Below, piece after piece: positions 1-38,911 of a DNA stretch of 38,911 nt (its first letter is position 1; every line of letters starts with the position of its first letter). The DNA is from Pseudonocardia sp. (lineage in GTDB: Bacteria; Actinomycetota; Actinomycetes; Mycobacteriales; Pseudonocardiaceae). Location: assembly GCA_029263115.1 (NCBI GenBank), contig JAJCYC010000222.1, positions 1-38,911 of the forward strand. Direction: 5' to 3'. The position numbers and the translations under genes are program-made. The notes under the pieces are model-generated. The model did no database searches. It was not told where the DNA came from and saw nothing but the letters and a program-made list of their open reading frames with translations.

Positions 1-939
1 TACCTGCTGCACGCCTACTTCGGCCGCAACGGCCGCGAGGAGGCCGAGGCGCTGCTGCAGCGCAACTCCGGTGACCTCGACTCGCCGCGCATCCTGGGCG
101 CGTTCAACGAGGAGACCCCGGACTGGCTGTCGTTCTTCATGTTCACCTACTTCACCGACCGGGACGGCAAGTACCAGCTCGGCACGCTGAAGGAGTCCGC
201 GTTCGACCCGTTGAGCCGCACCTGTGAGTTCATGCTCAAGGAGGAGGCCCACCACATGTTCGTGGGCACCACCGGGGTGGACCGGGTGGTCACCCGCACC
301 GCGGAGCTGATGCACGAGCACGACAGCGAGGAGGTCGCCACGCACGGGGGCATCCCGCTGGACCTGATCCAGCGCTACATCAACTTCCACTACTCGGTGA
401 GCCTGGACCTGTTCGGTTCCGAGCAGTCCACCAACGCGGCGAACTACTTCACCGCCGGCCTGAAGGGCCGCTGGCAGGAGGAGCGGCGCAAGGACGACCA
501 CGTGCTCACCGACGACTCGGCCGCGCTCGACGTGGTCCGTGACGGCGCCCTGACCACCGACGAGGTGCCCGCCCTGCTCGCGCTGAACCAGGACCTGCGC
601 GGTGAGTACGTCAACGACTGCCAGAGCGGCCTCAAGCGGTGGAACCGGATCCTGGAGCGGGCCGGCATCGAGCGGCGGCTGAGCCTGCCGCACACCGGCT
701 TCAACCGGGAGGTGGGACTGTTCGCCGAGCACCACATCACCCCGTCCGGCGAGCTGGTCGCCGCCGACGCCTGGGCCGCGAAGCGGGAAACCTGGCTGCC
801 CAGCGAGTCCGACAAGGCGCACGTCCGCTCGCTGATGCGCCCGGTGTACGAGCCGGGCAGGATCGCCGGCTGGATCGCCCCGCCGAGCAACGGCATCAAC
901 GGCCGGCCGGTCGACTTCGAATACGTACACCTGCCCTGA
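1..939 (+). CDS. boxB: Benzoyl-CoA 2,3-epoxidase subunit B (BoxB), 3' part
   Basis: The reading frame is open from base 1, so the 5' end lies outside the window; about 312 C-terminal residues are present. BoxB is the di-iron oxygenase that, with the reductase BoxA, epoxidises benzoyl-CoA in the aerobic CoA-dependent benzoate pathway. The carboxylate-rich motif KEEAHHMFVG (bases 238-267) is a typical iron-ligand EE-x-H segment, followed by the conserved stretches RYINFHYSVSLDLFGSEQS and NDCQSGLKRWNRILERAGI. It ends normally at TGA 937-939. No boxA or boxC is visible, and they may lie upstream. The alcohol dehydrogenase and crotonase at 10-12 kb could belong to the same catabolic theme. I am confident of the family from sequence recall. 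Confidence 0.9.
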   Translation, partial: YLLHAYFGRNGREEAEALLQRNSGDLDSPRILGAFNEETPDWLSFFMFTYFTDRDGKYQLGTLKESAFDPLSRTCEFMLKEEAHHMFVGTTGVDRVVTRTAELMHEHDSEEVATHGGIPLDLIQRYINFHYSVSLDLFGSEQSTNAANYFTAGLKGRWQEERRKDDHVLTDDSAALDVVRDGALTTDEVPALLALNQDLRGEYVNDCQSGLKRWNRILERAGIERRLSLPHTGFNREVGLFAEHHITPSGELVAADAWAAKRETWLPSESDKAHVRSLMRPVYEPGRIAGWIAPPSNGINGRPVDFEYVHLP

Positions 940-943
940 GCCC

Positions 944-955
944 CCGGTGCACCGG
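944..955. promoter_or_regulatory. 12-bp perfect palindrome between boxB and the MurJ-like gene
   Basis: CCGGTGCACCGG is a perfect palindrome directly after the boxB stop and about 45 bases before the next start. It could be an operator or the core of a weak hairpin. At this GC content short GC palindromes are common, so support is low. Confidence 0.25.
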
Positions 956-987
956 CCAGGTGCGGCGCCGGTGGCGGATACCGCGTC

Positions 988-995
988 GATACTGT
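988..995 (+). promoter_or_regulatory. Probable -10 element for the MurJ-like gene
   Basis: GATACT (988-993, overlapping TACTGT 990-995) lies 6-8 bases before ATG 1002. This spacing recurs in front of many genes of the window and fits leaderless transcription, although the intervening bases (GCGGGG) could also pair weakly with 16S rRNA. Confidence 0.4.
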
Positions 996-1001
996 GCGGG
1001 G

Positions 1002-2645
1002 ATGAGTGACGCAGGGGCGAACCACGCCACCCCCGACACGTCTGCGGCAGGCTCCACCGCCCGCGCGTCGGTGACCGTGGCGGTGTGGACGCTGGTCAGC
1101 CGGCTGACCGGCCTGCTGCGCATCGTGGTGATCGGCGCGGTGCTCGGTCCGACGTTCTTCGCCAACTCGTTCCTGGCGGCGAACACCGTGCCCAACCAGG
1201 TCTACACGGTGATCGCCGGGCCGATCCTGGCCCTGGTCGTGGTGCCGGCGCTGGTGCGGGAGCTCGCCGGGCACGGCGCCCGGCGCTCGACCGAGCTGCT
1301 CGGCCGGGTCGCCGGATACCTGCTGAAGGCATCCGCGCTCACCGCCGCCGCCCTGGCGCTGGCCTCGCCGCTGGTCGCCTTCGCGGTCACCGCCGGGATC
1401 CCGGACGAGGCCGCCCGCGAGCGCGGCTGGCAGCTCACCGTGCTGGTGCTGGTGTTCGTCGCGCCGCAGGTGGTCTGCTACACCGTCGCCGCGCTCGGTG
1501 CCGCCGCGCAGCAGGCCCGGGGCCGGTTCGCGCTGGCCGCCGCCGCGCCGGCCCTGGAGAACATCGGGCTGATGGCCACGATGACCGCCGTCGCGCTCTG
1601 GTACGAGCCGGGTGTCGAGGTCCAGCAGGTGCCGCTGGGCATGGTGCTCGTCCTCGGCATCGGCTCCACTCTGTCGGTCGCCGTGCACGCCGCCACCCAG
1701 CTGTTCGGCGCCCACCAGGCCGGCCTGACCATCACCGTGCGCCGGGGCTGGCAGACCGACCCGGCGGCATGCGAGGTCACCCGGCGGATGCGCCAGTCGG
1801 TGGTGGTCGCGGCGTTCCCGTCGCTGTCGATGTTCGCCATGCTCGCGGTGGCGGCCACCGTGCCCGGTGGGGTGTTCGTGTTCCAGGCCGCGATGTCGGT
1901 GTACTTCGTGATCGCCGCGATCGGTGCCAAGGCGGTCACCGTGGCGGTGCTGCCCGGGATGAGCGCCGCGGGCAAGGGCGACGACCCGGCGCGCTTCGGC
2001 ACGGCCTGGCGGCAGGCGTTGAGCTTCTCACTGACCCCGAGCCTGCCGGCGATGCTGCTGCTGGTCGCGTTCGCCGAGCCGGTGGCGGCCACCCTGGCCA
2101 ACGGCGAGCTGCACGACCCGGTGATCGTCAGCGTGCTGGCGGCGTGCCTGGTGGTGTTCGCCCTGGCCCAGATCCCGGACGCGGTCACCGAGGTGACGAA
2201 GCAGGCCATGTTCGCCCGGCTGGACGTGGACGGTCCCCGGCTGGTCAGCACGGTGATGTTGGCCGTGCGGTTGGCGGTGGCGCTGGCCGCGCTGCTGCTG
2301 CCGGCCGGCTTGCCCCGGCTGGTCGGGCTGTCCTGCGCGGTGCTGCTGGCCGATGTGATCGCCGCGATCCTGTCACTGGGCATGGTGCGCCGGCGTATCC
2401 GCCCGCAACGGCTGGTCGACGGGCGACGGCTCGGCGTGATCGGGGTGGCCTCGGCGACCATGCTGCCGGCGGCGGCGGCCGGGTCCTGGCTGGTCCGGGA
2501 GAAGGTGCACGACCGGCTGCCGCAGATGATCGTCGGGATCGGGCTGGGCGGGGTCGCGGTGGTGTGCTTCGCCGTGGTGCTCGCCTGGCTCACCGGGCAG
2601 TTGCCCTCACTGGTCGACAAGCTGCGCGCCCGGCTACCCGGCTGA
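1002..2645 (+). CDS. MurJ/MviN-like lipid flippase, intact copy
   Basis: A 547-residue polytopic membrane protein of the MOP/MurJ family, which flips lipid-linked precursors such as lipid II across the membrane. The N-terminal TVAVWTLVSRLTGLLRIVVIG and the TVPNQVYTVIAGP region are typical family signatures, with about a dozen further hydrophobic segments up to the C-terminus. ATG 1002 is chosen because the family N-terminus begins soon after it and a -10-like element precedes it. It lacks the long pseudokinase tail of mycobacterial MviN, so it is probably an accessory paralogue and not the essential MurJ. It converges with the FemAB-like gene, with only 11 bases between stops. A C-terminal fragment of a second copy lies at 8265-8897. 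Its cargo is unknown. Confidence 0.85.
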   Translation: MSDAGANHATPDTSAAGSTARASVTVAVWTLVSRLTGLLRIVVIGAVLGPTFFANSFLAANTVPNQVYTVIAGPILALVVVPALVRELAGHGARRSTELLGRVAGYLLKASALTAAALALASPLVAFAVTAGIPDEAARERGWQLTVLVLVFVAPQVVCYTVAALGAAAQQARGRFALAAAAPALENIGLMATMTAVALWYEPGVEVQQVPLGMVLVLGIGSTLSVAVHAATQLFGAHQAGLTITVRRGWQTDPAACEVTRRMRQSVVVAAFPSLSMFAMLAVAATVPGGVFVFQAAMSVYFVIAAIGAKAVTVAVLPGMSAAGKGDDPARFGTAWRQALSFSLTPSLPAMLLLVAFAEPVAATLANGELHDPVIVSVLAACLVVFALAQIPDAVTEVTKQAMFARLDVDGPRLVSTVMLAVRLAVALAALLLPAGLPRLVGLSCAVLLADVIAAILSLGMVRRRIRPQRLVDGRRLGVIGVASATMLPAAAAGSWLVREKVHDRLPQMIVGIGLGGVAVVCFAVVLAWLTGQLPSLVDKLRARLPG

Positions 2646-2656
2646 CCCGCCGCGGC

Positions 2657-3823
2657 TCACCGATCGGTGCCGGAACCCCTGCCCTGCCGCATCCAGGTGC
2701 GGGCCCGGTCCATCAACGCCCGACCGCGCCTACCCGAGCCCAGCTTGTCGTAGCCGAAGCGCAGTATCGGCGAGGAGATCAGCTCGACCGCGCCCGGGTA
2801 GCGGTGCAGGTGCCCGCCGAACGCCACCTTGAACCGGTCCGGGCCGGGCAGGTTCTCCGAGCGGAAGCCCTCGGCGAGCAGGATGCCGACCGCCGACGCG
2901 GACAGCCCGCCCATGTCGAACTCGCGCAGGCCGTGTGCCTTCGCCCACTTCATCGCCTCCCAGTCCAGCGCGGAGGTGACGCTCAGCTTGGTGGCCGGGC
3001 TGGACCGGTCGAGCCCGGTGAGCCGGCAGCGCAACACCCCGCCGCAGACGGTGAACAGCTCGGCCGCGACCGGCACGCCGTCCACCTCGCCGACGAAGAT
3101 CTCCACGTGTTCACCGACGGCCAGCTCCTGGTGCAGCGCCCGCACGTAGTCCGGGGACAGCTCGGTGAACCCCTGGTGGGCGGCCGATCGGCTGATCAGG
3201 TCGGTGAGCACCGAGACGTCCGCCGGACCACCGCGCCGCACCGTCACCCCGGAGCGCTCCCACTTGCCCGTCCAACGGCGGATCCGCTTGGCCAGGCCCG
3301 CGCGCAGGGCCGCCTCGTCGGGCGACAGGTCGATCCGGACCGTGGCCGCCGGCGCCACACCGGCGGTGGACGCCCGGAACCCACACTCGAGCAGCTCGAC
3401 GGTGACATCTGCGTGGCCGTCGGTCGGCTGGACGAACAGCGCGGCGAGCCGACCGCCGGCCAGCAGCCGCATCTGTTCGGCAAGGGCCCCGACGCAGGCC
3501 GCGCGGGGGGCCTCGGGGGCGACCAGCGGGCCGTAGGAGACGTAACCGATCCGGCCGAGCAGCGGCAACGACCGCAGCAATACCTGCGCGCCGGCGAGCA
3601 GCTCGCCACCCCGCCGGGCGAACAGGTACAGCGGAGCGTAACCGGCGCGGCGCCGGACCGAGGACCAGCCGCTGAGTTGGGTCACGTCACTGCCCGGCAC
3701 CCGGGCGACCAGCTTGTCCCACTCGCCCAGCGCAGCGGGCCCCGGATCGGCTGAGACCGCGACCCTGATCGCCCGGTCAGCGGTTGACGACCGGCGGGTG
3801 GCCACCTCGTGCTCAGCCTTCAC
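2657..3823 (-). CDS. FemAB-like aminoacyl/acyl transferase (GNAT fold), intact copy
   Basis: A 388-residue soluble protein with the tandem GNAT arrangement of FemAB/FemX-type enzymes, which add amino acids (often from aminoacyl-tRNA) to peptidoglycan precursors. Relatives also occur in exopolysaccharide clusters. Recognisable segments are the N-terminal VTQLSGWSSV, the AKRIRRWTGKWERSGVTVRRG region, a GVPVAAELFTVCGGVL strand pair, and the terminal LREFDMGG plus FKVAFGGHLHRYPGAVEL. GTG 3823 is the start; TAGGGT lies 8 bases before it on this strand, as in other leaderless genes here. The acceptor and donor cannot be read from sequence; a plain N-acetyltransferase-like role is an alternative. 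A broken homologue lies at 6865-8049. Confidence 0.75.
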   Translation of the reverse strand: MKAEHEVATRRSSTADRAIRVAVSADPGPAALGEWDKLVARVPGSDVTQLSGWSSVRRRAGYAPLYLFARRGGELLAGAQVLLRSLPLLGRIGYVSYGPLVAPEAPRAACVGALAEQMRLLAGGRLAALFVQPTDGHADVTVELLECGFRASTAGVAPAATVRIDLSPDEAALRAGLAKRIRRWTGKWERSGVTVRRGGPADVSVLTDLISRSAAHQGFTELSPDYVRALHQELAVGEHVEIFVGEVDGVPVAAELFTVCGGVLRCRLTGLDRSSPATKLSVTSALDWEAMKWAKAHGLREFDMGGLSASAVGILLAEGFRSENLPGPDRFKVAFGGHLHRYPGAVELISSPILRFGYDKLGSGRRGRALMDRARTWMRQGRGSGTDR

Positions 3824-3831
3824 GATCGACG

Positions 3832-3837
3832 ACCCTA
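3832..3837 (-). promoter_or_regulatory. Probable -10 element (TAGGGT) for the FemAB-like gene
   Basis: TAGGGT on the minus strand is followed by 8 bases and GTG 3823. There is no ribosome-binding site between them, so a leaderless start is likely. Confidence 0.4.
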
Positions 3838-3913
3838 GCAGCGTCCGAACCCCTCATGACCAACGCTCCGTAACCGTGTCGGTGGACCTTGCGAGGCCGC
3901 CCCCGCCCACCCT

Positions 3914-3944
3914 GAACCATCGGACGGTTCGGACCGTTCGAACC
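3914..3944. promoter_or_regulatory. Overlapping inverted repeats upstream of the FemAB-like gene
   Basis: GAACC (3914-3918) pairs with GGTTC (3926-3930), and GGTTCG (3926-3931) pairs with CGAACC (3939-3944). The cluster of three alternating half-sites, about 90-120 bases upstream of GTG 3823, looks like an operator. No cognate regulator is adjacent. Confidence 0.3.
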
Positions 3945-4008
3945 CAGCCTGTCAGAGTCCACACGCGTCCGCCGTAGGCCCTGACGATGCCCTCGTTGGC
4001 AGCCACAT

Positions 4009-4170
4009 ACCACGTACCAGCCAGTACCCGGGAGCCGACACCTCGACCCTGGTGGCGATCTCGTAGGTGCCCCGCTTGTTCAGCATGGCAAGCTGGGCGA
4101 CCGGGTCGACGTGGTCCAGGACGAACCGCTCGTCCAGCTCCTCGCGGTGCCGGGCGACCATCTCCAGAAC
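4009..4170 (-). pseudogene. Inverted fragment of an ATP-grasp ligase gene
   Basis: Read on the minus strand, about 54 codons encode a peptide strongly similar to the intact ATP-grasp protein at 4541-5749. For example, ERFVLDHVDPVAQLAMLNKR corresponds to ERFVLDQFDPDAQLAFLNKR in the intact copy, followed by TYEIATRVEV and WLVRG. Homology stops abruptly on both sides, and none of the catalytic ATP-grasp region remains. It lies in the opposite orientation to the intact gene, so it is not a simple in-place duplication. I read it as a remnant of a second copy of the locus. The match is seen directly; the history is inference. Confidence 0.8.
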
Positions 4171-4324
4171 CACAGCCGTTGCCCACTCATGCACTGCATG
4201 GTCACCGAAGGAATCGTACTGGCACGGCCGATCACCCCCGTGACCGCGGCCCAGCGGGCGCCCTGGCTCGGGTGCGGCACCGGGGACGTGACGACTGCGG
4301 GCAGCCTTCGCGGGTGGCCAGGCT

Positions 4325-4430
4325 GAGGTGTTCTCCCGCTGCGACCCGGCTGGCCAGGCACTGTGGCAGGTGCGGGGACGCGAGCGGATCCGGCTCCACC
4401 CGACGACGACCCGTTCCTCGAGCGCGGACC
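4325..4430 (+). pseudogene. Fragment of the JmjC/cupin-like gene (remnant 1)
   Basis: The bases encode RCDPAGQALWQVRGRERIRL, matching HCDPAGQALWQVRGRKRIWL of the intact gene at 8959-9882 (about base 9367 onward). The usual iron-ligand His is replaced by Arg. About 60 bases in, the match continues (PFLE against PFLR) only after a 1-base frameshift near 4407. A weaker upstream match, MHCMVTEGI near 4190-4216 against MHTMADDI of the intact protein, suggests the remnant once extended leftward with an internal deletion. It is plainly non-functional. Confidence 0.8.
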
Positions 4431-4540
4431 CCCGTGCCCGAAACCACGACTCGAAGGGATCGGAAACACCGACTCGCCGGCAGCTCAGGACCGGCGGTCG
4501 TTACCGTGGGCGCCGACATCGACAGAAGGTGGGAACGCGC

Positions 4541-5749
4541 GTGACAGCTTCAACCTCCGAAACCCCGCGCCCGCCGGCGATCGTATGCGGCGGGCATCCG
4601 CAGGCGCTGTCTGCCGGACGCAGCCTCGCCGGGCTGGGTGTTCCGGTCTACGGCGTCGGTGTCGCACCCCAACTGCGGCTGTCCCGGGCGTTCACCCGGG
4701 TGTTCTCCCTCGGCAACAAGCAGGGTGACGGGCAGGCTCGGCTGGACTGGTTGATGGGGCCCGAGGGTGCTCTCCTGGCCGGCGCGGTCCTGCTGACGAC
4801 CGACGACGTGGCGCTCGAGATGGCGGCACTGCACCGGGACAGGTTGGCCGAGCGTTTCGTGCTGGACCAGTTCGACCCGGACGCCCAGCTGGCTTTCCTG
4901 AACAAACGGACCACCTACGAGATCGCCACCAGGGCCGAGGTGCCGACCCCCAGGTTCTGGCTGGTGCGCGGAACCGAGCAACTGCGAGCGAGGCGCTCGG
5001 AGTTCGTCTACCCGCTGCTGGTCAAGCCGCTGCTCTCGCACGAGTACCAGGCGAAGTTTCCGGGCAAGTTCCGTCGGGCCTTCTCCTTCGAACAGTTGCT
5101 GCAGCACTACGCGGCGATGGGCGAGGCCGGCATCGAGGTCATGCTGGTGGAGATGATCCCGGGCCCGGACACCCAGCTCTACAGCTACTTCACCTACCTG
5201 GACGACGACGGCGAGCCGACCTTCGACTACTGCAAGCAGGTCATCCGGCGCTTCCCACCGAGCGAGGGTTTCGCGACCTACCACGTCACCCACGACCTCG
5301 TGCCGAATCTGCGCGCCCAGGCACTGCGGCTGTTCCGCGCCGCTGGCCTGCGCGGCGTGGTCAACGTCGAGTTCAAGATGGACACCCGCGACCGGCAGCT
5401 CAAGCTGATCGAGGTCAATGCCCGTCTGGCTGGATCCAACGCACTGGTCGTGAACGCCGGCATCGACCTGGCCCAACTGATCTATCGGCGCTCGCTCGGT
5501 GAGCAGGTGAGCTGGCCGACGACCTACCCGCGGGGTCTGCGGCTGTGGACTCCCGGCGACGACGTGCGGGCCATGCTCGCCATGCGCCGGGCCGGCGAGA
5601 TCACCGTCGTTGAGTACCTGCGCAGCATCGCGTACCGGAAGCGTGTACCGATCATGCGCTGGAACGACCCTGGTCCGGCGCTGGCCAGGGCATACGGTCG
5701 GATCGGCCGGATGCTGACCGGACGGGTCCGCAAGGTCGAGCAGCGCTGA
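4541..5749 (+). CDS. ATP-grasp carboxylate-amine ligase, intact copy
   Basis: A 402-residue protein of the ATP-grasp superfamily related to COG3919/D-aspartate-ligase-like enzymes, which join a carboxylate to an amine through an acyl phosphate. Visible parts are an N-terminal Rossmann-like domain (AIVCGGHPQALSAGRSLAGL), a nucleotide-binding central part (YPLLVKPLLSHEYQ; EMIPGPDTQLYSYF), and the metal-binding end: NVEFK with E277, and IEVNAR with E291, N293 and R295. GTG 4541 is chosen because AAGGTGGGA lies just upstream; the open frame extends further left, but that part is the cupin remnant. Substrates are unknown. In this locus it could attach an amino acid to a lipid-linked precursor. A fragment of a second copy lies inverted at 4009-4170. 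Confidence 0.85.
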   Translation: MTASTSETPRPPAIVCGGHPQALSAGRSLAGLGVPVYGVGVAPQLRLSRAFTRVFSLGNKQGDGQARLDWLMGPEGALLAGAVLLTTDDVALEMAALHRDRLAERFVLDQFDPDAQLAFLNKRTTYEIATRAEVPTPRFWLVRGTEQLRARRSEFVYPLLVKPLLSHEYQAKFPGKFRRAFSFEQLLQHYAAMGEAGIEVMLVEMIPGPDTQLYSYFTYLDDDGEPTFDYCKQVIRRFPPSEGFATYHVTHDLVPNLRAQALRLFRAAGLRGVVNVEFKMDTRDRQLKLIEVNARLAGSNALVVNAGIDLAQLIYRRSLGEQVSWPTTYPRGLRLWTPGDDVRAMLAMRRAGEITVVEYLRSIAYRKRVPIMRWNDPGPALARAYGRIGRMLTGRVRKVEQR

Positions 5750-5751
5750 GA

Positions 5752-5820
5752 TCAGGACGCGGCGCCGGTGGCGGCCCGCCAGCGCGGGGGGTAGCCCCAC
5801 GAGCGCAGCACGCCGTTCCG
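5752..5820 (-). pseudogene. C-terminal fragment of the JmjC/cupin-like gene (remnant 2)
   Basis: On the minus strand the sequence encodes RNGVLRSWGYPPRWRAATGA and then a stop. This corresponds to GNGVLRSLGWTPRSRATDGA of the intact cupin-like protein (bases 9680-9739). It is opposite in orientation to the flanking ATP-grasp and 2OG oxygenase genes and lies 2 bases after the ATP-grasp stop. The upstream minus-strand sequence shows no further match, so only this tail survives. Confidence 0.7.
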
Positions 5821-5923
5821 TGAGCTCGCGCCGGTCCTGCAACCGGTTGAATCCGTCGATCCGGACAGTGTCATGCTCGTACCTCCCGTCCCGGACCCGA
5901 CCTCGAGAGTTGGAGAGCCCGCA

Positions 5924-6868
5924 TTGAGCATCGACGAGAGCCAGTCAGCAGAGCCGCTCACGGCGGACTCGGGCCGACCCGCCTCGGCGCCGGACGTCGA
6001 CCCGAGTCAGACCGAGATCGGCGCCAGTCCCGTCTTCACGCATGTCTGGGCGGATTCCGACGAGCTCAATGCGCGAATCCGGCAGTTGGTCGTGGAGCGC
6101 ATGGCGACAACGCCGGGGCTGACGCGGTCGAACTGCGGAGGGTGGCAGTCGGAGCGCGACCTGCAACGGTGGGACGACCCGGCGATCGACGTCCTTCTGG
6201 AGCGGGTACGCGCGATGGTGCGCTCCGTCGTTGTGCGGACCGTCGAGGACCCAGACGACGAGCACCTCGACGGCTGGGAAATCAGAGCGTGGGCGAACGT
6301 CAACCAACTCGACGACAGGGTTGCACCGCACGACCACGCGGGTGGGCTCAACATCTGGGCGGCCATCTACTACGTCGACTGCAAGGAGAGCTCCGCGGCG
6401 GCCACCAGCGGGATCACCAGGTTCATCGACGTGAGCGGGGTGCCGCGACCCATCCGGAACGGCACGCGGACGACGACAGGCTCGGGTAGCTCAGCCGGCC
6501 GCAACGGGGACCGGCGGTACCGGTGTGCCGATCCCGAGCGGGACTGGGAACACGATCTACAGGTCGAGCCGACACCCGGCAAGATGGTGATGTTCCCGGC
6601 GAACCTGCCCCACTACGTGACGCCGTATCTCGGCACCGAGAAGCGAATCACGATCGCGTTCAACCTGTGCCACACCAGGTTCCTCGTCTCCGACTTCGAG
6701 AGCCTGTCCTCGCGGCACCGAATGCTGTGGCGGGACTACCGAGGTCTCATGCTGATGAGGCGCGCGGCGCGGGCCAAGATACGTGACGCACTGGCCAGCG
6801 TCGTGCCGGTGGAGAGATGGCCGGCCCCGGTCCACCGCAAGCTCGTGAACACCGACTACCTCGGTTAG
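5924..6868 (+). CDS. 2OG-Fe(II) oxygenase superfamily protein (PF13759/TIGR02466-like)
   Basis: Predicted non-haem iron, 2-oxoglutarate-dependent hydroxylase of 314 residues. The double-stranded beta-helix signatures are present: WANVNQLDDRVAPHDHAGG with H136 and H138, MVMFPANLPHYVTPY with H230, and EKRITIAFN with R241 for 2-oxoglutarate. TTG 5924 is favoured because GGAGAG (5912-5917) sits at correct spacing; an in-frame ATG at 5873 has no such site and would add 17 residues. A Ser/Arg/Gly-rich insert (about residues 184-202) is unusual. Codon use looks visibly less GC3-extreme than in the surrounding genes, a hint of separate acquisition. Its stop TAG (6866-6868) overlaps the stop of the convergent FemAB pseudogene. 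The substrate is unknown; a free or tethered amino acid is plausible. Confidence 0.75.
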   Translation: MSIDESQSAEPLTADSGRPASAPDVDPSQTEIGASPVFTHVWADSDELNARIRQLVVERMATTPGLTRSNCGGWQSERDLQRWDDPAIDVLLERVRAMVRSVVVRTVEDPDDEHLDGWEIRAWANVNQLDDRVAPHDHAGGLNIWAAIYYVDCKESSAAATSGITRFIDVSGVPRPIRNGTRTTTGSGSSAGRNGDRRYRCADPERDWEHDLQVEPTPGKMVMFPANLPHYVTPYLGTEKRITIAFNLCHTRFLVSDFESLSSRHRMLWRDYRGLMLMRRAARAKIRDALASVVPVERWPAPVHRKLVNTDYLG

Positions 6869-8049
6869 TTTAGTGTTGCGAGGCACCAACTGTGCTCACC
6901 GGCGCGTTCGATCGCCAGGTCCACCGCCCGAGCCACCCGCTCCAGGTAGGCCGGCAGCCACCGTGAGGACCGCGCTCTTGGTGGCCTGGTAAAGACGGGC
7001 CTGGGCGGCGGCCGCGGGGATCCGCTCGAGGGTGAAGGTGTACACCGGTTCCTCGTGCGTGCCGAAGCCGCGCTTGAACCTGCGCAGCTCCTCGAGCTGG
7101 GAGAGTCCGAAGTCGTAGCTGCACCGGCCCTGGTCGCAGGCCGACTCGATGGCCTGCCGGTGCAGCAACTCGTTGGCTCCGGTTCCCCGGCAGCGCTGCT
7201 TGTCCATCGCCCCGCGCCAGTAGACGGTGTGCGCACCGCCGTCCAGCACGATGATGCCGGCCAACGGCTGACCGTCCTGCCGGGCCAGGTACACCGTGCA
7301 GCGGGTGCCGAGCGCCCGGGCCACCGCCTCGAGCCGGCCGCGCGGGTGCTCCCGGCGATACCGCCAGCGCATGATCTGGACCGGATAGTTGCGGTCGCGG
7401 GCCCACCGGTCGACCGAGGCGCGATACAGCTCGTCGAACGCCCCCACCAGCCGCCCCGTGCTGTCCGCCTCGATCGTCACGCCCCGGCGCTCGGCCTTGC
7501 GGGACGCCGAACGCACCTTGCTGCTGAACCGGTCCGCCCAGACCGGGTCGAACCCCCCGTGCAGGTCGAGCACATCGGAACGGCGGTCGTGGTGTGCACC
7601 GACCGGGGTACCGCCGGCCCCCAGGCCCGGGCGTCGTCCCCGCCGACCACGACCTGGGTACGCAGCCCGGCCCGGCCGACCTCGTGCACCAGCGCGCGCA
7701 GCTGGTCGGTCCGCAGCGGACCGTCCTCGGTGACGAACCCGCCGGAGGCCACCCCCAGGTTCCAGTTGTTCGGCGGCGCGGCGAAGACGCCGGGCAGCCG
7801 GGGAAGCGCGTGGCGGGGCAGCACGACCCGGCGGCCGTCGACCCGGAGCAGGAGCGTGGCATCGGTGAAGGCGCTGCCCGCCCGGATGCAGTCCGCCCAC
7901 TGCGGGGTCTTCGTCAGAGCGAGGCCGGGATCGCCCGAGGCCATCTCCAGCCAGGCCGGACGGGCGGCGTCGCCGACCGCCTCGACGGTGACCCGGTGCC
8001 CGGACGAAATCAACGATTCCAGCCCTTCGACTCGACGAACCGGCCCCAC
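6865..8049 (-). pseudogene. FemAB-like transferase gene, broken by two frameshifts
   Basis: A FemAB/GNAT-like protein is readable only by changing frame twice on the minus strand. Segment 1 (8049 to about 7585) includes TPQWADCIRAG, APPNNWNLGVASGG and WGPAVPRSVHTTT. Segment 2 (about 7575 to 6960) includes SDVLDLHGGFDPVWADRFSS, KVRSASRKAERRGV, AGIIVLDGG and SYDFGLSQLEELRRFKRGFG. Segment 3 (6957 to 6865) includes LPAYLERVARAVDLAIERAG. The two joins, near 7575-7590 and 6957-6965, each need a single-base change. It is a relative of the intact gene at 2657-3823, not a close copy. Genuine decay fits the surrounding remnants, but sequencing error cannot be excluded from sequence alone. The true start is uncertain. 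Confidence 0.75.
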
Positions 8050-8206
8050 GCCCCGGCCGAAGATCCGGCCCGGGCCCCCGCGGGGGTCAGTGACGCAGCC
8101 GTCAGACTAGATGGCGAACGTCGAGCAGCCCTGTCGCAGGGCGCGCCCCTGCCCGCTCGGCGCGCCGACGGCCCCGGAGGTCACGATGGCCCGATCGGCC
8201 GGCCCG

Positions 8207-8266
8207 ACCGGGCAGGGGCCCACCGGGCAGGGCGCCACCGGGCAGGGCGCCACCGGGCAGCGCGGG
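8207..8266 (+). repeat. 15-bp tandem repeat, four units
   Basis: Units begin ACCGGGCAG and run 8207-8221, 8222-8236, 8237-8251 and 8252-8266. Units 2 and 3 are identical; units 1 and 4 differ at a few bases. It sits exactly where the truncated MurJ copy begins to match its intact relative, so replication slippage or a recombination scar is likely. Confidence 0.85.
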
Positions 8267-8897
8267 CGACGACGCCGGATTCGCCGCCGCGTGGCGACAG
8301 TGCCTGTCCTACGCGGTGGTCGTCGGGCTTCCGCTGACCGCCCTACTGGCCGCGTTGGCCGGCCCGACCGCCGACCTGCCGGCCAACGGCGAGCTGCGCA
8401 CCGGCGAGCTCGTCGCGATGCTCGGACTGGGCCTGACGGTGATCGCGTTCGCTCAGCTGGTCGGCGGCGTGCACGATCTGGGCCGGCAGGCGTTGTTCGC
8501 CCGCCTCGACGACCGCGGCCCGCGGTTGGCCGGCTACCTGGCGCTGCTGGGCGGCGCCTCGGTGGGCTCGGCCGTCCTGCTCCTGCCGCCCGACGGTGCC
8601 CGGCTCGGCGGTCTGGCGCTGGCCATCCTCGCCGCGGAGCTCGCGGCCGCCACCACCGTGCTCGTGCGGCTGCGGCGCACCGCCATGCCGGGCGGGTTCG
8701 TCGATCGTCGGCTGCTCGCCGTCGCGCTGGCCGGGACCGTGGCCACGCTGCCGCTGCTGGCCGGCGGGCGGTGGCTGCTCGCCGACCTGGAGCCGACGCG
8801 CCTGCTCGAGCTCGGGATTCTGGCCGGCCTGGGCGCGCTGGCGCTCGCGGAGTACGCGCTGGTCCTGAAACTGTCCTGGGCAGCTCGGTCGCCCTGA
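8265..8897 (+). pseudogene. C-terminal third of a second MurJ-like gene
   Basis: The frame from about 8268 encodes DDAGFAAAWRQCLSY, matching DDPARFGTAWRQALSF of the intact MurJ-like protein. It then continues collinearly to the C-terminus (ANGELRTGELVAML; GRQALFARLDDRGPRL against KQAMFARLDVDGPRL). About 210 residues with six hydrophobic segments remain; the N-terminal two thirds are missing. Immediately upstream are a 15-bp tandem repeat and a weak out-of-frame trace of the preceding segment (EVTMARSAG near 8176-8202). No start with a good ribosome-binding site exists, so I call it a remnant. It stops 61 bases before the intact cupin-like gene. Confidence 0.75.
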
Positions 8898-8958
8898 GCG
8901 CTTCGCTATCCTGGGCGGGAGCGAGTGTCGAGTGTGCCCCCACGGAGAGGAAGTCGTC

Positions 8959-9882
8959 GTGCCACGCGTCGTGGAGAAGATCACCCCCGAGCAGCGCGAG
9001 CTGTGGGGCCGGCACACGGTCACCCTCTCGCACAACCTGCCCAGCATGGAACTGTTCTCCGACGAGTCGCTGGCCAGGCTGATCGAGACGGTCGACCCGA
9101 AGTGCATGATCATGCACACCATGGCCGACGACATCACCACCTGGAAGGTGGTGGAGCGCGGCGGCGTGCCCGGCGAGCGGGTGCTGGAGGCGATCCGCAA
9201 CGGCCGCATCTGGATCAACATGGTCGACATCCAGGAGGCCGACCCCCGCTTCCGTGAGCTGCTCGACCAGCTCTACTCGGAGTGGGAGACCGACATCCCG
9301 GGCAGTGACTACTTCAAGCGCAAGATCGGCCTGCTGATCTCCTCGCCCAACGCCAAGGTGTTCTACCACTGCGACCCGGCCGGGCAGGCCCTCTGGCAGG
9401 TCCGCGGCCGCAAGCGCATCTGGCTGTACCCGAACACCGAGCCGTTCCTGCGGCCCGCCGAACTGGAGAACGTGATTCGCAGCGTCTCCAGCGAGGAGAT
9501 CTCCTACGAGCGCTGGTACGACGAGTACGCCGAGGTGATCGACCTCGAGCCGGGCCAGGCGCTGCACTGGGCGCTGAACGGTCCGCACCGCATCGAGAAC
9601 CACGACGAGATCAACGTCTCGCTCACCAGCGAGCACTACGACCCGGCGATCCGGCGCAACTGGGCGATGAACTACGGCAACGGGGTGCTGCGCTCACTGG
9701 GGTGGACCCCACGCTCCCGGGCGACCGACGGCGCCGCGTTCTGGGCCAAGGTGGGCATCACCGCGCTGTGGCGCAAGACGATGCAGGAGAAGCAGAGCTA
9801 CAAACGGATCCCGGAGTACGTCCCCGACCCGGAGGCGCCGAACGGCGTCCGCCCGATCACGCCGGCCGCGATCAGCTCCTGA
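8959..9882 (+). CDS. JmjC/cupin-like Fe(II) oxygenase, intact copy
   Basis: A 307-residue cupin-like (JmjC-type) protein. The metal motif H137-C-D139 lies in FYHCDPAGQALWQVRGRKR, and a distal His candidate (H203 or H210) lies in GQALHWALNGPHRIENHDE; K152 or R153 downstream could bind 2-oxoglutarate. Such proteins typically hydroxylate amino-acid side chains or small molecules; substrate and co-substrate are not provable here. GTG 8959 is chosen because GGAGAGG (8944-8950) lies 8 bases upstream; an in-frame ATG at 8932 lacks this. TATCCT at 8907-8912 is a possible promoter element. Two fragments of further copies occur at 4325-4430 and 5752-5820, the best sign that this family belongs to the locus. 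Confidence 0.8.
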   Translation: MPRVVEKITPEQRELWGRHTVTLSHNLPSMELFSDESLARLIETVDPKCMIMHTMADDITTWKVVERGGVPGERVLEAIRNGRIWINMVDIQEADPRFRELLDQLYSEWETDIPGSDYFKRKIGLLISSPNAKVFYHCDPAGQALWQVRGRKRIWLYPNTEPFLRPAELENVIRSVSSEEISYERWYDEYAEVIDLEPGQALHWALNGPHRIENHDEINVSLTSEHYDPAIRRNWAMNYGNGVLRSLGWTPRSRATDGAAFWAKVGITALWRKTMQEKQSYKRIPEYVPDPEAPNGVRPITPAAISS

Positions 9883-9902
9883 GCCGGGTCGGCTCCACGA
9901 AT

Positions 9903-9921
9903 CCGGGTCGGTGTCTCCCGG
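9903..9921. terminator. Weak hairpin between convergent genes
   Basis: CCGGG (9903-9907) can pair with CCCGG (9917-9921). It lies in the 79-base gap between the cupin-like gene and the convergent alcohol dehydrogenase. With a short stem and no U-tract it is only a weak terminator candidate. Confidence 0.25.
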
Positions 9922-9961
9922 CCCAGCGGCGGCGGATCTCGACGACTGCCGGCTTCAGAGC

Positions 9962-11065
9962 TCAGTGCACCAGGACGGCCTTGACGACATCGCCCTTGTG
10001 CTGAGCCTCGATGGCCTCGTTGACCTGGCTGAACGGGAACTTGGTGATCATCTTGTCGAACGGGAACCGCCCCTCGGCGTGCAGCTGCACCAGCCGCGGG
10101 ATGAACTCGTCGGGCACCGCGTCGCCCTCGATGATCCCGTAGACCTTCACCCCGGCGACCAGCGCGCCGAACAGGCTGACGTTCACCGACGCCGTCGGGT
10201 CGGCCGGCACGCCGACCAGGCCCAGGCTGGCGTGCGGCGCCATTGCGGTGAAGGTGGACTCGATCACCGCGGGGATGCCGGTGGTGTCGAAGATGAAGTC
10301 GGCGCCCAGCTCACTGACCGCCTTGACCTGGTCGGCCAGCGCACCGTCGGCCGGGTCCAGCGCGTGCGTGGCGCCCATCTCCAGGGCCAGCTTGCGCCGG
10401 CTGACGTGCGGCTCCACCACGATGATGTTCGCGCAGCTCTGCACCACACCGCCGAGTACCGCCGACAGCCCCACCGAGCCGCCGCCCAGCACGAGCAGCG
10501 TCGACCCTTCGTCGGCGCCCATCGAGTTCATCACCGAGCCGGCGCCGGTCTGCACACCGCAGCCCAGCGGGCCGACCAGCTCCAGGTCGGCGTCGTCGGG
10601 CAGCTTGACCACGTTGTACTGAGTGGCCAGCGCGTGCGAGGCGAACGACGACTGGCCGAAGAACAGCGAACTGACGGCACCCTCGGCGGAGGAGCACGGC
10701 GAGACGCCGTCGGTCAGCCGGACGCCAGCGTAGTTCAGCGGCATGAACTGGTGACAGTAGGCCATGTCGCCCTTGGCGCAGTTGCGGCACTGGCCGCAGT
10801 AGTTGAAGGTCAGCCCGACCTTGTCGCCGGCCTTGACCTTGGTCACTCCCTCGCCGACCTCCAGCACCGTGCCTGCGCCCTCGTGACCGAGCACGGCGGG
10901 CAGCTGGAACGGGATCTGACCCTCCCGGGCGGCCAGGTCGGTGTGGCAGATGCCCACGGACTTGATCTCGACCAGCACCTCACCGGCTCGCGGGCCGTCC
11001 AGGTTCAGCGTCTCGATGGTGAACTCGGCATTCGGTTTGCGCGCGACAGCGGCGGTGATCTCCAC
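9962..11065 (-). CDS. Zinc-dependent alcohol dehydrogenase (aryl-alcohol type)
   Basis: A 367-residue medium-chain dehydrogenase. Catalytic zinc ligands are C40 in GICHTD, H61-E62 in GHEG, and a later Cys in GPLGCGVQTG. The structural zinc lobe has C90, C93, C96 and C104. The NAD fold is GGGSVGLSAV, followed by VVEPHVSRRK, whose acidic residue suggests NAD over NADP. Overall it resembles benzyl/aryl-alcohol dehydrogenases, which would suit the boxB benzoate route upstream, but the exact alcohol is unproven. GTG 11065 is preceded by GGGAG at short spacing. The crotonase gene lies upstream on the same strand, 135 bases away. Confidence 0.85.
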   Translation of the reverse strand: MEITAAVARKPNAEFTIETLNLDGPRAGEVLVEIKSVGICHTDLAAREGQIPFQLPAVLGHEGAGTVLEVGEGVTKVKAGDKVGLTFNYCGQCRNCAKGDMAYCHQFMPLNYAGVRLTDGVSPCSSAEGAVSSLFFGQSSFASHALATQYNVVKLPDDADLELVGPLGCGVQTGAGSVMNSMGADEGSTLLVLGGGSVGLSAVLGGVVQSCANIIVVEPHVSRRKLALEMGATHALDPADGALADQVKAVSELGADFIFDTTGIPAVIESTFTAMAPHASLGLVGVPADPTASVNVSLFGALVAGVKVYGIIEGDAVPDEFIPRLVQLHAEGRFPFDKMITKFPFSQVNEAIEAQHKGDVVKAVLVH

Positions 11066-11089
11066 GACACTCCCATTCGTCGTCCATGG

Positions 11090-11108
11090 GCCGGACGGCC
11101 GGTCCGGC
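11090..11108. terminator. 7-bp stem hairpin between crotonase and dehydrogenase genes
   Basis: GCCGGAC (11090-11096) pairs perfectly with GTCCGGC (11102-11108) across a 5-base loop. On the minus strand it follows the crotonase gene and precedes the dehydrogenase start by about 25 bases, so it may be a terminator or an operator. The rest of the 135-base gap shows nothing else recognisable. Confidence 0.35.
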
Positions 11109-11200
11109 GGTCAGTCTGGTGGGCGGCCGGCTGGCGCACATCGCCCGATGGGGGCGCAAACCTCCCTCCATCGCCGGATGCGCATGGGTGAGCGGGCGAC

Positions 11201-12028
11201 TCAGTCCCGGTAGCTGCCCGGCCGCTTCTCCCGGTAGGCGGCCAGCGCCTCGTCCAGGTCGGCCGAGGCCAGCATCCCGCCGTTCCAGGTGGCGATCTGC
11301 TCCAGACCGTCGGCCACGCTGTGGTCGCGGGCGTAGGTGATGGCCTGCTTCGTCCCGCGCATCGCCAGCGGCGACTTCGCGGCCAGTTCGCGGGCAATCT
11401 CCTGGACGCCCCCGGCGAGCTCCTCAGGGGTGTCGAAGCACCGGTTGACCAGGCGCAGCTCGGCCGCCTCCGGGCCGGACACCGACCGGCAGGTGTAGGC
11501 CAGCTCCCGGGCCACCCCCTCACCGACGATCCGCGGCAGCCGTTGCAGCACCCCCACGTCGGCGGCGATGCCCATGTCCACCTCCTTGAGCACGAACTGG
11601 GCGTCCGCCGAGGCGTAGCGCAGGTCGCAGGCCACCGCGAGGTCGAGCCCGGCACCGATGCAGAACCCCTGCACCGCGGCCAGCACCGGCTTGCGGCACC
11701 GCTCGAACGAGGTCATCACCTCCTGCAGGTCGAGGATGATCCGGCGAATCTGCTCGCTGGCCCGCCCGGCGCAGGTGTCGCCGCTGTCGCCGCGCAGGGC
11801 AAGGAACTCGTCGAGCATGCCGATGTCGACCCCGGCGCAGAAGTGCGCGCCCTCGCCGCCGAGCACCACCACCCGCGCGGACGGATCGGCGTCCAGCGCG
11901 TACGCGGCCTCGCGCAGCTCGGACCACAGCTCACGACTCAATGCGTTGGCCCGCTTCGGCCGGTTCAACCGCAGGTTCGCGACGCCGGCGTCGACGGACA
12001 CCGTCAGGTGCTGGAGATCGAGGTTCAC
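11201..12028 (-). CDS. Enoyl-CoA hydratase/isomerase family, dienoyl-CoA isomerase-like
   Basis: A 275-residue crotonase-fold protein. The oxyanion-hole elements are GEGAHFCAGVDIGML and VQGFCIGAGLDLAVACDLRYA. The segment KEVDMGIAADVGVLQRLPRI closely resembles delta(3,5)-delta(2,4)-dienoyl-CoA isomerase (ECH1), including the catalytic acidic residues in DLRYA and EVD..AAD. It would shift double bonds in dienoyl-CoA during unsaturated fatty-acid or ring-cleavage product oxidation. GTG 12028 fits the family N-terminus; the open frame further upstream is shadow. A perfect 8-bp inverted repeat abuts this start codon, so there is no room for a normal ribosome-binding site. Confidence 0.8.
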   Translation of the reverse strand: MNLDLQHLTVSVDAGVANLRLNRPKRANALSRELWSELREAAYALDADPSARVVVLGGEGAHFCAGVDIGMLDEFLALRGDSGDTCAGRASEQIRRIILDLQEVMTSFERCRKPVLAAVQGFCIGAGLDLAVACDLRYASADAQFVLKEVDMGIAADVGVLQRLPRIVGEGVARELAYTCRSVSGPEAAELRLVNRCFDTPEELAGGVQEIARELAAKSPLAMRGTKQAITYARDHSVADGLEQIATWNGGMLASADLDEALAAYREKRPGSYRD

Positions 12029-12049
12029 CGGACGTGCATAACACGTCCG
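12029..12049. promoter_or_regulatory. Perfect inverted repeat abutting the crotonase start codon
   Basis: CGGACGTG (12029-12036), a 5-base spacer, then CACGTCCG (12042-12049). It touches the GTG at 12028, so a protein bound here would cover the transcription or translation start. It looks like a TetR-type operator, but no regulator gene is adjacent. Confidence 0.5.
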
Positions 12050-12177
12050 CGCCGGACCCGCCGCTCCGGCCTCTTCTCGAGCCCGCGCCGGATCACGTCC
12101 GGTGGGCCCGGCGACAGCACGACGGTGCCGCCCCGGCGCGTCCGGCACGGGTGAGCAGGCCGGTCCACAATGCTCCC

Positions 12178-12684
12178 ATGGAAGCTCGGGAACGGGACCC
12201 GGACGGCCGCGCCCGCAACAGCCGACCCAGGGACGCGACCGGACGTCCGATGCACCGGGGTGCCACCGGGGTACCCCGCGTACCCGAGGACCTGGCACTG
12301 GGCCCGGACGCCACGCTGACCGAGGCACAGCGGCTGCTGGACGCCGACCTGCCGTTCCAGGCACACGAGGTGCTCGAGGCCGAGTGGAAGGCGGCGGCGG
12401 CCCACGAGCGGGATCTCTGGCGGGGCTTGGCACAGCTCGCGGTGGGCCTCACGCACGCCCAGCGGGGCAACGCTGTCGGCGCCGCTGCGCTGCTCGTGCG
12501 CGGCGCCGAGCGGATCGCGCCGTTCATCCAGTGGCGGCCGCACGGGGTTGACGCGGCCGGGTTGGCCGCGCACGCCACCACGCTGGCTGCCCGGATCAGC
12601 AGTCAGGGACCTGACGGCCTCTCCGAGGCCGAACGCCGCCCCCGCCTGACCACGGGCGATCCCGGCCGCGCCTCGGGGTCGTGA
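12178..12684 (+). CDS. DUF309 family protein
   Basis: A 168-residue protein whose central part, DLPFQAHEVLEAEWKAA followed by RDLWRGLAQLAVGLTHAQRG, is the signature of DUF309 (PF03745), a small all-helical family of unknown function with a conserved H-E-x2-E motif. The first 45 residues are Arg-rich and not conserved. ATG 12178 follows a CACAAT hexamer by 6 bases, consistent with a leaderless promoter. It is divergent from the crotonase gene and convergent with the desaturase operon. Confidence 0.75.
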   Translation: MEARERDPDGRARNSRPRDATGRPMHRGATGVPRVPEDLALGPDATLTEAQRLLDADLPFQAHEVLEAEWKAAAAHERDLWRGLAQLAVGLTHAQRGNAVGAAALLVRGAERIAPFIQWRPHGVDAAGLAAHATTLAARISSQGPDGLSEAERRPRLTTGDPGRASGS

Positions 12685-12739
12685 ACGGGCGCTCACTGCT
12701 GTTTCCTCCCGGATCTGGACACCGGCGAGCGCCTGTCGA

Positions 12740-14008
12740 TCACGAGATCGGACCGGCGGCCAGCGGGACCGGCCCTCGGACAGAACCCCCGGGCAACGCC
12801 AACCTGTTGATCTTGCGGAGCACCTGGAGGTACTGCCGACCCAGCCCGCCGGAGGTGTAGGGCAGGCCGAACTCCGCGCACAGCGCCCTGATCTCGGGGG
12901 CCACCTCGCAGTACCGGTTGCTCGGCAGGTCCGGGAACAGGTGGTGCTCGATCTGGAAGCTCAGCTGGCCGGTCATCAGGTGGAACAACGGCCCGCCGTC
13001 CAGGTTGGCCGAGCCGAGCATCTGGCGCAGGTACCACTGCCCCCGGGTCTCGCCCTCCAGCTGATCCTCGGTGAACACCACGGTGCCGTCCGGGAAGTGC
13101 CCGCAGAAGATCACCGCGTGCGACCACACGTTGCGCACCGCGTTGGCGGTCAGGTTGCCCAGCAGCACCGGCAGGAAGAACGGGCCGGCCAGCGCCGGGA
13201 ACACCAGGTAGTCCTTGGTCACCTGGCGGCGGATCTTGCGGCCGATCCGCTTGAGCTGGGTCCAGAACGCCGAACGGGTCTTCTCCCCGGAGACGACCTT
13301 CTCGTACTCCAGGTCGTGCAGCGCCACGCCCCACTGGAACAGCAGCGACAGCAGCAGGTTGTACACCGGGTTACCCAGGTAGTACGGGCTCCAGCGCTGC
13401 TCCTCGGTGATCCGCAGCAGCCCGTAGCCGACGTCGCGGTCCTTGCCCAGCACGTTGGTGTAGGTGTGGTGGCGGTAGTTGTGCGATTCCTTCCAGTCCT
13501 GGGCGCTGCTGACCAGGTCCCACTCCCAGGTGGTGGAGTGGATCTTCGGGTCGCGCATCCAGTCCCACTGGCCGTGCATCACGTTGTGGCCGATCTCCAT
13601 GTTCTCCAGGATCTTGGCCACCGACAGCATGGCAGTGCCGGCCAGCCAGGCGGGCGGGAAGATCCCGGCGAACAGCAGCGCGCGCCCGCCGACCTCCAGC
13701 CGGCGCTGGTTGCGGATCACGCCGCGGATGTAGTCGGCGTCGGATGCGCCGCGCTCGGCGAGGATCCGGTCGCGGATGGCGTCGAGCCGGCGGCCGAACT
13801 CCTCGATCTGCTCGTGGGTCAGCCCCACGGCCTCGGGGGCCGGCGTCGACGGCACCGGTCGCATGGCCGGCGCGGGGACGGCCTCAGGCAGTTCGGACTC
13901 GGGTGTGGACGGGGCCGGGGTGCACGCGGCCTGGCTGCCGTCCGTTCCGCGCGACTCGCCGACGCGAGATGCGTGATTCGCCGTGGGGGTGGGGAGGGTG
14001 CGGGTCAT
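12740..14008 (-). CDS. Acyl-lipid/acyl-CoA fatty-acid desaturase (DesA3-like)
   Basis: A 422-residue membrane di-iron desaturase. The three His clusters are HNVMH (H141, H145), HNYRHH (H176, H180, H181) and QIEHH (H355, H356), with hydrophobic pairs at about 110-130 and 265-300. This matches the mycobacterial DesA3/linoleoyl-CoA-desaturase-like group, which introduces double bonds into acyl chains using electrons from a flavin/iron-sulfur reductase. The first 65 residues are Pro/Ala-rich and probably disordered. ATG 14008 overlaps the upstream reductase stop (ATGA), and AAGGAGA precedes it, so the two are co-translated. It is the second gene of the pair. Confidence 0.88.
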   Translation of the reverse strand: MTRTLPTPTANHASRVGESRGTDGSQAACTPAPSTPESELPEAVPAPAMRPVPSTPAPEAVGLTHEQIEEFGRRLDAIRDRILAERGASDADYIRGVIRNQRRLEVGGRALLFAGIFPPAWLAGTAMLSVAKILENMEIGHNVMHGQWDWMRDPKIHSTTWEWDLVSSAQDWKESHNYRHHTYTNVLGKDRDVGYGLLRITEEQRWSPYYLGNPVYNLLLSLLFQWGVALHDLEYEKVVSGEKTRSAFWTQLKRIGRKIRRQVTKDYLVFPALAGPFFLPVLLGNLTANAVRNVWSHAVIFCGHFPDGTVVFTEDQLEGETRGQWYLRQMLGSANLDGGPLFHLMTGQLSFQIEHHLFPDLPSNRYCEVAPEIRALCAEFGLPYTSGGLGRQYLQVLRKINRLALPGGSVRGPVPLAAGPIS

Positions 14009-15135
14009 CGAGAGTCTCCTTGGGTGGTGGTGTCGATGCGGGCCGGGCCGCTCGCCCCGGAGATGCAGGTCTGCACCAGGTCGCCGGGCTCGCCGTGCAC
14101 CCGACCGGTGCGCAGATCGCGGACCTGGCCCGCACGCAGCGGCAGCACGCAGCCGAAACAGATGCCCATCCGGCAGCCGCTGGGCATCGGCACCCCGACG
14201 GCCTCGCCGGCCTCCAACAGGCTGGTCGCCCCGTCGACGGCCACCTCGGTACCGAGAGCAGCGCCGGCTGAACGGGTAGCGGCTCCGCCGTAGTGCACCG
14301 TTCCTCCGGCTCCGCCGCCCAGCCGGGGTGTGGTGAACCGTTCCTGGCGCATCCGGCCGGCGAGCCCGGCGGCGGCCCAGTGCCGCTCGGTGTCGTCGAG
14401 CAGGCCGGCCGGACCGCAGACGAACGACTCGCGGTCGACCCAGTCGGGGCAGACCCGCTCCAGCTCGGTGAGCTGGAGCAGCCCCTCGGTGTCGCTGTGC
14501 CGGACCACCAGGCGCAGCCCGGGCCGGCGGGCCAGCGTGCGCAGGTCGCCGTCGAAGATCGTCTCCGCCGGAGACGGCGCGCTGTGCAGCAGCACCACGT
14601 CGTCCAGCGCGTCCCGGGCGGCCAGCGTGCGCAGCATCGCCATCACCGGGGTGATGCCGCTGCCCCCGGTGAGCATCAGCAGCCTGCCGGGCCGGTCGGG
14701 CAGGATGAAATCGCCGGCCGCCGGCTCCAGGTGCAGCACGGCGCCGATCGGGGTCCGATGGGCCAGAACCGGCGACACCGTGCCCCCGGGCAGCGCCTGC
14801 ACGGTGATCGAGATGCAGCCGTCGGGGCTGGACTCCGGGCTGGTCAGGGAGTAGCTGCGCCAGTGCCGCACACCGTCGACCTCCACGCCGACCCGGACGT
14901 ACTGGCCGGCCCGGTGACCGGCCCAACCCCGCCCGGGTCGGATGCGCAGCGTGGTGGCCCGGCGGGTCTCCGGGCGGACCTCGACCACCCGGCCACGAGG
15001 CACGGCGGCGGACCACAGCGGGTCGACGAGGTCGACGAAGTCGGCCGGGCGCAGCGGGGTGGTCAGCGCGCCGACCCCTGACATCAGCCCGGCCAGCAGG
15101 CGGGTCGGGCGGCGGGAGGTACCGGTTCGCATCAT
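14005..15135 (-). CDS. Flavin/2Fe-2S oxidoreductase, electron donor to the desaturase
   Basis: A 376-residue protein with an FAD domain (HWRSYSLTSPE), an NAD(P) domain (LTGGSGITPVMAML and FVCGPAGLLDDTE) and a C-terminal plant-type 2Fe-2S domain (PSGCRMGICFGCVLPL with a later C in LVQTCISG). It resembles mycobacterial Rv3230c, the reductase paired with DesA3, and its overlap with the desaturase gene supports that role. ATG 15135 (or the adjacent 15132) is the likely start; in-frame upstream codons run into the regulatory palindromes. It is divergent from the MerR-like regulator. Confidence 0.85.
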   Translation of the reverse strand: MMRTGTSRRPTRLLAGLMSGVGALTTPLRPADFVDLVDPLWSAAVPRGRVVEVRPETRRATTLRIRPGRGWAGHRAGQYVRVGVEVDGVRHWRSYSLTSPESSPDGCISITVQALPGGTVSPVLAHRTPIGAVLHLEPAAGDFILPDRPGRLLMLTGGSGITPVMAMLRTLAARDALDDVVLLHSAPSPAETIFDGDLRTLARRPGLRLVVRHSDTEGLLQLTELERVCPDWVDRESFVCGPAGLLDDTERHWAAAGLAGRMRQERFTTPRLGGGAGGTVHYGGAATRSAGAALGTEVAVDGATSLLEAGEAVGVPMPSGCRMGICFGCVLPLRAGQVRDLRTGRVHGEPGDLVQTCISGASGPARIDTTTQGDSR

Positions 15136-15154
15136 GACATCAGTACAACACATA

Positions 15155-15200
15155 GCAATGTCACATTGCGACTCATAAGGCATGATAGTCTATGTCACAT
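15155..15200. promoter_or_regulatory. Divergent operator region: 15-bp palindrome plus repeated ATGTCACAT
   Basis: GCAATGTCACATTGC (15155-15169) is a perfect palindrome. Its core ATGTCACAT (15158-15166) recurs at 15192-15200, overlapping the ATG of the MerR-like gene. TAGTCT (15186-15191) lies 7 bases before that ATG and could be its -10. The layout suggests one regulator controls both directions and represses or tunes itself. Confidence 0.6.
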
Positions 15201-16023
15201 GTCAATTGAGCTCAAAGGTGTCCAATGGCGCACCATCGACGAGCTGGCCCGGCTGAGCGGCGTCACCGTCCGCAACATCCGCGCCTACCAGGCTCGCGGA
15301 CTGCTCCCCCCGCCGCTGGTGCAGGCCCGCACCGGCTACTACGGCCCCGGCCACGGGGCCCGGTTGGAGCTGATCAAGGACCTGCAGGGCGAGGGCGTCA
15401 AGCTCGACACCATCAAGAAACTGCTGGACACCACCGGTGGCAGCACCGAGGAGGTGGTGCGGTTCATCCGCACCGTGCGCGAGCTCTTCGCCGCCGAGGA
15501 ACGCCAGATCGTGAACGGCGACGAACTGGCCGAGCGGTTCGTCGGGGAGGACGCCGGGCAGCTCCGACGGGCGCTGAAGCTCGGCATGCTGCTCGAGGTC
15601 GGGGACAACCAGTACGAGGAGGTCAGCCCACGACTGATGGGCGCGGCGCAGGAGATGGTCGACCTCGGCATCCCGCTCAGCCGGTCGCTGGACGTGGTCG
15701 AGCAGCTGCGCAAACACGCCGACGGCATCGCCAAGCTCTACGTGGAGCTGTTCCTCGGTGAGGTCTGGCGCCCGTTCGACGACTCGGGCCGCCCGGTCGA
15801 CCGGTGGCCGGACGTGTACCGGACCATCGAACAGCTGCGGAAGGTGTCCGGCGAGGCCATGCTCGCGGTCCTCCAGCTGGCGGTCGCCGAGCGGCTGGAC
15901 GTGACGTTCGGCCGCGACATCGTGCGCAACGTCCGCACCAGCAGCGCGGTCACCCAGCCGGCGGAGTCGCACGCCGAGCCGGCCGACGCCGAGCCGGACC
16001 GGTCACCGCCCACCCAGGGCTGA
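15199..16023 (+). CDS. MerR-like transcriptional regulator
   Basis: A 274-residue protein with an N-terminal MerR-type winged helix-turn-helix: TIDELARLSGVTVRNIRAYQ, then GLLPPP, Y-x-P-G-HGARLELI and IKKLLDT. The remainder is helical and may bind an acyl effector or form the dimer. ATG 15199 lies in one copy of the repeated ATGTCACAT site, with a -10-like TAGTCT 7 bases upstream, so it is probably leaderless and autoregulated. Its divergent position suggests control of the desaturase/reductase pair in response to membrane lipid or acyl-CoA state, which is inference. Confidence 0.8.
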   Translation: MSIELKGVQWRTIDELARLSGVTVRNIRAYQARGLLPPPLVQARTGYYGPGHGARLELIKDLQGEGVKLDTIKKLLDTTGGSTEEVVRFIRTVRELFAAEERQIVNGDELAERFVGEDAGQLRRALKLGMLLEVGDNQYEEVSPRLMGAAQEMVDLGIPLSRSLDVVEQLRKHADGIAKLYVELFLGEVWRPFDDSGRPVDRWPDVYRTIEQLRKVSGEAMLAVLQLAVAERLDVTFGRDIVRNVRTSSAVTQPAESHAEPADAEPDRSPPTQG

Positions 16024-16096
16024 ACCGAGCCAGGGCGTCGCCGGGGTGGGCCGGGGCCGAACCCGGCCGGGCTGAGCCGAGCCGGGGCCGGAACGG

Positions 16097-16135
16097 CCCG
16101 AGCCGGCCCGGGCGGGAGGTCCGGGCCGGCTCGGG
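16097..16135. terminator. Strong hairpin between convergent genes
   Basis: Fifteen bases (16097-16111) pair perfectly with 16121-16135 across a 9-base loop. It lies in the 183-base gap between the MerR-like gene and the convergent M20 gene, so it can serve both directions. The rest of the gap is low-complexity GCCGGG-rich sequence. Confidence 0.65.
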
Positions 16136-16206
16136 GATGCGCCGGGTGATCCCGGCAACCGGTTGGCAGCGCGGCGCCGTGCGGCGGCGGCCGGCGCGCC
16201 CGGGGT

Positions 16207-17457
16207 TCAGGCGGCCAGGCTGGCCAGCGCGGCGTGCACCAGCACCCGCACGCCCGCCGGCAACGCGCGCTCGTCGAGGTCGAAGGTGGGCTGGTGCAGA
16301 TCCTTCATCGGGCCGTCGCCGGACCACACCCCGAGCCGGCCCATCGCACCGGGCACGTGCTCGAGGTACCAGGCGAAGTCCTCGCCGCCGCTGGACTGCT
16401 CCGTGCTGGTGGCCGCATCGACCCCGAGGCCGGCGACCGCGGCGTCGTGCAACAGCCCGGCGCTCAGCGCCTCGTTGTTCACCGGCGGCACCCCGCGCTG
16501 GTGCTGCAGCACGTAGCCGACACCGATCGGGGCCAGCAGCGAGGTGACCAGCGAGCGGACCAGTGGCTCCAGCTCCGACCAGATCGCGTGGTCGCCGGTG
16601 CGCAGGGTGCCGCGCAGTACGCCGTTCTCCGGCACCGCGTTCGCCGCCTGGCCGGCCTCCACCGCGCCCCAGACCAGGACCGTGCCCGAGCGCGGGTCGA
16701 CCCGGCGGGCCAGCAGCGCCGGCAGCTGGGTGATCAGCAGGCCCAGGCCGTGCACCAGGTCGGCGGTCAGGTGCGGGCGGGAGGTGTGCCCGCCCGGCGA
16801 GGTGAGCCGGACCTCCAGCAGGTCGCAGGCCGAGGTGATCGGCCCGACCCGGGTCCCCATCTGGCCCACCGGCAACCGCGGGTCGCAGTGCAGGGCGAAG
16901 ATGCGCTCCACACCGTCCAGCGCGCCGCTCTCCACCGCGTCCAGCGCGCCACCGGGCAGCACCTCCTCGGCCGGTTGGAAGATCAGCCGGACCCGACCCG
17001 GCAGCGAGGGCGCCTGGGCGAGCGCGAGACCGGCGCCGAGCAGCATCGCCGTGTGCGCGTCGTGCCCGCACGCGTGCATCACGCCGTCCACCCCGGAGGC
17101 GAAGCTCAACCCGGTCTGTTCACTCAGCGGCAGGGCGTCGAGGTCGGCCCGCAGCGCGACGCAGTGGTCGCCCGAGCCGACGTCGCAGATCAGCCCGGTA
17201 CCGCCGGGCAGCACCTGCGGGGTGAGGCCGGCCGCGGCCAGCCGGGAGGCCACCAGCGCGGTGCTCAGCCGCTCCTGGTGGGCCAGCTCCGGGCGGGCGT
17301 GTAGAGCACGGCGCCAGCCGACCAGCTCGCGATTGTGCGCGCCGAGCCAGCCGTCCAGCCACGCCGGGCCGCGACCGCGACCCAGATCAACCACCGGTGC
17401 GACCGGCCCGAGAGCCTGGGCCGCGAGCAGCTCGGTGCGTGCATCGAGCACGGTCAC
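16207..17457 (-). CDS. Peptidase M20 family amidohydrolase (AmiA1/AmiB1-like)
   Basis: A 416-residue zinc-dependent amidohydrolase that would cleave N-acyl amino acids or similar amides. The family signature is HACGHDAH (C130, H132, H135), preceded by ADLDALPL; E164-E165 in PAEEVLPGG include the general base, and H190 and a C-terminal H in DLHQPTF complete the site. In M. tuberculosis the equivalent amiA1-amiB1 pair lies next to deoD, as here, so this is probably the amiB1-type gene. The native substrate is unknown. GTG/ATG choice at the N-terminus is not critical because the first 30 residues are unconserved. Confidence 0.85.
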   Translation of the reverse strand: MTVLDARTELLAAQALGPVAPVVDLGRGRGPAWLDGWLGAHNRELVGWRRALHARPELAHQERLSTALVASRLAAAGLTPQVLPGGTGLICDVGSGDHCVALRADLDALPLSEQTGLSFASGVDGVMHACGHDAHTAMLLGAGLALAQAPSLPGRVRLIFQPAEEVLPGGALDAVESGALDGVERIFALHCDPRLPVGQMGTRVGPITSACDLLEVRLTSPGGHTSRPHLTADLVHGLGLLITQLPALLARRVDPRSGTVLVWGAVEAGQAANAVPENGVLRGTLRTGDHAIWSELEPLVRSLVTSLLAPIGVGYVLQHQRGVPPVNNEALSAGLLHDAAVAGLGVDAATSTEQSSGGEDFAWYLEHVPGAMGRLGVWSGDGPMKDLHQPTFDLDERALPAGVRVLVHAALASLAA

Positions 17458-17778
17458 CGGTCACCACCACCGATCCCTTGTCAGTGGACACCGGCGGGGT
17501 CGGCCGCCGAACCGCCTGGGGAAGCGGAACGGCCACACGAACCGGCGTCGCTGCAGACCATGGTGCAGCAGTCCGCGGGACCCCCGCGCGGCCGATGCGA
17601 CGTACGGCCTCATCTGGCGCCCAAGGGTTCCTGTGCTGCTGCGGGCGGCGGGACGAGCGGCGCGGATGGTCGCCGGGGAGCCGACGAGCGGTATGTGACA
17701 CCGCTCACCGGTAAGGTCGCGCGGGTCAGCAGCGACCGCGTCGATCGGCGCCGAGCCCGCACCGGGAGAATGACGCCC
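17458..17778. other. Intergenic region upstream of M20 and kinase genes
   Basis: A 321-base divergent gap. Short open frames on both strands show no recognisable domain and no convincing ribosome-binding site. I see no long palindrome. It presumably contains both promoters. Confidence 0.4.
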
Positions 17779-19809
17779 ATGTCGGTATCCGGGAATACCC
17801 CCGACGGCGACCCCGAGGCCGATCCGGGCGCCGAGCCCCGGCTGATCGGCGGGCGCTACCGGTTGACCGATGCGCTCGGCCGGGGCGCGATGGGCACGGT
17901 GTGGGCCGGCTACGACGAGGTGCTGCACCGCCCGGTCGCGGTCAAGGAGCTGCGGGTTCCTCCCGGCATCCCGGCCGGCGAGATGGTCGCCATGCGCGAG
18001 CGGATGATGCGCGAGGCGCGCACCCTGGGCGGGCTGTCCCATCCGAACATCATCACGCTGTACGACGTTGTCGACGTCTCCGGCGACCCCTACGTCGTGC
18101 TGGAACTGCTGCCCAGCCGCAACCTCTCCGAGGTGATCGCCGAGCAGGGCCGGCTGAGCATCGGCCAGGCGGCCTCGGTCGGGCTGGCCGTGGCCGCCGC
18201 ATTGCAGGCCGCGCACCGGGCCGGGATCACCCACCGCGACGTCAAACCAGGCAACGTGCTGGTCGCGCACGACGGCCGGATCAAGCTGACCGACTTCGGC
18301 ATCGCCCGCAAACGCGACGACCTGACGATGACCGCGACCGGTCTGGTGCTCGGTTCGCCGGCCTACATCGCTCCGGAGGTGGCAGCCGGCGAGGCGGTCA
18401 CCCCGGCGGCCGACCTGTGGGGGTTGGGCGCCACCCTGTTCGCCTCGGTCGAGGGGCGCCCGCCCTACGACGTCGACGGCGACCCGGTCAAGACGGTGAC
18501 CGCAGTGGTGCACGACGCGGTGCCGCGCACCACGGTGGCCGGCCCGCTGGCCGAGGTCGTCGCCACCCTGATGGTCAAGGCCCCGGAGCAACGGGTGGCG
18601 CTGACCGAGATCCGCCGGCGGTTGCGGCCGCTGCTGGCCGACCCGGACGACCCGCTGTTCCCCGGCTCCCCCGAGGCGTACACGCTGCCCCCGGCCCCGG
18701 CGGTGTCCGGCGCGCCGGACACCGGCTCGTCCGCGCCGGCCCCGCCCGAGACCGGCGCCACCGACTCGGGTGCCCGCCCGCCCAGCCCCCGGAACCGGGC
18801 GAACGCCACCGGCACCGTCGGCCCAGGGGCGGGGACGCCCGGGGGCGGCGGATCGTGGGGCGCCGGCGCGACCCCCGCCGAGAGCGCCCGGCCGCCGGCG
18901 CCGCTTGCCGCCGACCCCGGTCCGCTGCCGCCCGGATGGTCCGGCCCGTCCGGCGCGGCACCCGGGTCGCCGCCGGCGCCAGCACCGACCCCGCCCGCCG
19001 GGACCTTCGGGGCCGCCTCCTACCCGCGTGGTGGCTTCTCCCCCGGCACCTACCCCCGGCCCGATCAGCCCGAGCCCCGATATCCGGTCGCGGGGTACCC
19101 GGCGGGCTATTCCGCCGGTTACCAGAGCCCGGGGGCCCCCGGCCGCCCGCCGGCTCCGCCTGCCCGGCCGTCGGTCGCCCGGCCGCTGCCGCCGCCCGCG
19201 CCGGCCCGTCGCGGGGGTCTGACACTGGTCCTGGCCGGGGCGCTGGCGGTCGTGGTCGGCGCCGCGGGCGGCTGGGTGGGCGCCCGCGCGCTGGTCGGCC
19301 AGTCACCGCTGAGCACCTCGGTGATCAGCCCGAGCGCCGGGAGCACGGTGAGCGCACTCAAGCCCCACGTGGACAACGCGACCGTGTACGGGCCCACCGC
19401 GATGGGCTTCACGGTCGGGGTTCCCCGCGACTGGGAGGAGTACCGGCTGGCCGGCGAGGCCGACGCGGTCACCGTGCTGTTCGTCAGCCCGGACGGCTCC
19501 CGGGAGCTGCGGTTCGACCGGATCCGCGGCACCCGGACCCGCTCCGCGCAGCCGGACGACTTCGTCGCCCAGCTCACCGCGGCGCGGCTGGGCGTGGCGG
19601 AGGTGAGCGTGCAGGAACGCACCACCAACCAGATCCGCTACCGCGCCGACCGGGTCGGCACCCAGGGCACCTCCAGCCGGGTCGGGTACGTCCGGCTGAC
19701 CCCCGCCGGCACCGACCTGTGGGTCGTGCGACTCACCGTGCCCGCGGCCCAGGCCGGCGACGACAGCAGTGAGTTGTTCAGCACGCTCGTCCAGGGCTTC
19801 CGCCCGTGA
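17779..19809 (+). CDS. Membrane Ser/Thr protein kinase (PknB family) with extracellular domain
   Basis: A 676-residue protein. The Hanks-type kinase domain spans about 26-300: GRGAMG loop (34-39), K56, HRDVKPGN (152-159), DFG (172-174) and APE (198-200), with Thr-rich activation loop DLTMTATG. A Pro/Gly-rich linker (about 300-475) leads to one transmembrane helix ([20 protein letters not shown]) and an outer domain of about 150 residues, [17 protein letters not shown] onward, perhaps of the PsbP/LpqN-like type. ATG 17779 is preferred over 17770 because GGGAGA (17764-17769) is then correctly spaced. GTGA overlap couples it to the PNP gene, an odd partner for a kinase. Confidence 0.88.
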
Positions 19810-20654
19810 CACCGGATGCGACCGGACCGGCGGTGGCCGAACCCCCGGTACCCGGGTCGGAGGGCGGGCCGGAGCAGGTCGCGGCCCGGGCCGCTGCGGC
19901 GCTGGCCGAGCGGACCGGGATCGAGCGGCACGATGTGGCCGTGGTGCTGGGTTCGGGCTGGCGACCGGCCGCCGAGGCGTTCGGCGCCGGCGACGCGGAG
20001 TTCCCGATGGGTGAGCTGCCCGGGTTCGCGGTGCCCACCGCGATGGGCCATTCGGGCACCGTGCGCTCGGTCCGGGTGGGTGGGCGCCGCGTGCTGGTGC
20101 TGCTCGGCCGCACCCACCTGTACGAGGGCCGGGGGGCCGACGCGGTGGCGCATGCCGTCCGAACCGCGGCCGCCGCCGGGTGCACGGAGCTGCTGCTGAC
20201 CAACGCCGCCGGCGGCATCCGCGAGGAGTACCAGGTCGGCCAGCCGGTGGTGGTCGCCGACCACCTGAACCTGACCGCGCGCTCCCCGCTCACCGGCGCC
20301 CGGTTCGTCGACCTGACCGACCTCTACTCACTGCGGCTGCGGGCGTTGGCGGCCACCGTCGATCCCACTCTCGCCGAGGGGGTGTACGCCGGGCTGCCCG
20401 GGCCGCACTTCGAGACGCCGGCGGAGATCCGCATGCTGCGCGCGCTCGGCGCCGACCTGGTCGGCATGTCGACGGTGCTGGAGGCGATCGCGGCCCGGGC
20501 GGCCGGGGTCGAGGTGTTCGGGCTGTCGCTGGTGACCAACCTGGCGGCCGGGATGACCGGGGCCCCGCTGGACGGCGCCGAGGTGATCGCCGCCGGTGAT
20601 GCGGCGGCCGGGCGGATGGGCGAGCTGCTGCGCGAGCTGGTCGCCCGAGGGTGA
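19806..20654 (+). CDS. punA: Purine nucleoside phosphorylase
   Basis: A 282-residue trimeric-type PNP that phosphorolyses guanosine, inosine and deoxy forms to base and (deoxy)ribose-1-phosphate. Signatures are [44 protein letters not shown] and [13 protein letters not shown], with N in LVTNLAAGM contacting the purine. GTG 19806 overlaps the kinase stop by four bases, and its own stop overlaps the mutase start, so the three genes are translationally coupled. In mycobacteria the equivalent gene is deoD (Rv3307), also followed by pmmB. Confidence 0.92.
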
Positions 20655-22375
20655 GCGGGGCGGCGGGGGTCCCGTCCGAGCTCGTGGCGGCGACCCGCCG
20701 CTGGATCGACGCCGACCCCGACCCGGCGACCCGCGCCGAGCTGCGCCGCCTGCTGGCCGACGCCTCCCACCCCGACGCCGCACACCGTGCCGCCGCGCCG
20801 GCCGACACCACCCCGGGCACCACCCCGGACGCCGCCCCCGCGACTCACCGCGCTGCCGCGCTGGCCGAGCTCTCCGACCGGATGGCCGGTCCGTTGAGCT
20901 TCGGCACCGCCGGGCTGCGCGGCCCGGTGCGCGCGGGGCCGAACGGGATGAACGTCGCGGTGGTCCGGCGGGCCACCGCCGGCCTGGCCGCCTGGCTCCG
21001 GCGGCAGGGCCCCGCCGGGGGTGTCGTGGTGGTCGGCCGGGACGCGCGGCACGGTTCGGCCGCGTTCGCCCCGGCCGCCGCCGGGGTGCTCGCCGCCGCC
21101 GGGTTCGACGTCCGGGTGCTGCCCGGACCGCTGCCGACCCCGGTGCTGGCCTACGCGGTGCGCGCCCTGGGCGCGGTCGCCGGCGTGCAGATCACCGCCT
21201 CGCACAACCCGGCGCGGGACAACGGCTACAAGGTGTACCTGGGTGGGCCGGCACACGCCGGCGCCCAGCTGGTTGCGCCGGCCGACGCCGAGATCGAGGC
21301 CGAGATCGCCGCCGCGCCGGCCGCGTCCGACATCCCGGTCCGGGGCCGGGACCTCGACCGGTACGCCGACCGGGACCTCCCGGTGGCGGACGTGCTGGGC
21401 GGCTACCTGGCCCGGGTCGCGCGGCTGCCCCGCGGCGGCGCCCGGCGGCTGCGGGTGGCGCTGACCCCGCTGCACGGGGTGGGTGGCGCGGTGGCGGTCC
21501 GAGCGCTGCGCTCGGCCGGGTTCCACGATGTGCACCTGGTGCCCGGTCAGGCCGAGCCGGACCCGGACTTCCCGACGGTACCCGTGCCCAACCCGGAGGA
21601 ACCCGGCGCCACCGACGCGCTGCTGGCGATGGCCACCGACGTGGGCGCCGACCTCGCCGTCGCGCTGGACCCGGACGCCGACCGGTGCGCGGTGGGGGTG
21701 CCGGTACCGGGCGGCTGGCGGATGCTGACCGGCGACGAGTTGGGGGCGCTGCTCGGCGAGCACCTGCTGGCCACCGGCCGGTACCCCGATCCGCTGGTGG
21801 CCAGCACGGTGGTGTCGTCCGGTCTGCTGGCCGGGATCGCGGCCGCGCACGGGGCCCGGCACGCCGAGACCCTCACCGGGTTCAAGTGGATCGCCCGGGC
21901 CGGCCCCGGCCTGGTGTACGGCTACGAGGAGGCGATCGGGTACTGCGTCGACCCGGACGCGGTGCGCGACAAGGACGGGATCGCGGCGGCGGTGCTGGCC
22001 GCGGACCTGGCGGCCACCCGCGCGGCGGCCGGCGACTCGCTGCTCGGCGCGCTGGACGAGCTGGCCCTGCGCCACGGGGTGCACCTCACCGGCGCGGTCA
22101 GCCTGCGGATGGGCGCGCCGCAGATCGCGGCGGCGCTGGAGCGGGTGGCCCGAGCGGGCGGCCCGGTCGAGCGACCGGCCCCGGACGTGCTGGTCCGGCG
22201 GGGCCCGGGCACCCGGGTCGCGGTGCGCCCGTCGGGTACCGAGCCGAAGCTGAAGGCCTACCTGGAGGTGGTCGAACCGGTGGCCGGTCCGCGCTCGCTG
22301 CCGGCCGCCCGCGAGCGGGCCGCCGACCGGCTGGCCGAGCTGTCGGCTGAGGTCCGCGCCCTGCTCGGCGGCTGA
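20651..22375 (+). CDS. pmmB: Phospho-sugar mutase (PmmB-like)
   Basis: A 574-residue alpha-D-phosphohexomutase. Catalytic phosphoserine loop TASHNP has S184; the metal loop DPDADR has D340, D342 and D344; the sugar loop is GYEEA (424-428); and the phosphate site RPSGTEPK starts at R526. [11 protein letters not shown] marks the N-terminus. Position after PNP suggests it interconverts (deoxy)ribose-1- and -5-phosphate or hexose phosphates during nucleoside breakdown; specificity cannot be read from sequence. GTG 20651 overlaps the PNP stop. Residues 40-70 are a low-complexity Ala/Thr insertion. Confidence 0.88.
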
Positions 22376-22394
22376 TCCGCGCCCGCCGGCTTCG

Positions 22395-22426
22395 TCCGGG
22401 GCCGGCTGCGTCCGGGGCCGGCTGCG
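22395..22426 (+). repeat. 16-bp direct repeat, two units
   Basis: TCCGGGGCCGGCTGCG occurs at 22395-22410 and 22411-22426 in the 85-base gap after the mutase gene. It may extend into a hairpin, but the repeats are direct, not inverted. Confidence 0.7.
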
Positions 22427-22460
22427 CACGCCGGCCAGCTCGCGCGGGCACACTGCCGGC

Positions 22461-22913
22461 ATGCCCACCCTGCTGATCGTGCACCACACCCCCTCGCCGG
22501 CCTGCGCGGAGCTGTTCGACGCGGTGCTGCGCGGCGCATCCGACCCGGAGATCACCGGCGTCCAGGTGGTACGCCGGGCCGCGCTGGCCGCCACCGCGTC
22601 GGACGTGCTGGCCTGTGACGGCCTGGTCCTGGGCACCCCGGCGAACATCGGCTACATGTCGGGCGCGCTCAAACACTTCTTCGACCAGGTCTACTACCCG
22701 GTCCTGGACGACACCCGGGGCCGGCCGTACGGGTTGTACGTGCACGGCAACCTGGGCACCGAGGGCGCGGTACGGGCCGTCGGGTCGATCGCCGACGGGC
22801 TGGGCTGGCGTCCGGTGGCCGACCCCGTGGAGGTGACCGGGGAGCCGTCGAAATCCGATCTGGAGGCTTGCCGGGAGCTCGGCGCGACGGTCGCCGCCAC
22901 CCTGATGGGCTGA
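22461..22913 (+). CDS. Flavodoxin-like/NAD(P)H-FMN reductase family protein
   Basis: A 150-residue flavodoxin-fold protein. LLIVHHTPSPACAELFDAV carries the first phosphate loop; GLVLGTPANIGYMSGALKHFFDQV is the characteristic second flavin-binding segment; YVHGNLGTEGAV follows. It probably binds FMN and transfers electrons or reduces quinones; the partner is unknown. ATG 22461 follows a CACACT hexamer by 6 bases, so it may be leaderless. It converges with the aldo/keto reductase gene. Confidence 0.8.
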   Translation: MPTLLIVHHTPSPACAELFDAVLRGASDPEITGVQVVRRAALAATASDVLACDGLVLGTPANIGYMSGALKHFFDQVYYPVLDDTRGRPYGLYVHGNLGTEGAVRAVGSIADGLGWRPVADPVEVTGEPSKSDLEACRELGATVAATLMG

Positions 22914-22978
22914 GCCGGCCGCCAGGCCGCGCGGCCGCCAGGCGGCGCCAGTCCCGCCCGACGGCGCCCGGCGTCCCG

Positions 22979-23992
22979 TCAGATCCCGATGCCGCGCATC
23001 GCCGCCTCCGGGTAGCGGCCGCCGAGCACCGCGTCGGCCGGCGCGGCGGCCGCGATCGCGGCGAGGTCGGCCGCGGTCAGCTCCAGGCCCGCCGCAGCCA
23101 CGTTCTGCTCCAGGTAGGTCCGCCGCTTGGTCCCCGGGATCGGCACCACGGTGGTAGCGGTCGACGCGCCCTGGTGGCCGACCCAGGCCAGCGCGAGCTG
23201 GCCCGCGGTGACCCCGCGCTCGGCGGCCAGCTTCTCCAGCGCGTCCACGATCGCCAGGTTGTGCCGCAGGTTCTCCTCGGCGAACCGGGGCTGGGCGCCG
23301 ACCCGGAAGTCGCCCTCGCCGAACGACCGGGCCGAACGGAACCGGCCGGTGAGGAAGCCCCGGCCCAGCGGCGAGTACGCGACCACACCGATCCCCAGCT
23401 CCCGGCAGGTCGGCACGATCTCCGCCTCGATGTCGCGCGACCAGAGCGACCACTCGGTCTGCAGCGCGGCGATGGGATGCACCGCGTGCGCCCGGCGGAT
23501 CGTGTCCACGCCCGCCTCGGAGAGCCCGAGGTGGCGGACCTTGCCCGCCGCCACCAGCTCGGCCATCGCTCCGACGGTCTCCTCGATCGGGGTGTTCGGG
23601 TCGACCCGGTGCTGGTAGTAGAGATCGATGTGGTCCACACCGAGCCGGCGCAGCGAGGCGTCGCAGGCGGCCCGGACGTAGTCGGCGTCGCCGCGCACCG
23701 TGCTGGCCGCCGGGTCCTCACCGCGCACGATGCCGAACTTGGTGGCCAGCACCACCCGGTCACGGCGACCGGGGCTGTCGTTGATGGCACGGCCGACCAG
23801 CCGCTCGTTGGCGCCGACGCCGTACATGTCGGCCGTGTCGAGCAGGCTCACGCCCAGCTCGAGCGCGCGGTGGATGGTGGCGGTGGATTCGGCGTCGTCG
23901 CCGGCACCGTAGAACTCGCTCATCCCCATGCAGCCCAGGCCCTGGGCGCTGACCTCGAGGCTGCCGAGCCGGCGGGTGGACAGGGTGCTCAT
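22979..23992 (-). CDS. Aldo/keto reductase
   Basis: A 337-residue (alpha/beta)8 NADPH-dependent oxidoreductase close to the YajO/IolS-like group. The tetrad is visible: D and Y in [10 protein letters not shown] in VVLATKFG, H in [27 protein letters not shown] is the C-terminal cofactor signature. ATG 23992 is chosen because GGAGGAG precedes it; the frame stays open upstream but only through a repeat tract. It is divergent from a TetR gene, likely its repressor. The substrate is unknown. Confidence 0.9.
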
Positions 23993-24019
23993 GTGGACTC
24001 CTCCGTGATGTCGTCTCGT

Positions 24020-24099
24020 GATCGTCGCGGTGCTAGATCGTCGCGGTGCTAGACCGTCGCGGTGCTTGATCGCCGTCGCCACCGATCGCCGTCGCCACC
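24020..24099. repeat. 16-bp tandem repeats, 3 + 2 units
   Basis: Three units of GATCGTCGCGGTGCTA type (24020-24035, 24036-24051, 24052-24067) are followed by two identical units of GATCGCCGTCGCCACC (24068-24083, 24084-24099). They occupy the region between the aldo/keto reductase start and the TetR operator. Confidence 0.85.
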
Positions 24100-24111
24100 G
24101 ACCGTAGGAGT

Positions 24112-24125
24112 TGGAGCGCGCTCCA
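24112..24125. promoter_or_regulatory. 14-bp perfect palindrome, likely TetR operator
   Basis: TGGAGCGCGCTCCA lies between the divergent aldo/keto reductase and TetR genes. It is the size and position expected for the operator of the neighbouring TetR protein. Confidence 0.6.
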
Positions 24126-24181
24126 GGTCAAGTCGGGGCGCGCACCGGCGTACATAACACCGTTGCGCTAGCCTGCCGCCC

Positions 24182-24775
24182 GTGGCCCGACCGAAGCTGC
24201 ACGACGAGGCGCTGCGGGTCCGGCTGCTCGAACAGGCGGTGCGCACGCTGTCCGAGGACGGCCCGCAAGGGCTGCGGCTGCGCAAACTGGCCGCCGACGC
24301 GGGCACCTCCACCACCGCGGTGTACTCGCTGTTCGGCGGCAAACCGGGGCTGCTCGAAGCCCTGTTCGACGAGGCGTTCGCCCGATTCGGGCGGCGGCTG
24401 GCCGAGGTCGAGTACACCGGCGAGCCGCGCGCCGACATGCTCGCCCTGGCGCACGCCTACCGGGCCAGTGCCTTGCACGAGCCGCACTTCTACCAGGTGA
24501 TGTTCGGGCAGGTCGGCGGTGTGGTGGACCCCGGCCCGGAGTCCCGGGCACGCGCGCTGGACACCTTCCGTCCGCTGGTGGAGGTGGTCGGCCGGGCGAT
24601 CGAGGCCGGCCTGATGCGCGCGGAGAACCCGGAGACCATCGCGACCGCGCTCTGGGCGTGCGTGCACGGGCTGGTGTCGCTGGAGTTGCGCGCGCTGCTG
24701 CCGATGGACGGCGGCGACCCCGCCGACCTGTACACCCGTGCCCTGACCGCGGTCAGCGCCGGCTTCGCCCCGTGA
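24182..24775 (+). CDS. TetR family transcriptional regulator
   Basis: A 197-residue repressor. The N-terminal helix-turn-helix reads LLEQAVRTLSEDGPQGLRLRK, then AADAGTSTTAVYSLFGGKPGLLEALFDEAF. The C-terminal ligand domain contains FYQVMFG and ALWACVHGLVSLEL, as in the TetR_C_33-like group. GTG 24182 lies 7 bases after TAGCCT (24169-24174), so it is probably leaderless. Divergence from the aldo/keto reductase and the intervening palindrome suggest it represses that gene and itself. Confidence 0.85.
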   Translation: MARPKLHDEALRVRLLEQAVRTLSEDGPQGLRLRKLAADAGTSTTAVYSLFGGKPGLLEALFDEAFARFGRRLAEVEYTGEPRADMLALAHAYRASALHEPHFYQVMFGQVGGVVDPGPESRARALDTFRPLVEVVGRAIEAGLMRAENPETIATALWACVHGLVSLELRALLPMDGGDPADLYTRALTAVSAGFAP

Positions 24776-24808
24776 GCGGCAATGATCGCTCCGGCGCTGC
24801 TCCTATGC

Positions 24809-25459
24809 TCACGGGGCGCTTGCACCGCCCGCGCCGAACTGGCGGTCACCGGCGTCGCCCAGGCCGGGGACGATGAACGCGATGTCGTTGAGCCGCTCGT
24901 CGATGCTGGCGGTGACCACCCGCAACGGCAGCCCGGAGGCCTCGAGGTGGGCCAACCCCTCCGGCGCGGCCAGCACGCAGACCGCGGTGACGGCCGGGGC
25001 GCCGCGGGCCACCAGGAGCCGCACCGTGTGGGCCAACGAGCCCCCGGTGGCCAGCATCGGGTCGAGCACGAACACCCGCTGCCCGGCCAGCGATCCGGGC
25101 AGCGACTCCAGGTAGGGCACCGGGGCGTGGGTCCGCTCGTCCCGGGCCACCCCGACGAACCCGGTCCGGGCGCGCGGGAGCAGCCCGAGCGCCGCCTCGG
25201 CCATCCCGAGCCCGGCCCGCAGCACCGGCACCAGCACCGGCGACCCGGCGACCCGGTGGCCGGTGGTGGCGGTCATCGGGGTGCGGATCGACTCCTCGGC
25301 CAGCTCGAGATCCCGGGTGGCCTCGTAGACCAGCATCACCGAGAGATCGCGCAGGGCGGCCCGGAAGGCGGCGTTGACGGTGCGCTCGTCGCGCAGGATC
25401 GACAGCCGCTCCCGGGCCAGCGGGTGGTCCACCACGTGCACGTCCAGGGACCTTCGCAT
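24809..25459 (-). CDS. upp: Uracil phosphoribosyltransferase
   Basis: A 216-residue enzyme making UMP from uracil and PRPP. Key segments: [10 protein letters not shown], the PRPP loop [13 protein letters not shown], and the uracil-binding C-terminus [26 protein letters not shown]. The N-terminus [19 protein letters not shown] is typical. ATG 25459 has CATGAT 8 bases upstream on this strand, a possible leaderless promoter. It sits in the salvage block near PNP and add, matching mycobacterial Rv3309c, and converges with the TetR gene. Confidence 0.92.
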
Positions 25460-25868
25460 GGGTCCTGATCATGCCATCGGACGGGCCCGCCGTGCCGCCG
25501 GGACAACGACCCTTCGTCGATCACGCTACGTAGTGGTAACCGCAAGTACTTGGGCCTGATGTGACTGATGGGAAACAGGAGACGGTCAGCCTCCAAAGTC
25601 TCCCCGCATACCCCCTAAAGTCTCCTACTGACAGTAGCGGACTCGTCGATCATGAATCGACCTGCGACAATGCACACCGTCTCGATCCGGCTAGGAACGC
25701 TCGGAGGCAAGGTATGGATCACACGGCACAGGTGACCACTCCTCGTCAAGTCACCCACAGTGACTCTCTGAGCTGACCCAAACGGGTGGATATCGGGCCT
25801 GAGTGACACGCTTGAGGGCCCTCCGCCGCTGTACTCAGTAGGAGCCAGTCGTCAGGAGGTGATGGGCA
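25460..25868. promoter_or_regulatory. Palindrome-rich, lower-GC intergenic region
   Basis: About 400 bases, visibly lower in GC than its surroundings. Elements seen: CTACGTAG (25526-25533); CAAGTACTTG (25543-25552); direct repeat AAAGTCTCC (25595-25603 and 25617-25625, period 22); CTACTG-A-CAGTAG (25625-25637); AGTCAC/GTGACT (25749-25754, 25760-25765); and CTGAGT/ACTCAG (25799-25804, 25833-25838) enclosing GAGGGCCCTC (25814-25823). These could be operators or a structured 5' leader of the small gene at 25869. A 20-codon ORF is inside. Confidence 0.55.
25714..25776 (+). CDS. Possible 20-residue leader-type ORF
   Basis: ATG 25714 is preceded by GGAGG at about 6 bases, and the frame ends with TGA 25774-25776, giving a 20-residue peptide rich in Thr and Ser. 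It overlaps the AGTCAC/GTGACT inverted repeat. It could be a leader peptide for the next small gene; no homologue is recognised. Support is limited to the ribosome-binding site and position. Confidence 0.3.
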   Translation: MDHTAQVTTPRQVTHSDSLS

Positions 25869-26102
25869 GTGCCGGAGAACGCAGCAGCAGACGCGGCATT
25901 GGTGGCCGCGGCCGAGCAGCTCGGACAGTGCGATGGATACATCGTGCTCGCCGTGGACCCGCAGACAGGTGAGGTCGACGCGCACGGGCCCTACGACGGC
26001 ATGTCCGCCACGTTGAAGGCCGATCGCCTCCGCCACGAGTTCGACCAGGGTGGCCTGACCGACGTGAGCGTCGGCGTGGTCCGCCTGCACACCACCCGCT
26101 GA
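25869..26102 (+). CDS. Small conserved-type hypothetical protein, 77 aa
   Basis: I do not recognise the family. GTG 25869 is preceded at 5 bases by AGGAGGTGAT (25854-25863), which is complementary to the 16S rRNA 3' end over its full length, an unusually strong site in a window full of leaderless genes, so high translation is likely. The protein appears as one compact alpha/beta domain: an N-terminal helix (AADAALVAAAEQLGQ), strand YIVLAVDPQTGEV, a Gly/Pro turn, helix ATLKADRLRHEFDQGG, and strand VSVGVVRLH. It has no signal or membrane segment. Confidence 0.7.
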   Translation: MPENAAADAALVAAAEQLGQCDGYIVLAVDPQTGEVDAHGPYDGMSATLKADRLRHEFDQGGLTDVSVGVVRLHTTR

Positions 26103-26198
26103 CCCAGATCCGGCGGGTCCGGCCCTCCCGGCCGGGCCCGCCGATCCGCTCGGGGACCGCACACGACGGCCTCGTCCGGACCACGCTCCCCGCCTGAC

Positions 26199-26204
26199 TA
26201 CCCT
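26199..26204 (+). promoter_or_regulatory. -10 element (TACCCT) of a leaderless gene
   Basis: TACCCT is followed by 7 bases and GTG 26212, with no ribosome-binding site between them. Confidence 0.45.
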
Positions 26205-26211
26205 CTTCCGG

Positions 26212-27525
26212 GTGGTCACTCCGAACGCCGACATCGTCCCCGTCCAGCTCTCCCTGACCTCGGGGGACCTGATCACGTTGTGGGCTCCCCGGTGGCGGGA
26301 GAACGGCGAGGACTGGGAGGCATTCCTCGGCGACGAGGACTCGCTGTTCGCCTTCCCCGACGCCGCCGCGCTGGCCGCGTTCGTGCGGACCGTCGCCGAG
26401 CACGACCTCGCCGACCACCCCGCCTGGCCGCTCGTGCGCACCCTGCGCGCCGCCGAGCTCGTGCCGCAGGACGCGCACTGCTACGACCTGGTGGGGGTGC
26501 CCGAACTCGCGGCCGACAACCCGGACACCTGGACCGTCGGCGAGCTCGCCGAGATCGTCACCGTCACCCGTGCGCTGGCCGACACCTGCGGCCTGGATGC
26601 GGTGCACACGGTACTCGACTCGGCGCCGGGATTCGCGCTGCTCGACCAGGGCAGCTGGGCATTCGACGGCCGGGAGGGCCGCAAGCTCTGGGTGGAGCTC
26701 GCCGACACCGTGGTCCGCCGCTGGGACGAGGTGATCGACGCGCTGGACGCGCTGGTCCGCGAACCGGAGGTGGACGCCGACGCGCTGTCCCGGGCCCGGG
26801 CGGAGCTGGCCACCGCGGGCGGCGCGGACGCGCGGGGCGGCTCGACGGCCCGGGGCTCGACGTCGGACGATCCGACCGGCCACCGTGCGGCGGCCGACGG
26901 ACCGACGGGGGACGGGGCGGGAGCGAATCCCCGGGAGCGGACCGGAGCACCGGCCACGGCCGCCGGTCCCGAGAGCTTCTGGCAGGAGGTTGGGATCGAC
27001 CCGATCCTGATCGGCACCGCCCAGGGCGAGTACTACACGCTGCGCTGCTACCTCGACGACAAGCCGCTGTTCCTCGGCTCGCAGGGGCGGATCCAGGCGC
27101 TGCCCTCGGCCCGCGCACTGGCCCGGCACCTGGCCGGCGAGGGAGCCACGGACCACGACCTCACCACGGTCTCCACCTGGTCCGAGGTGGTCGCCGCGGC
27201 CGAGTCCGGCGAGCTCGCCGTCGAGGTCGAGCCAGAGAACACCTACCTGCTCACCGGGCTGGGCGACGACCTCGCCGACGGACCGGCGGCGATCGACCCC
27301 AACCAGCTCGACCTCGCCGTGGAACTCGTGCGCGACGTCGGCGAGTGGGCCGGCGACGACGACCCCCGACGCGCGCTGGCCCAGTCCCAGAGCCTGGGCT
27401 GGCTGACGTCGTTCGTGCTCCGGCCGGACCCGACCAGGCTGGCCCCGAGCCCGCCGTTCGACGCCGAGGCCGGCAGGTGGAACGCACTGGTCGACGGGCT
27501 CGTCGCCCGGCTGTACCGGCCCTAG
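26212..27525 (+). CDS. Conserved actinobacterial protein, Rv3311-like, with internal duplication
   Basis: A 437-residue soluble acidic protein of unknown function, by size and position the equivalent of mycobacterial Rv3311 (relatives are sometimes labelled primosomal protein without clear basis). The two halves look related: LITLWAPRW...FPDAAALAAFVRTVAEHDLADHPAW resembles YYTLRCYL...LPSARALARHLAGEGATDHDL...STW. The following segments (DLVGVPELAADNP...VTRALADTCG and LLTGLGDDLADGP...VELVRDVGEWAG) also align in order. An Ala/Gly/Thr-rich linker (about residues 200-248) separates them. GTG 26212 is preceded by a -10-like hexamer. It converges with add. Confidence 0.75.
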   Translation: MVTPNADIVPVQLSLTSGDLITLWAPRWRENGEDWEAFLGDEDSLFAFPDAAALAAFVRTVAEHDLADHPAWPLVRTLRAAELVPQDAHCYDLVGVPELAADNPDTWTVGELAEIVTVTRALADTCGLDAVHTVLDSAPGFALLDQGSWAFDGREGRKLWVELADTVVRRWDEVIDALDALVREPEVDADALSRARAELATAGGADARGGSTARGSTSDDPTGHRAAADGPTGDGAGANPRERTGAPATAAGPESFWQEVGIDPILIGTAQGEYYTLRCYLDDKPLFLGSQGRIQALPSARALARHLAGEGATDHDLTTVSTWSEVVAAAESGELAVEVEPENTYLLTGLGDDLADGPAAIDPNQLDLAVELVRDVGEWAGDDDPRRALAQSQSLGWLTSFVLRPDPTRLAPSPPFDAEAGRWNALVDGLVARLYRP

Positions 27526-27558
27526 TCCGGCGACACCGGCCCTAGCTCCAGCCGGCCG

Positions 27559-27583
27559 GCACGGCGCGGCGTCCGCGCGGTGC
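27559..27583. terminator. Hairpin between convergent genes
   Basis: GCAC-G-GCGCGG (27559-27569) pairs with CCGCGC-G-GTGC (27573-27583), one mismatch, loop CGT. It lies in the 63-base gap between the Rv3311-like gene and add and could end transcription from both sides. Confidence 0.5.
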
Positions 27584-27588
27584 CCGGG

Positions 27589-28749
27589 TCACCCCCCGGC
27601 CGGCACCGGCCCCGCTTCCACGGCCGCATACCACGGCTTGATCACGTCGTTGATCAGGCTGAGCCGCTCGTCGAAGCCGATGAACGCGCTCTTCATCGCG
27701 TTGACCGCGAACCAGCGCAGGTCGGCCCAGCCGTAGCGATGCGTCTCGGCCAGCGACACCAGCTCGCTGGTCATCGAGCAGCCGGACATCAGCCGGTTGT
27801 CGGTGTTCACCGTGACCCGGAAGCGCAGCCGGGTGAGCAGGCCGATCGGGTGCTCGGCCGTTGAGCGGGCCGCCCCGGTCTGCACGTTCGACGTGGGGCA
27901 CATCTCCAGCGGGATCCGCTTGTCCCGCACGTAGGCGGCCAGCCGCCCCAGCCGCACCGTGCCGTCGTCCAACTCCTTGATGTCGTCGGTGATCCGCACG
28001 CCGTGGCCGAGCCGGTCCGCGCCGCACCACTGCAGCGCCTCCCAGATCGAGGGCAGCCCGAATGCCTCGCCGGCATGGATGGTGAAGTGCGAGTTCTCCC
28101 GACGCAGGTACTCGAAGGCGTCCAGATGCCGGGTGGGCGGGAACCCGGCCTCGGCCCCGGCGATGTCGAAGCCGACCACCCCGTCGTCGCGGTAGCGCAC
28201 CGCCAGCTCGGCGATCTCCCGGGACCGCGCGGCATGCCGCATCGCGGTGAGCAGGCAGCCGATCCGGATCCGCCGCCCCGCCCCCGCCGCCCGCTCGGCG
28301 CCGAGCCGGAACCCCTCCAGCACCGCCTCGACCACCTCGTCCAGGCCGAGGCCCTGCTCGACGTGCAGCTCCGGGGCATAGCGCACCTCGGCGTAGACCA
28401 CGCCGTCGGCGGCCAGGTCCTCGGCGCACTCGGCTGCGACCCGGACCAGGGCCTCCCGACGCTGCAGCACGGCGACGGTGTGCGCGAAGGTCTCCAGGTA
28501 GCGCTTCAGGGAGCCCGATCCCGCTGCCGTGGTGAACCACTCACCCAGGGCGCCCGGGTCCGTCGTCGGCAGCCGCCGGTAGCCGGCCGACTCGGCCAGC
28601 TCCAGCACCGTGCCCGGGCGCAGCCCACCGTCCAGGTGATCGTGCAGCAGGACCTTGGGCGCATCCCGAACGCTGAGCGTGTCCAGCGGGCGGGGCGGGC
28701 CCGTGCCGATTGCCCGGTCCGGGGTGGGCTCCACGGTGAACGCCGTCAT
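27589..28749 (-). CDS. add: Adenosine deaminase
   Basis: A 386-residue zinc enzyme converting (deoxy)adenosine to (deoxy)inosine, feeding the PNP upstream. The site residues are visible: [12 protein letters not shown] (metal His pair), TIHAGEAFG (catalytic Glu), DRLGHGVRI (His), CPTSNVQTG and [12 protein letters not shown] (metal Asp). ATG 28749 is chosen because TACAGT (minus strand, 28762-28757) lies 7 bases before it, the leaderless pattern of this window; GTG 28758 would overlap that hexamer. In mycobacteria Rv3313c occupies the same place. Confidence 0.9.
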
Positions 28750-28890
28750 CGGCGCCACTGTAACGGCCTAGTAGCGCACACGATCGAGTGGCGCAACGCG
28801 AAATGCCGACCCGTGCGAGTGACTCTGCGCAGTTCGTTAACCTGATCCCTGCTCCGCTCCCCTGTCCGATCGACGAAAGCGCGCCCCGCC

Positions 28891-29982
28891 ATGAGCGACC
28901 AACACACGTTGTCTTTCGACCGGATGCGCAGCATGCTCAACCGGGCTGCCGAGATCCGCGACAGCGAGCAGCAGCAGATCTTCGACTCGCTCGACGAGAT
29001 CCACGCCCGGCTGGCCACCCTCGACGCCCTGGGCTCGATGCGCAAGCGGTTGGCCGAGCTGCCCGACCGGACCGAGGTCTCGGTGCTGGCCGAGCGGCTG
29101 GACGAGACCGTCGCCAAGCTCGACGCGCAGGACGTCGCGGTGTCCTCGGTGGCCCGCGCGGTGGACGCGCTGGTCGACCGGCTGGCCAAGCCGTTCGCCC
29201 AGCTCGACGGCCGGCTGGATGGGGTGGCCGGCCGGATGGAGGGCATCGCCGGCCGGATGGAGGGTCTGGACGACAAGCTCGGCGGCCTGCACAAGCGCCT
29301 CGACGACCTGGACAACCGCCTCGACCGCCACGAGCTGCGGCTGGACGGCATGCCGACGGCGATCACCGGGCCGGTCCGGGAGCGGGTCGGCGCGGTGGAG
29401 AGTGCGCTGCGCGGCCGGTTCGACGAGGTCGACGCCGGGATGCGCCACCAGTTGGAGCTGACCCGGGAAGAACTGCGCAAGTCGGTCGAGGAGGGCCACG
29501 ACGGGGTGCGCGCCCAGCTCGACCAGGCCGCCGGCGCCCTGCGGGACCGCCTGGAGCAGACCGGCTCCGGCCTGCACGGCACGCTGCACGCGCTCGGCGA
29601 GCGCCCAGCGGTCGACCCGACCGAGCAGCTCGACGCGCTGGCCGCCCGGCTGGACTCACTCGCCGGCCGGGTCGAGGAGACCAACCGCCGGCTGGACACG
29701 GTGGACAGCACCGTCGGCGCCCGCCCGGACTCCGCGTCGCTGGCCGCGCTGGTCACGCAGGCCAACCAGGAGTCCGAGCGGCGCAATGCCGGCCAGCTGG
29801 ACGAGGCGATGGCCACCTTCGCCGAGATCATCCTCGGTCGGGGCCCGGGCACCGGCGCCGCGCAGATGCCGATGCCCGCACCCCGGCCCGCGCAGCGCCG
29901 CACCCGGGCGAAGGCGGTCACCAAGGCCCGCAACGGCACCGCCCCCGACGACCCGGCCGACGCCGAGGTCGACGAGAACTGA
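28891..29982 (+). CDS. Long coiled-coil protein (apolipoprotein/tail-fibre-like heptads)
   Basis: A 363-residue, mostly helical protein without membrane segment or recognised catalytic domain. Leu/Val heptads run from about 10 to 290 with short tandem units such as GRMEGIAGRMEG and LDDLDNRLDRHELRLDG; the C-terminus is Pro/Arg-rich and basic (RPAQRRTRAKAVTKARNG), perhaps for nucleic acid or envelope binding. It is divergent from add, with a gap of about 140 bases. TAACCT near 28839 is a possible -10. A structural or scaffolding role is likely; nothing more specific can be said. Confidence 0.7.
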   Translation: MSDQHTLSFDRMRSMLNRAAEIRDSEQQQIFDSLDEIHARLATLDALGSMRKRLAELPDRTEVSVLAERLDETVAKLDAQDVAVSSVARAVDALVDRLAKPFAQLDGRLDGVAGRMEGIAGRMEGLDDKLGGLHKRLDDLDNRLDRHELRLDGMPTAITGPVRERVGAVESALRGRFDEVDAGMRHQLELTREELRKSVEEGHDGVRAQLDQAAGALRDRLEQTGSGLHGTLHALGERPAVDPTEQLDALAARLDSLAGRVEETNRRLDTVDSTVGARPDSASLAALVTQANQESERRNAGQLDEAMATFAEIILGRGPGTGAAQMPMPAPRPAQRRTRAKAVTKARNGTAPDDPADAEVDEN

Positions 29983-30110
29983 TCCGCCCGGTGGGCTGGT
30001 CCGCCCGTTCGGCTGATCACCACCCCGGCGACGTGACCGGCGGCCGTCCCGCTCGTTCGCCGCACCAGGGGGTACGTGCGATATCTGTCGGGCGACATCG
30101 GGAGGGCACA

Positions 30111-30566
30111 GTGGACGAGGCCAGCGTGACGATCGCGGCGGCCCCGGAGCGGGTCTGGGACATGGTCAGCGACATCACCAGGATGGGCGAGTGGAGCCCG
30201 GGCAACACCGGCGGAAGGTGGATCCTCGGCGCGTCGGGGCCGGCGGTCGGGGCGAAGTTCCTGGGCTTCAACAAGCGCGGGTTCGCCCGCTGGTTCACCA
30301 CCTGCAAGGTCACCGAGTGCGAGCGGCCCAGCCGGTTCGCGTTCCAGGTGATCGAGAACCGGATGAGGTGGGGATTCCGGCTGTCCTCCACCGCCGACGG
30401 TGGCACCGAACTGACCCAGTGGCGCAACCGGGACAAGCCTCCGTTGGCCCCGATCGGGCTGGTCGCCAAGCTGCTGTTCCAGGGCAAGGTCGAGGAGGAG
30501 ATGGTGGACGGCATGCGGCGCACCCTCACCGCTATCAAGACGAAGGCCGAGCAGCCCGCGGGCTGA
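30111..30566 (+). CDS. SRPBCC family protein
   Basis: A 151-residue START/Bet v1-like domain (polyketide cyclase/dehydrase and lipid transport superfamily). It starts with the typical SVTIAAAPERVWDMVSDITRM-GEWSPG motif and ends with a long C-terminal helix (VEEEMVDGMRRTLTAIK). GTG 30111 is preceded by GGAGGG. Such proteins bind hydrophobic ligands in a groove; the ligand is unknown. A strong terminator follows. Confidence 0.8.
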   Translation: MDEASVTIAAAPERVWDMVSDITRMGEWSPGNTGGRWILGASGPAVGAKFLGFNKRGFARWFTTCKVTECERPSRFAFQVIENRMRWGFRLSSTADGGTELTQWRNRDKPPLAPIGLVAKLLFQGKVEEEMVDGMRRTLTAIKTKAEQPAG

Positions 30567-30586
30567 CCCGCCCAGCGCTCTCCCGC

Positions 30587-30618
30587 ACGACCGCTCGCCG
30601 ACGCCGGCGAGCGGTCGT
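30587..30618 (+). terminator. Intrinsic terminator-like hairpin
   Basis: Fourteen bases (30587-30600) pair perfectly with 30605-30618 across the tetraloop ACGC. It lies 20 bases after the SRPBCC stop and 13 bases before the -10 of the next gene, insulating the two. Confidence 0.75.
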
Positions 30619-30630
30619 GTGTCGAGCCAC

Positions 30631-30636
30631 TACGCT
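30631..30636 (+). promoter_or_regulatory. -10 element (TACGCT) of the carboxypeptidase gene
   Basis: TACGCT is followed by 8 bases and GTG 30645 without a ribosome-binding site. Confidence 0.45.
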
Positions 30637-30644
30637 GAGCGGCC

Positions 30645-32381
30645 GTGACCAGGTTCGGCTCCCCCGCTGTCGGCGACGCGTTGGGGCCGCGTCCAGCCGT
30701 CGTCCTGCTGACCGTCGTCCTGCTGACCGGCGCCCTGCTGACCGGTGCCAGCGGCTCCGCCGGTGCCGCGCCACCGCCGACCCCGGCACCGTCGCCGACC
30801 CCGGCACCGGGCGCGGCCGGCGCGCCGGTCCCGGTGTGCGCGCCCCGGACGTCGCCGCCACCACCGGTGGACACCTCGGAGGTCCCCCGCCCCGGCCAGC
30901 GGGCGCCGGGGCCGCTACCCGTGCCGGCCCGGCCGGTGGGCGGTCCTCGGCTGGGCGAGTGCGCGGACGTACTCCCGCCGGGGGCACCGTCGGCGCCGCC
31001 CGCCGTCACGGCCGCGTCGTGGGTGCTGGCCGATCTGGACACCGGCGCGGTACTGGCCGCCCGCGATCCGCACGGCCGCCACCGTCCGGCCTCGACCCTG
31101 AAGGTGCTCACCGCACTGGTCGCCATGCGGCGACTGGACCAGGACACTATCGTCCAGGGCACCCAACAGGACGCCGACATGCACGGCAGCCGGGTCGGGA
31201 TCGGGCCGGGCGGGCGATACACGGTACGCCAGCTACTCACCGGTCTGATCATGAACTCGGGGAACGACGCGGCCAACGCGCTGGCCCGCGAGCTCGGCGG
31301 GGTTCCGGAGACGCTGGCCGGTATGTCGTCCACCGCCGCGGAGCTGGGTGCGCTCGACACCCGGCCGGCCACCACGTCCGGGCTGGACGGCCCCGGGATG
31401 TCCACCTCGGCCTATGACCTCGCCCTGATCTACCGGGTGGCGATGCGCGAACCGGTGTTCGCCGAGATCAACCGGACCCGGCTGTTCGCCTGGCCGGGCT
31501 TCGGCGCCAAACCGGGGTTCAGCGTCAGCACGGACAACCGGCTGCTGGCCAGCTACCCGGGAGCGATCGGCGGCAAGACCGGGTTCACCGACGACGCCCG
31601 GCACACGCTGATCGCCGCCGCGGAACGGGGCGGGCGGCGGCTGGCGGTGGTCCTGCTGCGCGGCGAGCAGCGCCCGGTCCCGATCTACCTGCAGGCGGCG
31701 CGGTTGCTCGACTACGGCTTCGCGCTGAGCCCCGGGACTCCGCCGGTCGGCAACCTGGTGGACAGCCGCCCGGTGGATCCGCCGGACGCCGCACCGGCCG
31801 CGCCGGCCCGGTCGAACCTGACCGGCACCCCGCCCGAGGACACCAACCGCGCGGCCGGGCTGGCCACCATCGGCGGTGGCGCGCTGCTCGGGATGCTGCT
31901 GTCGGTGCTGCTCGCCCGCCGCCGGCCACGTGGCGGGCACCTGGGCGCGGTCCCGGCGGACGCGGGCCCGGGGCGCGCCGGGCCGCCCGAAGCCGGCGCG
32001 TCGATATCCGGGCCCACGGCGGCGACCACGGATCCCGTACCGAGGTCCCGCGTACCGAGGTCCCGCGTACCGACGGAGCCCGGGCCGACGGCTCCCGTAC
32101 CCACGGCTCCCGGGCCGCGCGGGGCCCCGGGGGCTTCCCCACCCGAGCCGGCCCGGACACCGGCCCGCCGACCGGCCGACGGCCCGCCGACCGAGCCGAT
32201 CAGACCGATCACACCGGCCGGGCAGCCCCCGGCGGCGCCGGTCGGCGACCGTCCGACCGAGCGGATCGAGGCCGTCCCCGCCGGACGGCCGGACGATCGT
32301 CCGACCGAGCGGATCGAGCCCGTCCCCGCCGGGGAATCCGACGATCCGCTGACCCGTGCGTCCCGGTCGGTCGAGACGTGA
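30645..32381 (+). CDS. D-alanyl-D-alanine carboxypeptidase (peptidase S11) with repeat-rich tail
   Basis: A 578-residue penicillin-binding protein that trims D-Ala from peptidoglycan stem peptides outside the membrane. Signal/anchor helix at about 17-40; Pro-rich linker to 115; catalytic domain with SxxK S150-T-L-K153, S205-G-N207 and K311-T-G313. A second membrane helix (about 408-425) is followed by a cytoplasmic Pro-rich tail with repeats, including a duplicated 16-residue unit DRPTERIE-x-VPAG. Size and gene order match mycobacterial dacB1 (Rv3330), but the long tail is unusual. GTG 30645 is the leaderless-type start. Confidence 0.88.
   Translation: MTRFGSPAVGDALGPRPAVVLLTVVLLTGALLTGASGSAGAAPPPTPAPSPTPAPGAAGAPVPVCAPRTSPPPPVDTSEVPRPGQRAPGPLPVPARPVGGPRLGECADVLPPGAPSAPPAVTAASWVLADLDTGAVLAARDPHGRHRPASTLKVLTALVAMRRLDQDTIVQGTQQDADMHGSRVGIGPGGRYTVRQLLTGLIMNSGNDAANALARELGGVPETLAGMSSTAAELGALDTRPATTSGLDGPGMSTSAYDLALIYRVAMREPVFAEINRTRLFAWPGFGAKPGFSVSTDNRLLASYPGAIGGKTGFTDDARHTLIAAAERGGRRLAVVLLRGEQRPVPIYLQAARLLDYGFALSPGTPPVGNLVDSRPVDPPDAAPAAPARSNLTGTPPEDTNRAAGLATIGGGALLGMLLSVLLARRRPRGGHLGAVPADAGPGRAGPPEAGASISGPTAATTDPVPRSRVPRSRVPTEPGPTAPVPTAPGPRGAPGASPPEPARTPARRPADGPPTEPIRPITPAGQPPAAPVGDRPTERIEAVPAGRPDDRPTERIEPVPAGESDDPLTRASRSVET
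32247..32342 (+). repeat. 48-bp tandem duplication in the carboxypeptidase tail
   Basis: Two 48-base units (32247-32294, 32295-32342) encode DRPTERIEAVPAGRPD and DRPTERIEPVPAGESD. They sit in the cytoplasmic tail. A shorter 15-base repeat (encoding PRSRV twice) lies at about 32039-32068. Confidence 0.75.
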
Positions 32382-32492
32382 CAGACCCGACACACCGGGT
32401 GTCGACCGCCGTGCCCGACAAGATGCCGCGACCAGGACGTTGTTGACGGCGGGCCGGCCCGGTGCGCCGCGCCTGGGGTAGCCCCGCCCCCC

Positions 32493-32589
32493 GTCAGCCC
32501 CGTCAGGTCAGCCCCGTCAGGTCAGCCCCGTGAGCCCCGTCAGGTCGGCCCAGTCAGCCCTGTCAGGTCGGCCCAGTCGCCAGTCAGCC
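32493..32589 (+). repeat. Degenerate tandem repeat of GTCAGCCCCGTCAG type
   Basis: Two exact 14-base units (32493-32506, 32507-32520) are followed by two longer 23-base variants (32521-32543, 32544-32566) and a partial one. They fill the convergent gap after the carboxypeptidase gene and just enter the 3' end of the YihY gene. No hairpin of note is seen. Confidence 0.8.
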
Positions 32590-33666
32590 CGACCGGCGAC
32601 CGGACCGGCGCCCGCCGAGGAGCAGCCCACCGCCGAGCAGGCCGGCCACCGCACCGGCGCCGACCAGCCCGGCAGTGGTAGCGGGGCCGGCGCCCCCGCG
32701 CACGGTGACCTCGGTCCGGATCACCGCCGGCGGCGGCGGCTCGGGCGGCAACGCCAGCTCGTTCTCCTTGGCGGTGGCCGCCCACGCGGTGAGGAACAGC
32801 AGGAACCGGGACACCGTGAAGATGAACACCATCAGCCCCAGCACCGGACCGAACAGCGCACCGGTCGGCGAGTTGGTGACACCGTCCAGGTAGACCACCA
32901 TCACCCGGTTGATCACCTGGAAGCCGATCGCGGCGGCCACCGCCGCCTTGGCCGCGCTGCGCCAGGTGACCGGCTCGCGGGGCAGCCGGGCGATCACCCA
33001 GAGGAACACCAGCGTGCTGGCCAGCAGGCTGACCACCACGGAGGCCAACACGATCAACGGGGTCAGCCAGGTCAGGCCACCCAGGCCGAGCCACTCGACG
33101 ATCTTCGGGGCGAGCCCGCCGATGGCGATGACCGCGATGGACAGCACCAGGGCGAGCCCGAGTCCGAGCAGCGCGGCCAGGTCGACCAGCAGCTTGCGCA
33201 CCAGCTTGGGCGGGTCGTCACGCTGGCCCCACTGCTCGGACAGCGCCTCGCGCAGGTTGCCCATCCACCCCAGTCCGGAGTACAGCGCGATCAGCAGACC
33301 GAGCACCCCGACCGTGCCAGCCGACCTGATCGCCGAGGTGATCACCTCGTTCAGCGTCGCGGCCAGGTCGCCGGGCACCGCCTTGGTGACCTCCGCCTGG
33401 ATCTGGGTGATCATCTCGGGGTTGCCGCGCAGGAACAGCGCGGCACCGGCGAAGCCGACCATGAGCAGCGGGAACATCGCCAGGATGCTGAAGTAGGTGA
33501 TGGCCGCCGCGTAGTGGTCGCCGTGCCGCTCGGTGTAGCGGGCACCGGCCCGGACCAGGTGGTCCAGCCACTCGTGGCGGACCCGCAGCCGCTCGAAGGT
33601 CGACGGCTCGGCCGGCGGCTCCGGCGCGTCCCCTCCGCGCGCGGGCGGGTCAGCCTTCTTCAGCAC
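32584..33666 (-). CDS. YihY/BrkB family inner membrane protein
   Basis: A 360-residue protein with six or so transmembrane segments of the YihY/BrkB (YhjD) family. It starts with HGDHYAAAITYFSILAMFPLLMVG, then the family motif SGLGWMGNLREALSEQWG, and ends with a Gly-rich helix and basic tail. A transport role is suspected for the family but not established. GTG 33666 has GGGGGA upstream. It follows trpS by 60 bases on the same strand, as Rv3335c follows trpS in mycobacteria. Confidence 0.85.
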   Translation of the reverse strand: MLKKADPPARGGDAPEPPAEPSTFERLRVRHEWLDHLVRAGARYTERHGDHYAAAITYFSILAMFPLLMVGFAGAALFLRGNPEMITQIQAEVTKAVPGDLAATLNEVITSAIRSAGTVGVLGLLIALYSGLGWMGNLREALSEQWGQRDDPPKLVRKLLVDLAALLGLGLALVLSIAVIAIGGLAPKIVEWLGLGGLTWLTPLIVLASVVVSLLASTLVFLWVIARLPREPVTWRSAAKAAVAAAIGFQVINRVMVVYLDGVTNSPTGALFGPVLGLMVFIFTVSRFLLFLTAWAATAKENELALPPEPPPPAVIRTEVTVRGGAGPATTAGLVGAGAVAGLLGGGLLLGGRRSGRRSG

Positions 33667-33726
33667 GATTCCCCCTTCGGCGGCCGGCGAGGCGGCCCTG
33701 GTCGTGACTGGGTGAGACCGGTCGGC

Positions 33727-37110
<3,384 letters not shown>

Positions 37111-37114
<4 letters not shown>

Positions 37115-37150
37115 GTGCGTCACGCTGTTCCGGCATTACCTTGCACTCAC
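37111..37150. other. 8-bp inverted repeat after the fusion gene
   Basis: GTGAGTGC (37111-37118) pairs perfectly with GCACTCAC (37143-37150) across 24 bases. It includes the stop codon of the fusion gene and could act as terminator, attenuator or operator. Confidence 0.5.
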
Positions 37151-37305
37151 CAGCCGCGAAGGCGGCAGAGGGGGCCGGTGTGGAGGAGGAGAACCGTACC
37201 TGCTCGGCATGTACGCACCGGCCCGGCTGCCCCACGACATGGCGTCGCTGGCGACCGGTCCCGAGCAGGTCCGACATCCGCCGCTCGCAGGGCGAACCGA
37301 CCTGA
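37111..37305 (+). CDS. Possible small Cys-rich protein, 64 aa
   Basis: GTG 37111 overlaps the preceding stop as GTGA, the same coupling used by its upstream neighbours. The 64-residue product has a central [13 protein letters not shown] motif (C-x2-C-x5-C) followed by TTWRRWRPV, suggestive of a small metal or redox site. Against it, a perfect 8-bp inverted repeat spans its first codons and I recognise no family. Treat as a candidate only. Confidence 0.35.
37172..37224. other. 9-bp inverted repeat, possible RNA stem
   Basis: GGGCCGGTG (37172-37180) pairs perfectly with CACCGGCCC (37216-37224) with a 35-base interval. A smaller stem GCCGC/GGCGGC-type lies just before it (about 37153-37166). 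Together with the preceding repeat this makes the 236-base gap 37115-37350 unusually structured. Confidence 0.4.
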
Positions 37306-37350
37306 GCCACCGGGAGACCGCCGGCATCCCACTGCCGGGACCCCGCGCGC

Positions 37351-38911
<1,561 letters not shown>

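Follow-up and report, generated by a model that had tools for sequence, protein, structure and literature searches.

Organization of the locus

The window, a stretch of 38,911 nucleotides from a Pseudonocardia draft genome of 377 contigs, contains intact MurJ-like, FemAB, ATP-grasp, cupin and 2OG-Fe(II) oxygenase genes, together with broken members of the first four families (Table 1). The flank to the right is common to relatives, with the alcohol dehydrogenase at 70-75% and the enoyl-CoA hydratase at 70-73% identity in the P. eucalypti and P. spinosispora neighbourhoods, and DUF309 at 65% in P. eucalypti. Genes in the neighbourhoods of the relatives were called with a simple codon-position script rather than a published gene finder.

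Table 1. Positions (in nucleotides of the window) of the genes, gene remnants and right flank
Feature	Position	Strand	Remarks
MurJ1, intact MurJ-like flippase	1002..2645	+	Ancestral cassette; Pfam MurJ, E 5e-31
FemAB1, intact FemAB/GNAT-type transferase	2657..3823	-	Ancestral cassette; Pfam Acetyltransf_6, FemAB
psiATP-grasp, 55-codon scrap	4009..4173	-	Probable ancestral ATP-grasp position
psicupin, middle piece	4319..4408	+	Probable ancestral cupin1 position
Intact ATP-grasp ligase	4541..5749	+	ATPgrasp_Ter, 34.6 bits against a cut-off of 29.1
psicupin, C-terminal piece	5758..5817	-	Inverted relative to the middle piece
Intact 2OG-Fe(II) oxygenase	5873..6868	+	2OG-FeII_Oxy_5, 50.2 bits against 27
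psiFemAB2, near full-length FemAB-like gene	6896..8049	-	Two-frame match to a P. spinosispora gene
psiMurJ2, C-terminal third of a MurJ-like gene	8265..8897	+	Type seen in polysaccharide loci
Intact cupin, Cupin_8-like	8932..9882	+	Cupin_8, 27.3 bits, just below the cut-off of 27.4
Right flank: Zn alcohol dehydrogenase (-), enoyl-CoA hydratase (-), DUF309 (+)	9962..12684		Pfam

Identity of the remnants

Each remnant was compared with the intact genes of the window and with shuffled sequences, 300 in number and 60 for the FemAB-like piece. The remnants of the ATP-grasp, of the cupin (both pieces) and of the MurJ-like gene, described in a first-pass annotation of this DNA, are real, as none of the 300 shuffles reached the score of any of them. 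The psiATP-grasp shares 71% of its amino acids with the intact ligase over 55 residues (E 1e-18) and 80% of its nucleotides over 164, and its best score of 192 compares with a shuffle maximum of 65. The middle piece of psicupin is 73% identical to the intact cupin over 30 amino acids (E 2e-10), and the alignment shows that the invariant histidine of the HxD motif, a metal ligand in cupins, has been replaced. The C-terminal piece, 70% identical over 20 amino acids, has a BLAST E value of only 0.037 when taken alone, with a score of 65 against a shuffle maximum of 43; in a cruder BLAST control with all gaps and queries its score was reached in 1 of 20 shuffles, and blastn matched it to the intact gene at E 4e-8 and to the P. 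eucalypti orthologue at E 8e-11. With 55 of 401 residues kept in the psiATP-grasp and 30 + 20 of 316 in psicupin, both are predicted from their sequences to be unable to work. The psiMurJ2 matches MurJ1 with 40% identity (E 5e-22) and a P. spinosispora MurJ-like protein with 56%, over residues 338-510 of 541, roughly the first 320-340 residues being absent.

The FemAB-like remnant behaved otherwise. It is a broken gene, aligning in two frames with a full-length P. spinosispora gene (57% and 48% identity), but its proposed direct similarity to the intact FemAB was not significant: no match below E 1 was found and 3 of 60 shuffles scored as high. Alignment of remnant with intact partner is thus significant for three of the four families. 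Of the two frameshifts first proposed, one is well supported by the full-length homologue, between 7552 and 7609, and the other, near the 3' end, is unneeded because the homologue itself stops only some ten residues later. Since psiFemAB2 and FemAB1 match the same Pfam domain, and a third FemAB weakly matches both (E 5e-6 and 7e-5), the two are distant paralogues. Neither meets the cut-off of 260.35 bits of the curated XrtA/PEP-CTERM FemAB model TIGR03019 (FemAB1, 23.9 bits; C-terminal part of psiFemAB2, 35.8 bits).

It might be asked whether part of the damage is technical, psiFemAB2 being functional in the cell and broken only through an error of sequencing or assembly. The single supported frameshift, the third-position G+C of 0.94 kept by both parts of the gene and the fragmented state of the draft are consistent with such an error; against it, the neighbouring psiMurJ2 is without more than 300 residues, a loss beyond any single base error, and we judge the technical explanation improbable. 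Codon-level rates gave no clear separation of broken from intact genes.

The 2OG oxygenase aligns over its full length and is 57% identical to a copy on contig C216 of the same genome and 56% to a P. eucalypti copy located elsewhere; neither the P. acaciae nor the P. eucalypti cassette showed such a gene. The earlier statement that it has left no remnant stood for the two gaps tested, in which 192 of 300 and 35 of 60 shuffles reached the real score.

Gene order in related species

In P. acaciae the order is MurJ→ ←FemAB ←IPMDH ←ATP-grasp cupin→ cupin→, and the window reads MurJ→ ←FemAB ←psiATP-grasp psicupin→, with IPMDH missing between FemAB and psiATP-grasp. Because order and strands match, those of the psiATP-grasp and the P. 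acaciae ATP-grasp included, the two scraps probably mark the ancestral positions, which would make displaced copies of the full-length ATP-grasp and cupin. The head-to-head arrangement of ATP-grasp and cupin1 is also kept in P. eucalypti. The intact ATP-grasp (61% identical to that of P. acaciae and 54% to that of P. eucalypti) is displaced and lies on the strand opposite to the scrap. The intact cupin, 71-75% identical to cupin1 of both species, is a displaced copy of cupin1; its translation may in fact begin slightly downstream, by a few codons. Hence, the view that the fragments are a second copy of the cassette is reversed, the scraps sitting where P. acaciae has its ATP-grasp and cupin1.

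The cassettes of both relatives also hold an IPMDH-like enzyme and a second cupin, and P. eucalypti alone a full-length RraA-like gene. None of the three was found at the window's cassette, and the gaps hold no scraps of them (25 of 300 shuffles reached the real score for IPMDH, 215 of 300 for RraA and 286 of 300 for cupin2). For IPMDH the best and sole match in the genome is 39% identical, compared with 72% between P. acaciae and P. eucalypti. The cassette unit itself therefore seems to be eroding, and the proposal that selection preserved exactly one intact copy of each family is weak on account of these missing genes. One intact copy of each is indeed what the window contains; genome-wide this extends only to the cupin. 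Further long reading frames of MurJ-like, ATP-grasp and 2OG type occur on contigs C83, C295, C269, C300, C320 and C216. Other FemAB-like frames are on C41 and on C295, the latter truncated where the contig ends. No other full cupin copy was found genome-wide. A first scan of genome contigs with the cupin only confirmed 0 of 37 stretches, and a cupin profile, run over an even sample of 397 genomes of the order taken from a larger group, gave a match at E 1e-20 in the window's genome alone.

Kinship of intact and broken genes

The phylogenetic trees separated the families. MurJ1 (70% identical to the P. acaciae and 60% to the P. eucalypti cassette gene) groups with these genes (97/95) in a 100/100 clade that leaves psiMurJ2 outside; the latter's own group (82/98) is not firmly supported. 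FemAB1, 67-68% identical to the cassette genes of the same species, joins them with 100/99, and psiFemAB2 groups far from it with a gene on P. spinosispora contig C22 (100/99). Judging from these trees, MurJ2, at 40% identity, is an older paralogue of MurJ1, and psiFemAB2 is assigned to a different subfamily from FemAB1 rather than to its recent copies. For the FemAB tree, 5 of 14 automatically tried loci (L087, L088, L090, L091, L029) were dropped without a gene call, matches without a locus were left out, and the rows win_fem2C and G033_L089 fill less than half of the columns; the outgroup L035 was left out of the MurJ tree.

The psiATP-grasp branches as sister to the intact ATP-grasp (97/94), on 55 residues only, and psicupin falls within the cupin1 clade (98/96). 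In its DNA, psicupin differs from the intact cupin at 21 of 90 positions, from the P. eucalypti gene at 18 of 90 and from that of P. acaciae at 21 of 90; being no nearer to the intact cupin than to cupin1 of other species, it leaves duplication and gene arrival indistinguishable for the cupin.

Discussion

The first-pass annotation proposed that surplus gene copies had decayed and that rearrangement took place, and these results support both; they do not support a single decayed second cassette. That one event copied the whole four-family cassette, after which the second copy decayed and selection on the unit left one gene of each, is suggested by the presence, within 9 kb, of an intact and a broken member in each of the four families. 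Such an event would predict similar divergence throughout, each remnant being sister to its partner. Instead, the remnants have very different kinships: the pairs range from 80% nucleotide identity to no detectable direct similarity, only the ATP-grasp scrap is sister to its partner, psicupin is about as distant from its partner as from cupin1 of other species, and MurJ2 and FemAB2 lie in other clades, where their nearest kin are genes of other loci and not those of the window. The FemAB tree contradicts a single copying event, which also agrees poorly with the long MurJ-like, ATP-grasp and 2OG frames elsewhere in the genome and with the missing IPMDH and cupin2 of the relatives. We regard it as highly improbable. 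As the broken FemAB2 and MurJ2 belong to different subfamilies, the region looks like the product of ordinary gene-by-gene turnover, and a natural but unsupported reading is corrected.

The explanation we favour, with a probability of about 0.68, is a worn Pseudonocardia cassette in which the ATP-grasp/cupin pair was duplicated or replaced, the originals decayed and the other genes came from elsewhere. The head-to-head pair would have been duplicated, or a close homologue would have arrived, and the original pair would then have decayed. An inversion of about 4410-5820, proposed on the basis of the 20-amino-acid scrap, would have turned round the surviving ATP-grasp and split the cupin scrap into opposed pieces. 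The 2OG oxygenase, FemAB2 and MurJ2 would have been brought in from other envelope loci, FemAB2 and MurJ2 breaking later. Turnover would here be caught half-way, with probable ancestral scraps beside their replacements and relatives supplying the original order.

Xenologous displacement, in which the full-length ATP-grasp and cupin came from another Pseudonocardia while the native copies decayed in place, overlaps with this explanation and differs from it in the source of the full-length copies. The scraps do occupy the native places, and psicupin is about equally far from the intact cupin and from cupin1 of other species; the sister relationship of the two ATP-grasps, within its 55 residues, speaks against a foreign source, and we consider this origin possible, if on the unlikely side. 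Gene displacement in situ, or xenologous gene displacement, is a known process (Omelchenko et al. 2003, as cited in PMC1274311 and PMC5867893). In the parts of these sources available to us, a homologue likewise takes over within a gene cluster and the ancestral copy is lost, whereas here the ancestral copies would persist as scraps, the survivors adjoin them with the ATP-grasp on the other strand, and the ATP-grasp more resembles a duplicate made within the lineage than a gene from outside. The mode of evolution, duplication or displacement followed by decay, is a known one; literature searches did not find an account of the small Pseudonocardia MurJ/FemAB/IPMDH/ATP-grasp/cupin cassette. As far as their accessible parts go, PMC12419801 concerns other operons, and PMC4990322 concerns Wzk, an ABC flippase.

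A second case in the same genome is contig C295, where a full-length ATP-grasp lies beside a decayed one (76% identity over the better piece). Two separate cassettes, each with a full-length and a decayed ATP-grasp, suggest that the ATP-grasp of flippase/FemAB cassettes could be a turnover hot spot, with recurrent duplication and replacement of the step that forms the amide, an idea we hold as speculative and rather unlikely. If true, surface-polymer chemistry would shift while flippase and transferase stay, and a wider occurrence of the pattern would identify the enzyme through whose replacement a surface-polymer pathway evolves. The comparison of loci used as queries genes of at least 150 amino acids, covered the window's first 20,000 bases and kept matches at E <=1e-5; in it, L065 overlaps L014 on one contig and L080 overlaps L081 on another.

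The cassette is inferred to give a lipid-linked surface glycan an amide-type modification and to export it. The ATP-grasp ligase would amidate a building block, either a sugar or an amino acid, FemAB1 would transfer an aminoacyl-type group, the cupin and the 2OG oxygenase would hydroxylate, and the MurJ-like carrier would flip the resulting lipid-linked molecule outward, towards the surface of the cell. No glycosyltransferase-type family was seen among the cassette genes scanned, so that the glycan role comes by association with more distant homologues. Such homologues of MurJ1 (46%), FemAB1 (45%) and the ATP-grasp (28%) occur together in P. spinosispora, at a locus that also has a sugar transferase, a polysaccharide deacetylase, a UDP-sugar dehydrogenase and a DegT aminotransferase. 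A precedent, from the portion of the source available, is the ATP-grasp domain that amidates glucuronic acid in the capsule, the C-terminal domain of C. jejuni Cj1438 (PMC11800379). An ATP-grasp ligase in a surface-polymer locus is common to both, predicted here; in Cj1438, as described there, the TupA-like domain is fused to a glycosyltransferase, and here the ligase is a separate protein that matches other ATP-grasp models. MurJ1 shares its superfamily with the lipid II flippase MurJ (TIGR01695) and covers the Pfam MurJ model over most of its length, but the MurJ1-type score of 122.5 bits lies below the equivalog cut-off of 235.55, and this genome carries several MurJ-like paralogues.

Remnants and their kinship

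Broken members of ATP-grasp, cupin, FemAB and MurJ-like families had been described amid intact ones between positions 3914 and 9882 in the first-pass annotation. This holds for the ATP-grasp, cupin and MurJ-like pieces, which match their intact partners by tblastn, repeat search and shuffling, but the FemAB-like piece (FemAB2), although broken, has no significant direct match. The real score was reached by none of 300 dinucleotide shuffles for each of the ATP-grasp, both cupin and the MurJ-like (MurJ2) pieces. The weakest remnant is the 20-residue cupin piece, with a BLAST E of 0.037 alone and a bit score attained in 1 of 20 simple shuffles, a cruder control taking in all gaps and queries; in the DNA search its E values were 4e-8 against the intact gene and 8e-11 against the P. 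eucalypti orthologue. The genome concerned comprises 5.1 Mb in 377 contigs and is 94.55% complete; the window is one of these contigs in its entire length of 38,911 bases.

Remnants and associated features of the window
Feature	Position	Strand	Match or character
BoxB-type frame	1-939		open to contig start
ATP-grasp remnant	4009-4173	-	residues 89-143 of intact ATP-grasp, 71% amino acid and 80% DNA identity (within-window tblastn, repeats)
Cupin remnant, first piece	4319-4408	+	residues 140-169 of intact cupin, 73% (tblastn)
Intact ATP-grasp	4541-5749	+	full length
Cupin remnant, second piece	5758-5817	-	residues 250-269 of intact cupin, 70% (tblastn)
FemAB2	6896-8049	-	
Tandem repeat	8201-8260		G+C-rich, 15-base period
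MurJ2 piece	8265-8897	+	last third of MurJ1, 40% (tblastn)
Intact cupin	8932-9882	+	full length

The tandem repeat directly precedes the truncated end of MurJ2.

The trees place these remnants in differing kinships. The ATP-grasp remnant and the intact gene are sisters (97/94), beside P. acaciae and P. eucalypti; over 165 bases they differ at 34, comparisons with the other two species give 42-50, and those two differ from each other at 36. The cupin remnant falls within the cupin1 clade (98/96) with no clear nearest relative in it, and over 90 bases it differs at 21 from the intact cupin, at 18 from P. eucalypti and at 21 from P. acaciae. In a 20-row tree the cassette FemAB genes of P. acaciae and P. 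eucalypti cluster with FemAB1 (100/99). FemAB2 sits far from them, joined to a gene on P. spinosispora contig C22 (100/99). In a 14-row tree MurJ2 lies outside the 6-row MurJ1 clade (100/100); it groups with flippases belonging to other loci, with support short of firm (82/98). A single duplication does not account for the pattern, and the proposal of one decayed second cassette copy is not supported: the remnants are real, their grouping as one cassette is wrong. The likelier course is turnover gene by gene, through duplication or displacement accompanied by decay; the two remaining broken genes, of envelope type, belong to other subfamilies. This is evolution of a known kind, and the cassette itself was not found described in the literature searched.

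FemAB2 does not derive from recent copying of FemAB1. BLAST listed nothing between them at an E below 1, and the real score was equalled in 3 of 60 shuffles. The two are distant paralogues, as they have a Pfam domain in common and each is weakly similar to another, third FemAB protein (E 5e-6 and 7e-5). The C22 gene is a full-length homologue of FemAB2, matching it in two frames (57% in the C-terminal part, 48% in the N-terminal part). Of the two frameshifts originally proposed, this match supports one, between 7552 and 7609; the other falls where the homologous protein ends and is superfluous.

Seven alphaproteobacterial stretches (L110-L115 and L117; Mesorhizobium, Aquamicrobium, Rhodobiaceae and others) hold proteins related to the cupin at 40-52% identity; the cupin family is thus not bound to this cassette.

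Gene order and a possible history

The order in P. acaciae is MurJ(+), FemAB(-), IPMDH-like(-), ATP-grasp(-), cupin1(+), cupin2(+). P. eucalypti has these genes in a somewhat altered order (stretches L104/L010), plus an RraA-like gene, and there too ATP-grasp and cupin1 point apart. The window reads MurJ1(+), FemAB1(-), ATP-grasp remnant(-), cupin remnant(+), so the scraps occupy the probable ancestral places, on a comparison with two relatives, one of which has the full MurJ-FemAB-ATP-grasp-cupin order. The full-length ATP-grasp and cupin are probably the displaced copies. On the right flank, alcohol dehydrogenase and enoyl-CoA hydratase are common to the window, P. eucalypti and P. spinosispora, and DUF309 to the window and P. 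eucalypti. A BoxB-type benzoyl-CoA epoxidase frame adjoins the cassette on the left (TIGR03225, E 1e-110, scoring 370.8 bits where the equivalog cut-off is 499.1).

The intact ATP-grasp is flanked by the two cupin pieces, one on each strand. When about 4410-5820 is reversed on paper, these pieces align as one cupin with some 80 residues absent between them, and the intact ATP-grasp comes to lie on the strand of its scrap. A possible history would explain the layout: the head-to-head ATP-grasp/cupin pair would have been copied in tandem, the first pair would have decayed, an inversion would have taken place, and the second pair would have been separated by the arrival of the 2OG oxygenase, FemAB2 and MurJ2 between its ATP-grasp and its cupin. 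Arrival of a homologue is a possible alternative to the duplication with which this tandem-copy history begins. For the 2OG/MurJ2 part, a possible type of source is seen in P. eucalypti (L069, 8793-12283), where two tandem 2OG oxygenases adjoin a MurJ-like gene of the MurJ2 group; some neighbours, judged by eye, resemble insertion-sequence genes.

Copies elsewhere and decay in relatives

That exactly one intact copy of each family survives is true within the window but not genome-wide. Further MurJ-like genes lie on contigs C83, C295 and C269, ATP-grasp genes on C300, C295, C83 and C320, and a 2OG gene on C216; a FemAB1-like gene on C295 ends at the contig end, C300 carries a FemAB fragment and C41 a more distant FemAB. 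Cupin is the sole family for which no second full copy was found in the genome. On C295 (L074, 2622-3857 and 5658-6102) an intact ATP-grasp has neighbours of MurJ1-like and FemAB1-like type, and beside a UDP-sugar dehydrogenase lies a decayed copy (76% and 52% in two frames); by its sequence, C295 is a parallel case of the intact/decayed ATP-grasp pattern.

Of 8 stretches of this genome, 2 carry an intact cassette gene together with a decayed copy of it; of 21 stretches from relatives, none does (two pairs of these overlap, and the count leaves aside fragments of other genes in L069 and L127). Relatives do have broken genes of the cassette families that lack an intact partner: genome G019 has a 2OG gene in two frames, P. 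eucalypti contig C5 a FemAB in two pieces, and contigs C6 of P. eucalypti and of P. spinosispora FemAB matches with one internal stop. A further case, in P. acaciae, is a 36-residue RraA-like scrap (L105, 9768-9875) between ATP-grasp and cupin1, the gene being full length in P. eucalypti, which indicates cassette erosion in another species too. Decay in these families is therefore not special to the window's genome.

Constraint, completeness and likely function

In five comparisons the intact genes gave pN/pS of 0.51-0.70, with fewer amino-acid changes per site than silent ones. The broken MurJ2 and FemAB2 (0.65-0.83) are not clearly unlike them, and the scraps against their intact copies gave 0.43 for ATP-grasp (55 codons) and 0.27 for cupin (30 codons). 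The relatives' unit looks incomplete here: the best IPMDH elsewhere in the genome is a 39% match, cupin2 was not seen in window or genome, and no RraA match was found in the genome, an empty search that carries little weight.

The families are a MurJ-like flippase (under the MurJ equivalog cut-off), a FemAB/GNAT-type transferase, an ATP-grasp ligase, a 2OG oxygenase and a Cupin_8-like protein scoring just under its family cut-off. An ATP-grasp domain amidating capsule glucuronic acid is on record (PMC11800379). The chances are about even that the survivors decorate a lipid-linked surface polymer with amide-type groups and export it. A P. spinosispora locus holds more distant MurJ1, FemAB1 and ATP-grasp homologues together with a bacterial sugar transferase, a polysaccharide deacetylase, a UDP-glucose/GDP-mannose dehydrogenase and a DegT aminotransferase.
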